Below, piece after piece: positions 1 to 64,000 of a stretch of DNA of 64,000 nt. This stretch comes from Methanolobus profundi (GTDB lineage: Archaea > Halobacteriota > Methanosarcinia > Methanosarcinales > Methanosarcinaceae): positions 1 through 64,000 of the forward strand of contig NZ_FOUJ01000001.1 in NCBI RefSeq assembly GCF_900114835.1, read 5' to 3'. The first letter of the stretch is position 1; each line of letters opens with the position of its first letter. The translations under genes and the position numbers were made by a program. Under the pieces are notes generated by a model that was not told the DNA's origin, did no database searches, and worked only from the letters and a program-made list of their open reading frames with translations.

Positions 1-8
1 ATTCATTT

Positions 9-142
9 GAGTGAGTTTGGCGGCCATAGCGGCAGGGCAATTCCTGTACCCATACCGAACACAGAAGATAAGCCTGCCAGCGTTCCTTACTGTACTGAAG
101 TACGAGAGTCTTCGGGAACTCTGGATCGCTGCCATCTCACTC
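9..142 (+). rRNA. rrf: 5S ribosomal RNA
   Basis: The stretch carries the conserved 5S core (for example CCATACCGAACACAGAAG near 50-67), and its ends pair as GAGTGAG (9-15) with CTCACTC (136-142), forming or extending helix I. This is the component of the large ribosomal subunit beside 23S rRNA. It stands at the very edge of the window, so it is probably the last gene of an rRNA operon whose 16S and 23S genes lie to the left. The mature ends may be a few bases inside the pairing given here. Confidence 0.95.
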
Positions 143-472
143 ATTTAACCTTATCTACTCTTTTTCTGAATTACAACTTTTAATATCAAGAGCTTTGAGT
201 TTGTTTTTGTGTTTTCAACTTAATATTAACTCTTATAGCTCAGGTTTTGTTCTATTCAGTATGCATGCATTTCATGGTATGTAATCATCCATATGTACAG
301 ACAATATCATTAGAATAGAGGGTATTGCAGGGTTGGCATTCATATCGAAGTCTACCTTCTGTAGAGCATTGCTTTACCAATAATAAGCATATTTTCATCA
401 TTATTGTAATAAAAGAAGGAAATGTTCCCGCGCAAAGCGCGGTACATATCCTTAAAATATAAACTAAGGCAA
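143..472. other. Intergenic stretch with a terminator-like hairpin
   Basis: No convincing gene is seen in these 330 bases; the short open frames have no recognisable content. A strong GC hairpin, CCGCGC-AAA-GCGCGG at 428-442, lies just downstream of the minus-strand symporter gene and could stop its transcript. The A+T-rich part near 143-200 probably ends the rRNA transcript. Confidence 0.55.
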
Positions 473-1921
473 TCACTGTTCTTCTACTTGAGTAACGATC
501 ACATCTTCACCATGGACTCTTCTATGTGCTTCACGATTTGCAACTTCAATGAACTCTTCATTTGCAGTCTTTTTACCGCTGACCCATTTATCCATAATCA
601 CACATGTTACAAGGTCACCTGTCACATTTACAGCAGTACGGCTCATATCCAGTATCCTGTCAACTCCGATAATAAGTGCGATACCGGCAGTGGGTATACC
701 AACACTGTTCAATATCATTGCAAGGATCACAATACCTACTCCTGGTGTTGATGGTGTACCTATGGAAGCTCCCACCACAGTGATCATGATAAGTACCAGT
801 TCGCCGAAACCAAGGTCTATTCCAAATGCCTGTGCAAGGAAGACGGCTGCTATGCTCTGGTAGAGTGCTGTACCGTTCATGTTAATAGTAGCGCCAAGTG
901 GAATAACGAACTGCGATATAGAAGGCCTTACATTCATGTTCTCTTCAGCTGTTTTGATGGACAATGGCATAACTGCAGCAGAGCTTGATGTAGAGAATGC
1001 AAGCAGTAATACATCTTTTATCGTTCTCAGGAATTCGATGGGGTTCTTTTTCGTAACTACCAGGATTATTAACATGTAGACAAAGAGCATTACTAATAAT
1101 CCTAGAAGGACCGTGCCTACGTAGACCAACATTCCGGCAAGCGCATCGATACCGAGGTTCAGTGTGAACTTGCTGATAAGTCCAAATACCGCTATAGGTG
1201 CAAGTAACATGCTCCATCTGACCACTGTCATGCTCACTTCCTGTAATGATCCTAAAAGTTCCAGCAAGGGCTTTGATTGGGTTGGTGCCATAGAAACAAG
1301 AGCAACACCTATTATTATTGAGAAAATAACGACCTGTAACATTTGTCCTGTAGCAAGTGCACCTAATGGATTGGTTGGAAGTATCGTAGTGATCATGCCG
1401 GGAAGCTCGGATACTTCAGGAGTGGCGATAGTACTGTCATCTACCTGTGCTGCATCAGAGCTCATTGTGTTCTGGACAAGTTCGCTACTGATATAGGTCC
1501 CAGGGTTTATCGTCAATGCAAGTGTCAGTCCAATGAGTATGGCAAGTGCGGTCGTAATGAGGAAATATCCAACGGTACGAACACCTATCCTCTTCAGTTG
1601 TTCCATATCCTCGCCGGCAGCAATACCTCTGATAATGGATGCAAATACAAGAGGCACTACTATCATCTGTAGAAGTGCGAGGAAAACATATCCCGGAAGT
1701 GCCAGCCATTCACCAATGGTATATGACATATCCGGATCAATGAAGCCAGAAGAGGGTCCAAGAACAAGTCCGGTTACAATACCCAATAACATTCCTATTA
1801 GGATCTTCAGCCATAGGCGGCCTTTTACAAGTTCCTGAAGATGGTAATTAAGGTGTTTTAACGAACGCGGATGTATTAGGGTAAGAGGTTCCGGTAATTT
1901 ATACCTGCTTGACATACCCAT
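473..1921 (-). CDS. Dicarboxylate/amino acid:cation symporter (DAACS/GltP family)
   Basis: A 482-residue membrane protein of the sodium- or proton-coupled dicarboxylate/glutamate symporter family, which imports C4-dicarboxylates or acidic amino acids. Visible family marks are the serine-rich reentrant motif STSSSAAVMP, the substrate/cation motif NMNGTALYQ and the following GASIGTPSTPG, in the usual order in the C-terminal half, with many hydrophobic helices before them. The N-terminus has about 35 residues before the first membrane helix; the ATG used gives the full family length, and a start nearer the helix is possible. It stands alone, with no operon partner. The cation and substrate cannot be told from sequence. 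Confidence 0.93.
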   Translation of the reverse strand: MGMSSRYKLPEPLTLIHPRSLKHLNYHLQELVKGRLWLKILIGMLLGIVTGLVLGPSSGFIDPDMSYTIGEWLALPGYVFLALLQMIVVPLVFASIIRGIAAGEDMEQLKRIGVRTVGYFLITTALAILIGLTLALTINPGTYISSELVQNTMSSDAAQVDDSTIATPEVSELPGMITTILPTNPLGALATGQMLQVVIFSIIIGVALVSMAPTQSKPLLELLGSLQEVSMTVVRWSMLLAPIAVFGLISKFTLNLGIDALAGMLVYVGTVLLGLLVMLFVYMLIILVVTKKNPIEFLRTIKDVLLLAFSTSSSAAVMPLSIKTAEENMNVRPSISQFVIPLGATINMNGTALYQSIAAVFLAQAFGIDLGFGELVLIMITVVGASIGTPSTPGVGIVILAMILNSVGIPTAGIALIIGVDRILDMSRTAVNVTGDLVTCVIMDKWVSGKKTANEEFIEVANREAHRRVHGEDVIVTQVEEQ

Positions 1922-1983
1922 AAGTTATTTTTAATCATTTATGGGTTTATGGTTCTTCCAAGAAACTAAAAATGCTTATTGAA

Positions 1984-2502
1984 CTATTTTCTGCGTAATA
2001 TGCTCTCATCTATAGGGTAATATTCAGTAGCAGACCCAATAAGCTCTGCTGCCGTGTTCCTTTCGAACGAGTGAACTTCCACCCGGACGCCGCATGCTTT
2101 CAGGTGGTTCACAAGAGCTGTGAAATCTCCGTCACCACTGACAAGTACAACTGTATCTACCTTTTCCGATATCGCGATCGCATCAATGGCGATCCCCATA
2201 TCCCAGTCACCTTTGGTAGATCCATCCGGTCTTATCTTGAGCTGTTTGGACCTGACCTCCCATCCGAAGTTCCTTAAATGATATTTGAACCCGGACTGGT
2301 CTATCTCTTCGGTCTCCACAAGGTAAGCGATAGCTCTTACAAGTTGTCTTCTTTTTAGTACGGTAGCAAGTAATTTCTCGTAATCCACACGACTATCAGA
2401 ATAGATGTTCTTAGCAGAGTAGAACATGTTCTGGACATCCGCAAAAACAGCTATTCTCTGACTCTCGAATATATTATGCTCGTTATTGTGTGAATTGACC
2501 AT
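1984..2502 (-). CDS. NYN-domain (LabA/DUF88-type) PIN-like protein
   Basis: A 172-residue protein of the NYN/PIN-like fold, a family of predicted metal-dependent ribonucleases. The acidic pocket is visible: FADVQN near residue 20, KGDWDMGIAIDA near residue 96, and SGDGDF near residue 122. It is about the length of stand-alone LabA-like archaeal proteins. It is divergent from the pspA operon at 2646, and the shared intergenic space holds both promoters. The reading frame ends in TAG. RNA cleavage is inferred from the family; a specific target is unknown. Confidence 0.85.
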   Translation of the reverse strand: MVNSHNNEHNIFESQRIAVFADVQNMFYSAKNIYSDSRVDYEKLLATVLKRRQLVRAIAYLVETEEIDQSGFKYHLRNFGWEVRSKQLKIRPDGSTKGDWDMGIAIDAIAISEKVDTVVLVSGDGDFTALVNHLKACGVRVEVHSFERNTAAELIGSATEYYPIDESILRRK

Positions 2503-2609
2503 GTTCCTTGTCTCCGTAGTATTGCTTTAATAAAAATGATATCATGTCCTCTTCCTATTTATCTGGACCTGCTCGTTTCGGGCGGGCAGACATTTATGCA
2601 AGTTTGCAC

Positions 2610-2640
2610 TTTATATGTTTATTTAATATCATCAGGAGGA
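2610..2640 (+). promoter_or_regulatory. pspA promoter and ribosome binding site
   Basis: A TATA-like TTTATATG (2610-2617) is followed by AGGAGGA (2634-2640), a near-perfect Shine-Dalgarno site five bases before the ATG at 2646. The site fixes the pspA start there rather than at an upstream in-frame ATG at 2544. The predicted transcription start falls close to the ribosome site, so the 5' leader must be very short. Confidence 0.5.
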
Positions 2641-2645
2641 ATAAC

Positions 2646-3344
2646 ATGGGTTTATTCAATAGGATGGGAACAGTAGTCAAGTCAAAAATGAACAAACTGA
2701 TGGATCGTATGGAAGATCCCCGCGAGACACTGGATTACTCTTATGAAAAACAGCTTGAAATGCTTCAGGATGTAAAAAGAGGGGTTGCAGAGGTTGCTAC
2801 ATCCAAGAAGAGACTTCAGTTACAGCGCTCCAAATTATCACAGAGTATCGAGAAACTTGATTCACAGGCAAGGGAAGCTATCTCTGTCGACAGGGAGGAC
2901 CTGGCACGTCTGGCACTTGAAAGGAAGAGTGGTCTCTCAGTCCAGATACAGGGCCTTGACCAGCAGATAGCTGATCTTGAGAAGGAACAGGAGAAACTTG
3001 TTGCAGCCGAGAAACGCCTGTCTACAAAGGTAGAGGTTTTCAGGACCAAGAAGGAGACCATCAAGGCCCAGTATTCTGCAGCCGAGGCACAGGTCAAGAT
3101 CAACGAATCAGTTTCCGGTATCAGTGAAGAGATGGCAGATGTAGGTATGGCAATAGAAAGGGCTGAGAACAAGACCGATCAGATGAAAGCCCGTGCATCA
3201 GCACTCGATGAGCTTATCGAGGTAGGTACACTTGATGATCTCACCAGCAGTGGTGACGATATCGACAGGGAACTTGCAAAGATAAGTTCGGAGTCCAGTG
3301 TCGACCTTGAACTTGAGAAACTCAGAAAGGAGGCAGGCAAATGA
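2646..3344 (+). CDS. pspA: PspA/IM30 (Vipp1) family membrane-stress protein
   Basis: A 232-residue, highly charged, almost entirely helical protein that matches PspA/IM30: an N-terminal MGLFNRMGTVVKSKMNKLMD amphipathic start, the DPRETLDYSYEKQ segment typical of the family, then long coiled coils through to the C-terminus. PspA binds and stabilises stressed membranes as ESCRT-III-like oligomers on the cytoplasmic face. The next gene overlaps it by four bases (ATGA), so the two are translationally coupled. The chosen start follows AGGAGGA. Confidence 0.92.
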   Translation: MGLFNRMGTVVKSKMNKLMDRMEDPRETLDYSYEKQLEMLQDVKRGVAEVATSKKRLQLQRSKLSQSIEKLDSQAREAISVDREDLARLALERKSGLSVQIQGLDQQIADLEKEQEKLVAAEKRLSTKVEVFRTKKETIKAQYSAAEAQVKINESVSGISEEMADVGMAIERAENKTDQMKARASALDELIEVGTLDDLTSSGDDIDRELAKISSESSVDLELEKLRKEAGK

Positions 3345-3619
3345 TTATAAGGATAGTGGGCGAAGGTCAATATGAAGTGCCAAGTGCCCTTTTTGATGAA
3401 TTGAACGTAATTGATAACAGGATAGTTGACCTCGTCTCTAAGGGTGATGAAGAGGGTTACAAAATTGAGCTAGCCGGTCTCATCGAGAAGATAAAGATGA
3501 GTGGTAAGCAGCTTGATGATGCAGACATCGTAGAATCGGACATAATCGTTCCACCTGAGGACCTAACATTCGAGGAAGCAAAGGATGTCTTTACAGGTGT
3601 AGGGATACTTGAAGATTAA
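3341..3619 (+). CDS. pspAA: PspA-associated protein PspAA
   Basis: A 92-residue acidic protein (starting MIIRIVGEGQYEVP) matching the PspAA domain that accompanies PspA in archaea and actinobacteria. It begins inside the pspA stop codon, which indicates coupled translation and a joint role. It has no membrane segment or catalytic motif. PspAA is thought to partner PspA at the membrane, but no biochemical activity is assigned. Assignment rests on sequence appearance plus neighbourhood. Confidence 0.8.
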   Translation: MIIRIVGEGQYEVPSALFDELNVIDNRIVDLVSKGDEEGYKIELAGLIEKIKMSGKQLDDADIVESDIIVPPEDLTFEEAKDVFTGVGILED

Positions 3620-3651
3620 AAATAAGATCGGAGCAATTAAATGTTTCTTGC

Positions 3652-4224
3652 CTAAAAAGGCATGCTCCACAGGGGATACCATTTCCCCACTTCTTTTTCT
3701 ATAGGAAGCTCTTTTTCCATAAGGGATTTCAATCTTAGTTCAAGTGTATTGTCCCTGTTGTTCTTTCCCTGAGGTGCGAATGGATAGTAACTTCCCTGCT
3801 TGAAGTTATATATCCAGTAGACAGGTCCTTTGCTCTCGAACCTGTAAACCGCACATAGTATCTGTTCACCGAACCCTTCTTCCACAAGTGTCTGGGATAT
3901 CATGTGTATATTGGTCACAAGATCTTCAAAGTCCTTATCTTTGAGTATGACCCATAGAAAATTATACTCATCCTTTTCAATTGAGTACTCTGTGCCTGTT
4001 TCTTTGGTGCTGAACGCAAGGAGCTGCTCTATCTCTGCCCTTGCATTCTCATGTTTGGACATATCCATTGACTTGAAACATATGCCTGCAACAGCAGATG
4101 GTTTCAGGTTAAGGTTCATTTCAAGGGTTATGACTGCAGTTGAGATGGCAAAAAGCTTATCCATCTTTGCTTTCGGTACCTTGCTTCTTCCAAGCACCGA
4201 ATCGATCATGTCGAGGAATCCCAT
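3652..4224 (-). CDS. pspAB: PspA-associated protein PspAB
   Basis: A 190-residue soluble protein (starting MGFLDMIDSVLGRS) that resembles the PspAB family, usually encoded with HtpX. Here its first codon overlaps the htpX stop (ATGA), making a coupled htpX-pspAB pair that faces the pspA-pspAA operon. The gene ends in TAG inside a small hairpin (GCCT-AAAA-AGGC, 3650-3661) that may serve as a terminator between the convergent operons. No catalytic motif is recognised. Function in envelope stress is inferred from family and context. Confidence 0.78.
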   Translation of the reverse strand: MGFLDMIDSVLGRSKVPKAKMDKLFAISTAVITLEMNLNLKPSAVAGICFKSMDMSKHENARAEIEQLLAFSTKETGTEYSIEKDEYNFLWVILKDKDFEDLVTNIHMISQTLVEEGFGEQILCAVYRFESKGPVYWIYNFKQGSYYPFAPQGKNNRDNTLELRLKSLMEKELPIEKEVGKWYPLWSMPF

Positions 4225-5108
4225 CAGAGTTCGATCTCCCTCTGTAAGTCCTCAAGTGCAGCGATCCTCTTTTCCATTGAGGGATGTGTTGATAGCAGGT
4301 TCATCATGGAGCCGGATATCGCGGGTATTATGAAAAAGGCATTCATGCCTTCTACCTTACGCAGGTCCTCTGTGGGTACCTTTGCCATGGTGCCGCTGAT
4401 CTTCCTGAGAGCTGATATAAGATTGGTGGGCTCTCCGGTGATAAGTGCAGAGCCTCTGTCCGCAGCAAATTCCCTGTATCTTGAAAGGGCACGTATAAGC
4501 AGGAAACTGATGACCCATACAAGTATGGAAACTATCCATATTGCTATGAGTGCTCCTCCATTTGAATCTCTGCGGTTGCCTCCGAAACCTCCGAAATAGA
4601 GGCTGTATCTTACGATGTAGAATGCAAGTGTTGAGATGAAACTTGCAATTGTCAGTATTGCCATATCTCTGTTCTTGACATGGCTTAGCTCGTGTGCGAG
4701 TACTGCTTCAAGCTCTCCCTGGTCGAGCCTGTGCATGAGGCCCGTGGTCACAGCGACAACAGCACTCTTAGGTCCTCTTCCGGTTGCGAAGGCATTAGGT
4801 ACTGAAGTATCTACAATGGCAACTGTTGGCTTTGGCAGACCTGCTATAACACAGAGCCTGGTAATGGTCTCGTGGAGTTTTGGTTCCTCTGCTTCAGAAA
4901 CTACCCTCGCACCTGTGGTCCAGAGAACAAGTTTGTCGGAGTAGTAGTACTGCGCTCCCATGAATATTGCGACGAAGAGGAGCATGAACATTGCGGAAGT
5001 GCCCATGTATGCCAGAAATGCTAGGAATCCTAAATAGACCGCAGCCAGCAGGAACATGGTGAACAACATTCTTCCTTCCAGCCCCAGATCTTTTTTCCAT
5101 TCTACCAT
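4224..5108 (-). CDS. htpX: HtpX family membrane zinc metalloprotease
   Basis: A 294-residue HtpX/M48 endopeptidase that degrades misfolded membrane proteins. Two hydrophobic helices lie near residues 15-55, the zinc motif HELSH near residue 139, two further membrane helices near 155-205, and the third-ligand motif EFAADRGS near residue 217. Length is normal for HtpX. GAGG precedes the ATG at a good distance. It is followed by overlapping pspAB, and the pair lies convergent to pspA-pspAA, so all four genes probably form one envelope-stress module. Confidence 0.93.
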   Translation of the reverse strand: MVEWKKDLGLEGRMLFTMFLLAAVYLGFLAFLAYMGTSAMFMLLFVAIFMGAQYYYSDKLVLWTTGARVVSEAEEPKLHETITRLCVIAGLPKPTVAIVDTSVPNAFATGRGPKSAVVAVTTGLMHRLDQGELEAVLAHELSHVKNRDMAILTIASFISTLAFYIVRYSLYFGGFGGNRRDSNGGALIAIWIVSILVWVISFLLIRALSRYREFAADRGSALITGEPTNLISALRKISGTMAKVPTEDLRKVEGMNAFFIIPAISGSMMNLLSTHPSMEKRIAALEDLQREIEL

Positions 5109-5157
5109 TTAAATACCTCATATTTGAAATTTATACAATGTATTATTGCTTCAGTAT

Positions 5158-5931
5158 TTATAGTTCTTCTTCCAGAAGGGCTCCCTTCTGCCAGTCGTTG
5201 ATGATCCTAATAGCAGCTCTGGTCTCATCGATAGCCCCTTTCTTCTTCAGGAAATTGCACTGTGTTCCTATCATCTCAAGTATATCGTAGGAATTCTCAT
5301 CCGTGATCTTTACTTTATAGAATGATTCCAGTATCTCCTTGTTGTCCTCGACCATTCTTTCGATGATCTTCATAGCAACACCTATGGGGTCTTTGAGATG
5401 AGTGGAGTCCTTGACACCAAGCAATCCCTGTATGTACTCATCGTGCTCGTCCAGCGGGAACACACCAGGTGTGTCCAGGAAAACGATACGTGACCCTGCA
5501 TTGACGATCTGCACACCCTTTGTATGTCCGGAGATTGCAGATGTTGAGGCTTTACCTCTTCCTGCAACACCATTGATCACTGATGATTTACCGGTATTTG
5601 GGTATCCGATACAACCAACTGTGATATTGCGGCCCTGGATGTCTGCTACTTCCAGTATCTTGTGTCTTAGCATTGTAGTACCGAACCTCTGCTTAGAGGA
5701 GACAAAGACCGCCGGAGCTGTCTTGGCCATGCGGGACTTTGCTTTTTCGAGCTTTTCCTTTGATACCAGATCACATTTGTTAAGAACTATAATGAACGGC
5801 TTCTTGATACGTTTCAGTTCCCGCTCGATCTCACTGTTCCTTGTATCATCTGGAAAACGTGCATCAACTACTTCTAGAAGGATGTCAGCTTTTTTAATGA
5901 CGTCCTTCACTATCATTTTTTGACTTGCCAT
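5158..5931 (-). CDS. Circularly permuted GTPase (YlqF/RbgA-like)
   Basis: A 257-residue GTPase whose motifs come in permuted order: G4 (NKCD, near residue 51) precedes the P-loop G1 (GYPNTGKSS, near 109) and G3 (DTPG, near 153). That order defines the YlqF/YawG/YqeH class, which mostly acts in ribosome assembly. The C-terminal helical part (about 180-250) resembles the RbgA tail that contacts rRNA. It is a single gene. A role in archaeal large-subunit maturation is inferred. Confidence 0.88.
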   Translation of the reverse strand: MASQKMIVKDVIKKADILLEVVDARFPDDTRNSEIERELKRIKKPFIIVLNKCDLVSKEKLEKAKSRMAKTAPAVFVSSKQRFGTTMLRHKILEVADIQGRNITVGCIGYPNTGKSSVINGVAGRGKASTSAISGHTKGVQIVNAGSRIVFLDTPGVFPLDEHDEYIQGLLGVKDSTHLKDPIGVAMKIIERMVEDNKEILESFYKVKITDENSYDILEMIGTQCNFLKKKGAIDETRAAIRIINDWQKGALLEEEL

Positions 5932-6090
5932 GATAAATTCTCAGTGTCAGAAAAGTGTTATTGAATATCTTAATTCTGTTCCCTCTTACTATTTGAAAGG
6001 TTATATTCTCTTTGATACGATGTACTTATGAGTGTTAAAGAATAAATTAAGCATGCTTATATTAGCATATTATGGAGCGTGCTCTATCAA

Positions 6091-6909
6091 ATGGCAACAA
6101 TATCTATTGACCCTCAATTATGCAGTCATTGCGGGATCTGTACACAAATATGTCCTCTCGGTATCATACTTCCAGGGGGAGAGGATGATATGCCTTTCAT
6201 GCCGGATCCTATGGATGAGGTATGCGTAAAATGTGGTAACTGTGAAGCTTTTTGTCCTGAAGGGGCGATATCTCCATTATTCAGTACGAAACATTCTATT
6301 GTATCCGATCCACTATCAGATAACATGGATCCTGAGCAACTGGGTGCATATATGCGCGCACGCCGCTCTATACGGAACTACAAAGATGAGGTCGTTGATA
6401 AGGGAACTATTGAGGAGATTCTGGATATTGTCCGCTATTCTCCTTCAGGTATCAATATGCAGCCTGTCAACTGGCTCATTGTCCATGAACCTGATGAAGT
6501 GCGCAAGATCTCTGCACTTACTATAGACTGGATGCGTGATATCATTGACTCTGATATGGAACATCCAATGAAACCCATGATGTCATCTCTTGTCTCTGCT
6601 TATGATATGGGCGCAGACCCTATATGTCGTGGTGCTCCCCATCTTGCAATAGCCTATGGTGCAGGGAATCTGGCATATACGGATTGTGTGATCGCATTAT
6701 CATGGTTCGAACTCTCAGCACCCTCATTTGGACTTGGTGCCTGTTGGGGAGGTTTCCTCAAGGTTGCAGCAAGTTCCTACCAGCCTCTGATAGATGAACT
6801 TGGACTTCCTGAGGGTAATTCTGTACAACATACAATGATGTTCGGTTATCCTGAATATAAGGTCCATAATATTCCAGGCAGGAATCCTGTGAAGATAACC
6901 TGGAAATAA
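6091..6909 (+). CDS. Ferredoxin-nitroreductase fusion protein
   Basis: A 272-residue two-domain protein. Residues 1-65 hold two [4Fe-4S] motifs (CSHCGICTQICP and CVKCGNCEAFCP); the rest is an FMN nitroreductase domain beginning with the typical RRSIRNYKDE and YSPSGINMQP segments. Such fusions are common in anaerobes and pass electrons from ferredoxin clusters to FMN; the true substrate is usually unknown. The ATG at 6091 is preferred over a GTG at 6079, because a GGAG at 6074 is too near the latter. It is a single gene. Confidence 0.9.
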   Translation: MATISIDPQLCSHCGICTQICPLGIILPGGEDDMPFMPDPMDEVCVKCGNCEAFCPEGAISPLFSTKHSIVSDPLSDNMDPEQLGAYMRARRSIRNYKDEVVDKGTIEEILDIVRYSPSGINMQPVNWLIVHEPDEVRKISALTIDWMRDIIDSDMEHPMKPMMSSLVSAYDMGADPICRGAPHLAIAYGAGNLAYTDCVIALSWFELSAPSFGLGACWGGFLKVAASSYQPLIDELGLPEGNSVQHTMMFGYPEYKVHNIPGRNPVKITWK

Positions 6910-7140
6910 TTCCAGGACCTGTTTGTTTTATTTTGCGTTGCTACTTTATGCGGGCATTATTTATACTAGTTTATTATATTTCTACTGAATACTCAATTAG
7001 AGCATCTCTCAATAAATTTTAGGAATCCTTAAGTAGGATCTAAACACTAACATGGCACCATAAATGGAACTATCTAGTTTCAGTTTCATATATTCCTTGA
7101 GCAATGGTCCTAAAAATACAACAATAATGGTCGGTGTGGC

Positions 7141-7147
7141 TTTATAC
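7141..7147 (+). promoter_or_regulatory. TATA box of the histidine kinase gene
   Basis: TTTATAC lies 33 bases before the ATG at 7180, giving a very short leader. The rest of the 270-base gap from 6910 shows no gene. Confidence 0.4.
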
Positions 7148-7179
7148 CTCGATCACAGAATCATCAAAATCGATAAGTT

Positions 7180-9015
7180 ATGACACTATCTGATAAACCC
7201 CGGGTCCTTGTAGTAGATGACGAGCCAATGAACATTGAGCTTCTTCAGGCTTATCTGCAAATGGATTATGAAGTCCTCTCAGCACACGATGGATATGAAG
7301 CATTGGAAGTAGTTTCCAGAGAGGTTCCTGATATAATACTACTGGATGTTATGATGCCGGGTATCAATGGTTATCAGGTATGCGAGCAGATAAAAAGTTC
7401 TGAGAAGACCCGCTTTATCCCTATTGTTCTGGTCACGGCATTATCCGGAAGGGATGATCGTTTGAAAGGTATTGAGGCAAATGCCGATGATTTTCTGACC
7501 AAACCTGTTGACAGGCTTGAACTTAAAATGAGGGTAAAGTCCCTGCTCCGTATAAAGGACCTTCAGGATAATCTTGTAACAGAGCGCGACCAGATACAGA
7601 ATTATCTGGATGTGGCAGCAGTAATGATGCTGGCTATTGATAATAATGGCATTATCACTCTCATAAATAAGAGGGGTCTGGATATACTTGGGTATGTGAG
7701 GGAAGAAGAAGTCCTGGGCAAAGACCTTTTTACTAATTTTATTCCTTCATCATCAAGGCTGGAGATAGAAGCTCATATATTTTCCACCTTTGACAATGAT
7801 ACGGAAAAGATCAATTATTATGAATGTCCGGTACTAACAAAGCAAAATGAACAGCGTATGGTATCGTGGTATTCGAAGCCTCTCATTGATGAAGATGGTA
7901 ATGTTATGGGTGTTCTCTGCTCAGGTCAGGATATAACCCAGAGGAAAAAGGCAGAGGAGAAACTAAAAGAGAGGACTCGTGCCATGGAAGCTTCTATCGA
8001 CGGGATGGCCATTATGGACAAAGATGGTGTTTACTCTTATGTTAACAATGCCCATGCACGTATCTTTGGGTATGGCAGTCCTGATGAGCTCATTGGAAAT
8101 AAATGGGATGTACTTTATGAGGATGCTGAGGTCGAACGTTTCACCAATGAGATATTACCTGAGTTCCGTTCAAATGGTAAATGGAAAGGTGAACTTGTTG
8201 GAAAGAAAAAGGATGGGAACCTTTTCTTCCAGGAAATGTCAATAACTGTTCTTGATGATGGTTTTATCTCTGTGGTAAGGGATATATCCGAGCGTAAGGA
8301 AGTTGAAGCAAAACTTAGTAAGTATGCTTCTGAGCTCAAGAGCTCAAATGAACTAAAAGACCTCTTTACTGACATCTTACGTCATGACCTGCTGAATCCC
8401 GCAGGTGTTGTCAAAGGATTCACTGACATGCTTCTGTATGAGGAATCCGATGAGAACAAAAAGTACAAGCTCCAGCTGATAGACAATAATGTAACTCGCC
8501 TGATAGAGATGATAGAATCAGCTGCTAAATTTGCAAGGCTTGAGGACATCGATGAACTTGAGTTCAGGTCGAGCGATCTTACTGGTATCGTTCAGAACGT
8601 AGTAGAGGAGTTCGGACCGCAGCTCAAAAAGAAGGGAATTACTCTGGATATGAGGGTGGACCATCCATGTCCTGCAATTATCAATCCACTTATTGATGGC
8701 GTTTTTGTGAACTTTATCTCTAATGCCATAAAATATGGTCCTGCTGATAGTATCGTGGTAGTTGATGTGCAGGATATGGGGGACAAATGGAAGGTGATGG
8801 TGTCTGATTCCGGTGATGGTATCCCTGATAAGGATAAGGAACTGGTCTTTGACCGTTTTAACCGCCTGACCTCCAAGAAAAAAGCTGTGAAGGGTTCAGG
8901 TCTTGGTCTGGCCATTGCGAAGAGGATAATCGAACTTCATGGTGGAAATATAGGTGTCGAGGACAATCCTGCAGGAAAAGGAAGTGTTTTCTGGGCCACT
9001 GTAAAAAAGACATGA
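7180..9015 (+). CDS. Receiver-PAS-PAS sensor histidine kinase
   Basis: A 611-residue soluble signalling protein with an unusual N-terminal receiver. Residues 5-125 form a response-regulator domain with phospho-acceptor Asp56 in ILLDVMMP, Thr86 and Lys108. Two PAS domains follow (about 140-255 and 265-375). The dimerisation helix has His402 in RHDLLNP, and the ATPase domain shows the N box (NFISNAIKY, 511-519), DSGDGIPD (543-550) and GSGLGLAIA (572-580). There is no membrane segment, so the signal is cytoplasmic, perhaps redox or ligand sensed by PAS. No output regulator is next to it; the built-in receiver may be input or output. Confidence 0.93.
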   Translation: MTLSDKPRVLVVDDEPMNIELLQAYLQMDYEVLSAHDGYEALEVVSREVPDIILLDVMMPGINGYQVCEQIKSSEKTRFIPIVLVTALSGRDDRLKGIEANADDFLTKPVDRLELKMRVKSLLRIKDLQDNLVTERDQIQNYLDVAAVMMLAIDNNGIITLINKRGLDILGYVREEEVLGKDLFTNFIPSSSRLEIEAHIFSTFDNDTEKINYYECPVLTKQNEQRMVSWYSKPLIDEDGNVMGVLCSGQDITQRKKAEEKLKERTRAMEASIDGMAIMDKDGVYSYVNNAHARIFGYGSPDELIGNKWDVLYEDAEVERFTNEILPEFRSNGKWKGELVGKKKDGNLFFQEMSITVLDDGFISVVRDISERKEVEAKLSKYASELKSSNELKDLFTDILRHDLLNPAGVVKGFTDMLLYEESDENKKYKLQLIDNNVTRLIEMIESAAKFARLEDIDELEFRSSDLTGIVQNVVEEFGPQLKKKGITLDMRVDHPCPAIINPLIDGVFVNFISNAIKYGPADSIVVVDVQDMGDKWKVMVSDSGDGIPDKDKELVFDRFNRLTSKKKAVKGSGLGLAIAKRIIELHGGNIGVEDNPAGKGSVFWATVKKT

Positions 9016-9018
9016 GGT

Positions 9019-9462
9019 TTATTTGCCTATATCCTCGTACCATATCTCAGGTTTTTCCTGAATGAAATCTCTCATAATGGTCTTGCATTCCTCTATGTCA
9101 AGATCGATCACTTCTACTCCGTGTTCTTTCATGAAGTCTGCCGCACCATCGAAGGTATCAGATTCACCAGCGATCACTTTTTTTATGCCGAACTGTACTA
9201 TAGCTCCTGCACAGAGATAACAGGGCATCAGTGTGGAATATATGGTAGTATCATTGTATTTGCCGATCCTTCCTGCACTACGGATACAATCGATCTCAGC
9301 ATGTGCAAGGGGATCATCATGCTGGACCCTTCTGTTATGTCCTCTTCCAATGATCTCTCCATCCTTCACAAGGACCGAGCCGATCGGTATGCCATCTTCT
9401 TCCAGTCCTTTCTTTGCTTCCTCGATAGCTGCTTGCATGAACCTGTCCATATTATTCCTCAT
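9019..9462 (-). CDS. Cytosine-deaminase-like nucleobase deaminase
   Basis: A 147-residue zinc deaminase of the CDA superfamily with HAEIDC (zinc ligand and proton shuttle) and PCYLC (two zinc cysteines). Three features recall yeast cytosine deaminase Fcy1 more than tRNA adenosine deaminase: the GRGHN region, TLMPCYLCAGAI, and the C-terminal end WYEDIGK. A role in cytosine or related base salvage is therefore likely. It starts at the first ATG; a second ATG four codons in is an alternative. It is convergent with the kinase gene. Confidence 0.85.
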   Translation of the reverse strand: MRNNMDRFMQAAIEEAKKGLEEDGIPIGSVLVKDGEIIGRGHNRRVQHDDPLAHAEIDCIRSAGRIGKYNDTTIYSTLMPCYLCAGAIVQFGIKKVIAGESDTFDGAADFMKEHGVEVIDLDIEECKTIMRDFIQEKPEIWYEDIGK

Positions 9463-9572
9463 TGTATTACCTGATGAACTGACTATATTATATGTCTATT
9501 ATAATATATTGCTCGGTCTGCTTGCAGTAGCATGACTGTTATAAGGGTCAAAGAAAAACAGAAATTATAATT

Positions 9573-9588
9573 GTATGCTTGCGCATAC
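9573..9588 (-). terminator. GCAA-tetraloop hairpin terminator
   Basis: Read on the minus strand this is GTATGC-GCAA-GCATAC, a perfect six-pair stem with a GNRA tetraloop, followed by a U-rich stretch. It sits 15 bases after the stop of the truncated corrinoid-protein gene and probably ends its transcript. Confidence 0.6.
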
Positions 9589-9603
9589 TTTTGTTGATAC
9601 TGA

Positions 9604-9921
9604 TCAGAGTGTCAGCATAAGATTTCCAAAAAAGCAACTATCCTCATGTGCACTTATTGCAGCAGGCTTTAGTATGGAGATGCCTTTGTTCATTGTTTTT
9701 GATGCAGTGAGTATGTCCATAAGTGATAATTTTCCCTCTTCGAACCTGTCTCCTATGGTCTTCATGCCTTCAATGAAACCTTCTTCGATCACATCTACGG
9801 GATCGATCCCTGATCTGATGGTCTCCATTGCTGCATTTGTTGCTTCGGCATCATTGAAGTTTATCACTGAGTTCTTAGCTTTGTTGATAAGCTCCTTCTT
9901 TGTAGAATCATTATCGTTCAT
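9604..9921 (-). pseudogene. Truncated methyltransferase corrinoid protein (MtmC/MtbC-like N-domain)
   Basis: The 105-residue frame begins like a methylamine or methanol corrinoid protein: the helical B12-binding cap is recognisable from about residue 10 to 88 (IRSGIDPVDVIEEGF, EGMKTIGDRFEEGKLSL, DILTASKTMNKG). Normal family members are about 210-220 residues and continue into a Rossmann domain with the cobalt-ligand motif DxHxxG. Here the frame departs from the family at about residue 90, stops with TGA, and no Rossmann remnant is seen downstream. It is therefore a decayed fragment or a stand-alone cap. It fits a methylotrophic methanogen background. Confidence 0.7.
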
Positions 9922-10138
9922 GATCTCATCATATCCTCATGCATTTTCTTCTAAGTGCGTAGTTTTGCCTTCAGGATGCTTTCACATCCAGTGTCCACTA
10001 CCTTGTTTTCTGATATGAACTTAATCTACCGAAAATATATTTCAGTCAGTAAAATATATAGGTGCTATATTTTTTTGACATCTATAGAGCAATACAAAAA
10101 AGTGTGATGTTGAAAGGGCATAGTGCCAGATGATGGTA

Positions 10139-11368
10139 CTATTGTCGGGCTATGTCCTTGTTTATCCTGAAGACACGATCGTTCTTACGAACGACATCAT
10201 CAACAGCAAGTCCGATCTCATTTCCTCTTTCTATGGAATCTACCTTTTCCCCTTCATGGAGGATGGAATCGACTTCCTGTTCCAGATATGTGGTATTACC
10301 TTCAATGATGATCGTATCGCCTGTTTCCAGTCCCTGTTCCAGTAATTTGACCGCAGCAGCAGCTTTCTTGGGATAGTAATTTGTGACAACACCTACGGCT
10401 TCACGCTTTACAGGTGATGCATTCATGTCAAAGTCATATGCAAGGCTGTCCGGTCCTGGATATCCAAAATAGAAACCGGTTGAAAATCCCCTGTTGTATT
10501 CAAGTGCCATTCTTTCTTTAAGTGGTGTGACCTTGCTCTTTTCATATTTACCTTCTTTGAAAAGGTCCAGAGCATTGCGGTAGTATTCTGATATTGTGGC
10601 TGTATACCCTGGATTACGTAATCTTCCTTCCACTTTGAACGCATCGACGCCTGCATCCACAAGTTCAGGTATGTGTTCTATCATGCAGAGATCCTTTGCG
10701 CTCATCAGGTATTTTCCTTCGATATCAACGATGGCTCCATTATCTGAATGCAGGGACCATTCCCATCGGCATGGCTGGCTACATTCTCCGCAGTTCCCTG
10801 ATTTTCCAAGTAAATATGCTGAAAGGTAACATCTTCCGGAGATGGCCTGGCACATTGCTCCGTGTACGAACACCTCAAGCTCGATCTCAGTATCTTCGCT
10901 TATCTCTTTTATCTGCGCAAGGCTGAGCTCCCTTGCAAGTACTACTCTGCTTGCTCCCAGTGACCTGTAGAACTCTGCTGTGACCTGGTTCGATACATTT
11001 GCCTGGGTGGAGATATGTACTCGCAGATCCTTGTCTGCTGCTTTTATGATCGTGGCAGGGTCCCATGCGATGATGGCATCCACATTTGCAGATGCAGCGC
11101 ATTCAAGTACTTCATCCAGTTCATTCAGGTTATCCGGATATATTACTGAATTCACAGCAAGGTATCCGTTCATTCCGTTATTGTGTATCTCTTCAACGAA
11201 GTCTGCAAGGTTCTCGGTGCTGATCTCCTGTGCTCTGGATCTGAGGCTGAGCCTGTCAACTGAGAAATAGACCGCATCTGCATTTTCTCTGCATGCTTTC
11301 AGGGCTGCCAGGTTCCTTACACCCATCACAAGTTCCGGTATTTTGACTTCGTTCTTATCAAGGGACAT
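10139..11368 (-). CDS. U32 family protein (peptidase U32 / YegQ-TrhP-like)
   Basis: A 409-residue U32 protein. The family signature is present as EVFVHGAMC followed by GRCYLS, and further cysteines (GNCGECSQPCRW) form the probable Fe-S site. Bacterial U32 enzymes such as TrhP and RlhA hydroxylate tRNA or rRNA rather than acting as classical proteases, so an RNA-modification role is plausible. The archaeal substrate is not known. The gene ends in TAG and is divergent from feoA. Confidence 0.85.
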   Translation of the reverse strand: MSLDKNEVKIPELVMGVRNLAALKACRENADAVYFSVDRLSLRSRAQEISTENLADFVEEIHNNGMNGYLAVNSVIYPDNLNELDEVLECAASANVDAIIAWDPATIIKAADKDLRVHISTQANVSNQVTAEFYRSLGASRVVLARELSLAQIKEISEDTEIELEVFVHGAMCQAISGRCYLSAYLLGKSGNCGECSQPCRWEWSLHSDNGAIVDIEGKYLMSAKDLCMIEHIPELVDAGVDAFKVEGRLRNPGYTATISEYYRNALDLFKEGKYEKSKVTPLKERMALEYNRGFSTGFYFGYPGPDSLAYDFDMNASPVKREAVGVVTNYYPKKAAAAVKLLEQGLETGDTIIIEGNTTYLEQEVDSILHEGEKVDSIERGNEIGLAVDDVVRKNDRVFRINKDIARQ

Positions 11369-11424
11369 TGCTGTATGGATTCAAATTAAGATTTAAATTA
11401 CTTGTGTTGAAAGGACAAGTAAAA

Positions 11425-11470
11425 TTGTTCAAAGAACAACTTTTGTTCGAATCCGGGAACATATATATAC
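11425..11470 (+). promoter_or_regulatory. feoA promoter with tandem inverted repeats
   Basis: A perfect TTGTTC-AAA-GAACAA (11425-11439) is followed by TGTTC-n8-GAACA (11444-11461), running into the TATA element ATATATATAC (11461-11470). The two palindromes share their half-site and lie just upstream of and against the TATA box, the place expected for a metal-responsive regulator (for example a DtxR-family protein). The regulator is inferred only. Confidence 0.5.
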
Positions 11471-11501
11471 CATTAAACACTATATTGCAGTATCGAGCAA
11501 G

Positions 11502-11557
11502 ATTAGGGTTGCCTAATATTGCGAGGGAATAAAAGAACAATAGCATTCGCCTGAATG
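11502..11557 (+). other. Structured 5' leader of feoA
   Basis: The leader of about 95 bases contains two small hairpins: ATTAGG-GTTG-CCTAAT (11502-11517) and CATTC-GCCT-GAATG (11544-11557). It is long for this genome, where most leaders look short. A post-transcriptional control element is possible but no known riboswitch is recognised. Confidence 0.35.
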
Positions 11558-11589
11558 TTGCTTTCTGTAAAAAACGATAGAGGTAAAAA

Positions 11590-11826
11590 ATGGCTCCGAT
11601 CATACCACTTGTAATGATGCCGGAAGGTAAGGACAGCAAGATAATTTCCATCAATGCAGGTAGTTCCTTGCTCAGTCGTCTCAGATCTATGGGTTTTATA
11701 GAGAACAGTCTTCTTAAGGTCAAGAAAGGCATCAACGGTTCTCTGATAGTTTCCATCAACGGGTGCGATTACGCACTTGGTATGGGAATGGCCTCTAAGA
11801 TCATGGTGCAGGAATACTCTGTATAA
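11590..11826 (+). CDS. feoA: FeoA-domain protein
   Basis: A 78-residue SH3-like FeoA protein with the family pattern LSRLRSMGFIENSLLKV followed by VSINGCDYALG and MASKIMV. FeoA binds the ferrous-iron transporter FeoB at the membrane. No feoB is present nearby, so it acts with a transporter encoded elsewhere or is a stand-alone FeoA-type protein. GAGGT precedes the ATG. It has its own promoter with palindromic repeats. Confidence 0.87.
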   Translation: MAPIIPLVMMPEGKDSKIISINAGSSLLSRLRSMGFIENSLLKVKKGINGSLIVSINGCDYALGMGMASKIMVQEYSV

Positions 11827-11891
11827 TACTTTTTTAATTATCCTTTTAATTTCTACACTTGCAGTAGCTGCAAGTCTTTATAATAATTGTA

Positions 11892-11920
11892 ATAAAAAAA
11901 GTTGAAGCTCAATGAGCTTC
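11892..11920 (-). terminator. Intrinsic-type terminator of the PEF-CTERM gene
   Basis: On the minus strand GAAGCTC-ATT-GAGCTTC (11920-11904) is followed by a run of seven U. It lies ten bases beyond the gene's stop at 11930. Confidence 0.65.
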
Positions 11921-11929
11921 GTTTAAAGA

Positions 11930-12586
11930 TCATTCTTCTCTTTTATGGAATATGAATGCAAGCCCTATTATTGCAGCTACTGGTAGTGCAATTGTAGGGA
12001 ATTCAGGTATCTCCTCAGTTCCTCCATTTTCTCCTGGGTCTTCTGGAAGATCATATCCATATTTGTAGACCGTTACATCGAAGTTATTACAATTTGCATT
12101 TTTGATCTTAATAGAATGTCTGACATTTTCAAGACCTGTTATCTTCAATGTCCTGATGGTCTGTTTATCGATGGATTGTGTCAGCTCTACGTTGGAATAT
12201 GTGTTACCAGACCAGACTTTGTTCCCGTCCACATATACACGTGCGTATCCATCGTTCTTGTCACTTGCAAAAACGATGCAGAATTCAGTTGTTGCATCTT
12301 CTGTCTCAATGAGCATAAAGTCGCCATCATTTATTATCGCAAGCCTTCCATCCGGATCGGTCCAGGTGCTACCTGTGATGCTGGTTGAGAAATAGTTCTC
12401 AAATCCAGTTATTATTGATGCAGGGTTCCCGTAAACATAGATATCCGGTGTGGTATCCTGCTCTGTGTAGGACACTGTAGCTGCTGAAGCTGGTGCCGGG
12501 GCAGGTCCATATCCTGCTGAAGCTGTTCCAATTATCATTGATGCTGCAATTAGCATCAAAACTATCTTCTTTATATCGAATTTCAT
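11930..12586 (-). CDS. Secreted PEF-CTERM surface protein
   Basis: A 218-residue exported protein. Residues 1-25 form a signal peptide ending near GTASAGYG; a beta-rich domain follows; a Pro/Gly/Glu linker (DLPEDPGENGG) leads to the C-terminal PEF-CTERM signal, IPEFPTIALPVAAIIG plus FHKREE. That tail is the recognition site of archaeosortase C, which is expected to anchor the protein on the cell surface. The ATG at 12586 follows GGTGG; an upstream in-frame start would add 19 residues before the signal peptide and is disfavoured. Its specific function is unknown. Confidence 0.85.
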   Translation of the reverse strand: MKFDIKKIVLMLIAASMIIGTASAGYGPAPAPASAATVSYTEQDTTPDIYVYGNPASIITGFENYFSTSITGSTWTDPDGRLAIINDGDFMLIETEDATTEFCIVFASDKNDGYARVYVDGNKVWSGNTYSNVELTQSIDKQTIRTLKITGLENVRHSIKIKNANCNNFDVTVYKYGYDLPEDPGENGGTEEIPEFPTIALPVAAIIGLAFIFHKREE

Positions 12587-12706
12587 ATTAAACCACCAAG
12601 TTTGATACGTGTCTCTCCTATCTCTGGAGCTGTATATATACATTCTGATTTAATTTTGAATGTTATAATGATACTCATCATCATTTGGGTGATCTTGGAA
12701 GGTTGC

Positions 12707-12721
12707 ATGAGCTACGCTCAT
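12707..12721. repeat. ATGAGC hairpin upstream of the PEF-CTERM gene
   Basis: ATGAGC-TAC-GCTCAT forms a perfect six-pair inverted repeat, and a further ATGAGC copy occurs at 12731. They lie between pyrK and the PEF-CTERM promoter region. They may be an operator; nothing else is seen in this 185-base gap except A/T runs. Confidence 0.3.
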
Positions 12722-12753
12722 TGTGCAGATATGAGCGATATATGGTGATTCAA

Positions 12754-12771
12754 TAAAAAAAGAAAAAAGAT
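12754..12771 (-). terminator. U-tract terminator after pyrK
   Basis: Immediately after the pyrK stop the minus strand reads two U runs (U6 and U7) separated by one C. Archaeal RNA polymerase stops at such oligo-U tracts. This would end the long heme-pyrimidine transcript. Confidence 0.5.
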
Positions 12772-13551
12772 TTAGAATTGCTTCTTGTTGCCGCTTGGTC
12801 CCCTCATGTAGTTCCCAAACTCGGAATCAATAAGTTGTAAGCCATTGAAAACAGGTCCGTCCTTGCAGACCCGCAGACCTTTTTTATCCATGCAGCAGGC
12901 ACCACAAACACCGATCCCACATTTGAAATACCTGTGAAGGCTGAACTCTGTCTTTTCAAGAGCATCCTCTTTCTCAAGCATTCCAAAAATAGCTTTCATC
13001 ATCATCTCAGGACCACATGTGTATATCCTGTCATAGGCTTTGATGTCTGTCTCTGCAAGGATATCGGTCACAAAACCACATCTGTGTGCTGATCCATCGT
13101 CTGTTGTCAGGTGCAGTTCGCCGCATGATGTGAAATGGTCTACAAAGAGCAGTTCATCAGCATTTCTGGCCCCGAGTATGGTGCTCATACAAACACCTGT
13201 GGATGATGCGTATTCTGCAAGAAGTGCCAGAGGTACTGTTCCTACTCCTCCTGCGATAAGAAGTATCTTTTCATCCTTGTCCGGTAATGTGAATCCCTTT
13301 CCGAAAGGTCCTCTTATTCCGAGGGTATCGCCTTCTTTAAGTGCGAACATCTTTTCAGTTGCATCGCCTACCTTTTGCACAGTGATGGAATTCTTGCTTG
13401 ACAGTCCCATTGGGATCTCGTCAACTCCTCGTATCCAGACCATGACGAATTGACCGGCAATTGCCTCGTCGAAATTCCTGTCGAACACGAATGTCCTTGT
13501 TGAGGGTGTTTCCTCGATAATTTTTGTTATTGTGACATCAATGGGGTACAT
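12772..13551 (-). CDS. pyrK: Dihydroorotate dehydrogenase electron-transfer subunit
   Basis: A 259-residue iron-sulfur flavoprotein of the ferredoxin-reductase family. It shows the FAD-binding beta-barrel, the nucleotide motif [16 protein letters not shown] near residue 98 and a C-terminal [2Fe-2S] site ([10 protein letters not shown]...C, near residues 211-230). PyrK passes electrons from the PyrD flavin to NAD or another acceptor in pyrimidine synthesis. Its ATG overlaps the pyrD stop by one base, so the subunits are coupled. It is the last gene of the run that begins with ahbD. Confidence 0.93.
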
Positions 13552-14453
13552 TATATCCTCTCATGTGCAATTCCGATGATGTCTGATACATCACGGTATC
13601 CTTTTTCAGAAACGAACTTCTCGATACCCTGTGCAATTGAGCTGAAAACCTCAAGTCCTTCATAGACTGCAGAGCCTATCTGTACTGCACTGGCGCCAGC
13701 CATCATCATTTCGATGGTATCTTCCCATGTGTATATCCCGCCAACTCCTATTATGGGTATATCAAGGGCTGTGAACAGGTCATAGACACATTTCATTGCA
13801 ACTGGCTTCACTGCATGTCCGGACAATCCACCGAACCTGTTCCCGAGTATTGGGTAGCCGCTGTTGATGTCTATTGCCATACCCTTTACGGTGTTGATGG
13901 CTACAACAGCATCGGCACCGCCTCTCTGTGCTGCCTCTCCTATTGAAACAATATCTGTGACATTAGGTGTGAGCTTCACCCACACGGGAATATCCACTGC
14001 ATCTCTGACCGCGGCTGTTATGCTCTCAACTGCATCGGGATTGCTTCCAACGGATGCTCCATATCCAAGTGCATGAGGACAGCTTACATTCAGTTCGAAA
14101 GCATCAGGTTCAGACTCAATGAGTCCCAGTGCCACATCTACGAACTCTTCCTCAGTGCCACCGAATATGCTTGCAATGACTGGTGTGCCTGCTTCTTTCT
14201 TTGCGATAGCAAGCTCATTCTTGAAATCAGGGTAAGATGGATTTGGTAATCCCATTGCATTAAGGAATCCGTATCCAAGGTCTATCATGCTCGGATTCTT
14301 GTGACCTTCCTTTGGCTCAGGTCCAATGGATTTGGTTACGACAGCTCCTGCTCCTTCCTTTGCGACACGCACAAGGGATGCACCGGTGGTGCCCATTATC
14401 CCTGCGGCCAGAATGGTGGGATTCTCAAGCTCAATTCCTGTTATTTTAATCAT
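13551..14453 (-). CDS. pyrD: Dihydroorotate dehydrogenase, class 1B catalytic subunit
   Basis: A 300-residue FMN TIM barrel that oxidises dihydroorotate to orotate. The catalytic base cysteine typical of class 1 enzymes is in [11 protein letters not shown] near residue 123. The lysine WVKLTPNV and the FMN-phosphate segments VGVGGI and [12 protein letters not shown] are in place. Partner PyrK follows directly. The gene overlaps the end of hemC by eight bases, placing pyrimidine synthesis in the same transcript as tetrapyrrole synthesis. Confidence 0.94.
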
Positions 14454-15393
14454 ATTGCCCCTGCACTTCTTCAGCAGTTCCTGCTTTTAACTGGCAGACC
14501 GCTCTCTGTACAAGTTCCTTGCCGCCCATTTGTACAAGAGCTTCTGCGAGTATCTTCGCGTTGATCTGGTAGTTCTCCGCAGGGATCACCTCATCTATGA
14601 GTACATGTTCTGTACCATCCAGTGCCAGTACTTCACAACGGATGCTTATTTCATTCTTGCTTATGAACTGTGCGAAGGAGCCGATCGGTGCAGTGCACCC
14701 TCCTTCTACATCAGCGGTCACGATGCGCTCGATCTCTGTCTCGATCCTGGTCTGCTGGTGATCAAGGTTGGATGTGACCTCTTCTGCCTCGGATCCGGCA
14801 GGTGTTACTACTGCTATGGTTCCCTGGTTTGCTGATGGGCAGAAATGTTTAGGGTCAAGGCGCTCAACATCCATTTCCCATCCCATTCTCTGAAGTCCTG
14901 CTTCAGCAAGGAGTATACCATCGTAAAGCCCTTCCTCAAGCTTTCTTATTCTGGTATTGATGTTACCTCTGAGGTCCTGTACATGAAGGTCTGGTCTGTA
15001 TCTGAGTATCTGGGCTCTTCTACGCATGGATGTGGTTCCAAGGACCGATCCTTCCGGAAGCTCATCTATTCTTGAACCATCAACAGTTAGCAGTACATCA
15101 TATGGTGAGTCACGCTTGAGCACCGCGGATGTTGAGAGTTCTGCAGGACGGACGGTTGGCAGGTCTTTCATAGAATGGACGGATATGTCTATCTCACCAT
15201 CAAGCATCCTGTCATCCAGTTCTCTTACGAATGCTCCTACACCTGCAACCTCATGCAGGGGTCTGTCTGTAAAAGTGTCACCGGATGTCTTTATTATCTT
15301 CCTGGTCGTGCTGACTCCCAGTTCTGACAGAAGACCTTCTATGGTCTCTGTCTGTGCAAGGGCCAGTGCACTTCCGCGGGTTCCTATTATCAT
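14446..15393 (-). CDS. hemC: Hydroxymethylbilane synthase (porphobilinogen deaminase)
   Basis: A 315-residue enzyme that joins four porphobilinogens into hydroxymethylbilane. Motifs are IGTRGSALALAQT at the N-terminus, VHSMKDLPT near residue 73, the arginine-rich GTTSMRRRAQ, DLRGNINTR, and the dipyrromethane-cofactor cysteine in DVEGGCTAPIG. Length is normal. No uroporphyrinogen III synthase (hemD) follows; pyrD does instead. It lies 13 bases after hemL. Confidence 0.95.
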   Translation of the reverse strand: MIIGTRGSALALAQTETIEGLLSELGVSTTRKIIKTSGDTFTDRPLHEVAGVGAFVRELDDRMLDGEIDISVHSMKDLPTVRPAELSTSAVLKRDSPYDVLLTVDGSRIDELPEGSVLGTTSMRRRAQILRYRPDLHVQDLRGNINTRIRKLEEGLYDGILLAEAGLQRMGWEMDVERLDPKHFCPSANQGTIAVVTPAGSEAEEVTSNLDHQQTRIETEIERIVTADVEGGCTAPIGSFAQFISKNEISIRCEVLALDGTEHVLIDEVIPAENYQINAKILAEALVQMGGKELVQRAVCQLKAGTAEEVQGQYD

Positions 15394-15406
15394 GTGAGTT
15401 CACCGT

Positions 15407-16672
15407 TCATTTAAGGTTTGCTTCGTATGCAGAGAGTGTCTTTTCAATATCATCCTCTGTGTGAGCAGTTGAAATGAAGTTTGTCTCGAATTGTGATGGA
15501 GGGACGAAAACACCGCTTTCAAGCATCTTGAAGAAGAACTTGATATACCCTTCTTTATCACATTTGAGGACTTCCTGGTAGTTCAGTGGCTTGTCTCCAA
15601 AGAATATCTTGAACATTGATGCGATACCAACGACATTATAATCAAGATTCAGGTCAGCAACGATCTCTGTCAACCTGCTTCTCATCATATCTCCGGTTGC
15701 GTTGAGCTTCTTGTGGACCTCTTCTTTCTCAAGTACATCCAGTACTGCAAGTCCTGCTGCAACTGATGCCGGACTTCCGCTGAAGGTTCCTGCCTGATAA
15801 ACGCTTCCGGAAGGTGCGATCATTTCGATTATTTCCTTCTTTCCTCCGAAGACACCGATCGGCATTCCTCCGCCGACTATCTTACCAAGGGTTGTCATAT
15901 CCGGTGTAACACCGAAGTATTCCTGTGCTCCACCCATTGCAAGTCTGAATCCTGTAATTACTTCGTCGAAGATGAGAACTACGTCATTCTCTTCAGTGAC
16001 CTTGCGTACCTCTTTAAGATAGTCGCCTTCAGGAAGTACAGGTCCTATGTTACCCATTACAGGTTCCATTATGACCGCGGCCATATCGGTCTGGTTCTTT
16101 TCGATGAGCTGAGTAAGTGCTTCTATGTCGTTGAAATGTGTCTGTAATGTGTGTTTTGTAAAGTCCTCTGGGATCCCGAGTGAATCTGGCTTGCCAAGTG
16201 TTGTTGCACCTGATCCTGCCTTGACCAGAACTGCATCGTGTGCACCGTGGAATCCACCTTCGATCTTGATGAACTTGTTCTTGCCTGTGAATCCTCTTGC
16301 TGCACGGAGTGCGCTCATGGTTGCTTCAGTTCCTGTAGAAACAAATCTGAGCATGTCAATACTTGGGTAAATTGATGCTATCTTTTCAGCAAGGTTGACC
16401 TCAAGGTCTGTTGGAGTACCATAGAGCCATCCTTTCTCAAGCTGGGAGATTATTGCCTGCTTGATGATGGGATTTGCGTGTCCCAGTATGTTCGGACCAT
16501 ATGCAAGACAATAATCGATGTAATCATTTCCATCGATATCTCTTATCTTTGAACCATTTGCTGATTCTGTATAGAATGGGTATGGTTTGATAGCTCGTAC
16601 CGGACTGCTGACCCCGCCTGGAAGGAGGGTCCTTGCTTTGTTGTATAGGTCTCTGGACTTTTCTAATGACAT
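15407..16672 (-). CDS. hemL: Glutamate-1-semialdehyde 2,1-aminomutase
   Basis: A 421-residue PLP enzyme making 5-aminolevulinate from glutamate-1-semialdehyde. Recognisable parts are [51 protein letters not shown] and the PLP lysine in [14 protein letters not shown]. It is of normal length. It lies 13 bases downstream of hemB in the same minus-strand run. Confidence 0.95.
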
Positions 16673-16685
16673 AAGAACACCTTGA

Positions 16686-17660
16686 TCATTTTAACATCTG
16701 TGCCATATCCTTGGCAAAATAGGTAATTATCATATCGGCACCTGCACGTTTAATCGACATAAGTGATTCGTACATTGCCTGTTTCTCATCAAGCCAGCCA
16801 TTCTGGGCTGCTGCTTTGAGCATTGAGTACTCTCCGCTGACATTGTATGCTGCTGTTGGTATCTGGAATTCGGTCTTGAGGCGGTATAGTATATCTAAAT
16901 ACGGAAGTGCTGGTTTGACCATGATTATGTCGGCACCTTCTTCAATATCAAGGGCAGCTTCCATAATCGCCTCGTCGGAGTTCGCAGGGTCCATCTGGTG
17001 GGTGGACCTGTCTCCGAAACAGCATCCTGATCCTGCTGCATCTCTGAAAGGACCATAGAATGATGAAGAGTATTTCGCAGCGTAGGACATAATGGGGATG
17101 TTGTGATAATTATTCTCATCAAGTGCACTGCGGATCGCACCTATCATCCCATCCATCATTCCTGATGGTGCCACCATATCAGCACCGGCCTTCACGTGAC
17201 TCACTGCAGTCTTTCCGAGTAATGGGAGTGTGGGGTCGTTCATTATCTCTTGATTATCGTGGTCGACCATTCCACAATGTCCGTGACTGGTGTATTCGCA
17301 CAGGCACACATCAGTTATCACAAGCATATCCTTTCCGAGCTCATTTTTTATCTCGCGGGTTGCACGCTGTACAACATCGTCATCGCCCCATGCAGAGCTT
17401 CCATGCTCGTCCTTTTTCTCCGGGATGCCGAAAAGTAATATTGCAGGTATGCCAAGGTCGGCAGCTTCCTTTGCCTCATCTGCGATCACCTCTACCGGCA
17501 GATTATAGATGCCAGGCATTGATGCGACTTCCTGTGGAGCATCAATTGTCTCATTGGCAAACACAGGATATATCAGGTCATTAACAGACAATGAAGTCTC
17601 ACGTACCAGGTCTTTTATCTTGCCACTTCTCAGCCTTCTCATTCTGTGCTCGGGGAACAT
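16686..17660 (-). CDS. hemB: Porphobilinogen synthase (delta-aminolevulinate dehydratase)
   Basis: A 324-residue enzyme that condenses two 5-aminolevulinates. The cysteine-rich loop [14 protein letters not shown] indicates the zinc-dependent type. The two active-site lysines are in [17 protein letters not shown] and [11 protein letters not shown]. It begins [11 protein letters not shown], the usual family start, 22 bases inside the end of hemA, so translation is coupled. Confidence 0.95.
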
Positions 17661-18931
17661 TTTACCAGCTCATCCTTTTCTTTTATAATGGATCTGTTTA
17701 CGCTAAACACTCTGCCAACTGATTCAAGCAGCTCATCGTCACCGATCTCTGCTGCATACCTCAGTACTTTGGTAGGCTCTGCCAGCATTTTATTGATTAT
17801 TGAGTGTGTGAGATCCTCTATGATCTGTTGCTCGGTCTCACCAATTGTATGATATGCACTAAGTTTTGTGAGGGCTTTCTCTTTCTCATTCACACGAAGT
17901 TTGTATGACTGCGCATACAATTCGGATACAAGTGCATCAGCCTTCTGCCTTTTGTATTGTTTAATAAGGAGATCGAACTCTTCATCGATAATGGCCTGGG
18001 CTTTCTTCGCCTCTTCCATTCTCAGCTCAAGGTTCTTCTCGTTTATTACCCTCAGGTTGTCTATATTATATAGTGTCACATGAGGTATGTCCGATATTGA
18101 TGGATCGATATCCCTTGGGTTGGCAATATCTATCAGAAGCAGTTCCTTATCCCGTAAGCTCATTGCTTTTTCTATCTGCTCATGCTTCAGGACGTAGTGT
18201 GGAGCTCCGGTAGCACTGATGACAACATCTGCTCTTCTGAGGTTCTCCTCGATCTGGTCGAAATGAACTGCATGTCCTCCCATCTCATCTGCAAGTTCCT
18301 GTGCAGCAGCATATGTCCTGTTAGCAATGTACATCAGCTCGATCTCTCTGTGGGAAAGTGCACGTGTAACCAGTGTTCCCATCTCGCCAGTACCTATGAC
18401 AAGTACCATCTTGTCCTTGAGGTCTCCAACGGTCTCTTCAGCAAGGTCTACGGATGCTGATGCAATAGAAAGTGCACCGCGGTTGATCTCTGTCTCGGTC
18501 CTGACACGTTTACCTACCTGGATGGCTTTGCTGAATGCTGTGTCCAGTGTCCTTCCGGAGGTTCCGAGTTTCTTTGCAACAAGATAGAGGTCCTTTATCT
18601 GTCCCAGGATCTGGTCTTCTCCTATTATCATGGATTCCAGACCTGATGCCAGCCTTAGCAGGTGCATGATGGATTCCTCGTGTTCGAAGAAGTCCACTAT
18701 ATTAGAAGAGAGTCCCATTTTCTTTGCGAACTGGAACAGGACAGTACTACCTTTTGGAGAGACGATATATATCTCCACGCGGTTGCATGTCTTCATAACA
18801 ACACATTCACAGACCAACTCGTTGGAATGCAGGTCCTTAAGCATCTTTTCGATATCCCCGTCCCATGCTTCCTCGATCTCCTCTACAGTTGCTTTGGAAT
18901 GGGTGATCACCATACTGGTTATCTCAGTCAT
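17639..18931 (-). CDS. hemA: Glutamyl-tRNA reductase
   Basis: A 430-residue enzyme reducing glutamyl-tRNA to glutamate-1-semialdehyde, the entry step to tetrapyrroles. The catalytic cysteine is in KTCNRVEIY near residue 46; the NADPH fold GTGEMG is near residue 180; the C-terminal dimerisation helices follow. The ATG at 18931 is preferred to the GTG six bases upstream because GAGG stands at the right distance. It overlaps hemB by 22 bases. Confidence 0.94.
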
Positions 18932-18982
18932 GGGCACCTCTTATTAATATGATATCTTTAGTGGGAGTGTCTATGTACATGT

Positions 18983-19657
18983 TCATCTGACTTTCTCGCT
19001 TATTTTCTTCCTTACTATATCCTGTGCTATCTTAAACCCTTTTTCATAGGATTCTTCAAGGCCGTCCCATACTTCTTTGCTTTCCAGGATATCCCATAAT
19101 ATGTCCTTTCTGTCTCTCTGGTTAGGGACCTCTTTCTTCAGGTATGGTCTCATCTCGCCCTGTATCCTGATCATGTCTGCGAATTCAGGGGTGATGATCT
19201 TCTCTACCTGCTGCCTTGTGAACCTTGAAAATGCAGGGCTTGATCCGGTGGTGGATATACTGATGGTAAGGTCACCACGTTTTATCACTGCAGGAACTGT
19301 TACGTCTCCAATGGCATCAACTTCATTTGTGAGGATATTAAATGCCTTTGAAAGCTCCACTATCCTTTCATTGATCGTCCTGTCATTGGTGGCAGGTATT
19401 ACAAGGAAAGCATCCTCTATGATCTTATTGACATCATCATCAGTAAGCTTTCCTGCATCTGCTTCTATGAGTGTGATGTGGTTCTTACGTTCCAGTTCAA
19501 AAAAAGTATCAGAAAAACTCCGGCTAACAACAGTTACACTTGAATATTCTGAGAACAGGTTAGCTTTCCTTTCTCCTACGGACCCACTTCCAAATATGAC
19601 GACCTTTTTATCGCTCATATCTATCAGCAGTGGCAGGAAGTGGTTCTTGTCTTTCAT
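18983..19657 (-). CDS. sirC: Precorrin-2 dehydrogenase (SirC/CysG N-domain type)
   Basis: A 224-residue NAD-dependent enzyme that oxidises precorrin-2 to sirohydrochlorin. It has the Rossmann motif FGSGSVGERKA near residue 22, VIPATNDRTIN near residue 90, and the ISTTGSSPAFSRFTRQ segment near 135 that belongs to this family. It lacks the methyltransferase half found in CysG. It lies between hemA and ahbB, so it supplies siroheme for the Ahb heme route; whether it also inserts iron is not clear. Confidence 0.92.
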   Translation of the reverse strand: MKDKNHFLPLLIDMSDKKVVIFGSGSVGERKANLFSEYSSVTVVSRSFSDTFFELERKNHITLIEADAGKLTDDDVNKIIEDAFLVIPATNDRTINERIVELSKAFNILTNEVDAIGDVTVPAVIKRGDLTISISTTGSSPAFSRFTRQQVEKIITPEFADMIRIQGEMRPYLKKEVPNQRDRKDILWDILESKEVWDGLEESYEKGFKIAQDIVRKKISEKVR

Positions 19658-19717
19658 ATCTCCATCTCCGGGAATATCTGCCTTCTGCTTTTTCTGGAAA
19701 TTAGTTAAAGATTGCGA

Positions 19718-20176
19718 TTACAATCTAACTCCAGTTTTCTTGAATTCCCTGTCACTGAAAAGAAGTTTATAATCTTTGATGCATGTGGCTTCGGATATTC
19801 TTGCTGCAACTTCCTCACAATCTTCTTTTGTATAGGAATGTACCATTGTGAAAAGGTTGTAATCCCATCCTGCTGCCCTTGGTCTTTCATAGCAGTGTGT
19901 GACCTCTGAGAAATCTGCCATTATATTGCCGACTTCCTCTGTCCTTTCATCAGGAACGTTCCAGACGCACATCGCATTAGCTACGATCCCAACATCTCTG
20001 TGTCCTATGGAAGCACCGAATCTGCGGATCTCCTCTCTTTCTTTCATCTTCTTGAGGCGATCGATCACTTCCTGCTCGCTTATTCCAAGTTCGCCGGCAA
20101 TTTCTGCAAATGGTGATCTTTTAAGTGGAATACCGTTCTGTGTCAGTCTTATTATCTTCTCATCGATGTCATCCAT
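19718..20176 (-). CDS. ahbB: Siroheme decarboxylase subunit AhbB
   Basis: A 152-residue protein of Lrp/AsnC fold that, with AhbA, converts siroheme to 12,18-didecarboxysiroheme. It has an N-terminal helix-turn-helix-like part (SEQEVIDRLKKM), RRFGASIGHRDVGIVANAM, and the RAAGWDYNLFTMVH segment typical of AhbB. It is a metabolic enzyme rather than a classical DNA regulator, although heme-responsive regulation has been considered for the family. It follows ahbA by four bases. Confidence 0.9.
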   Translation of the reverse strand: MDDIDEKIIRLTQNGIPLKRSPFAEIAGELGISEQEVIDRLKKMKEREEIRRFGASIGHRDVGIVANAMCVWNVPDERTEEVGNIMADFSEVTHCYERPRAAGWDYNLFTMVHSYTKEDCEEVAARISEATCIKDYKLLFSDREFKKTGVRL

Positions 20177-20180
20177 ATTA

Positions 20181-20636
20181 TCACCTGATATCGAACCTGA
20201 CTCCTATCTTGAACAGTTTTTTTGTTGGCAGGTCTATGAACTCAAGTCCTGTCCTTTCTCTGAGTTCCTCTAATATAGTATCTATTCTGTCCCTGTTGGG
20301 TGCTGATATGGTGAACCAGACATTGAATCTCTCGGGACGATGGTAGTTATGGGATACTTCGTGGTATTCATTGATGTAACCTGCAACCTCGTCTACTTTT
20401 TCATCAGGAACTGTGACAGCCACCAGGGTGCTTGTGCCTCCAACTCCTTTACGGTTGATCACCGGTCCGATCTTCCTGACCGCACCTTCGGCGTGGAGTC
20501 TGTCAAGTCTTTTTATCACTTCATCTTCACTGATGCCCAATTCCTCTCCGAGCTTCTGATAAGGCTCTGTCTCCAAAGGAAAATCCAGCTGGATAGTATT
20601 GAGTATCTTCTTATCGGTATCATCAAGAGATATCAT
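20181..20636 (-). CDS. ahbA: Siroheme decarboxylase subunit AhbA
   Basis: A 151-residue partner of AhbB with the same fold. The segments [32 protein letters not shown] and [14 protein letters not shown] match AhbA; the conserved histidines in the last are at the decarboxylase site. It lies six bases after ahbD. The gene order D-A-B agrees with that known from Methanosarcina. Confidence 0.9.
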
Positions 20637-20642
20637 TTAAGA

Positions 20643-21689
20643 TCACTGTTTTTTAGGTACGTATATGCAGTATGGCTCTTCCTCAAGGTAATCGCCTGTG
20701 GCGGCATATGCACGGGCACGGCAGCCACCGCATACTGTATTATATTCACATCTTCCACACTTGCCCTTAAGTTTTGAAACATCACGGAGGTCATTGAATA
20801 CCTTTGAGTTCTCCCAGATGTCCTTAAAACTCTGTTCTTTTATGTTCCCTGCCAGTGCAGGAAGGTAACCGCAAGGGAATACATCGCCAGTACTGGATAC
20901 AAAACAAAATCCAGTTCCTCCAAGACAACCCTTTGTCATTGCTTCATATCCGTGTGTCTTGACGCTGATCTCGATGCCTTCTTTCTCTGCTCTCTGGCGC
21001 ATTATCCTGAAATAGTGTGGGGCACAGGTGGCCTTGAGCTGGATCCCTGCATCTTTTTGCTTATCGTAGAACCAGTTGAGTATTCTCTCGTATTCCACAG
21101 GTGGGATCTCGTCGTTCTCAAGTTCCTTTCCTCTTCCGGTGGGTACCAGGAGGAATATGTGAAGTGCATCAGCACCGAGTCCTTTTGCCATGTCAAGTAT
21201 TGCTGGTATCTCGTCGATGGTGCGTTTTGTAATGGTGGGGTTTATCTGGAACCCTATGCCTGCTTCCTTAAGGTTCTCTATTCCTGTCAGAGCACCTTCA
21301 AATGCACCTGGCATACAGCGGAAATCATCATGTGTCTGCGGGCTTGAGCCGTCAAGGCTGATACTGACCCTTTGTATGCCGACACTTTTGATCTTGTCTG
21401 CCATTTCCGGTGTGACCAGTGTCCCGTTGGTAGCCATGGCAACACGAAGTCCTTTTTCTGTGGCATATTTTGCGATATCGAATATGTCATCCCTGACAAG
21501 CGGTTCACCTCCGCTTAGTATGAGGATGGGGTCTCCGATCTCCTTTATCTCATCGATGAAGTGGAGCGCTTCTTCAGTTGTAAGTTCGCCTTCGGGCTTT
21601 TTCTCGGTGGATGAGCCTCTGCAATGTTTGCATGAAAGGTTACATCCTGCTGTCGTTTCCCAGGCGATGAGTCTTGGAGGTTTTACCAT
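20643..21689 (-). CDS. ahbD: Radical SAM heme synthase AhbD
   Basis: A 348-residue radical SAM enzyme. The SAM cluster motif CNLSCKHC is near residue 15, and cysteines near the C-terminus (CGRCEYNTVCGGC) hold an auxiliary [4Fe-4S] cluster. The segments RLIAWETTAGCN, HIFLLVPTGRGKE and KATCAPHYFRIMRQ resemble AhbD, which turns Fe-coproporphyrin III into heme b by decarboxylating two propionates. AhbC is not in this window. It is the first gene of the run, divergent from the ccm genes. Confidence 0.87.
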   Translation of the reverse strand: MVKPPRLIAWETTAGCNLSCKHCRGSSTEKKPEGELTTEEALHFIDEIKEIGDPILILSGGEPLVRDDIFDIAKYATEKGLRVAMATNGTLVTPEMADKIKSVGIQRVSISLDGSSPQTHDDFRCMPGAFEGALTGIENLKEAGIGFQINPTITKRTIDEIPAILDMAKGLGADALHIFLLVPTGRGKELENDEIPPVEYERILNWFYDKQKDAGIQLKATCAPHYFRIMRQRAEKEGIEISVKTHGYEAMTKGCLGGTGFCFVSSTGDVFPCGYLPALAGNIKEQSFKDIWENSKVFNDLRDVSKLKGKCGRCEYNTVCGGCRARAYAATGDYLEEEPYCIYVPKKQ

Positions 21690-21899
21690 AATTGATCATA
21701 AAAGTTTTTGTTCGTAGGTCTGCCCATATTACCTATATATAGGATGGAACTATACTACTGCACACCCATATTAATACTTGATTATCAGGGCAACTGCCTC
21801 AGTGTATATATTAGTTCACCCGTGTCTGTTATTTGCTACAAGGGTATATCTTAATGCTCATGAGGTGCAAAGGTTAACCTGATATAGAGGTGATTCTTT
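21690..21899. other. Divergent promoter region between ahbD and ccmD/E
   Basis: These 210 bases hold A+T-rich TATA-like elements in both directions (for example CTATATATAGG at about 21732-21742 and GTGTATATATTAG near 21806). No coding frame is convincing. The region probably controls heme synthesis on the left and cytochrome maturation on the right. Confidence 0.4.
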
Positions 21900-22016
21900 A
21901 TAGGCGCACTAGAAATTGCATTCTCTATCACATGGATCGTACTGTCAGTATATATTGCATATTTGTTACGTTCTCGTATGGGGTTATTGCATCGATATCG
22001 CAGAATGGCAAAATGA
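21900..22016 (+). CDS. CcmD-like small membrane protein (probable AUA start)
   Basis: A 38-residue frame beginning at ATA reads as one membrane helix (ALEIAFSITWIVLSVYIAYLL) followed by a basic tail (RSRMGLLHRYRRMAK), the layout of CcmD, the small partner of the heme exporter CcmC. GAGGTGA stands six bases before the ATA, a very good ribosome site, and no ATG, GTG or TTG exists in frame at that place. The AUA start is thus inferred, or reflects a base error. It lies 26 bases before ccmE, itself the heme chaperone, which supports the call. Confidence 0.55.
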   Translation: MGALEIAFSITWIVLSVYIAYLLRSRMGLLHRYRRMAK

Positions 22017-22042
22017 CAATGAGGCCATAATGAGGTGTTCTT

Positions 22043-22423
22043 ATGGATAAAAAACAAAAAACGGTTCTTGCAGTTATTTTCATTGCTATTGTCGGCTTTG
22101 CGGGTCTATGGAATGTGGATCTTTCGCAGGGTTATCTTATGATATCTGATATCTCGTCGAATTCAGGCGATCATGTAGGTCATGATGTCAATACAATGGG
22201 CATGATCAAGAACGGAACACTGTCTATATCCACAGATGGTACTTCCTTTACACTTCAAGATATTGAAGATCCCTCTTATGAGTTGAATGTGGAATATACT
22301 GGTTCTCTTCCTGCAAATCTTGTGGAGGGCCAGAGTGTCAGTATCAGTGGTAAAATGGTTTCAGAGGGAATGGTTGAAGCAAACCAGATAGTTATGAGCT
22401 GTCCTTCGAAGTATTCTGAGTGA
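22043..22423 (+). CDS. ccmE: CcmE-type cytochrome c maturation heme chaperone (CxxxY variant)
   Basis: A 126-residue protein with one N-terminal membrane helix (residues 7-24) and an OB-fold domain outside the membrane. The segments FTLQDIED, YTGSLPANLVEGQSVSISGKM and VEANQIVMSCPSKY follow CcmE. The heme-binding residue is cysteine in CPSKY (C-x3-Y) where classical bacterial CcmE has His (H-x3-Y); this is the variant known from archaea and some bacteria. It carries heme to c-type cytochromes such as the multiheme protein at 41158-42528. GAGG precedes its ATG. Confidence 0.9.
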   Translation: MDKKQKTVLAVIFIAIVGFAGLWNVDLSQGYLMISDISSNSGDHVGHDVNTMGMIKNGTLSISTDGTSFTLQDIEDPSYELNVEYTGSLPANLVEGQSVSISGKMVSEGMVEANQIVMSCPSKYSE

Positions 22424-22434
22424 TCAGGCGGTAT

Positions 22435-23307
22435 ATGATGTTACAAATAGATGATCTGGATGAGTATCAGCTTATCAAGGCTGCAAAGGATGAGATGGTC
22501 CGCTCTATGGATGACCGTTCCCAGATGAAGAGGATGTTACTTCATATATGCAGCTCCGGTGGGAAGAATATCAGGCCGGTCATGCTGGTGCTTTGTACTG
22601 ATATGTGTGGTGGTGATCCAAAGAGCAGTGTCAATGCAGCACTTGCGATAGAGTTCATTCATTCTGCTTCACTTATCCATGATGACGTCCTTGACGGTGG
22701 TCTTATGCGCAGGGGTGTGGAATCTGCTCATGAGAAATATGGTATACCTGCAGCGATCCTTTGTGGGGATTTCCTGATATCCAAAGCTATCTCTCTGATA
22801 TCCGGGTATGGTAACAGTGCTGTCAACGAGTTTGGAAGGGCTGGTATGTATATGGCCGAAGGTGAGACCATTGACATATCCAGTGCAAGTGAGGAATTCA
22901 GGGAAAAGAACTATTTTGAGTGTATCACTAAAAAGACCGGTTCTCTTTTTGCAGCAAGTGCTGCTATAGGTGCATATGTTGCATGTGCTGACGAGGATAC
23001 TGCACTTAAATTAAGGTCATTTGGTGAGAATGTGGGCAATGCCTACCAGATCGTTGATGATCTACTTGAGTATCTTGATAAGCTCGAGGACAAGAGCTCT
23101 ACCTATGAATCTGTTACATTGCCTCTTCTTTACAGGAGGGTAATGGACCATGATGCTGCTGTGGAGAAGACTGTGCAGCAGGTACGTCTTTGCGTGCAGA
23201 ACGCAAAGGATATCCTTGCATCTTTCCCATCTTCGGATGCAAGAGAAAAACTGGAGCTGGTTACCGACCTCATTACGGTCGATATGCTCCCTGAAGATGT
23301 CCTTTAA
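22435..23307 (+). CDS. Polyprenyl diphosphate synthase (long-chain type likely)
   Basis: A 290-residue all-helical trans-prenyltransferase. It has GGKNIRP for diphosphate binding, the first aspartate-rich motif DDVLD, and a second motif DDLLE in which the last Asp is Glu. The residues four and five places before the first motif are small (Ser and Ala), which in this family usually permits products longer than C20. A C25 product for methanophenazine is a reasonable guess. The start may be ATG 22435, ATG 22438 or a GTG at 22420 that overlaps the ccmE stop. Confidence 0.85.
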   Translation: MMLQIDDLDEYQLIKAAKDEMVRSMDDRSQMKRMLLHICSSGGKNIRPVMLVLCTDMCGGDPKSSVNAALAIEFIHSASLIHDDVLDGGLMRRGVESAHEKYGIPAAILCGDFLISKAISLISGYGNSAVNEFGRAGMYMAEGETIDISSASEEFREKNYFECITKKTGSLFAASAAIGAYVACADEDTALKLRSFGENVGNAYQIVDDLLEYLDKLEDKSSTYESVTLPLLYRRVMDHDAAVEKTVQQVRLCVQNAKDILASFPSSDAREKLELVTDLITVDMLPEDVL

Positions 23308-23332
23308 TGTTATTTAATTATCAGGTGACTTC

Positions 23333-24523
23333 ATGAGGGTTTATGATAAATCAGTAATTAAAGTAAATGCTAGCACTGAGAATGGAAAAGTGGTCCTTGA
23401 TACAGAGGGTCCGTTATCTCCTGTTGCAAAGCCTATTATTAAACGTATCAATAAGATCTTCCAGGAAGAGAAACCGATCTCTGTGGATGAGGATAATATT
23501 ATCTTCTCCACATGGGCACCACCAATGCCAGGCGGGGTATTCAACAGGATGATCAGTGCACAGGTTGCATCTATCTTAAAGAAGAGGGTGCCTGATCAGT
23601 TCTCTATTGGTATTACGACCCATTGTCCATATGATTGCATCCACTGTGGTGCAGCTGGCACTGTGGCTGATCCTATTCTTACTGCCGATGAGATCAACAG
23701 CTCTATACAGCAGGCTATCGATCTTGGTTCGTATTATATAGCTTTTGATGGTGGAGAGACCCTTCTCAGGAAAGACCTTGAGCAAATGGTGGCACAGGTC
23801 GATAAGACCCGTGCAGTAGCTACTTGCTTTACATCAGGTTTCAGCTTGACCGAGCAAAGGGCTAAGGACCTAAAGGCAGCAGGTCTTTTTGCTGCTCATA
23901 TGAGCCTTGACAGCCCTGATGAGGCTGAACATGATCGGGTCAGGGGAAAGGAAGGCGCTTTCAAAAACACTGTGGATGGTATAAAGCACATGGTGAATGC
24001 GGGTGTCCTTGCTGATCTGTTTGTGGTCGTATCTCCTGATAATATCGATGATCTCGATGGTTTCTACAACTTTGCTACAGATATGGGTATGCAGGAGATG
24101 TCCATATATGAGATCATAGCTGTTGGACGCTGGCTGGACCACGAGGATGAGGTTATGACCACTAAGGATGTTGCTCGTCTTGGCAAGTTCCAGAGTTCAA
24201 TGAACAAGAAAGAGGATGGTCCAAGGGTTACTTCTTTCCCTAATTTCATGGGTCCTGATGAGTTCGGATGCTTTGCAGGCAGAAGATGGATGCATGCAAC
24301 AGCTGGTGGGGATGTTCTCCCTTGTGCATATACGCCTTTGTCATTTGGTAATGTTCGTGAGGAAAAGCTTGCTGCCATATGGGAACGGATGGGTAAGCAT
24401 GAGGCATACAATTGCTCTGCAGATTACTGTATGATGCGCAACCCTGAATTCAGAAGCAAATATATCCACACTATCCCGGAAGGAACACAGCTTCCGGTAA
24501 GACTTGATAAATCTATGCATTGA
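23333..24523 (+). CDS. Radical SAM protein with auxiliary-cluster cysteines, function unknown
   Basis: A 396-residue protein. About 95 residues precede the SAM cluster motif CPYDCIHC (near residue 100); DGGETLL follows. In the C-terminal third, cysteines in FGCFAG, VLPCAY, NCSADYC fit a SPASM-like auxiliary cluster. It is not AhbC or AhbD by its motifs. It follows the prenyl synthase by 25 bases with AGGTGA as ribosome site, so the two are probably one transcript with ccmE. A role in modifying an isoprenoid or an electron carrier is a hypothesis from context only. Confidence 0.8.
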   Translation: MRVYDKSVIKVNASTENGKVVLDTEGPLSPVAKPIIKRINKIFQEEKPISVDEDNIIFSTWAPPMPGGVFNRMISAQVASILKKRVPDQFSIGITTHCPYDCIHCGAAGTVADPILTADEINSSIQQAIDLGSYYIAFDGGETLLRKDLEQMVAQVDKTRAVATCFTSGFSLTEQRAKDLKAAGLFAAHMSLDSPDEAEHDRVRGKEGAFKNTVDGIKHMVNAGVLADLFVVVSPDNIDDLDGFYNFATDMGMQEMSIYEIIAVGRWLDHEDEVMTTKDVARLGKFQSSMNKKEDGPRVTSFPNFMGPDEFGCFAGRRWMHATAGGDVLPCAYTPLSFGNVREEKLAAIWERMGKHEAYNCSADYCMMRNPEFRSKYIHTIPEGTQLPVRLDKSMH

Positions 24524-24616
24524 TTATTAATGTTTATTAATCGTTATGTTTAGTTAACAAACAGTATCAGCAAACCACATCTTGAATATTGAATGGCAGA
24601 GGAATTCTGTCACTTT

Positions 24617-24686
24617 AATGATAAATCATTATCATTAGAAGCTAGCAGGTATCCTAAAAACCGAATACTTTATATGTGAGCTAGCA
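24617..24686 (+). promoter_or_regulatory. ATP synthase operon promoter with palindromes and direct repeats
   Basis: A palindrome AATGAT-AA-ATCATT (24617-24630), extended by another ATCATT, lies about 40 bases upstream of the TATA element TTTATATG (24669-24676). A direct repeat GCTAGCA occurs at 24641-24647 and 24680-24686, bracketing the TATA box. These are candidate regulator sites for the ATP synthase operon. Confidence 0.45.
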
Positions 24687-24741
24687 ATAGGAGATGATGA
24701 TTTATTCGGGATAATAAGCAATTCATCACATGAGGATTAGC

Positions 24742-25060
24742 ATGGCCAAAGAAAAAATCTTGTCGGAAATCAAAGAGGCAGAAGACAATGCACGCAAAAT
24801 GGTTGACGACGGTAAGAAAAACAAGAATGACCGTATCGCCAGTGCACGTGCCGAGGCCAGAGAGATCATAAAACAGGCCGAGGTAGATGCACAGAAATCT
24901 GCACAAAGTGCAATGGGATCTGCAGAAGAGTCTATCGCTTCAGATAAAGCAAAGATCGTCGAGAATGGGGAAAGTGAGGCAAAAGTTATTGCAAGCTCCG
25001 CTTCTTCCAAGGTCGATGAAGCTGTTAATTTAATAGTAAACGAGTTCGAGAGGGCAATAC

Positions 25061-25068
<8 letters not shown>
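24742..25068 (+). CDS. ahaH: A1Ao ATP synthase peripheral stalk subunit H
   Basis: A 108-residue, alanine- and charge-rich coiled coil with hendecad-like spacing, typical of the H subunit that pairs with subunit E as peripheral stalk. GAGG precedes the ATG at 24742, which is preferred to an ATG twelve bases earlier. It opens the operon and overlaps ahaI by eight bases. Confidence 0.9.
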
Positions 25069-27250
<2,182 letters not shown>

Positions 27251-27251
<1 letters not shown>

Positions 27252-27276
27252 TTTAAGAGCGTATTCGCTCTTAAAT
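27251..27276 (+). terminator. Hairpin between c-subunit gene and ahaE (attenuator or mRNA stabiliser)
   Basis: ATTTAAGAGCG-TATT-CGCTCTTAAAT is a perfect 11-pair stem with a four-base loop, starting at the last base of the ahaK stop codon and followed by TTTCC. It is the only strong hairpin inside the operon. It may partly end transcription or protect the 3' end of the K message so that c subunits are made in excess. Confidence 0.6.
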
Positions 27277-27294
27277 TTTCCAAAGGTGTTGAGC

Positions 27295-27846
27295 ATGGGA
27301 CTTGAAACTGTTGTTAAAGATATCATGGACGCTGCCCAGTCCGAAGTATCCAAATTGGATTCTGAGGCTGATGCAGAGGTTTCCCTGATTCTGGATGAGG
27401 CAAAACAGAATGCTAAAAGAATTATGGGTGAGCGTCTTGCAAAAGCAGAGGACGATATTAAAAAGATCAAGCAGCAAGAAATATCCAGTGCAAATCTTGA
27501 AGTGAAGCGCACACTGCTCAATGCACGCAAGGAAATACTCGAAAAAGTATATGTCCAGGCTGTAGAGACCATATCCACGTTTTCTCCAGAGAAAAACGAA
27601 GAACTTCTCAAGGAACTCATTAGCAATAATGAGGCAAGCGGCACAAAGATCTATTCAAATGCCGATTCTGAAGAACTTGTCAAGAAGTTATCTTCTCTTG
27701 AATACGCTGGCAACATAAATTGTCTTGGCGGCGTTGTCATCGAGAACGAAGATGGTACTATCAGGTTGGATTATACCTACGATGTCATCCTTAAAAGCGT
27801 GAATGAGCGGTTGTTGAAACAGACATCTGATATCTTATTCGGGTGA
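27295..27846 (+). CDS. ahaE: A1Ao ATP synthase subunit E (peripheral stalk)
   Basis: A 183-residue protein with an N-terminal coiled coil (about 1-90), which pairs with subunit H, and a C-terminal globular part (GGVVIENEDGTIRLDYTYD) that binds the A/B head. AAAGG stands eight bases before the ATG at 27295; a GTG nine bases upstream is less likely. Confidence 0.93.
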   Translation: MGLETVVKDIMDAAQSEVSKLDSEADAEVSLILDEAKQNAKRIMGERLAKAEDDIKKIKQQEISSANLEVKRTLLNARKEILEKVYVQAVETISTFSPEKNEELLKELISNNEASGTKIYSNADSEELVKKLSSLEYAGNINCLGGVVIENEDGTIRLDYTYDVILKSVNERLLKQTSDILFG

Positions 27847-27853
27847 TTTCTAA

Positions 27854-28927
27854 ATGCAGCTGTTGCAGAAATTTAAGCGTGGTAACAAAAAATCCCAACC
27901 AAAAGGACATGCAAACTACGCATATACTACAGCACGTGTACGTGCAATGAAAAGTAAGATTCTGCCAAAAGAGACCTATCCTAGGCTCATGAACATGAGC
28001 ATTGATGAAATTACCAGATTCATTGAGGAATCTGAGTATAAACAGGATGTCGATGAACTAGCAAGGCAGTACGAAGGTGTAGATCTTATCGAGCATGCAC
28101 TGAACAAGAATCTCGCTGTAACCTTTACGAAGTTACTTAGTATCTCTGAAGGTGATGTGAATTTCCTTGTCGGTGAACAACTCAAGAAATACGATATCTG
28201 GAGCATAAAGACCATTCTTCGTGGTAAATACTGTAATGCATCCACAGAGGAGATCCTTGACGCTATTGTTGCGGCAGGAAGGCTAAGTTATACTTTCCTT
28301 TCAGACCTCGCATCAAAGGCAACATATGAGGAAGTTATCTCTGAACTTGCAAATACAGAGTATTATCCAATATTGAAGAACTATGATGGTACAAATCTCT
28401 CAGATATTGAGAATCAGCTTGATAAAATGTACTATGCCGGGTTATTTGGCGCAATCGAAGAATCAAAATCCAAGGATCGCAAGTTATTTGCAGAATTCAC
28501 TAGGATGGGAATCGATCTTAAGAACCTTATAACACTCTTCCGTTTGAAGAGATCCGGTATCACTGATCCTGAAATGATGGATCTGATGATCGATGGCGGA
28601 CTCAAGTTGAAGCGTAAGGACATTGAGAAAATGATAACTCTTTCCCTTGCAGACTTCGTATCAGAACTTGAAAAATCCCCCTACTGGGATGTCATCGCAG
28701 ATGTCGCAGATCCGGAAATGGTATCTCTGATCGGTGTCGAGAGTCAATTGAAAAAACACAGGCTTAAATCTGCAGCAAGCTTTTCGCACGTTTATCCGAT
28801 CTCAATTGTACCAATTATGGACTACATGCTAAGCAAGAAGAATGAGGTTAATAACCTGCGGATAATTATACGTGGCAAAGCTGCCAACCTCGATGATGAG
28901 ACTATCAAGGAACAGTTGGTGATCTGA
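27854..28927 (+). CDS. ahaC: A1Ao ATP synthase subunit C (central stalk, V-type d/AC39)
   Basis: A 357-residue helical protein of the AC39/V-ATPase d family. It has the [20 protein letters not shown] start, three repeated helical bundles, and [13 protein letters not shown] at the end. It connects the central D/F shaft to the c ring. Its TGA overlaps the ATG of ahaF by one base. Confidence 0.95.
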
Positions 28928-29226
28928 TGGAATTAGCAGTGGTCGGAAGTGGCGAGTTTGTAACAGGTTTCAGACTGGCCGGTGTCAAGAAGATATTTGA
29001 AGTTAATAATGGCGAACTTGAACCTACTGTAGAGATGATACTTGAGGATCGAGAAGTCGGCATTCTGGTAATGCACGGTGATGATCTGATCAAACTACCG
29101 GAGATGTTGAGAAACACTATCAATGACTCTGTTGAGCCAACAGTTGTGACTCTCGGGGGTAGTGGTGAAAGTTCGAACTTAAGGGAAAAAATAAAACAAT
29201 CGGTAGGTGTAGATCTGTGGAAATGA
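28927..29226 (+). CDS. ahaF: A1Ao ATP synthase subunit F (central stalk)
   Basis: A 99-residue Rossmann-like subunit ([19 protein letters not shown]) with [15 protein letters not shown] and the C-terminal helix that contacts subunits D and B. Its end overlaps the start of ahaA. Confidence 0.95.
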
Positions 29227-30953
29227 AAGGTGAAATTTATCGTGTGGCCGGACCTGTCGTTACTATCATGGGTATCAAGCCAAAGATGTACGATGTGGTA
29301 CATGTTGGTCACGAAGGCCTGATGGGCGAAGTCATCAGAATCGAAGGTGACAAAGCTACTGTTCAGGTATATGAGGATACATCTGGTATCAAACCAGGTG
29401 AACCTGTAGTGAACACTGGAATGTCTCTCTCAGTAGAGCTCGGTCCAGGTTTATTAGAAAGTATTTATGATGGTATTCAGAGACCTCTGAAAGTACTCCA
29501 GGAAAAGATGGGAGACTTTATTGACAGAGGTGTAACCGCAAACGGTCTTGACCGTGAAAGAGTATGGGAATTCAAGCCAACTGTATCAAGTGGCGATTCC
29601 GTAACTGGCGGTCAGACAATTGGTGTTGTACAGGAAACAGAGAACGTTGAGCACAAGATCATGATGCCTCCAACAGTTTCCGGTACAGTTGAAGAAATTA
29701 AGTCAGGAAAGTTCAAGGTTGACGAAACCGTATGTGTCCTTACAGACGGCACTGAAGTTTCCATGATGCAGAAGTGGCCTGTAAGAATGCCACGTCCAGT
29801 AGAGAAGAAGTTCATCCCAAGAAAACCTCTTATTACAGGTCAGAGGATCCTCGATGGTCTCTTCCCGGTTGCAAAGGGCGGTACAGCAGCTATCCCTGGT
29901 CCATTCGGTTCAGGAAAGACTGTTACACAGCAGCAGCTTGCAAAGTGGAGTGACACTGATATTGTGGTCTACATTGGATGTGGAGAGCGTGGAAACGAGA
30001 TGGCTGATGTACTGAACGAGTTCCCTGAACTCCAGGACCCAAAGACCGGTCGTCCACTTATGGAACGTACAGTTCTTATCGCAAACACATCAAACATGCC
30101 AGTAGCTGCTCGTGAAGCATCTGTTTACACAGGTATCACAATTGCAGAATACTACCGTGACATGGGATACGATGTATCACTCATGGCTGATTCTTCATCC
30201 AGATGGGCAGAAGCAATGAGGGAAATTTCCTCAAGGCTTGAAGAAATGCCTGGTGAAGAAGGTTATCCAGCATATCTTTCTGCGAGGCTCTCTGAATTCT
30301 ACGAGCGTGCAGGTGCAGTAAAGTCACTTGCAGCAGAAGAAGGTTCAATTACAGTTATTGGTGCAGTATCACCACCTGGTGGTGACTTCTCAGAGCCTGT
30401 TACACAGAATACACTCCGTATTGTAAAGGTATTCTGGGCACTGGATGCAAAGCTTGCACAGAGAAGGCACTTCCCATCCATTGACTGGCTTACAAGTTAC
30501 AGTCTGTACACCCAGGGTCTTTCTGACTGGTTTGCAGAGAACGTTGCACCTGACTGGGTACCACTCAGAGACCATGCAATGGATCTTCTCCAGCAGGAAT
30601 CCGAACTTCAGGAGATCGTACAGCTTGTCGGTTCCGATGCACTTCCGGAAGACCAGCAGCTTGTTCTTGAGATCTGCCGTATGCTCAGGGAATATTTCCT
30701 TCAGCAGAATGCGTTCCACCCTGTTGACACATACTGTCCATTCGATAAGCAGTACAAATTATTGAAAGCAATCTCCAAGTACAGTGACATGGCACAGGCA
30801 TCACTGGAAGCAGGAATCCCAATGAAGGATATCCTTTCCATTGAGTCCAAGGACGAACTTGCCAAGGTCAAATTCGAAGAGAACTTCGATGATGCACTGA
30901 ATGTTGTCATGGAAAAGATGGACAAGGAATTTGCAGCACTTGGAGGCAACTAA
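29217..30953 (+). CDS. ahaA: A1Ao ATP synthase catalytic subunit A
   Basis: A 578-residue catalytic subunit. The P-loop is GPFGSGKT near residue 235; Walker B and arginine-contact segments ([18 protein letters not shown]) follow; the bulge domain inserted before the P-loop (about 115-185) is of archaeal/vacuolar type. The GTG at 29217 gives MEMKGEIYR, agreeing with relatives; an ATG six bases later overlaps the ahaF stop and is an alternative. Confidence 0.97.
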
Positions 30954-30954
30954 G

Positions 30955-32334
30955 ATGACCAAGGAATATAAGACGATCACAGAGATCTCAGGACCATTGA
31001 TGTTCCTCGAGAAGACCGAACCGGTAGGCTATGGTGAACTTGTTCACATCAACCTTCCAGACGGCACAACAAAGAGGGGTCAGGTCCTTGATACCTCAGC
31101 AGATGTTGTAGCAGTTCAGGTATTCGAAGGTACAGGTGGACTGAACGAGGAATCCGGTGTAGTATTCTCCGGCGAGACCATCAAGCTCCCTGTGTCAAAG
31201 GACATGCTCGGTCGTATCCTTTCAGGTTCAGGAGAACCACTGGATGGCGGACCACGTATCGTTCCTGAAGACAGGGTAGATGTAAACGGTGCATCAATGA
31301 ACCCATATTCAAGGATGCCACCAGAGGACTTTATCCAGACAGGTATCTCAACAATTGATGGTACAAACACACTTGTCCGTGGACAGAAGCTTCCTATTTT
31401 CTCAGGATCAGGTCTTCCACACAACGAGATCGCACTTCAGATCGCACGTCAGGCAAAGGTTCCAGGTTCAGAAGAGCCTTTCGCAGTAGTATTCGCTGCA
31501 ATGGGTATTACAAACGAAGAAGCCCAGTACTTCATGGAGGACTTCGAGAAGACCGGTGCTCTTGAAAGAGCTGTGGTTTTCCTTAACCTTGCAGACGACC
31601 CTGCTGTAGAACGTATCATCACACCAAGGATGGCTCTTACGGCTGCAGAGTACCTTGCATACGAACACGATATGCACGTACTTGTTATCCTTACTGATAT
31701 CACAAACTACTGTGAAGCACTCCGTCAGATGGGTGCAGCTCGTGAAGAAGTACCAGGTAGACGTGGTTACCCAGGTTACATGTACACTGACCTTGCATCA
31801 CTCTATGAGCGTGCAGGTGTTATCAAGGGAAGGAAAGGATCAGTCACACAATTCTCTATCCTTACCATGCCTGGTGACGATATCACCCACCCGATCCCTG
31901 ATCTGTCAGGATATATCACAGAAGGTCAGATCGTAGTTTCCAGGGAACTTCACATGAAGGGTATCTACCCACCTATCAATGTGCTTCCATCCCTGTCACG
32001 TCTGATGAACTCAGGTATCGGTGACGGCAAGACAAGAGATGACCACAAGGCTGTATCTGACCAGATGTATGCTGGTTATGCAGAAGGTCGTGACCTCAGA
32101 GGTCTTGTAGCAATTGTAGGTAAAGAGGCATTGTCCGACAGAGATCAGAAGATCCTTGAGTTCGCTGACCTGTTCGAGGACAGATTCGTGCGTCAGGGAA
32201 GAGATGAGGACAGATCGATCGAAGATACTCTTCAGGTTGGCTGGGACATTCTTTCTGAACTTCCGGAAGCCTTGCTTACAAGGATCGATAACAAGTATAT
32301 CGACAAGTACCACCCTGCTCACAAGAGCAACTAA
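30955..32334 (+). CDS. ahaB: A1Ao ATP synthase regulatory subunit B
   Basis: A 459-residue non-catalytic partner of subunit A. The P-loop is replaced by [11 protein letters not shown], as expected. It carries [12 protein letters not shown]-type start, and FARM-like family segments such as [22 protein letters not shown]. The ATG at 30955 lies directly after the ahaA stop; the open frame extends upstream inside ahaA but that part is not coding. Confidence 0.97.
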
Positions 32335-32351
32335 CTGAAAGGTGATCCAAC

Positions 32352-32969
32352 ATGGGCGTGAAAGATGTAAAACCAACTCGTTCAGAACTTATTGAGATCA
32401 AGAGAAAGATCAAACTCTCACAGAGTGGTCACAAGCTGCTCAAGATGAAGAGGGATGGTCTTATCCTTGAGTTCTTTGAGATCCTTAGTAAAGCAAAGGA
32501 TGTAAGAACAGAGCTGGATGCCGCCTATGAAGGTGCCTCCCGTAAGATCGGTATTGCAAATGCTGTTGACGGTTCCATAACCGTAAAGTCCACAGCTTTT
32601 GCTCTTCAAAGCAAGCCTGAGATCGAGCTGGAAAGCCGTAACATCATGGGTGTCGTCGTTCCTAAGATCGAGTCATCCAGTGTTAAGAAGTCCATAAACG
32701 AACGTGGTTATGGTATTCTTGGTACCAGTTCATATACCGATGAGGCAGCAGACGCCTATGAAGATCTTGTAGAAAAGGTTATCCTTGCAGCAGAGATCGA
32801 GACAACCATGAAGAAACTTCTTGATGATATCGAGAAGACTAAAAGGCGTGTCAATGCTCTCGAATTCAAGGTAATACCTGAATATGAGGAAGCAATGAGC
32901 TTCATCAGGCTCCGTCTTGAAGAGATGGAAAGGGAAAACACCTTCAGACTAAAGAGGATCAAAGGATAA
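32352..32969 (+). CDS. ahaD: A1Ao ATP synthase subunit D (central shaft)
   Basis: A 205-residue long coiled-coil hairpin (KPTRSELIEIKRKIKLSQSGHKLLKMKRDGL near the start, RRVNALEFKVIPEYE near residue 170) that forms the rotor shaft inside the A3B3 head. Its stop codon is the loop of a small hairpin with a U run behind it. Confidence 0.96.
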   Translation: MGVKDVKPTRSELIEIKRKIKLSQSGHKLLKMKRDGLILEFFEILSKAKDVRTELDAAYEGASRKIGIANAVDGSITVKSTAFALQSKPEIELESRNIMGVVVPKIESSSVKKSINERGYGILGTSSYTDEAADAYEDLVEKVILAAEIETTMKKLLDDIEKTKRRVNALEFKVIPEYEEAMSFIRLRLEEMERENTFRLKRIKG

Positions 32970-32989
32970 TCCTTTGATATTCTTTTTTT
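32961..32989 (+). terminator. Hairpin and U-tract at the end of ahaD
   Basis: AAAGGA-TAA-TCCTTT (32961-32975) encloses the ahaD stop and is followed by TCTTTTTTT (32981-32989), directly before the ahaG start. It looks like a leaky terminator that would lower ahaG expression relative to the enzyme subunits. Confidence 0.5.
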
Positions 32990-33163
32990 ATGGATGAAAG
33001 TTCAGAAGATCGGCCTAATATGGTCGATAGATTTTTTCTAAAATTGATGCAACCCGAGAACCTTGGAAGGATTCTCAGGTGGGCGTGGATAATATCTCTT
33101 TTGATGTTAGCACTTGGCTATATATTGATATTCAATAAATTGTCCGAATATATTAACTTCTGA
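32990..33163 (+). CDS. ahaG: Small ATP synthase operon membrane protein AhaG
   Basis: A 57-residue protein: a charged N-terminus (MDESSEDRPNMVDRFF), then one membrane helix (WAWIISLLMLALGYILIF). Position after ahaD and its size agree with ahaG of the Methanosarcina aha operon (HIKECFABDG), whose role is unknown and which is not needed for the core enzyme. An I-like assembly role has been suggested for such small hydrophobic proteins, without proof. No good ribosome site is seen, since a U run directly precedes the ATG. Confidence 0.75.
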   Translation: MDESSEDRPNMVDRFFLKLMQPENLGRILRWAWIISLLMLALGYILIFNKLSEYINF

Positions 33164-33181
33164 TCTGCAAAACATAGTTCA

Positions 33182-33664
33182 TTAGTTAGACTTGATCTCT
33201 CTGAGAGCTTCAAGCACTTTTTCTGCATGTTCCTTTGTCCTTACATTGTCCCATATTCTGGCTATGTTTCCGTCGGGGTCTATAAGGAAGGTCGATCTCA
33301 CTGTTCCAAGGTATTCTTTGCCATAATTCTTCTTTGTTCTCCAGACATCATATTTCTGGTGAACAGTGGTCTCTTCATCTGAGAGGAGAGTTATACCCAG
33401 TTCCTTTTTCTCGATGAATCTGATATGTGACTTGACACTGTCCTTGCTAACTCCAAGTATCGCTGCACCCTCTGATTCAAAATCCATTTTAAGTGCAGTG
33501 AAATCCTGTGCTTCTTTTGTACATCCTGAGGTATTGTCCCTTGGATAGAAATAAAGAACAAGCCAGTTACCTGTAAAGTCTTTAAGACATATCTCATTCT
33601 CATTCTGGTCAGGAAGGCAGAATTCCGGTGCTTTCTGGCCTTCTGTAAGTGAATTTTTGCTCAT
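33182..33664 (-). CDS. bcp: Peroxiredoxin, Bcp/PrxQ family
   Basis: A 160-residue thiol peroxidase that reduces hydrogen peroxide and organic peroxides. The peroxidatic cysteine is in DNTSGCTKEAQDF near residue 47. PrxQ enzymes often have a second cysteine five residues later; here Ala/Gln stand there, so it is a 1-Cys type or uses another cysteine (there are others in EFCLPD and EICLKD). The ATG at 33664 has AGGAT in front; an upstream GTG would add eight residues. It is convergent with ahaG. Confidence 0.9.
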   Translation of the reverse strand: MSKNSLTEGQKAPEFCLPDQNENEICLKDFTGNWLVLYFYPRDNTSGCTKEAQDFTALKMDFESEGAAILGVSKDSVKSHIRFIEKKELGITLLSDEETTVHQKYDVWRTKKNYGKEYLGTVRSTFLIDPDGNIARIWDNVRTKEHAEKVLEALREIKSN

Positions 33665-33735
33665 GGTATATCCTATATCTGTTTTCACTTAAAGATTTTA
33701 AGCGTATGGGTATCATAAGAAAAAAGGAAGGTGTT

Positions 33736-33896
33736 GGGCTGGTTCTAATTGATCGGGGGCAGAGTTGTAAGTTCTTTTAAGACCAACCCATGGTCTACCA
33801 GGCAACGACTGCATATATATTTGAGCATCAGTATATATATAGTGCCCAATAATCTATATTGGTAACTTATATTTGGGCGCAGCTTATGCAATCTAA
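33736..33896 (+). promoter_or_regulatory. Promoter region of the FetAB-type transporter
   Basis: An imperfect inverted repeat pairs GGGCTGGTTCT (33736-33746) with AGACCAACCC (33780-33789), and AGACC-n7-GGTCT (33780-33796) makes an alternative hairpin. Two TATA-like elements, CATATATATTT and GTATATATATAG, stand near 33812 and 33831. The start region also has GCCCAA...TTGGGC flanking (33842-33876). The layout suggests regulated expression, with no gene in the gap. Confidence 0.4.
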
Positions 33897-33913
33897 CAGA
33901 AAGGCCAGCATAT

Positions 33914-34561
33914 ATGGAGCAAATGAAAATGGGAATACTGGATATCCGTGATCTTTCGATCAGCTATGATGGGAAGTCTGTACTTTCAGAGTTCGATCTC
34001 TCTGTTTCAAAAGGAGAGAAGATCCTCATCAAAGGAAGATCCGGTATTGGAAAATCAACCATCTTCAGGTTGATAATGGGATTTGGCATTCAGGCATCAG
34101 GTGAAATCTTACTGGCTGGTATTCCGATAGATGCTGATAATATATGGGATGTCAGGAAAAAGGTTGCTTACGTATCCCAGGATACGGATATTACTGAGGG
34201 AAAGGTATCCGAACTGATCGATGAAGTTCTTTCGTTCAAAGCTAACAGGCTCAATATCAGCAAGGAAAACGTTGAAGCAATAATGTCTGACCTGTCACTT
34301 TCTCACAGGATATTGAATAAAGAGTATACCAGACTCTCAGGTGGGGAGAAACAGAGAATAGCCCTTGTTCTGGCATTACTTTCTGGTAAAGATGTCTTCC
34401 TGCTCGATGAGGTGACCGCTGAGCTTGATGTCACATTAAAACAGAAGGTAGTATCAATGTTCTTTGATAATCCTCAATGGACAGTCCTTTCAATATCTCA
34501 TGACAGGGAATGGGAAGAAAAAGCTACGAATATCATTGACCTTTCAGGTAAGGTGAACTGA
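33914..34561 (+). CDS. fetA: ABC transporter ATP-binding protein, FetA-like
   Basis: A 215-residue ATPase with Walker A GRSGIGKST, signature LSGGEKQR and Walker B VFLLDEVTA. With the following UPF0014-type permease it matches the FetAB pair, which in E. coli exports iron and helps resist oxidative stress. The start may be any of three near-by ATG codons. It ends one base into fetB, so the pair is coupled. Confidence 0.87.
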   Translation: MEQMKMGILDIRDLSISYDGKSVLSEFDLSVSKGEKILIKGRSGIGKSTIFRLIMGFGIQASGEILLAGIPIDADNIWDVRKKVAYVSQDTDITEGKVSELIDEVLSFKANRLNISKENVEAIMSDLSLSHRILNKEYTRLSGGEKQRIALVLALLSGKDVFLLDEVTAELDVTLKQKVVSMFFDNPQWTVLSISHDREWEEKATNIIDLSGKVN

Positions 34562-35352
34562 TGGAAAGTTATGACATCAGTCTTGAAGGTATGTTCTTCT
34601 CGTTCTTCCTTCTGTTGATCCCTATCCTTATTAGTTATTATATGGGTCTGAAATTGATATCACCTACGATCGAAAGTGCTTTGCGTATGGTCCTTCAACT
34701 TCTCTTTGTAGGCTTCTTCCTTACTTTTGTGTTCGACCTGAACAATGCATTGCTGAATATTGCCTGGGTACTTGTGATGATCTTTGTGGCATCACATACA
34801 GTACTGAAGAGCGCAGAGCTGAGGGCGGGCAGGCTGCTTCCCATGCTTACGTTCTTTATGGTAGTTACGAATTTGACTATGCTGCTCTATTTCAACAGGT
34901 TCATAATAGACCTGAACAACCTTTTCGATGCAAGGTACTTCATTCCTATCGGGGGAATGGTACTTGGTAATTCCCTGAGGGCCAATATCATAGGCATGGA
35001 GAATTTCTGCAATGATATCAGGAGAAATGAGAATCGCTATCTTTTCCGTTTATCAATGGGTGCCGAAAAAACAGAGGCACTTGCTCCGTACCTGCGTAAA
35101 AGCGTAGGCGTAGCATTGAAACCTACTCTCGCTAACATGGCTACAATAGGCATTGTATTTCTTCCCGGGATGATGACAGGACAGATACTTGCCGGTGCAA
35201 GTCCGTTGGTTGCCATAGAGTATCAGATAGCGATAATGATAACTATCTTCGTAACGACAATTGTAAATGTACTGCTTGGTCTACTTGTCCTGATGCACAG
35301 GGGTTTTGATGAGTATGGTATGTTCAGGAAAGAAATGATGCGAAATTCCTGA
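34561..35352 (+). CDS. fetB: ABC transporter permease, FetB/UPF0014 family
   Basis: A 263-residue membrane protein with about seven helices. The segment NMATIGIVFLPGMMTGQILAG followed by EYQIAIM is the hallmark of the UPF0014/FetB family. It forms the channel for the ATPase encoded just before it (one-base overlap). Iron or another metal is the likely substrate, by family only. Confidence 0.9.
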   Translation: MESYDISLEGMFFSFFLLLIPILISYYMGLKLISPTIESALRMVLQLLFVGFFLTFVFDLNNALLNIAWVLVMIFVASHTVLKSAELRAGRLLPMLTFFMVVTNLTMLLYFNRFIIDLNNLFDARYFIPIGGMVLGNSLRANIIGMENFCNDIRRNENRYLFRLSMGAEKTEALAPYLRKSVGVALKPTLANMATIGIVFLPGMMTGQILAGASPLVAIEYQIAIMITIFVTTIVNVLLGLLVLMHRGFDEYGMFRKEMMRNS

Positions 35353-35471
35353 TAATCCTGGTTCACACGCTCAGATGTATTCCCTTTAGCTATGCTGTCC
35401 CATTTCTTCTCCTGGTCGTGGCAGCGTCAGATTATAATAGTATCCAATATCAGATCTTTATATACTTTTCA

Positions 35472-35480
35472 GGAGGTACA
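35472..35480 (+). promoter_or_regulatory. Ribosome binding site of the DUF1638 gene
   Basis: An AGGAGGT element precedes the ATG at 35486, and a TATA-like CTTTATATAC lies just upstream (about 35456-35465), giving a short leader. Confidence 0.5.
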
Positions 35481-35485
35481 GTTCT

Positions 35486-36280
35486 ATGCCGGTGATGACT
35501 TTCATTGCATGTCGTATGTTCGAGGATGAGATAGTTCATATTGTCGAGACAGATGATTCTATTAAGCATCTATTGATAGTGGATAATGAAGATTCAGGAG
35601 GGCTGGTGGATAAGCTCAATGATGCTGGCTGTAATTATTCCCTTGTTCCCGGCGATGGGATAACACAACACCTGGAGGGTGATGACATCACTCTTGTGGT
35701 GGAAATGCTTGAACTTGCTTTACATGCTACTCCGGAACATCTCAGGGAAGTGGTCTATGGGAAGGCACGTGAGATGTCAGAGTACTCTGATGGCATTCTT
35801 CTTTTCTATGGTCTATGTGGCAATGTGCTCGGCAAAGTTGATACAGAGCTTGCTGATCTTCCATGCCCGGTGCGTATACTAAAAGAAGATAATGGGGATG
35901 TTATAGACGATTGTATCGGTGCGGTACTTGGAAGCAGAGCTGCCTATCTTGAGAAACTAAAAAGTTTTCATGGAGTTGGCACTTTCTTCATGACGCCAAT
36001 GTGGGCAGCACACTGGCGTGAAATGGTGGTGTCTGCTGGGATGACGCCTGATCCCGATGACATAAAGCTCTCAAAGTTCGTTTTTGACTATGCAGGCTAC
36101 AAGAATGTTGCTAAAATGGATACAGGTCTGCATTATGAAAAGCAGTTCGAACCTAAGGTTGAAGAGTTTGCAAAACTCTTCGAATTCAATATCATTGATA
36201 TGGAGGCAAGCCCAAAGCTGTTGGTTCGTTGTTATGAACAATTGAAAGATGAGGTTCTGAAAGTTCAGGGAGTCTGTTAA
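35486..36280 (+). CDS. DUF1638 family protein
   Basis: A 264-residue soluble protein resembling DUF1638, a family frequent in methylotrophic methanogens and some anaerobic bacteria. Visible conserved parts are FIACRMFEDEI at the start and LLFYGLCGNVLG near residue 116. DUF1638 genes often lie with methyl-transfer genes elsewhere; here the neighbours are a metal exporter and a small hypothetical gene. No function is known. Confidence 0.78.
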   Translation: MPVMTFIACRMFEDEIVHIVETDDSIKHLLIVDNEDSGGLVDKLNDAGCNYSLVPGDGITQHLEGDDITLVVEMLELALHATPEHLREVVYGKAREMSEYSDGILLFYGLCGNVLGKVDTELADLPCPVRILKEDNGDVIDDCIGAVLGSRAAYLEKLKSFHGVGTFFMTPMWAAHWREMVVSAGMTPDPDDIKLSKFVFDYAGYKNVAKMDTGLHYEKQFEPKVEEFAKLFEFNIIDMEASPKLLVRCYEQLKDEVLKVQGVC

Positions 36281-36297
36281 TGGGTCTCTGCTCTAAA

Positions 36298-36325
36298 AAA
36301 TAAATGGATAACTTCCATTATCCAT
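36298..36325 (-). terminator. Terminator hairpin between convergent genes
   Basis: ATGGATAA-CTTCCA-TTATCCAT (36304-36325) is a perfect eight-pair stem; on the minus strand it is followed by a U-rich run. It ends the small gene at 36352-36594 and may also serve the DUF1638 gene. Confidence 0.6.
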
Positions 36326-36351
36326 TATTCGGGATCATACTATTAAGGAGA

Positions 36352-36594
36352 TCATTCTCCTTTGCTGTACGTTCTTACGGACTCGACCTTCTCCCAGTCA
36401 TAGTAGGTGTTGATCTTCTGACCGTCCTCTTCTTCGGTGATACGTACGAACTGTTCTCCCAGGAAAAGGATCGCTTTTGAATAGGTCTTTCCTTCATTGA
36501 CCTGTATGCTTACTCCTTCTCTTAGTTTCCTTGACATCGTACCATGAAGTGGGGACGATGCGTACTCAAATACTTTTTCCCATGTATCTTTCAT
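36352..36594 (-). CDS. Small conserved-looking hypothetical protein
   Basis: An 80-residue protein (starting MKDTWEKVFEYASSPLHGTM). The sequence alternates strands of hydrophobic and charged residues and looks like a small beta domain; no family is recognised. AAAGGTG precedes the ATG at 36594, a good ribosome site, and a strong terminator follows, so it is very probably real. Confidence 0.7.
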   Translation of the reverse strand: MKDTWEKVFEYASSPLHGTMSRKLREGVSIQVNEGKTYSKAILFLGEQFVRITEEEDGQKINTYYDWEKVESVRTYSKGE

Positions 36595-36824
36595 TTTTTC
36601 ACCTTTCAATTCAAAATGGTCTTTTCAAATCATTTCATGTATGAGTTGTTTATTCATACATCGGATTCCTATGTGCTATTAGCTAGTATTTAAGTATATC
36701 TAAGTACTGATAAAGATGAACAATGTACTGTAACAAATTTGATTATAATATACTATACGCTAAGGGCGTAAAATAGCATCAAATGGTCTAAAAAATAGGA
36801 TGAAATGCGTGCCTGCAGTGATCT

Positions 36825-37148
36825 TTAATCTATATATTCATCCCTGCGGGGAGAAAATACCTCTATTGCGATGGAATCCTCAAGTACTTCAGCCATATGT
36901 GGTATTTCAGAAGGTATGTTCCATGAATCTCCTGCTGTAACTTCATGTGTCTCAGCACCGATCGTCAGGAGCATCTTGCCTGATATCATATATCCGGTCT
37001 GTTCATGGATATGGTTGTGTTGTGGGAGTGAACTTCCCTCTTTCAGGATGAACTCTGTCATAAGTGTCTTATCCCCGTGAACGATCGCTTTCATCATAAT
37101 TCCGGGAAGCACTTCCTTGTAACCTGATATTTCATGCTTACTGAACAT
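36825..37148 (-). CDS. Cupin-domain protein
   Basis: A 107-residue single-cupin protein. The metal motif is PQHNHIHEQTGYMISG (two His, one Glu, near residues 42-52) and the second motif includes GDSWNIPSEIPH. Such small cupins bind a metal and sometimes a small ligand; no substrate can be given. It stands alone. Confidence 0.88.
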   Translation of the reverse strand: MFSKHEISGYKEVLPGIMMKAIVHGDKTLMTEFILKEGSSLPQHNHIHEQTGYMISGKMLLTIGAETHEVTAGDSWNIPSEIPHMAEVLEDSIAIEVFSPRRDEYID

Positions 37149-37777
37149 GAGACATGTTTACAACTCATTATAATTTATTATTTTTCATCAGGATAAGTAA
37201 AAAAATAGGTTGATCTTTCCTTACCGGTTACGGTAAGCAAAGATATTCTCAGTTTTGATGTCAGTACATCATACTAATGGAAGGTTTTAAAAGTCCAACA
37301 GCACAAGTCGCTTTTTTCGATGCTGTACATTTAAAGCTCTGTGGCTTCGCATCAACTTGTTCGAATTCCTTCCAGACCCTGAAATGTCTGAAACGCTGCT
37401 GCGTCTTTCTGGACAACTTCCATTCCATATTCGATTCTCCATTTCTCTATTTTATAATTTGTTAGACCTTTTGTAAGGTCTTTATTTTCAATGAATGCTC
37501 TATCTTTCTCCCATATAAGGTAAACGCATGAAATCCATATGAATGGGTCATTTTTCCTGCTCATGGATGCGCAGAAACTATTTTGCCGTTATTCTGTTTG
37601 ACCGATAACTGGATATTACGATCATGACCAATTCCTTTTCAACTCTTGATTATAATTATTAATAATTATAGTTATCGCCTGAAATATCCTTTCATAAACT
37701 CATAAATTCAATTTTTCGACATCCCAATGTCATCTTTTAGAAGATACTTCTTCTACGCAAATGATGAGCCTATGTGG
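37149..37777. other. Long intergenic region with a decayed reading frame
   Basis: These 629 bases contain no intact gene. The part 37262-37564 holds the relic described separately; 37565-37777 is A+T-rich with TATA-like runs (TATAATTATTAATAATTATA near 37650) and would hold no more than promoters. Confidence 0.5.
37262..37564 (-). pseudogene. Decayed reading frame, possible IS200/IS605-type TnpB relic
   Basis: The minus strand reads a 70-residue frame (37564-37352) whose middle, VYLIWEKDRAFIENKDLTKGLTNYK and then KDAAAFQTF, resembles the N-terminal part of TnpB proteins (YNWALEKR..., DLTKELTxLKK, LDKAFxNFF). A second frame continues to about 37290 as KEFEQVDAKPQSFKC, TASKKATCAVGLLKP. The frames overlap, so a frameshift and large internal loss would be needed. 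No RuvC motifs or ends are seen. The link to TnpB is weak. Confidence 0.35.
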
Positions 37778-39781
37778 TCAGATAGTGCAGGATGGCCCCT
37801 TGAAAACTTCCCTTATCAAATGCAGGTCTTCGGGTTTTCCAAAGATTATACAGACATCACCTGGATATATTGAGGTATCACCATCAGGATTTGTGATCGT
37901 CTCGTTCCCTCTGCGTATGGCAAGTATGGTCGCTTTATGTTTTGTCCTTATGTTCAGTTCCCTGAGCGTCCTTCCTCTCGCCAGGCAGTTCTCTCCTACT
38001 TTGAAGGTGCTGACCTCCATTCCCGGAAGCTCATCCTTCAGGTCGAAAACCCTCTCCTGGTCCATTGAATAGGATTTCCTGAGCATACAGTAGCCGTTGG
38101 CACGTATCTCCCTTGTGAACTTATCGATATCTTCCTCAGGCACAAGATACTTTTTGAGCAGACGGACAAATATCTCTACGGATGTTTCATATTCCTCAGG
38201 TATGACCTCATCGGCCCCAAGCTCATGGAGTCTCTTCATCTCAGTGATATAACGGGTCCTGGCAATGATGTATATTTCCGGGTTCTGATCTTTAGCTGTA
38301 TTGATTATTTTTCTTGTTGCGACGAGATCGGATATTCCTACAACCAGTATTCTGGCAGAATCTATGTTCGCTGATCTCAATACAGCCTCGTGACTTGCAT
38401 CACCATAGTGTATCCTTTCTCCTTTTTTCTTCTCATGGCGGACGGTCTCAGGGTTTGTTTCTATGATCACATATGGTATGCCTGCATTTCTTGCTGCATG
38501 CGATAATGTTTTTCCATTAAAACCATATCCGATTATGATAAGATGATCTTTGATCTGATCTTCTTTTTCTTTTGTGAGTCCATTTGCATAGAAACCATTG
38601 ATAAGTTTCTGATACGGTACTGTCTTTATCACTCTATCTGAGATGCCATATGATGATGATGTTATGAATGGTGTAACTGCCATTGTTATGATAGAAACAG
38701 CAAGGAACTTCTGATACATGTCCTGATCAAGAAGGGAATATTCCAGCCCGAAGGTCGAGAGCACGAATGAGAATTCTCCCACCTGTGCAAGTGCAAGTCC
38801 GGTAATGATAATTGTTCTTAGTGGGTATCCGAGTATAAATGTTGCAAGACCTGCTGTGACAGATTTAATGATAATGACCGCAAGTGCCAGGCCAAGCAGG
38901 TAGAGAACGTTGTCGGTGAAAAATTCAATATTCAGAAGCATCCCTATGGACACAAAGAAGAAGCTCATGAAAATATCCCTGAAAGGCATGATATTTCCCA
39001 TGGCCTGATGACTGTACTCTGATTCTGAAATGATCAGTCCTGCCATGAATGCTCCAAGTGCAAGTGATAGTCCTATGCTCGATGTGAGCCAGGCAGTTGC
39101 CAGACAGATGAATACGATACTCAGAAGGAATAATTCTCTGTTCCTGGTCTTTGCTATCTGGAACAGCAGAGATGGAATTATCCACCTTGCACTTACAAGG
39201 ACAAGTACGATTATTCCTATGGCTTTGAGAAGGAACAGTGGTAATGTATCACTGGAAGCTGTAGATTCGCCGGCAAGAATGGGTGTTATAAGGATCATTG
39301 GCACGATAATAACATCCTGGAATATCAGAATTCCAAGAGATGTCCTGCCATGTGGTGTATCAAGTTCTGCCTTTTCCTGAAGCAATTTGAGAACTATGGC
39401 TGTACTACTAAGTGATATGAGAAATCCTATGAACAATGATGTATTGAAGCTGAGACCGAAATATCTGTCTATATAGTAAACAAGCATAATGGTTGTTAGT
39501 ATCTGGACAGTTCCTCCAAGAAGGACCGATCTTTTGATGTCCCAGAGCTCTCTTATGGACATCTCCACACCAATTGTGAACAGAAGGAGGATTATACCTA
39601 TCTCTGCCAGCGCCTCTACTTCACTGATACTGCTTATTATTCCCAGCCAGTGTGGTCCTGCAAGCATTCCTGTAACGAGAAATCCCAGGACAGAAGGTAA
39701 CTTCATTTTGTTGAAGAGGAGCAATATGATTATAGATAGTCCGAAAATTATCCCTATGTCTGTAAATAGTGTTAATTCCAT
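37778..39781 (-). CDS. Monovalent cation:proton antiporter with RCK domain (CPA2, KefB/C-like)
   Basis: A 667-residue protein: about 12-13 membrane helices in residues 1-385 (TDIGIIFGLSIIILLLFN at the start, GLIISESEYSHQAMG in the core), then a TrkA-N/RCK nucleotide-binding domain (IIGYGFNGKTLSHAARNAG near 413) and a TrkA-C domain near 580-660. Such proteins exchange K+ or Na+ for protons under NAD or nucleotide control. Its cytoplasmic domains tie K+ handling to the TrkAH uptake system at 51.6-54.4 kb. Confidence 0.93.
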   Translation of the reverse strand: MELTLFTDIGIIFGLSIIILLLFNKMKLPSVLGFLVTGMLAGPHWLGIISSISEVEALAEIGIILLLFTIGVEMSIRELWDIKRSVLLGGTVQILTTIMLVYYIDRYFGLSFNTSLFIGFLISLSSTAIVLKLLQEKAELDTPHGRTSLGILIFQDVIIVPMILITPILAGESTASSDTLPLFLLKAIGIIVLVLVSARWIIPSLLFQIAKTRNRELFLLSIVFICLATAWLTSSIGLSLALGAFMAGLIISESEYSHQAMGNIMPFRDIFMSFFFVSIGMLLNIEFFTDNVLYLLGLALAVIIIKSVTAGLATFILGYPLRTIIITGLALAQVGEFSFVLSTFGLEYSLLDQDMYQKFLAVSIITMAVTPFITSSSYGISDRVIKTVPYQKLINGFYANGLTKEKEDQIKDHLIIIGYGFNGKTLSHAARNAGIPYVIIETNPETVRHEKKKGERIHYGDASHEAVLRSANIDSARILVVGISDLVATRKIINTAKDQNPEIYIIARTRYITEMKRLHELGADEVIPEEYETSVEIFVRLLKKYLVPEEDIDKFTREIRANGYCMLRKSYSMDQERVFDLKDELPGMEVSTFKVGENCLARGRTLRELNIRTKHKATILAIRRGNETITNPDGDTSIYPGDVCIIFGKPEDLHLIREVFKGPSCTI

Positions 39782-39920
39782 GTTCTTTTCACAACTTCCA
39801 CTGTAAATATTTCAACTTCACATTAACAGTGGCTTTAGAATTTAAAAAAGATTGTGTCTGTCAGATGTATTCATGGAAAGATGGTCAAAAAAGAAAATGT
39901 AAAGAAAAATCAGGGAAGGC

Positions 39921-40160
39921 TTAGAGTCCGGCCCTCTCAACGATCACATCTGCAACTTCTTTTGCACTTTTAAATGGGAAATCACTTTCTTTTAGCAAAG
40001 TACCTGCTTCTCCGGCAGTTACTGCTACGTCTCCTGACCTGCATGTGGTGTCTGCTCCTGCAGGGAATGCAGCCAGGAGCTTTTCAGGGGTCTCGATTGG
40101 GAATGTTGCATCTGCAAGTCCGCCTATGATCTGGCTGTGAATATCTTCTTTTACGCTCAT
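39921..40160 (-). CDS. MTH865-like family protein
   Basis: A 79-residue small protein that matches the MTH865 family of archaea (KEDIHSQIIGGLADATFPIETPEKLLAAFPAGADT). The fold is an EF-hand-like helical bundle without a proven calcium site; the function is unknown. It stands alone with an A+T-rich promoter region. Confidence 0.82.
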   Translation of the reverse strand: MSVKEDIHSQIIGGLADATFPIETPEKLLAAFPAGADTTCRSGDVAVTAGEAGTLLKESDFPFKSAKEVADVIVERAGL

Positions 40161-40365
40161 ATTTTTATTATCTCCTGTATTGCTTTAGTTACTTCTATGG
40201 CTTATGATGCTGTTTTCTCCGGAGCGTATCAGCAATACCTAATACGACAGTTTTTAATATATACTTAATCGGCATTGAAATATAGTAACTACAATTGAGT
40301 ATACTTGAATAACCTTCTACTATTATACAATAACCTTTATAATCCGGGAGATCTTATATCCATAT

Positions 40366-41136
40366 ATGCGACAAGACCACGATTATGAGTCCGAGCTTTC
40401 CGATATCCGGTTGAAGCTCTCGGATATTCACAATGACATACGTTCCTTTATTGATTCAACAGGTCATCAGCATCTTGATTCTGTCGTACGTAGTGTGAAG
40501 GATGACTATTCAGGTGTCATTGTTCGTCATCTTATGGATGATGCAGGAAAGGGACTTGAAAAGAATATGGTAAAGAAGTGTGAGATGCGTGGTGAATGTA
40601 AAGGTCTTCTATCCAATGTCCTGCAAAAGAATGCCGGTCTTATAATGAACGATACGGTCAATGAAGCCTCGATCGAAGAGAACCGTCTTGAACTAAAGAA
40701 GCTTCGTACCATGGTGCCTTATGACAAATGTGATATCTGTTTTGCAGAAGCTTCGGATATTATGTCCCGACAGGTAACTCTCATGCGTTCCATGAAGATA
40801 TACGAGACAAATAGTGAAAAGAGGTATGATCTAAGCCAGCTCCCTCCTGAGGTAGTGGTGGATGATATTCTGGAACCTTTATGCCATCAGAAACGTTTTG
40901 ATATACTCAAGGCCATCACCGGTGAGACCAGGAGCTTCTCTGCCCTGTCAAATCTCACAGGTCTTCGTGGTGGGAATCTCCTGTTCCATCTTCAAAAGTT
41001 AATGGAGAGCGGCATGATAATCCAACGACATGAGAGGGGAGATTATATGATAACAGGCAAAGGCTTCAAGGTCATGGAAGGGGTCAGTAGCATCTATTCC
41101 TCTCTGAACCCTCCGAAGGGAACAGAGAAAGAATAA
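40366..41136 (+). CDS. Winged-helix (ArsR-like) regulator with cysteine-rich sensor region
   Basis: A 256-residue protein. The C-terminal 80 residues form a winged helix-turn-helix (CHQKRFDILKAITGETRSFSALSNLTGLRGGNLLFHL). The N-terminal part is helical and has cysteines in KKCEMRGECKG (near residue 76) and DKCDICF (near 124), which might bind a metal, Fe-S cluster or heme. The layout recalls the Msr-type regulators of Methanosarcina methyltransferase genes. It is convergent with the multiheme cytochrome gene, 22 bases apart. Confidence 0.82.
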   Translation: MRQDHDYESELSDIRLKLSDIHNDIRSFIDSTGHQHLDSVVRSVKDDYSGVIVRHLMDDAGKGLEKNMVKKCEMRGECKGLLSNVLQKNAGLIMNDTVNEASIEENRLELKKLRTMVPYDKCDICFAEASDIMSRQVTLMRSMKIYETNSEKRYDLSQLPPEVVVDDILEPLCHQKRFDILKAITGETRSFSALSNLTGLRGGNLLFHLQKLMESGMIIQRHERGDYMITGKGFKVMEGVSSIYSSLNPPKGTEKE

Positions 41137-41157
41137 AGCCTGTATCTTTGGATATCT

Positions 41158-42528
41158 TCATTTCTTTCCATTATTCCTATTTTCAAAAATAAGTCCGGTC
41201 ACTGTTATTGCAACGAATGATAATAACACTCCAAATCCTGGTGTGGCTGCTCGTTCTTTGTTGCTGGCTCTGGTTCCTTCTTCTATGACCGAATTGAGCA
41301 AGATCTCTGCCGTGTCAAGTTCATCATTGGCACGTTCCATATTGTGAATTCCAAAGCTACCATCTGACTCCACTTTGCTGATATGGTACAATGCATTGTT
41401 ATAGTTCTCAAGTTGTTCCTGATAACTTGAGTTGTCATCTATCAGTGCAAGTGCATCACTGGCATTCCCTTCAATGAGCTCTAAATCCTGTAGTCTTTCT
41501 TTTATTGCTTCCTGGTCAGTGGCAATGATATTTGAAAGTGCTATATCGTGGCAGTCATCACATTCATTATCTGGTGGATCATCGTCATCATGGCCTACGA
41601 CGTGGCATTTCTTGCATATATTGCCAGAGTTCGGGTCTGAAAGCAATGCTGGCTGGATATCTAATGAATGCCCCGTAACAGTTGTCTCATTCCCTTCTAT
41701 CATGGTTGCCATATGGCAGTCGGTACATCCAAGTTTTACTGCATGTACATCATTGGTGTATATGGATCCGTTATACATTTCCCATTGGGTATATCTGATC
41801 ACTGTGGTGTTCCCATCAGGTTCAGCTCCTCCTGAATTATGGCAGCTTGCACAGAGCTCGGTGGATGTTGTTGTCCTAAGTTCAGCACTATGAGGTTCAT
41901 GGCAGGCGACACAGGTGATCCTCCATTCGTTGATATCCTCTGGTTCGGGCATACTATCTTCACTCAGGTCGTACAGTTCACCATCCTCGATGTTCAGTAT
42001 CGCACCTTCCGTACTTTTACAGGAAACACATGAGCTGCTGTTGATCACCTCAGTTTCCTCAATGTTAGAAGGTTCGGAATGGCTTGCCATTGTTCCGGGG
42101 TCGAATGTATCACTACTATATTCGTTCCACTCATTGTATGTCGTTTCGTGTTGGCCACTATGGCAACTCCCGCAAAGCTCAGCAGATATGTTGGACTTTG
42201 GTGTTGTTTCAGAAGGTGTTATGATATGTATCTCAAAACCCTCCACCGGAGGTTCGTGACACATTTCACACTCTGGTGATTCCCTCACCACTTCTCCATA
42301 CTATTTACTGTAAAGCCGGGGAGTACTGGCGGCATGACATGGAAGGCATGACTCAACACCCGGTTTTGTATCCTGTACCACAGGTTCGGTATAATGGGGT
42401 GAATCTTTCCACATGTCGTATTCTTCCAGATGACACTCTTTGCAATCTTCAGTGGTTGCTGCTGTGGCTAAGTTTGCTGATATAAATGTCAATAGTAGAA
42501 CGAGCAGAATTTTCCGGACCAATATCAC
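41158..42528 (-). CDS. Surface-anchored decaheme c-type cytochrome interrupted by one in-frame TAG
   Basis: Two open frames, 42528-42301 and 42300-41158, lie in the same frame separated only by TAG at 42303-42301. Read through (pyrrolysine at residue 76) they give 456 residues: a signal peptide (about 1-24), nine CxxCH and one CxxCK heme motifs (CKECH 29, CLPCH 61, CEMCH 87, CGSCH 118, CVSCK 167, CVACH 206, CASCH 226, CTDCH 268, CKKCH 305, CDDCH 323), a helical tail with GSFGIHNMERANDELD, and a PGF-CTERM anchor (PGF at 430). The tail and CxxCK recall octaheme reductases of the HAO/NrfA/OTR kind. The downstream part alone lacks a signal peptide. GTG 42528 has AAAAGGG at a good distance. If not read through, it is a pseudogene. 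Confidence 0.8.
42301..42303 (-). other. In-frame TAG codon in the multiheme cytochrome gene
   Basis: The sequence around it reads CTT TAC AGT AAA TAG TAT GGA GAA GTG. It falls in a linker between the second and third heme motifs. TAG is also used as an ordinary stop by at least seven genes here, so it is not reserved. Decoding as pyrrolysine is possible in Methanosarcinaceae. Confidence 0.6.
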
Positions 42529-42617
42529 ATCTAACACCCTTTAAAAGTTGGAACTCTTCAGTATATAGGTGTTTGTGTATGATCGGTATTTACAGGCAGT
42601 GTATGTTGATGTATCTC

Positions 42618-42650
42618 AAAAAAAGGATGGCAAAGTATTGCTACTTTGCC
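42618..42650 (-). terminator. Strong GCAA-tetraloop terminator
   Basis: On the minus strand GGCAAAGTA-GCAA-TACTTTGCC (42650-42629) is a perfect nine-pair hairpin followed by ATCC and seven U. It ends the RGG/zinc-ribbon gene and separates it from the cytochrome gene. Confidence 0.75.
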
Positions 42651-42678
42651 CTGTAATATTGTATCTCAGATATGGAGC

Positions 42679-42936
42679 CTAATATCTCTTAGGTGGTCTG
42701 TGGTTCTGGAAGCACTCTCTGCAATATACAGGTCTGCCTTCAGTTGGTTTGAATGGTACCTCGGTCTCCTGGCCACAGTCGGAGCATGTTGCTTTGTGCA
42801 TCTCTCTTGGACCACTGGGTCTGAAGTTACCTCCGCCTCTTCCGCCTCCGCGATTGCCACCTTTGAAGCCGCCTTCGTTCCTTCTGTTTCCATCTCTTGG
42901 ACCGCCTCTGAAGCCACCACTGTTGTTGTCTCTCAT
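42679..42936 (-). CDS. RGG-rich zinc-ribbon protein
   Basis: An 85-residue protein: the first half is Gly/Arg/Asn-rich with repeated GG and RGG steps (GGFRGGPRDG, GGNRGGGRGGG), the second a zinc ribbon with CSDCGQ and YCREC. Similar small CxxC-x-CxxC proteins with basic glycine-rich tails occur in methanogens and some bacteria; nucleic-acid binding is likely from the composition. AAAGGA precedes the ATG at 42936; a GTG further upstream would add 11 residues. It ends in TAG, with a strong terminator close behind. Confidence 0.8.
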   Translation of the reverse strand: MRDNNSGGFRGGPRDGNRRNEGGFKGGNRGGGRGGGNFRPSGPREMHKATCSDCGQETEVPFKPTEGRPVYCRECFQNHRPPKRY

Positions 42937-42969
42937 ATTTATGTTTCCTTTGTTGTTTATTTCTGACAC

Positions 42970-43409
42970 GTTAACTCTGGGTCAAGATACTTCGCACGAT
43001 CCGTTAATTTGATTCTACCAGGTCTACAATCATTGCAGCTGGAACATAGTCACAACTATTGGATACAGGTTACTTTGTGATCTCCCCTGGGACATCCTTG
43101 GTCGTGATGCTATGGCAGTTCTCATTGAGACGGGAACCTCTTATCCCGTAATCTATACGATGCTCTTTTTTAGCAATTAACCTAAAAGAAGTAGCCAAAT
43201 GGAATTATCCCTTTCTTAACCCACAAGTAAGTTAACTGTCAATTTCAAAATTGGACGCAGAAATATAAAAAGCTATGCTTACCTGCTTTTATGAAGCTTA
43301 TTTCATAGTGATCAGGTCGTTATGATCTGAACGCGATGTATCTGGTGGGAACCAGAGTCGTGGTAAAATAAAGTTACAAAGTTAAATACTTAATAAAAAA
43401 AAGAGAGGT
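42970..43409. other. Intergenic region with orphan promoter and possible small RNA
   Basis: These 440 bases show no reliable gene. A frame without start codon (about 43018-43184, ending TMLFFSN) has no recognisable content. Near 43261 a good TATA element faces right, but no gene follows on that strand; see the candidate RNA. Confidence 0.45.
43288..43385 (+). ncRNA. Candidate small RNA downstream of an orphan TATA box
   Basis: A TATA-like AAATATAAAAAGC (43261-43272, plus strand) would start RNA near 43288. The following bases contain GTGATCA and ATGATCTGA elements and a neat hairpin CTGGT-GGGA-ACCAG (43342-43355) with a GNRA loop, then a run of A. There is no open frame before the opposite-strand EF-1beta gene. 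It does not clearly fit a box C/D RNA. Candidate only. Confidence 0.3.
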
Positions 43410-43679
43410 TCAGACAGGTCTTCCGACTTCTGTCACCATTACGCTCTCTACGCCTTCGACTGCTGCAAAGGCCTGCTCTACACTTTCTGTACCGCCTTCA
43501 AGGTCTCCTACAATGACGACCATGATAATAGCCTTAAGGCCGAATGCGATAGGCTCTTCCTTGTGGGTGCCGTATTCTGCGCCTTCTGGCAGTGCTGCGA
43601 TCAGATTGTCTTTGAGTGCTTCGAGGTCTGTTTCAACTGAAACAGGCATGATCTTAATAGTTGCGGCTACTTCTCCCAT
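43410..43679 (-). CDS. ef1b: Translation elongation factor 1-beta
   Basis: An 89-residue archaeal EF-1beta, the exchange factor that returns EF-1alpha to its GTP form. The family start GEVAATIKIMPVSVETDLEAL, the central EEPIAFGLKAIIMVVIVGDLEGGT and the end VEGVESVMVTEVGR are all present. It is the second gene of a pair with the zinc protein upstream, ten bases away, which is a usual arrangement in archaea. Confidence 0.95.
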   Translation of the reverse strand: MGEVAATIKIMPVSVETDLEALKDNLIAALPEGAEYGTHKEEPIAFGLKAIIMVVIVGDLEGGTESVEQAFAAVEGVESVMVTEVGRPV

Positions 43680-43689
43680 GTTACTCGCC

Positions 43690-43857
43690 TCATGCTCCTA
43701 CAAAGCCACATTTTGGGCATGTATATGGGTTGCTCTGCTGCCTGCAGCTTGTACATCTTCCGAGCTCTTTGCCACAAACAGGGCATGGGAAACGTACATA
43801 GCCTGTTTCCACAAGACTCTTGTTGCATGTGGTACAATTATCGACTTTACTTGCCAT
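43690..43857 (-). CDS. Small zinc-finger protein, HVO_2753 family
   Basis: A 55-residue protein of four CxxC knuckles (CTTC, CPVC, CTSC, CPKC) giving two zinc sites, with the typical end CPKCGFVGA. The family (formerly DUF1610) is encoded before EF-1beta in many archaea and is described as a zinc-ribbon RNA-binding protein connected with translation. It precedes ef1b by ten bases. Confidence 0.85.
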
Positions 43858-43949
43858 TTATAATCTCCTTACTGTAAATAAATATATGATCAATATAAAC
43901 ACTGAAAAATCAGCATGTCAGTGATTTCAGTACATACGCAGTATATAAT

Positions 43950-44582
43950 TTAAATATTCCCCTTGATGTGAGTGCCCAGGACAGTTTTTCCGATAACAGC
44001 ATCAATAACCCTTTCCGGATACAGCCCATTGACAACGACACAGTCCATCATGTTCTTTATCAGGAATCCAGGTAGTGAGCTGTCGATACATGTTATTCCC
44101 ATTCTTGACAGTTCTTTTGCAGTCATCCACTTCTGAATGATGTCATCCGCCATCACTCCATCCACATCAGTGACCTTGACAAAACGTGAACTGGTCTCCT
44201 TTGCAACCCATGCGGCAATGGTGTCTGAGGTCACGTCCCAAGAATGTGGTAGTATGTCGTTCTCCCTGAGCATTCTATAAGGTAACAGAACTGATACTCC
44301 ATTTGGCATTTCATGGGGGTCGTTCACGGAGTTCACTCCTGTCTTATCAATAAGATAGTAAGCATATTGTTCCATTGAGAGGATAGCCATCCAGTGGGCT
44401 GCATCATCACTTATGGAGCATTTCTCACTCAATGTGCGTATGTGGTTGGCGAAAACCCCTCCTCCCGGTACGATAAGTATGGAGTCTGTATCCTCATTGT
44501 TCACAAAATGGTCCTGAAGCGCTTTTACTATGGATGTTGAATCTTCCATAAGACTTCCGCCAAGTTTCACAACAGCCCGCAT
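43950..44582 (-). CDS. mfnE: Amino-acid-kinase-fold kinase MfnE (methanofuran synthesis)
   Basis: A 210-residue kinase of the amino acid kinase fold (RAVVKLGGSLMED at the start, ILIVPGGGVFA, KVTDVDGVMADD). MfnE phosphorylates [5-(aminomethyl)furan-3-yl]methyl phosphate to the diphosphate. The ATG at 44582 follows AGGAAAGGAG; the open frame runs upstream into mfnF but that part is not family sequence. It is the last of the mfnD-mfnF-mfnE group. Confidence 0.85.
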   Translation of the reverse strand: MRAVVKLGGSLMEDSTSIVKALQDHFVNNEDTDSILIVPGGGVFANHIRTLSEKCSISDDAAHWMAILSMEQYAYYLIDKTGVNSVNDPHEMPNGVSVLLPYRMLRENDILPHSWDVTSDTIAAWVAKETSSRFVKVTDVDGVMADDIIQKWMTAKELSRMGITCIDSSLPGFLIKNMMDCVVVNGLYPERVIDAVIGKTVLGTHIKGNI

Positions 44583-44661
44583 TCCGTTCAACTCCTTTCC
44601 TATAATGTGTATGGTGGGTCCTGAATCTTGTAGGATATCAAGGTATCTGTTATGATATGAC

Positions 44662-45651
44662 TTATTCTTTTCTGGGGTTATCGATATCTTCTTCAAGTAT
44701 CCTTGCAGCAGCATATGCAGGGAATACCTTTGAGGTATCAGCTCCCCATATATCGGCAACTGAGGTGCATTCAAAACCAAGTCTGGTGGCTGCCTCCTTT
44801 ATGAGGAACTCGCCAAGGCCTGCAGAGACTATCCTGTTAAGGCCGTTCTTCTCAGCAACAACAGCAATGGCTTCACTGAGAAGCGTTATCTGTCTCTCCT
44901 TTATCTGTTGGGCGATATTGTATATCTCCTCTGGGGATATCTCCGAAAGATCAGCACATACCACGCGTGCAAGCCTTCTCATAGCATCAGTTCTGGTCTT
45001 GCCGGCCCCGTCTGCGGTCTCGCACGTGTATAGTTCTTCTGTGATATCTCCGAGCAGGAGGTATGCATCAGCAGTTGTCGAGAAAAGTTCTGACGCAATG
45101 TTGCATTCGCCACTTGCCACATTCACTTTCTCAAGCAAGTATGCGATGTTTGTCCTCAGTGTTCCTGCATAGAACAGTTCGCTTCTGACAAGCCTTGAGA
45201 AGTCGGTAAGTCCTGCCACATGCTTTCCATCCTTTATGGGTATGATGTCGCTGGTTGTGCTTCCAACATCCACGAAAAGGCAATCTCCTATCTCTGAACC
45301 GATAAGTCTTGTGGATGCTGCCCAGTTCGCAGCAGCAAGATCACGCAGGTTCCCTGTATCTTCATAGAAGTGTCCGTTACTGTCAATGTATCTCACTTCA
45401 CAATCAAATGCATCATTTACAGAGCGCATGATGAATCCGATCCCCTGCAACTTGTCCTCGAAACAGTCTGCAAGCTCTCCTGTCATCACTACACTGACCT
45501 TGTCGGGTCTTAGTTCATTTGCAATGTCCTCTAAAGAGGTTGGTAATGTGGTATCCTTCCACAATGGTATGTAATGAAGTTCTATTATCTCGCCATCGGC
45601 TGAAGCTATCTTTGTGTTAGCACCGCCAATATCTATGCCTATTATTCTCAT
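44662..45651 (-). CDS. mfnF: Methanofuran synthesis protein MfnF
   Basis: A 329-residue protein of hydantoinase-like ASKHA fold: the phosphate-1 motif IGIDIGGANTKIA at the start, DVGSTTSDIIPI near residue 131, and SAGLGEFLIKEAA near 282. MfnF couples the aminomethylfuran diphosphate to the glutamyl-tyramine unit, forming the ether bond of APMF-Glu. It overlaps the end of mfnD by four bases. Confidence 0.88.
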   Translation of the reverse strand: MRIIGIDIGGANTKIASADGEIIELHYIPLWKDTTLPTSLEDIANELRPDKVSVVMTGELADCFEDKLQGIGFIMRSVNDAFDCEVRYIDSNGHFYEDTGNLRDLAAANWAASTRLIGSEIGDCLFVDVGSTTSDIIPIKDGKHVAGLTDFSRLVRSELFYAGTLRTNIAYLLEKVNVASGECNIASELFSTTADAYLLLGDITEELYTCETADGAGKTRTDAMRRLARVVCADLSEISPEEIYNIAQQIKERQITLLSEAIAVVAEKNGLNRIVSAGLGEFLIKEAATRLGFECTSVADIWGADTSKVFPAYAAARILEEDIDNPRKE

Positions 45652-46571
45652 ATGATGTCCTCTATGTCATCTTTTGTGAAAGAGCACTCCCCTTCGAGCG
45701 TAACTGATGGGGGAAGTTCTCCGAACATATTCATTAACAGAAGTTCTCCTATCTCGTAGTTGAGTGTCCTTACAAGGCCGAATATAGCTGTTGTAGGTCT
45801 TGGGTTTACATCTATAACGTAAGGTCTGTCTCCATAGACTATGTCTATCCCGACATATCCATTACATCCAAGTATCTCAACTGTTCGTTTTGCTTCCTGG
45901 AAAACTTCGTTCTGGTATTCTGCTCTATAGGGTACCTGATTCCCCTTATAGTCGAATATTGTGTCACCGTTATCATCTATTATATCGATAAGTTGTTTGT
46001 TAAGGCTCAATGGAAGTGTGCTCTGTCCACATATCATACTTACACTGAGGTGCTCACCTTCGATATATTCGGTAGCTATGTACTCGTCATTTCCGTTGAT
46101 ATTCGAAGTGCACATTCTCACTCCTTCTGAAGCACAGCCATATCTGGGTTTTATCACGTATCTCTTATCAGATCCTGTACTGACGATCTCTGGAACATTG
46201 ACCGAACCTGATCCCAGTATTTGTGTGCATGCAAGCTTATCGGCACAGTTCCTTACAGATGTTGCCGGACAACCAAGGTTGACTGTGTTGCTTTCTATTA
46301 TTTCTGTCAGATCGCCCAGTAGTTCATCCGGGCCAATAACAAGTCCTGCATCACATTCAAGTGCATTTTTTTCCAGTACATCTTCGAAGGAACTTTCATT
46401 GGATATTACCGGCTGTCCACTCTTAAGTATGCTTTCTGCGGTCAGGTATGTCACTTCGTGTCCAAGACGCTGAAAACTGTCAGCAAGGGTGCTCAACATT
46501 GCTCTTCCTTCAAGAAGCAATGTACCTCCCAGTCCTATTCCCATGGCATATTCTGCAAGCAGTATCTTCAT
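45648..46571 (-). CDS. mfnD: Tyramine-L-glutamate ligase MfnD (ATP-grasp)
   Basis: A 307-residue ATP-grasp ligase: YVIKPRYGCASEGVRM in the nucleotide site, ATEYIEGEHLSVSM, and the metal-binding end GIDIVYGDRPYVIDVNPRPTTA. MfnD joins tyramine and glutamate, an early step of the methanofuran side chain. It is the first gene of the group. A tyrosine decarboxylase (mfnA) is not seen here. Confidence 0.87.
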   Translation of the reverse strand: MKILLAEYAMGIGLGGTLLLEGRAMLSTLADSFQRLGHEVTYLTAESILKSGQPVISNESSFEDVLEKNALECDAGLVIGPDELLGDLTEIIESNTVNLGCPATSVRNCADKLACTQILGSGSVNVPEIVSTGSDKRYVIKPRYGCASEGVRMCTSNINGNDEYIATEYIEGEHLSVSMICGQSTLPLSLNKQLIDIIDDNGDTIFDYKGNQVPYRAEYQNEVFQEAKRTVEILGCNGYVGIDIVYGDRPYVIDVNPRPTTAIFGLVRTLNYEIGELLLMNMFGELPPSVTLEGECSFTKDDIEDII

Positions 46572-47083
46572 GTTGGATGCAACTGCATTATTTGATATAT
46601 CCTTTCCTATTAATATTACTGTTCTTGAAGTTGTGGTGGGGGGTGCTGGGCGTTCTTTAATGGTGATAGTTCTAAATTATAATGGCGTTGTAATTTCAAA
46701 CAATGTTATATTTTAGAGTGGATTTATGTTATATATCAAGCAAAACAAGTGGATATGTGCAACAGGGGATGGTATGAGTCCTCGGTTGTGTGTGCAACAA
46801 TAAGTTGGTATGCGGGGGTACTTTCCAAAGTGGTATCTGAACCATGTATCTTTCTCGCTACTCTTAAGATACTGTTTCAGTCCATAGTGGGGTTGGAACG
46901 GGCCAATTGAATTAGGGGGGTGGAGTATCACTATGTTCGGTGGTACTATGTTTTCATAGTGCTTCACTCCTCTTTATGCCCTATTTATGATCGTTTTTCA
47001 TGTAACAGGCGGATATCATGTCTGTCAATACGTCTCTTTGAGTCTATTTTGATCTCTATATCTCCTATCAGGGGAATATTTTA
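46572..47083. other. Long intergenic region without a clear gene
   Basis: The 512 bases contain an 84-residue minus-strand frame (46967-46713) with no recognisable family and no good ribosome site, a G-rich stretch (GGTGGGGGGTGC near 46635) and a small hairpin ACTATG-TTTT-CATAGT (46945-46960). Nothing here can be named with confidence. Confidence 0.45.
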
Positions 47084-47085
47084 AA

Positions 47086-47098
47086 AATAAATATATAC
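47086..47098 (+). promoter_or_regulatory. TATA box of the four-helix membrane protein gene
   Basis: AAATAAATATATACT ends about 25 bases before the ATG at 47124. The expected transcription start (about 47117-47120) lies beyond an earlier in-frame ATG at 47100, so the later ATG must be the start. Confidence 0.55.
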
Positions 47099-47123
47099 TA
47101 TGATCGCTGATAGGGGGAATGGG

Positions 47124-47534
47124 ATGAACATGGACGTGAATACTGATAATCCATTTGTACAGGCACTGGTGGTCTCTACTACAATGGCGATCTTTATGGT
47201 AGGTGTTGCCTTCGGACTTATGAATATGGCAACCAGTGGACTTGATGTCCCTATGCCTGTGATACTTCTTATATTTGCAGTTATCTTCATAGCAGGCTCG
47301 GTGTATTTTGAATCAAGAGGTGCGGATTATATGGGCTCTCTGGTAGGTGGGGCTATAGTGGCTCTGGTAGCAACATTCTCAACTACGGCTTTTTTCAGTG
47401 GTGTGAAGTATTCCATAGAAGGTGGGATCTCTGCTATTGGATGGGAGCAAGTTATATCTGCATTGGCAGTATGTATGATCGCAAGTATGTTCTTGATACG
47501 GGTTCTGCAGCATAAGTTGAAGGGTGTTCTCTGA
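47124..47534 (+). CDS. Four-helix integral membrane protein, unknown
   Basis: A 136-residue protein with four hydrophobic helices (about 12-35, 38-58, 69-90 and 105-127) and short charged ends. AGGGGGAA stands before the ATG. No family is recognised and there is no operon partner. Only membrane location can be stated. Confidence 0.75.
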   Translation: MNMDVNTDNPFVQALVVSTTMAIFMVGVAFGLMNMATSGLDVPMPVILLIFAVIFIAGSVYFESRGADYMGSLVGGAIVALVATFSTTAFFSGVKYSIEGGISAIGWEQVISALAVCMIASMFLIRVLQHKLKGVL

Positions 47535-47689
47535 ACTGTGGTATGTTGTCAGTTCATAGGATCATTTTATCTTTTGTTGACTTCATTTCTGCAAAATAAG
47601 GCGTATATGCGAAAAGTATTTATAGAACTTCAAACAATCACTAGTTCGAATGCACATTACCGCGCATAGAAAATGCGGAGATATTGATA

Positions 47690-48208
47690 ATGGCTGATGG
47701 ACCAGAGAATTGTGAAGATTTAGATTCGAAACCGGTTGACGAAGGAACTACTGATAGCAACTCCGCTGAGGCTGAGGTTGCACAGCTTAAGGATAAGCTT
47801 CTGCGCCTGACAGCTGAGTTTGATAATTTCAGGAAAAGAAGTGCCCGGGAAAAAGAGGAATATCGTAAGTTTGCAGTCGAGCAGGTGATCATTGAGCTCC
47901 TTGAGGTCTATGATAACTTCGAGCGTGCTATCGAATCTGCAAAGCAGACCGAAGATATATCATCTGTTATCACGGGTGTTGAAATGGTCTTCAAACAATT
48001 TACAGGTATACTCGAGAAGGAAGGTCTTCAAAAGATAGAATGTGTCGGGCACGAGTTCGATCCGTTCCTTCACGAAGCGATGATGCATGTAGAACATCCT
48101 GACCACGATGAGAATACGGTGGTAGATGTCTGCAAGCCAGGGTATTATCTGCACACGAAGGTCATAAGACCTGCAATGGTGACCGTTTCAAAGAAAGCTG
48201 AGAAGTAG
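47690..48208 (+). CDS. grpE: Nucleotide exchange factor GrpE
   Basis: A 172-residue GrpE: an acidic N-terminal tail, a long coiled coil (LKDKLLRLTAEFDNFRKRSAREKEEYRKF), and the beta domain that opens DnaK (HEFDPFLHEAMMHVE, PGYYLHTKVIRPAMVTVSK). The ATG at 47690 follows GCGGAG; a TTG two codons earlier is less likely. It ends in TAG. It opens the grpE-dnaK-dnaJ cluster, which mesophilic methanogens took from bacteria. Confidence 0.95.
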   Translation: MADGPENCEDLDSKPVDEGTTDSNSAEAEVAQLKDKLLRLTAEFDNFRKRSAREKEEYRKFAVEQVIIELLEVYDNFERAIESAKQTEDISSVITGVEMVFKQFTGILEKEGLQKIECVGHEFDPFLHEAMMHVEHPDHDENTVVDVCKPGYYLHTKVIRPAMVTVSKKAEK

Positions 48209-48300
48209 GATCTGGAATTAGAAGGTAAGGATACCTTCAATATAGATAAAACGCAATTATTAATGATATACTATAATTAATTCATATAAGAGGTAATAAA

Positions 48301-50154
48301 ATGGGAAAGATATTGGGAATTGACCTGGGAACTACAAACTCCTGTATGGCTGTGATCGAAGGTGGAGAACCTACAATTATACCTAATGCAGAGGGAGGAA
48401 GAACCACTCCTTCAGTTGTAGGTTTCTCTAAGAAGGGTGAGAAACTTGTAGGTCAGGTTGCCAAGAGGCAGCTTATTACCAATGCCGATAACAGTGTAAG
48501 CTCTATCAAGAGGCACATCGGCGAGGGTGACTACAAAGTAACCCTTAATGACAAGGAATACTCTCCACAGGAAGTTTCTGCAATGATCCTTCGTAAGTTG
48601 AAGGAAGATGCGGAATCATACCTCGGCGAGACCATCACACAGGCTGTAATTACTGTCCCTGCATACTTCAATGACTCACAGAGACAGGCAACAAAGGATG
48701 CAGGTACAATTGCAGGTCTTGAGGTAATGAGAATTATCAACGAGCCAACAGCAGCATCACTTGCATATGGTCTTGACAAGGATGAAGAAGACCACAAAAT
48801 ACTCATCTACGACCTTGGTGGCGGTACATTCGATGTATCCATCCTTGAGCTTGGTGGAGGAGTATTCGAAGTTCTCTCAACTGCAGGTGACACTCACCTT
48901 GGTGGAGATGATTTCGATCAGAAGATCGTTGATTTCCTTATTGAGGAATTCAATAAGATCGAAGGCATCGACCTTTCAAAGGACAAGGCATCACTCCAGC
49001 GTTTGAAGGATGCTGCTGAGAAGGCAAAGATCGAGCTTTCCGGTGTAACTTCCACTAACATCAACCTTCCATTCATCACTGCAGATGCGAACGGTCAGCC
49101 AAAGCACATCGATATCGACCTCACAAGAGCACAGTTCGAGAAGATGACCGCTGATCTGCTTGACAAGACACTCGTGGCTGTCAATCAGGCAATGAAGGAT
49201 GCAAAGGTATCTTCATCAGACATTGACAGAGTACTTCTTGTAGGAGGTTCCACAAGGATGCCTGCAGTAACGGAGCTTGTAAAGAAGGCAGCAGGAAAGG
49301 ACCCATACAAGAACATCAATCCTGATGAAGCTGTAGCAGTTGGTGCAGCAATACAGGCTGGTGTACTTGGTGGCGAGGTCCACGATGTACTTCTGCTCGA
49401 TGTCACGCCATTGACCCTTGGTATCGAAACACTCGGAGGGGTCTCAACACCTCTTATCGACAGGAACACTACCATCCCTACCAAGAAGAGCCAGATCTTC
49501 TCAACAGCAGCTGACAACCAGCCATCTGTGGAGATCCATGTACTTCAGGGTGAGAGAGGCGTTGCATCAGGTAACAAGTCACTGGGCAGGTTCACACTTG
49601 ACGGTATTCCACCAGCACCAAGAGGACTTCCACAGATCGAGGTCACATTCGATATCGATGCGAACGGTATCCTTCATGTCACTGCAAAGGATATGGGAAC
49701 CGGTAAGGAACAGTCCATATCAATCCAGAAGCCAGGTGGACTTACCGACGAGGAGATCGACCAGATGGTCAAGGATGCAGAGATGCATGCTGAAGAGGAC
49801 AAGAAGCGCAAGGAAGAGGTTGAGGTCAAGAACACAGCCGAGTCCCTTGTGAACGCTGCTGAAAAGACCCTCAAGGAAGCTGACGAGATCGCAACCGATG
49901 AGCAGAGGTCAAAGATCGAGGCAGCTATCGAGGCTCTGAAGGCTGCTCTTGAAACCGACGATATCGAAGATATCAAGGCAAAGACAGAAGAACTTCAGAC
50001 CGCAGTCTATGATGTGTCCGCTGCAATGTATCAGAAGGCACAGGAAGAAGCTGCAGCTGCAGCATCTGATGCAGAAGATACTGGATCTGCTGGTGACTCC
50101 GGAGAGGAGACCATCGTGGATGCAGACTACGAAGTTGTCGATGACGACAAGTAA
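48301..50154 (+). CDS. dnaK: Chaperone protein DnaK (Hsp70)
   Basis: A 617-residue Hsp70. The ATPase domain has [13 protein letters not shown] and [11 protein letters not shown]; the substrate domain begins near residue 370 ([14 protein letters not shown]); the acidic C-terminus ends [10 protein letters not shown]. It folds and protects proteins with DnaJ and GrpE. An A+T-rich promoter (TGATATACTATAATTAATT near 48266) precedes it, so it may be expressed alone as well as from grpE. Confidence 0.97.
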
Positions 50155-50254
50155 GTTAAACATGGATAAACATAGTAAGATGCCCTGATAAGGGGTATCT
50201 TAATACCTTTAATTTTAATTTAATGAAAATCATATAGTATCATAGGAATCATCC

Positions 50255-51424
50255 ATGTCCACTACACGCGATTATTATGAGATCCTGGGTATATCCAAGG
50301 ATGCCACAGAGTCCGAGATAAAGAAAGCTTACAGAAAGCTTGCTATGCAATATCACCCGGACAAGAACAAGGAAGAAGATGCCGAAGCAAAGTTCAAGGA
50401 AATATCCGAGGCATATGCTGTCCTCTCGGACACTGAGAAGAGGGAACAGTATGACAGGTTCGGTCATGCAGGTATAGATGGCCGGTACAGTCAGGAGGAT
50501 ATCTTCAGAGGTGCAGACTTTGGTGGCTTCGATGACCTTGGTGATATACTTGGAGGTATCTTCGGTGGTGGCTTCGGTGGCTTTGGAGGTTTCGGTGGCG
50601 GACAAAGAAGACAGGGTCCTATGAGAGGCTCTGATCTGCGCTATGATCTGGGTATCACCCTTGAGGCAGCAGCAGATGGTGTAGAGACCACCATCAATGT
50701 TCCAAGGGCTGAGAACTGTGGGTCCTGTGATGGTACTGGTGCGAAAGCAGGTACAAGTCCAAAGACGTGTTCTACATGTCGTGGTTCAGGTCAGGTTACA
50801 CAGGCACGTAATACTCCATTTGGAAGATTCATGTCAACAACTACCTGTAACGCCTGTCATGGACGCGGTCAGATCATCGAAGAACCATGTCCTGCATGTA
50901 AGGGCACAGGTAAGATGAAGAAGGTCCGTAAGATATCTGTCAAGGTGCCAAAGGGTGCAGATAATGGATTACGCCTCAAGATAAGAGGCGAAGGTGAGGA
51001 AGGAAGTCCAGGTGCACCATCTGGTGACCTCTATGTGGTCATACATGTGGAGCCACATGACAAGTTCCAGCGTGTTGGCGACGATATCCTGTATGAGCAA
51101 CCTATATCTTTCACTATGGCTGCACTTGGTGGGAACGTAATGGTCCCGACACTTCATGGGAATGTGAAAATGAATATAAAGCCTGGAACACAGACACATT
51201 CTATCCTTCGTCTGAAGGGTAAGGGTATGCCTCATCTTCACGGACATTCACATGGTGACCAGTTGGTCAAGATCATCGTAAAGACGCCAACAAAGCTGAC
51301 CGGGGAACAAAAGGAGCTTCTTGAGAAATATCAGGAGCTAGAAGGAAGTCCTGATGTAAAAGGTCCAAAGGGCGGAAAGGGCATATTTGAGAAGGTGAAG
51401 GGAGCTTTTGAGGCTGGAATATAG
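50255..51424 (+). CDS. dnaJ: Chaperone protein DnaJ (Hsp40)
   Basis: A 389-residue type I DnaJ: the J domain with HPD near residue 35, a Gly/Phe region ([17 protein letters not shown]), four zinc repeats ([36 protein letters not shown]) and two beta substrate domains. It delivers substrates to DnaK and starts ATP hydrolysis. It ends in TAG. Confidence 0.97.
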
Positions 51425-51450
51425 TCACTGTCCTCATAATTCCGATTCCC

Positions 51451-51482
51451 TCTTCTACTTTTTTTCTATTTAATTTTTTGGA
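51451..51482 (+). terminator. U-rich terminator after dnaJ
   Basis: Two U runs (seven and six long) near 51459-51480 follow dnaJ and would stop archaeal RNA polymerase. No clear hairpin precedes them. Confidence 0.45.
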
Positions 51483-51610
51483 CATCTTTTTATATAGCCA
51501 CACTAATTATGTGGTAAGATTTAAAAACCAATAAGCATATTATGCGGTTTTGTTTTCAGTTTCGCAAGTTTCATAGGAATGTCCTATATATGAGCTTTTG
51601 AAGGTATATT

Positions 51611-52945
51611 ATGAAGATCGTAATAATTGGTGCTGGTGAAGTTGGTTATCATATTGCTAAAGCACTTTATCAGACAAACGATGTTGTTATCGTAGACCTG
51701 AACGAAGAAGCATGTCTTCGTGCAGACGAACTTGATGTCCATGTCATACACGGTAATGGTGCAAACGTATCTATTTTGCACGATGCTCTGGATGGCGCAG
51801 GTCTCCTGGTGGCAGTAACCGGGTCCGATGAAGTAAATATCGTTGCATGTATGGCTTCCAAGCTCACCGCTAAAGGTAAAAATAAACTAAAGACCGTAGC
51901 CAGGGTCAGTAATCCTGATTATATCGACCAGCCTGTGGCCAAGCGCCCTCAGATAGGTATCGATATTATGGTCTGTCCTGAACTCTCCCTCGCATCAGAG
52001 GTCGCACAGATCCTTGCTATTCCTTCGGCCATAGATGCTGAATACTTTGCAGGTGGTAAGGTGGAGATGATGGAATTCGTTGTTCCTGATGATCACTCTC
52101 TTGTGGGCAAACATATGCAGGACCTTCATCTCGCAAATTGCTGTATCATAAGTGCCCTTTTCAGAGATTCAGAGGTTATAATCCCACATGGCGAAGATAC
52201 TATTGAAGGTAATGACCACATAGTTGTCATTGGGAAACCTGCTTCCATGAAAGAGGTCCGTGATCTCTTTGGTGAGAAAGTAGGAAAAAGAAGTAAGGTC
52301 ATGATCATCGGTGGTGGGGTGGTAGGTTTCTATCTTGCAAAGATGGTTGCAAAGAGCGAGTTCGACCTTAAGATCATAGAGTCTGATAAAGAACGGTCTG
52401 CTGCTATCGCTGAAGAGCTTCCTGATGTTCTTGTTCTCAATGGTGATGGTACTGATATCAATCTTCTAAAGGAAGAAGGTGTCTCTGATATGGATGTCGT
52501 GATATCAGTGACCAATAGTGATGAGAAGAACCTTCTGTGTTCTCTGCTTGCCAAACAGCTTGGAGTGAAGAAAGTAATTGCAAGATCGGACAGGTCTGAT
52601 TATGTTTCCCTCTTTGAGATGGTCGGTGTGGACAGTGCAGTAAGCCCTCGTCAGGCAACTGTAAATGAGGTGCTGAAACTGACCTTTGGTCAGGGTATCG
52701 AATCTATCACTACCATTGAAGGTGAGAAGGCCGAGATCATTGAATACACCACTTCCAAGAAGTCAAAGATCGTGGGCAGACCATTGAAGAATGTAAAATT
52801 CCCATCTGGTGCTATAGTCAGTATGGTTGTCCATAACGGTAATACTGTAGTCCCTCGTGGAGAATATGTGATAGAGGAGGGCGACAGAGTAGTTGTGTTC
52901 GCTCTACAGTCTGCCAATGCAGAGGTTGAGAGACTCTTCAAATAA
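51611..52945 (+). CDS. trkA: Trk potassium uptake regulatory protein TrkA
   Basis: A 444-residue peripheral protein of two RCK units: NAD-binding folds at residue 1 (IVIIGAGEVGYHIAKAL) and near 230 (VMIIGGGVVGFYLAKMV), each followed by a TrkA-C domain. It gates TrkH in response to nucleotides. It precedes trkH by 18 bases. Confidence 0.96.
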   Translation: MKIVIIGAGEVGYHIAKALYQTNDVVIVDLNEEACLRADELDVHVIHGNGANVSILHDALDGAGLLVAVTGSDEVNIVACMASKLTAKGKNKLKTVARVSNPDYIDQPVAKRPQIGIDIMVCPELSLASEVAQILAIPSAIDAEYFAGGKVEMMEFVVPDDHSLVGKHMQDLHLANCCIISALFRDSEVIIPHGEDTIEGNDHIVVIGKPASMKEVRDLFGEKVGKRSKVMIIGGGVVGFYLAKMVAKSEFDLKIIESDKERSAAIAEELPDVLVLNGDGTDINLLKEEGVSDMDVVISVTNSDEKNLLCSLLAKQLGVKKVIARSDRSDYVSLFEMVGVDSAVSPRQATVNEVLKLTFGQGIESITTIEGEKAEIIEYTTSKKSKIVGRPLKNVKFPSGAIVSMVVHNGNTVVPRGEYVIEEGDRVVVFALQSANAEVERLFK

Positions 52946-52963
52946 CCACCAGGGGGTTATGAT

Positions 52964-54397
52964 CTGAATCATGGTGTAATACTTAACGTTCTTGGTGGAC
53001 TTCTAAGGTTCCTGGGAGCCATAATGATGGTGCCGTTATTGGTAGCTTTCTATTATGGTGATCCGTTATACCCGTTCCTTGTGGCTGTTGTAGTTACAGG
53101 TCTTACAGGTATCCTTCTTTCGTACAGGTATAAAGAAGCTGATGAATGGAAGATCCGGGAAGGTTTTGCCATTGTAGCATTTGGATGGCTTGCAGCCGCT
53201 GCATTTGGTTCCATTCCCTATATGCTGGATGGTATCAGTCCTGTTAATGCTCTTTTTGAATCAATGTCCGGTTTTACTACGACCGGAGCTACCGTCCTGC
53301 TTGATATAGAAGCTCATTCAAAAAGTATATTGTTCTGGCGTGGGATGACCCAATGGATAGGTGGAATGGGTATCATCATGCTTTTCATTGCTATTCTCCC
53401 TAAGCTTGGTGTTGCCGGCAGGCAGTTGTTCAGGGCAGAAGCTCCTGGTCCCACTGAAGATAAGCTCAAACCAAGGATAAGGGAGACAGCTAAGATTCTG
53501 TGGCTGGTCTATCTATCTATCTCTCTGGCAGAGGTAGCAGCATTGTTGTTGGCCAAGCTTTCTCTGTACGATGCTATAAATCATACTTTCACTACAATGG
53601 CATGTGGTGGTTTTTCACCTTATGCTGACAGTATTGCGGCGTTCAACAGTCCTTTGGTTGAGGGTATTATAACTGTTTTCATGTTCATTTCAGGAGCTAA
53701 CTTTGCTCTTCATTACAGGACACTTTACACTGACCGTAATAGTCTCTTAAAGGATGACGAGTTCAAGTTCTATTCATTTATTGTAATTGCTGCTACGGTC
53801 ATATTGACCTTCAGTCTCTGGAACTCCATGGGTGAGACGATCTTTAATTCATTCAGGTATGCCGCATTCCAGGTTGTTTCTATTACCACTACTACTGGGT
53901 TTGCAACAGTGGACTTCAATCTGTGGACCGATTCTGCAAAGATCGTTCTGCTGGCTGTAATGTTCGTGGGTGGATGTGCTGGATCTACGTCCGGTGGAAT
54001 AAAGGTTGTCAGGATATTTCTACTCATCAAGTATGCGCAGCGTGCTTTGTTCAAATCCATTCATCCAAAGGCTGTCAAGCCGATAAAGTTCAATAACAAG
54101 ACCGTTCCGGATGATGTAATGCAGGCGATCGTCTCTTTTGTGGTGATCTATCTGATGATATTCGGAATATCCACAGGACTGCTTTCCCTCATGGGTATGG
54201 ATATCATGAGCTCACTTACATCTTCGATCGCAACACTTGGTAATATCGGCCCCGGTTTCAATCTTGTAGGTCCCATGGCGAACTTTGATGTAGTACCATT
54301 TGTAGGAAAGCTGTTGCTTATAGCTAATATGTGGATAGGCAGACTTGAGGTTTTCACAGTGATCGTACTGTTGACCCCTGAATTCTGGAGACGCTGA
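52964..54397 (+). CDS. trkH: Trk potassium uptake channel subunit TrkH (probable CUG start)
   Basis: A membrane channel with the four P-loop repeats of the TrkH/KtrB family (for example [13 protein letters not shown] near residue 105 and [12 protein letters not shown] near 310). The first ATG in frame is at 53024, which would cut away most of the first helix. Reading from CTG at 52964 gives [18 protein letters not shown] before [13 protein letters not shown], the usual TrkH start, and AGGGGG lies seven bases upstream. There is no ATG, GTG or TTG in frame in between. The CTG start (477 residues) is therefore preferred. Confidence 0.85.
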
Positions 54398-54407
54398 TCT
54401 CCAGGGT

Positions 54408-55250
54408 TCAAATACCTTTTTTAGCAGTTCCTAAAATATATCCGACGTGTTTTCTTGTTGACCTTTTATTAAATAGTATTCTTTTTCCTTTATCCAGTCT
54501 TGAAAACCGTCTTCTGATATCTTTGCTTAATATCGTATATTTTAACATTCTCAGGATCATGGCGGTTGTTCTCAGGATACCGCCCATGGCTTTAAATGTG
54601 CCCAACATATCCCTGATCCTTTCAAAAGGCCTGTGTTTGTAGATATTTATATCCTTTGATCCTGTTCTTTTGAAATAATGCTCCCATTCTTCTGGTGTGT
54701 GTATATTGAACTGGAGTCCGGTAACTTCTGTGAAAATAGTTTCAGCTTCATCTATTTTTGCTTTAATATGAGGTTCGATGTTACTATCTCTATACATCTC
54801 ATTAATGCCAAGATATCCTTCTGGTCCGATAACTCTCATAAATTCTTCAAAGGCTCTTTCCTTATCAAGGAATTGCGAAACAAATTCTGTGATCACGATG
54901 TCAAAGGAAGCTTCTGAAAACGGTAAATTATATGCATCACCTGTAAGGAATTCTGTCTTGTTTTCAATGTTCTCATCAAAAGCCCTTATTCTTGCATTTT
55001 TCACAGATCCCTCTGCAATATCTACTCCAATAACAGAACATCCTTTTCTCTTTGAGAGGTAACATGCACTAAAACCGCTTCCACATCCTACTATCAATAC
55101 TTTGCTCGTTCTATCTATGTGGCACAGGTTGGCGAGCTCTTCAGTTGATCGTGGTCCTCCAACATGGAAATATGGAACACCAAGATAACTCATAAAGCTA
55201 TAATAGTCCATTTCTTCAATTTCAGAAATTGACAGTTTTCTATTGTCCAT
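54408..55250 (-). CDS. Class I SAM-dependent methyltransferase
   Basis: A 280-residue methyltransferase. The SAM site is KVLIVGCGSGFSACYLS near residue 50, with VIGVDIAEGSV and LTGDAYNLPFSEASFDIV following. The C-terminal 70 residues are basic and hydrophobic (RTTAMILRMLKYTIL), suggesting contact with the membrane or a lipid-like substrate. The ATG at 55250 follows GGAGAAAC; the frame extends 37 codons upstream but that part is not family-like. The substrate is unknown. It lies after the GGR run but separated by 107 bases. Confidence 0.85.
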   Translation of the reverse strand: MDNRKLSISEIEEMDYYSFMSYLGVPYFHVGGPRSTEELANLCHIDRTSKVLIVGCGSGFSACYLSKRKGCSVIGVDIAEGSVKNARIRAFDENIENKTEFLTGDAYNLPFSEASFDIVITEFVSQFLDKERAFEEFMRVIGPEGYLGINEMYRDSNIEPHIKAKIDEAETIFTEVTGLQFNIHTPEEWEHYFKRTGSKDINIYKHRPFERIRDMLGTFKAMGGILRTTAMILRMLKYTILSKDIRRRFSRLDKGKRILFNKRSTRKHVGYILGTAKKGI

Positions 55251-55357
55251 GATGTTTCTCCATAGAATATACTGACATATTTCTATGGGGGATGTAAAAG
55301 CATTGTGCAGAATACGGGAAATAAGTAAAAAAAAGAAGATAAAGTGACCGTTTAAGG

Positions 55358-56578
55358 TCACTTGTCACGTTCAAAGTCAAGTTCGTACTTGACAACGTTC
55401 TTGAAAAGGACCCTCAGGTCCCACAGGAGTTTCTTGTTTGCCTTGAAGAGGGCATACAATAGGTCCAGCAGGCTCATACTGGAAAAGTTAACACCTTCCA
55501 GTGAATGTGCCAGTGAGTTGATCTCCTTGTCTGTAAAGGCTGTGAAAGTATCCTTTACTATGAGGCTGTTATCTATCTCATATCCAATAGATTCGCGCCA
55601 TCTTTTCTCATACTCCTGAAGTGCATTGGTGGAAACATCACCTTTTGAAATAGCATTGTATGCAACCTCGCCGGCCATTTTACCTGCTTCCATAGCATTG
55701 ATGATGCCTCCTCCTGTTATAGGGTCGGATTGCCTTGCTGCATCTCCAATGAGCATGAGTCCGTTAGCTATGGTCTTCTCTATGGTACCACTTACCGGTA
55801 CTCCGCCTACGTCCATCTCCAGTATCTTAGCATCAGGATAGTTCTTCTGAACGAACTCGTTCAGATAATCAATAGCATGCTTTTCGCCTGATTCGCTACC
55901 AAGGATTCCGATACCTACGTTCGCAAGGTCTCCTCCCTTGGGGAAAAGCCACACGTATCCGGCAGGTGCGATATCATTTCCAAGATAGAAATAGCAGTAA
56001 TCCTGGTCCATGCCTGTACCGCTCATAAGGTACTGGGCACATGTTTCAATGTCTTTTGGTTTCAGGGATGTATCAATACCTGCCCATCTACCGATCTTGG
56101 ATTCCACTCCATCTGCACCGATAACTATCTTGGCACGGATGTCGTGTAACTCGCCAAGGTGCATGACCTTAATACCCTTGACAAAACCGTTCTCCATGAT
56201 AAGATCGGTAGCTCTGGTCTTGACCATGACCTCTGCACCGGCCTTAGCACTTTCATATGCCAGTGCCCTGTCAAAGAGCTTACGTTCAAGCACATATCCT
56301 ACCTCTCCACCTGCGATCTCTTCTGACATCTCTACCATGGTGCCGTCAGGTGCGAATATGCGTGACCCCTTAACGTCTGCACAGATCCAGCGGTGATCAG
56401 GTTCTATATGCTTTCTCAGCCATATCTTGCTGACCCCTTCTGCACATCTTACAGGGTCCCCTATCTCCTGTCTTTTTTCGATCAGTAGTACACTAAGACC
56501 TTTTTGAGCTGCTGTTTTTGCTGCGATAGAGCCAGCTGGTCCTGCACCAACGATCACGACGTCATACTCGCTCTTCAC
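55358..56578 (-). CDS. Digeranylgeranylglycerophospholipid reductase (GGR)
   Basis: A 406-residue flavoprotein that saturates the isoprenoid chains of archaeal lipids. It has the FAD fold [18 protein letters not shown], the conserved cysteine in [10 protein letters not shown], the substrate motif [12 protein letters not shown] and [14 protein letters not shown]. It starts with GTG inside the stop of the ferredoxin gene. In Methanosarcina acetivorans the same pair is known, with the ferredoxin as electron donor for full saturation. Confidence 0.93.
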
Positions 56579-56757
56579 TTTTTCACCTCAATAGCACCAA
56601 CAGGGCATATCTTTGCACAGATGCCGCAGGAAGTACATGTATCATTAGCTTCTACCCAGGTTTCGACCAATTCAAGTGCGCCAAAAGGACATACACCTAC
56701 GCATGCGCCACAATATCCGCATTTGAACTTATTTATCTCAATGGTCACTATTATCAC
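56575..56757 (-). CDS. 2[4Fe-4S] ferredoxin, partner of GGR
   Basis: A 60-residue ferredoxin with two clusters ([14 protein letters not shown] and [14 protein letters not shown]). It overlaps GGR by four bases, and the equivalent ferredoxin of M. acetivorans donates electrons to GGR. It probably has its own promoter in the 115-base gap to cofC. Confidence 0.93.
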
Positions 56758-56872
56758 CTATAGATTTGTATAATTCGTCTCTAATAGTTTAAAAGGAAAT
56801 ATATCTTTCTGATACTTAAATTAGAATAACATTGGATCAGGAAGTCCTTATAGTCTAAGGACTATATTTGTT

Positions 56873-57508
56873 TTATGCATCAGAAGAACTGATCTTTGCT
56901 CTTGTCTTACCAGTTTCCATATCAAACCTTTCCAGAACGTATTCTTTTGATCTTCCATGTCCGTGTAGCATTATCTCCACAAGGTCATGGGGTTCATCGA
57001 TATCAGTGCTCAGAAGGAAAGAATCGTATATATAGGTTGAACATTCCCTGTCCTTTGCTATATTGCAGTGGTTCAGGAAACTGGATCCGTAATATTTAAC
57101 ATGGAAATTGGAGGGGTCCTTTACAAAAATAACATTTGTGCCTCCTCCTTTTCCAGGAACGATAACTACATCCTCTGGTCTGGAAGTTATGTCTTTTATG
57201 TGTTCTGCCCTCACAAGGGGAAGATCGGCCATGATTATGAATATTGGCTCTTTCTCGTGGCTCAGGTATTCATTTATGGCCTCGTTCAGATCGTTCTCAT
57301 CCAGCACTACATTCACTTGAAGGTCTTTTGGTACTCCATTATCAGGAGTTGTGAGGATATCTATTTCCTCTATCTCTGCATCCTGGATACTGGTTACAAC
57401 ATCTCTTAGCATCAGCTCTACGAAACTCTCACGCTCTTCAAGGGTGAGTGCAGGTGAAAGCCTTGATTTGGCGTTCTTTTTCTTGTATGGTATCAATGCT
57501 TTTGTCAT
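56873..57508 (-). CDS. cofC: 2-phospho-L-lactate guanylyltransferase CofC
   Basis: A 211-residue nucleotidyltransferase of the GT-A fold that activates 2-phospholactate (or a close analogue) with GTP for F420 synthesis. It has the start ALIPYKKKNAKSRLSP, the metal-binding IIMADLPLV near residue 95, and PGKGGGTNV. Its ATG overlaps the stop of cofH1. Confidence 0.92.
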   Translation of the reverse strand: MTKALIPYKKKNAKSRLSPALTLEERESFVELMLRDVVTSIQDAEIEEIDILTTPDNGVPKDLQVNVVLDENDLNEAINEYLSHEKEPIFIIMADLPLVRAEHIKDITSRPEDVVIVPGKGGGTNVIFVKDPSNFHVKYYGSSFLNHCNIAKDRECSTYIYDSFLLSTDIDEPHDLVEIMLHGHGRSKEYVLERFDMETGKTRAKISSSDA

Positions 57509-58581
57509 ACTGCCTCATAAAGTGCATTTCTGAGCTTTGGTGTTCTACCTGTCTCTTGTATCATCCATTTAAGCTCATTTGCAGGAGTGTACTCTCCATT
57601 GGTTCCACCTGATGCAAGGGTGATCTGGTCTTCTATAAGGGTGCCACCAAGATCATTGGCACCACATGACAGTGCTACTTGCGCCAGTTTCTTTCCAAGC
57701 TTGACCCAGGCTGCCTGTATATTGTCTACGTGTTTATGTAGTATTATCCTTGAAATTGCATGTATCTGAAGGTCATCAATGCCCGTTGTCATGAATTTCC
57801 CGGACCTGATCATCTCTTCTCCTATCTTGTTGTTATAAGGCATAAATGGCATGGGTATGAGCTCAGTAAAGCCTCCGGTGCGCTGTTGTATGTCCCTTAT
57901 GGTAAAGATATGGTCCAGCCTTTCCTCTATGGTCTCAACATGTCCATACATCATGGTCGAGTTTGTTCGCAGACCTGCATTATGTGATGCTTCTATTGTA
58001 TCGGCCCATTCTCCGGCTGTCAGCTTAGTAGGGCAGATTATCTTTCGGACACGGTCCACTAGTATCTCTGCGGAGGTTCCGGTCAAAGTTCCGACACCCG
58101 AATCCACAAGGATGGTGAATGCTTCATCCAGTGTCATATTGTCTCTGTTGGCTGCGTAGAATACTTCCATGGGTGAAAGGGCATGGATGTTCATGCTGGG
58201 GTAGTCTGACCTGATGGAGTCAAAGAGCTCAGCATAATAATCCATAGTCAGCTGGGGTATGTATCCGCCCTGGACACACACTTCAATAGCTCCTGAATCA
58301 TGTGCTTTCCCAACTTCTTCCAGTACATCCTCAATTGAAAGTACGTATCCCTTTTCTGTCTTGAATGCGCAGAATCCGCAGGTTCCTGAGCACATATTTG
58401 TGAGGTATATGTTCCGGTTCACAACATAGGTCACATCGTCACCTACGGCTCTGGAGCGCAGGTCATCTGCAAGAGAAAAAAGTTCAAAGGGATTTGCTTC
58501 CATCAGGATGATGGCCTCTTCTTTGCTGATATTCCCTTTGTATGCATTATCTAGTATGTCATCAGTGATTACAGAGAACAT
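57505..58581 (-). CDS. cofH1: FO synthase subunit 2, CofH paralogue 1
   Basis: A 358-residue radical SAM enzyme with CSGTCGFC near residue 63. CofH joins the tyrosine-derived fragment to the ribitylaminouracil ring precursor; CofG then closes FO, the flavin-like core of F420. A second paralogue lies next to it. It ends four bases into cofC. Confidence 0.92.
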   Translation of the reverse strand: MFSVITDDILDNAYKGNISKEEAIILMEANPFELFSLADDLRSRAVGDDVTYVVNRNIYLTNMCSGTCGFCAFKTEKGYVLSIEDVLEEVGKAHDSGAIEVCVQGGYIPQLTMDYYAELFDSIRSDYPSMNIHALSPMEVFYAANRDNMTLDEAFTILVDSGVGTLTGTSAEILVDRVRKIICPTKLTAGEWADTIEASHNAGLRTNSTMMYGHVETIEERLDHIFTIRDIQQRTGGFTELIPMPFMPYNNKIGEEMIRSGKFMTTGIDDLQIHAISRIILHKHVDNIQAAWVKLGKKLAQVALSCGANDLGGTLIEDQITLASGGTNGEYTPANELKWMIQETGRTPKLRNALYEAV

Positions 58582-58588
58582 TTTTTCC

Positions 58589-59707
58589 TCAGGCGACCTT
58601 GAGTCCCATGCGTTCCTGATCAGTGTTGATTATTGGTTTATAGGTGGTGTTCCTCTGAAGAGGCTGCCTTCCGGATGAATTGATGAACCATTCAAGTTCC
58701 TCTGCTGACATGAACTGTCCATTGGTCGAACCTGCAGACGCTGATATCTTCTCTTCCATGAGAGTTCCACCAAGGTCATTGACACCGCAATAGAGAGCTA
58801 CTTGTGCCAGTTTCTTTCCGAGTTTGACCCAGCTTGCCTGAATGTTCTTTATGTGAGTGTTAAGTATGATACGTGCAAGGGCATATAACTGAAGGTCCTG
58901 CATGCCCGGGGTTGCATATCTTCCCTGACTGATCATCTCATTGCCGATCTTGTTATTGTAGGGCATGAATGTAAGTGGTACGAACTCAAGGAAACCGCCA
59001 GTCTTTTCCTGAATATCTCTTACCAGCATGATGTGGTCGATACGCTCTTCAATGGTCTCCACATGTCCGTACATGATGGTTGCTGTTGTGTTGATGCCTG
59101 TCTGGTGTGCTTGTGTGATCACATCGACCCATTCGTCAGCCTTGAGCTTATTTGGGCATATTATGTTCCTGACTCTGTCCGACAATATCTCAGCAGCAGT
59201 CCCTGGCATTGTGTCGAGACCTGCTTCCTTGAGCATTACAAGTGCTTCACCAACTGGTATGCCACTCTGTTTAGCTGCATGGTATACTTCCATAGGTGAG
59301 AATGCATGTGTGTGTATGTGTGGGAACTCTGCTTTGACAGCTCTTATGATGTCTGTATAGAAATTGATGTCAACATTCGGTAGCAGTCCTCCCTGGATGC
59401 ATACTTCAGTGGCTCCCTGGCTTTCAGCATCTCTTACTTTTTCAAGTATCTGTGGGATGTCCATAATGTATCCTGTGTTGTCGCAGAAAGCACAGAACCC
59501 ACAGTTTGCGATACAGCGATTGGTAAAATTGATATTGCGATTGACCACATAGGTCACGGTGTCACCTACTGTCTCATAGCGTAACCTGTCAGCAAGTTCG
59601 AAGAGCTTGAAAGGCGGCACTTCCAGCAGGAAAAGCGCATCTTCTTTTGTGGTCTTGCCTTCATATGCACGTTCTATGATATCATCCGGGATAGTAGTAG
59701 GGTTCAT
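58589..59707 (-). CDS. cofH2: FO synthase subunit 2, CofH paralogue 2
   Basis: A 372-residue radical SAM enzyme with CIANCGFC near residue 64. It resembles cofH1 along its whole length (VTYVVNRNI, EVCIQGG, HAFSPMEV, TATIMYGHVETIEERIDHI), so the pair comes from duplication. Methanosarcina species carry two copies too. Whether both are active is not known. It lies between cofG and cofH1. Confidence 0.92.
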   Translation of the reverse strand: MNPTTIPDDIIERAYEGKTTKEDALFLLEVPPFKLFELADRLRYETVGDTVTYVVNRNINFTNRCIANCGFCAFCDNTGYIMDIPQILEKVRDAESQGATEVCIQGGLLPNVDINFYTDIIRAVKAEFPHIHTHAFSPMEVYHAAKQSGIPVGEALVMLKEAGLDTMPGTAAEILSDRVRNIICPNKLKADEWVDVITQAHQTGINTTATIMYGHVETIEERIDHIMLVRDIQEKTGGFLEFVPLTFMPYNNKIGNEMISQGRYATPGMQDLQLYALARIILNTHIKNIQASWVKLGKKLAQVALYCGVNDLGGTLMEEKISASAGSTNGQFMSAEELEWFINSSGRQPLQRNTTYKPIINTDQERMGLKVA

Positions 59708-59755
59708 ATTTTTTCTCCGTTACTTATCTTTATATTTAAATTGTGTGCCCCACAC

Positions 59756-60742
59756 TCATGTTCTGCGATAGCCATCCTCATCTGCAAAGCTTTCGATGAG
59801 GTCTTTCAGGGTATCGCTGTACCACCCCTTCTTAATGTATTGTGGATATATCGGAAGCCTCTCCTTAAGAGGCACTTCGCGTACCATTTCTTTCAGCTCG
59901 GATACACTTGGCCACTCTGTCTCAGGATTGATCCAGTCCTTGGTCGTAGGTGATATCCCTCCAAGGTCGCTGGCACCACACTGTATCAGGACATAAGGGT
60001 CGATCAGATTAGGTGCTACCTGAATAGCCACATCTTCGGGAAGTATCTCCCTTGCGATAAGGATCATCTGCATCATCTCCTCTTCAGTAGGTGCAGGCAT
60101 ATCTGCCATGGGCGTATCTGGTTTAGGAGTGAAGTTCTGTATGATGACCTCCTGTATGTGACCATACTCTTCGTGTATCTCTGTAATTGCCAGGAGGGAA
60201 TTTATCCTGTCATCAAGGGTTTCGCCAATTCCGATGAGAAGACCTGTGGTAAATGGTATGTTCAGATCACCTGCATAGCGTATTGTCTTGATCCTCTGTG
60301 ACGGTACCTTTCCGGGAGACCCATGGTGCGCTGCAAGGTCTGCAGTCGTTTCGAGCATCAGCCCCATGCTGGCGTTCAATGGTTTTAGCTTTTCCATTTC
60401 TGTGTAGTTCAATACACCTGCATTGGTATGTGGCAGAAGACCATTATCAATGGCGATCCTGCATAGTTCGCAGATATAATCCACAGTATTGGAATATCCA
60501 AGTTCATTAAGCCATTCCTTATATTCAGGAACTTCTTCCGCGTATTCCCCAAAAGTAAAAAGAACTTCTGTACATCCTGCTTTTTTCCCCTGTTCAAGTA
60601 TAGGGATGATCTCCTCTATCTTCATTAATTTAGCCTCGGGATCATGAGGCTCACGTCTGAAAGTGCAATACCCACATTTGTTGCGGCAGACGTTTGTTAC
60701 TGGTATGAAGACATTTTTGCAGAATGTTACATATTCATTCAT
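59756..60742 (-). CDS. cofG: FO synthase subunit 1, CofG
   Basis: A 328-residue radical SAM enzyme with CRNKCGYC near residue 19, and the family segments VPVTNVCRNK, EVLFTFGE, PHTNAGVLNYTEMEKLKPLNASMGLMLE, and QCGASDLGGISPTTKDWINPE. It finishes the deazaflavin ring of FO. It is the first of the four cof genes. Confidence 0.94.
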   Translation of the reverse strand: MNEYVTFCKNVFIPVTNVCRNKCGYCTFRREPHDPEAKLMKIEEIIPILEQGKKAGCTEVLFTFGEYAEEVPEYKEWLNELGYSNTVDYICELCRIAIDNGLLPHTNAGVLNYTEMEKLKPLNASMGLMLETTADLAAHHGSPGKVPSQRIKTIRYAGDLNIPFTTGLLIGIGETLDDRINSLLAITEIHEEYGHIQEVIIQNFTPKPDTPMADMPAPTEEEMMQMILIAREILPEDVAIQVAPNLIDPYVLIQCGASDLGGISPTTKDWINPETEWPSVSELKEMVREVPLKERLPIYPQYIKKGWYSDTLKDLIESFADEDGYRRT

Positions 60743-60807
60743 AATTAGTTTCCTGATTGGATCCGCAATTACATAAGTCTATTTACTTATCGTTTTTATA
60801 AGGCCAG

Positions 60808-62088
60808 TTATATCAAAATATCCTGCATAGAGTTCCTGATACCCAGTGCGATCCCTTCTACTTCGATACCACCTTTGCCTTTTGCTCCATCTCCTACTAC
60901 ATATAGGTTTGGTATCGGTGTCTTGTTCTTGATATCTGCACCAGATGGGGATCTGTTCACTGGCCAGTCGTTGGAATATGATTGTATGAGGAGTACTTCG
61001 TATTCCTTTCCTGCAAATATGTCCTTAAGATCCTCAAGTCCAAGTTCTATCTCTCTGTCAAGGTCTTTCATATCATCCCAGTGTACACATTGATGCGCCA
61101 TTGTAAGGTGTTTACCTTCTGGTGCAAGGCTTGGATCGACATTTGTGACCTCATTTATTCCGTTCACTCTCTTTGCATAAGGTGTGAGCAGTACTCCGCC
61201 ATGGCCGATAAGTGGTTTGTCGGATGACAGGCAGATCTTGATGCCTGCCGATGGCTTCAGTTCACTGGCTCTCTTTGCATAGTTATCAACACCTTCAACA
61301 CCTGTATCCTCACCGATCAGCTTTGCTGTTGCAGGGTGTCCTATGTCACTTAATACAAGGTCTGCGTTGTGTACTTCTCCGTCGACAATGATGCCTGTGA
61401 CCTTTCCGTCTTCCACTTTAAGTTCACTTACTTCTGCGGAGGTGTATATGGTCCCTCCATTTGCTCTTACAACATCTGCAAGTGCATCTGTGATCGCCTT
61501 ACAGCCACCCATTGGTACTCCTGGTCCGCCAAAGTGGTAAAGGTTCTCTATTATCGCAAAACCTTCTTCAACTGGTACATCTGCGGCTCTGAGGCTCAAT
61601 GCCCATCCAAAGAATGCATCTGAGATGCGGTATGTCCAGTCCTGGGCAATGTGTTCTCTGCACCATTGTTCAAAGGATCTTCCTGATGGAGGGTTCTTTC
61701 TGGTGCTTATAACATAGTATATCAGTTTGATACGGTTAATTATTGAGAATGGTGTCTTGAAATCCTCAAAAAGGAGGTCCTTATGCCCATATTTATAGTC
61801 AGTATCTCCTCTTTTCCTTGGTATCCTTATGACCGCAACAGGTTTTTTGCGCACGATCTCTACATTAACACCAACGTCTTTGAGGAGTTGTGCCAGCGGA
61901 CCTGTCGGACCATGTGGCAGCATATGTAGTGCTCCGGTGCTTAGCTGAAATCCTTTATGATCGAAGTTTGTGAACCTTCCGCCGATCACGGGAAGACGTT
62001 CAAATACCTCTACATCATATCCTTCCTTTGATAACTTAGCCGCGCTAAGCAATCCTCCAAGACCTGAACCGATTATTATTGCTTTCAT
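60808..62088 (-). CDS. FAD-dependent CrtI/phytoene-desaturase-like oxidoreductase
   Basis: A 426-residue flavoprotein: the FAD motif AIIIGSGLGGLLSAAKLSKEGYDVEVFERLPVIGGR at the start and the C-terminal FAD motif LYVVGDGAKGKGGIEVEGIALG. It belongs to the CrtI/CrtISO-like amine oxidase-fold family, whose members desaturate, saturate or isomerise isoprenoids. No carotenoid genes are nearby. GAGG stands six bases before ATG 62088, which overlaps the end of the ferredoxin gene; the frame extends 12 codons further into it. The substrate is unknown; an isoprenoid is the best guess. Confidence 0.85.
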   Translation of the reverse strand: MKAIIIGSGLGGLLSAAKLSKEGYDVEVFERLPVIGGRFTNFDHKGFQLSTGALHMLPHGPTGPLAQLLKDVGVNVEIVRKKPVAVIRIPRKRGDTDYKYGHKDLLFEDFKTPFSIINRIKLIYYVISTRKNPPSGRSFEQWCREHIAQDWTYRISDAFFGWALSLRAADVPVEEGFAIIENLYHFGGPGVPMGGCKAITDALADVVRANGGTIYTSAEVSELKVEDGKVTGIIVDGEVHNADLVLSDIGHPATAKLIGEDTGVEGVDNYAKRASELKPSAGIKICLSSDKPLIGHGGVLLTPYAKRVNGINEVTNVDPSLAPEGKHLTMAHQCVHWDDMKDLDREIELGLEDLKDIFAGKEYEVLLIQSYSNDWPVNRSPSGADIKNKTPIPNLYVVGDGAKGKGGIEVEGIALGIRNSMQDILI

Positions 62089-62089
62089 C

Positions 62090-62245
62090 CTATGCCTCAA
62101 TTGCCTTGACCGGACAGTATGCAATGCATGTCCCGCAATCCACGCATGCGGATGTCATTGTTGCCTTTCCCCTTACTTCAATGGCATCGAAGTTACAAAA
62201 CGCAGTGCATTGACCGCATCCTACACAGTTTTCATTCACTCTCAT
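62090..62245 (-). CDS. Short 2[4Fe-4S] ferredoxin, partner of the CrtI-like flavoprotein
   Basis: A 51-residue ferredoxin (CVGCGQCTAFCNF and CVDCGTCIAYCPV). Its TAG stop is at 62092-62090 and the next gene starts at 62088, so the two are coupled. It is the first gene of the cofG-to-GGR run. The pairing with a flavoprotein mirrors the ferredoxin-GGR pair at the other end. Confidence 0.85.
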   Translation of the reverse strand: MRVNENCVGCGQCTAFCNFDAIEVRGKATMTSACVDCGTCIAYCPVKAIEA

Positions 62246-62433
62246 AGTATATTCACCGGATTTCATTGTATAAGGTTTTCAACAATAAAAAGCCTTATTG
62301 TTCTCTTTTTCTTCTCGATTGATAAATGCTGGTTCGTTTTTTGAGTGATATTTTTTCAACTAGTGTACTAATATTGATCATTTCGCCGGTCAAACAGAAA
62401 TATTTATTATTATAGACATATAATTATATTATC

Positions 62434-62883
62434 ATGGATGAAGTTGACCTTGCGATTTTGGAACATCTATGCAAGAATTCAAGGATGCACAGCACGGAGA
62501 TCGCAACTGATCTGGACCTGGCGACCTCTACAGTGCATAAAAGAATAGAGAAGATGCGTGAAGTGGGTACGATCAAGGAGTTCACCGTCAAGGTAGATAC
62601 TGCAGAAGTAGGGCTCAATGTTACTACTTTCATAGGTGTTAATATAGAACAGAACAAAAGGATCAATATATTGAACCGATTGAAGACCATTGATGATGTA
62701 CTCGAGATCTACGAGCTTCTTGAGCCATATGATCTTCTTTTGAAAGTAAGGACATTTGATATTCACTCGCTGAAGGAGAATGTTCTCCAGGTTATCGGAA
62801 ATATGGATGGAGTAAAGGATTCTCAGAGTATACTGACAACTAAATGTCACAAAGAGAGAAGTTGTACTATTCTTCGTAAATAA
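62434..62883 (+). CDS. Lrp/AsnC family transcription regulator
   Basis: A 149-residue regulator: an N-terminal helix-turn-helix (STEIATDLDLATSTVHKRIEKM) and a C-terminal ligand-binding RAM-like domain from about residue 65. It is divergent from the ferredoxin-cof run, which it may control; the shared region of 188 bases is A+T-rich with TATA-like TATTTATTATTATA near 62400. A TATA element lies close to the start, so the leader is short. Confidence 0.9.
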   Translation: MDEVDLAILEHLCKNSRMHSTEIATDLDLATSTVHKRIEKMREVGTIKEFTVKVDTAEVGLNVTTFIGVNIEQNKRINILNRLKTIDDVLEIYELLEPYDLLLKVRTFDIHSLKENVLQVIGNMDGVKDSQSILTTKCHKERSCTILRK

Positions 62884-62972
62884 TGACTTCGCACCACCAC
62901 TATAATGATTATTCATTAAGAATATTGGGAATCTATATATAGTTACAGATCAGTTTACTTTTAGGTGGACTT

Positions 62973-63389
62973 ATGAAGAAAGAAGTGATCCAGGTAGTCT
63001 CCAGGGACAACGGAGAGTTGACGTCTAAGAAGGTCAAAGCTGCACCGTATGAATTCACCATGGCCACACGTGCTAAATGGGAGATGGTGATCTCTAATGA
63101 GAATATGGAGATCCGTGCAGGTGAATTCAAGAAGGTCAATGTGAAAGAGATCCCTCTTGATCCGGACATGGTTGCGCTTCCATGTACATTCTCTCACCAT
63201 GCAGTGGTCTCGCTGATCAAGGTAGGTGCCAAGGGTGGTGCCAAACCTGTGGATAGTGAGCGTATTATAAACTCTGCATATGTGCTGGGTCAGGAAAGCG
63301 GAAAGATAAGGGAGGGGGACCTGCTGGCAGTGCTCAATATCTTCCCTATAATGTTCACTCGTGAGGCTATGACCCCACGTTCTCTTTGA
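62973..63389 (+). CDS. DUF22 family protein
   Basis: A 138-residue protein resembling DUF22, found in methanogens and Archaeoglobus. The end GKIREGDLLAVLNIFPIMF is a conserved-looking segment, and the body is beta-rich. No catalytic motif is seen. It is followed 18 bases later by the zinc protein. Confidence 0.72.
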   Translation: MKKEVIQVVSRDNGELTSKKVKAAPYEFTMATRAKWEMVISNENMEIRAGEFKKVNVKEIPLDPDMVALPCTFSHHAVVSLIKVGAKGGAKPVDSERIINSAYVLGQESGKIREGDLLAVLNIFPIMFTREAMTPRSL

Positions 63390-63407
63390 GGATACGGAGT
63401 GGTATAA

Positions 63408-63914
63408 ATGGAAACTTGTGTTATATGCGGAGAACTGCAGGATTCCAGGCATTATGACGGATATAATATCTGTACTACCTGTGCAGATATTATGGAAGAT
63501 GTCATGGGAGAATATTTCCTGCATACGATCTGGAAAAGTGAGCCAAGGGCACATGCGGCTTATCTGAACTATCTCAACAATACTACTGGATATGCATCTG
63601 ATTACAAGAAGCTCTCCCGTGGTTCCGATAAATATACAAATGATATAAGCGCACGTGTTTCTGATGCACTGATAAAGGCGACCGATCGTTCATCTAATAA
63701 ACGATACATCGAGCACATGCAGAAGGTCATTGAGTGGCTAAAGGCAACACCACACTTCTATCATTCCTATTTCAAGGAATACTATGTATGTCCTGGATGT
63801 GATGCATCCATATTTGATAAGTATACGCGTAAGGATGTTGGTGATTGGATGGTGATATCTTGTTCTGAGTGTGATTCGGTCATCAAGAAGTATTTCTCAC
63901 CGAAAAGTATCTGA
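63408..63914 (+). CDS. Hypothetical protein with two zinc-ribbon-like cysteine sets
   Basis: A 168-residue protein. The N-terminus has ETCVICGE and ICTTCAD, the C-terminus YVCPGCD and SCSECDS, so two separate zinc sites flank a helical centre (about 30-125). No family is recognised. It probably shares a transcript with the DUF22 gene. The 86 bases to the window end hold only a U-rich terminator-like stretch. Confidence 0.75.
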   Translation: METCVICGELQDSRHYDGYNICTTCADIMEDVMGEYFLHTIWKSEPRAHAAYLNYLNNTTGYASDYKKLSRGSDKYTNDISARVSDALIKATDRSSNKRYIEHMQKVIEWLKATPHFYHSYFKEYYVCPGCDASIFDKYTRKDVGDWMVISCSECDSVIKKYFSPKSI

Positions 63915-64000
63915 TCAACTTTTTTCTTTTCCTTAATTTTTCCGGGACAATTGATCATTGGATATCTTGTATTCATTTCTGTGCCGGGGCAAGATCTTCA

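Follow-up and report, generated by a model that had tools for sequence, protein, structure and literature searches.

A conserved in-frame TAG, probably read as pyrrolysine, in an OcwA/NrfA-type multiheme cytochrome gene of Methanolobus profundi

Architecture of the locus

The stretch of DNA analyzed here (the window) comprises 64,000 nucleotides of the Methanolobus profundi genome. Its minus strand encodes, at 41158-42528, a multiheme cytochrome in a single frame of 456 codons plus TGA, opened by a GTG start and interrupted solely by a TAG at codon 76. This agrees with a preliminary description of the locus, which reported two frames in the same register parted by exactly one TAG (42303-42301); there is no other internal stop. 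Upstream of the TAG, the product carries a leader resembling a signal peptide and two CXXCH motifs, again as described. Downstream of it follow CEMCH, CGSCH, CVSCK, CVACH, CASCH, CTDCH, CKKCH, and CDDCH, and then a hydrophobic PGF-like tail. The features of the gene are as follows.

41158-42528, minus strand: cytochrome gene read through the TAG; dN/dS 0.15 overall against a 66%-identical orthologue
42561-42568, minus strand: putative TATA-box-like element, CTATATAC, 33 nt upstream of the GTG start, proposed from the letters of the DNA only
42460-42528, minus strand: signal-peptide-like leader, residues 1-23, VILVRKILLVLLLTFISANLATA
42334-42348, minus strand: CLPCH, the heme-2 motif, residues 61-65, matching the open active-site heme 2 of OcwA
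42301-42303, minus strand: in-frame TAG, codon 76, proposed pyrrolysine; TAG at this column in 7 genomes of 2 genera
42145-42150, minus strand: His127-Glu128, aligned with the His-His motif (HH281/282) above heme 2 of OcwA (alignment-based)
42016-42030, minus strand: CVSCK, residues 167-171, an NrfA-type Lys-ligated heme motif at the heme-5 position
41248-41538, minus strand: C-terminal bundle of three helices, residues 331-427, as is typical for the NrfA/OcwA fold
41161-41241, minus strand: PGF-like hydrophobic C-terminal tail, residues 430-456, a likely surface anchor

The label "decaheme" given earlier is accurate for the count of ten motifs, but these comprise nine CXXCH and one CXXCK, the latter of the Lys-ligated type and previously counted as an ordinary heme. 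Likewise, the eight motifs assigned to the second part are all present, whereas the surface anchor placed there is likely rather than certain: the PGF-CTERM model TIGR04126 matches the window protein with E 0.14 and L116 with E 0.0025, below the cut-off. Comparable tails occur both in homologues and in other proteins of the genome.

The cytochrome gene is flanked by a small Zn-ribbon gene (42666-42920) and a convergent wHTH regulator gene (40366-41136). This arrangement is retained in several Methanolobus genomes, and the regulator and the cytochrome could be linked. The neighboring genes (mfnD/E/F, the Zn-ribbon and wHTH genes, and a Na/H antiporter) gave no hint of function, and the neighbors in a second genus that carries the cytochrome are different ones.

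Protein family and predicted fold

Profile searches against PDB sequences placed OcwA of Thermincola potens (6I5B) first (E 1e-47), followed by the undecaheme cytochrome 6QVM, octaheme and pentaheme nitrite reductases, and MccA; the Pfam family Cytochrom_C552 also matches the window protein. A first AlphaFold model, at pLDDT 57.6, was too poor to be used; a second was usable overall (pLDDT 73.5, pTM 0.75), with the exception of the loop around residue 76, which falls under pLDDT 50 and is not reliable. Foldseek searches with this second model ranked OcwA first, and VIA-align recovered octaheme nitrite reductase and NrfA at Z 17-18.

OcwA is a nonaheme terminal reductase of the cell surface; its hemes 2 and 5 are five-coordinate and serve as active sites, each with a His-His motif over it (PMC6703420). 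The window protein resembles it in its heme order of 4 + 5, in the one-to-one correspondence of hemes 1-9, and in the C-terminal three-helix bundle; a ligand count from sequence comparison would also fit open hemes 2 and 5. It differs from OcwA in being archaeal, in its extra tenth motif (CKKCH), in the CXXCK at heme 5, and in the proposed pyrrolysine of the heme-2 module, no such residue having been described for OcwA. The CXXCK heme and the core fold are shared with NrfA and with the octaheme (ONR) nitrite reductases; the number of hemes ahead of the CXXCK heme, however, is four in the window protein, three in ONR, and none in NrfA. Thus, the protein is not an NrfA in the sense of a pentaheme cytochrome with CXXCK first, as it has ten motifs, four of them ahead of CXXCK. 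It is best read as an OcwA/NrfA-type surface multiheme cytochrome containing pyrrolysine.

The TAG column among homologues

Homologue searches covered 112 genomes of the family, with relatives recovered in 33, and 238 genomes of the class, which contributed only distant additions. When the homologues were aligned with TAG read as a residue, a TAG occupied the identical column in seven genomes belonging to two genera. Four are Methanolobus: the window genome, G058 (66% identical), the cultured M. bombayensis DSM 7082 (G039), and G050. The other three (G007-G009) are the metagenome-assembled genomes BM5_bin.6, BL5_bin.6, and UBA9310 of a second Methanosarcinaceae genus, about 40% identical. Six of the seven copies are intact and free of further internal stops; the copy in G050 is degraded, with an additional TAA and most of the downstream part deleted. 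Alignment at residue 76, a check that the preliminary description had proposed, hence finds the interruptions at the same codon rather than scattered. About 185 codons of the gene sit one base from some stop, and the agreement of seven genomes on one of them exceeds chance.

Other lineages carry a sense codon at column 76 or lack it. Met (ATG) is found in four Methanolobus homologues and Glu in Methanohalophilus-type paralogues, while in Methanococcoides and Methanohalobium-like genomes the segment is absent together with heme 2. At the locus where M. bombayensis DSM 7082 carries the TAG form, M. vulcani PL 12/M (G062) naturally has a Met form. The window genome also encodes a second, uninterrupted paralogue (G000:C16:24565-25608), which is without heme 2 and the whole TAG-column segment. 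About 35 residues containing the CXXCK heme-5 segment are deleted from the M. bombayensis copy and from the Met-form copies of Methanolobus, with the other seven His ligands kept; by sequence, a heme of catalytic type has been lost in this clade.

In Methanolobus, the TAG form spans the broader range and the Met forms fall into a single derived group (support 93/60 and 80/59), both at the same genomic locus, whereas the second genus has the gene elsewhere. A single clade of all TAG and Met forms was neither rejected (AU p 0.20) nor demonstrated by tree testing, and the sequences would accommodate either one old TAG that has been kept or a TAG gained twice at the same column. Both histories favor a site-specific reason for its presence.

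Selection on both sides of the TAG

Estimates of dN/dS by the NG86 method were low on either side of the TAG: 0.126 before and 0.153 after it between the window copy and its 66%-identical orthologue in G058, 0.18 and 0.26 between G007 and G008, and 0.17-0.22 and 0.25-0.31 in the second-genus comparisons. Downstream of the TAG, the values span 0.15-0.31 over the comparisons made. Both sides are under purifying selection, and the low ratio past the TAG indicates that this part is translated and selected.

Pyrrolysine decoding machinery in the window genome

The window genome possesses the complete apparatus, including the pylT and pylS that the earlier account had asked after. The genes pylS, pylB, pylC, and pylD stand in a row, each above its NCBIfam equivalog cut-off and adjoined by ramA and mtbC, and an intact pylT with a CTA anticodon (CUA in the tRNA) lies about 13 kb from pylS (G000:C14:254661-254732). 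In a sample over roughly 200 kb of this genome, TAG is the stop of 9 of 127 long ORFs; one of the nine is mtbB, a known pyrrolysine gene, and several others, e.g. dnaJ, reach another stop within a few codons. UAG is therefore rare and ambiguous here, which suits pyrrolysine decoding without a special signal; by the same token, since TAG also ends genes in this genome, some termination at codon 76 is likely. A PYLIS-like downstream element is not considered strictly necessary for pyrrolysine insertion, and no common RNA structure was found after the TAG, with fold z-scores ranging from -2.6 to +1.3 across forms. A selenoprotein, with UGA and a SECIS element, is not what the gene encodes, the codon being TAG. 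Cytochrome c assembly proteins were found in the four genomes checked.

The conservation of the TAG at the same place in relatives of two genera leads us to conclude that it almost certainly encodes pyrrolysine. The suggestion made in the preliminary description is thereby strengthened by the pyl gene set, by the same-column TAG, and by purifying selection on both sides, which together argue from sequence for incorporation of the residue. A neighboring dimethylamine methyltransferase gene (L074 5225-6289) is likewise TAG-interrupted, with a 111-residue extension, and is the positive control expected for pyrrolysine here.

Residue 76 and the heme-2 module

Residue 76 lies 11 residues past the heme-2 motif, inside a segment that is gained and lost with heme 2: residues ~49-82, column 76 included, are absent from homologues without this heme. 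Of the loop residues linking hemes 2 and 3 (66-86), the six intact TAG forms have only S68, O76 (pyrrolysine), and Y77 in common. The non-motif histidines 45, 101, 150, 213, 262, 287, and 395 persist in homologues without heme 2 and without heme 5, and subtraction of these seven invariant residues leaves hemes 2 and 5 with no distal His of their own, as in OcwA. All intact TAG, Met, and Glu forms compared retain His127. The next residue aligns with the second His of the OcwA motif; five of the six TAG forms have Glu or Gly there, whereas M. bombayensis, like the Met and Glu forms, has His. Taken at the sequence level, these patterns are suggestive of a tie between residue 76 and the heme-2 pocket.

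Alternative readings of the TAG

Recent pseudogenization and a base error, both raised as alternatives in the preliminary description, have become extremely improbable. Truly broken family members do exist, namely the copy in G050 with its extra TAA and deletion, that of M. euhalobius (G031), and a remnant in G045. For the window copy, however, both readings are refuted: the same TAG recurs in seven independently assembled genomes, one of them from a cultured type strain, dN/dS is 0.13-0.26 on both sides, and six copies have no other stop. Hardly any more credible is the production of two separate proteins, the second starting at an internal GTG (42291 or 42288). A GGAG does precede the GTG pair (GTG GTG, 42291-42286) in the window, as had been pointed out for GTG 42288, but it is part of the conserved Tyr-Gly-Glu codons, where it encodes Gly-Glu in uninterrupted Met forms too, and the second genus has neither the GGAG nor the internal GTG. 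A conserved internal start is accordingly rejected. The product of such a start would, moreover, be without a signal peptide, yet c-type hemes are attached outside the membrane.

Regulated or partial readthrough, yielding a 75-residue secreted diheme protein beside the full cytochrome in a ratio set by pyrrolysine supply, would draw on the use of UAG as a terminator in the same genome and on the presence of the signal peptide and two hemes within the first 75 residues. We consider it improbable: a stop at codon 76 would cut through a packed heme core between hemes 2 and 3, orthologues with Met at this locus produce the long form only, and the region past the TAG holds no conserved RNA element. 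The main rival grants that pyrrolysine is inserted, as it would be at any UAG, and denies it a special role, the TAG having happened to arise at a permissive surface position. Met or Glu at column 76 in other lineages, the low-confidence and perhaps flexible predicted loop, the Glu codon GAG one base away from TAG, and the loss or breakage of the gene in three lineages (G050, G045, and G031) all speak for it. Against it, the TAG has survived in Methanolobus while synonymous sites have become saturated (dS about 1.5 or more) and also occurs in a second genus, the O76-Y77 pair is conserved more strongly than the rest of its loop, which otherwise varies, and a merely tolerated TAG should drift to sense codons, termination being costly. 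On balance, we regard this rival as rather unlikely.

Proposed role of the pyrrolysine

The gene very probably yields one full-length, secreted, and probably surface-anchored OcwA/NrfA-type cytochrome, in which UAG76 would be read as pyrrolysine and have a putative role at the heme-2 pocket. The UAG would be decoded by the ordinary PylRS/tRNA-Pyl pair without any special RNA signal, and Pyl76, situated in the heme-2 module, may line or cap the distal pocket of heme 2. Heme 2 appears to have no dedicated His ligand; Pyl76 might be a weak ligand or a cap that Met can replace. Alternatively, its electrophilic imine might hold a nucleophile, for instance hydroxylamine or sulfite, close to the heme iron; in MttB crystals, the imine carbon of pyrrolysine takes up sulfite (PMC9842639). 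The protein likely serves extracellular electron transfer and/or the reduction of small N or S oxyanions. More tentatively, and with somewhat less than even confidence, we propose a functional part for pyrrolysine in this surface cytochrome: placed in the distal pocket of an open heme, it would bind substrates through its imine or tune the iron, and Met would be its evolutionary substitute. The Met or Glu of relatives implies that pyrrolysine is not essential to the family, and M. bombayensis retains the TAG despite the loss of heme 5.

Relation to known pyrrolysine and selenocysteine proteins

Pyrrolysine is known almost exclusively from methylamine methyltransferases, and its persistence is usually explained by that reaction. 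A 2021 review lists as pyrrolysine proteins only methyltransferases, some transposases, and Thg1 (PMC8211752). The cytochrome shares with MtmB, MtbB, and MttB an in-frame UAG conserved across species of pyl-bearing Methanosarcinales; unlike these, it belongs to an unrelated family, is a redox heme protein rather than an agent of corrinoid methyl transfer, and is exported rather than cytoplasmic. Kivenson et al., writing in Science in 2025, have reportedly described archaea that read all TAG codons as pyrrolysine. Such genome-wide reading would make pyrrolysine in non-methyltransferase proteins expected, whereas the present claim concerns a position-conserved pyrrolysine in a heme enzyme. The open-access literature, to which our survey was confined with subscription papers outside its scope, yielded no report of a pyrrolysine-containing cytochrome.

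A parallel lies in the selenocysteine-containing multiheme cytochromes, known from the Geobacter ExtKL type (PMC1914089) and from the MccSep structures (PDB 9wt8-9wtc). These are likewise c-type and acquire an extra genetically encoded amino acid through a recoded stop; they use TGA, whereas the window protein uses TAG, at another position and in another protein architecture. If our reading is true, this pyrrolysine would be the first to act in heme redox chemistry or electron transfer, extending its chemistry to redox proteins that carry heme and to electron transfer at the surface of methanogens, and annotation pipelines would have split such genes into fragments.

Decay and rearrangement at related loci

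The copy of M. euhalobius (G031) is a broken Glu form in which a TAG lies three residues off the conserved column, accompanied by a TGA and by a change of CXXCK to CVSFK; it is a real pseudogene, in contrast to the window copy. In G045, the Methanolobus locus flanked by the Zn-ribbon and wHTH genes retains a 50-residue remnant of a Met-form copy (G045:C1:2040076-2040225). In G058, transposase genes (HTH and DDE_3 halves) stand directly downstream of the cytochrome gene, where other species have the wHTH gene.
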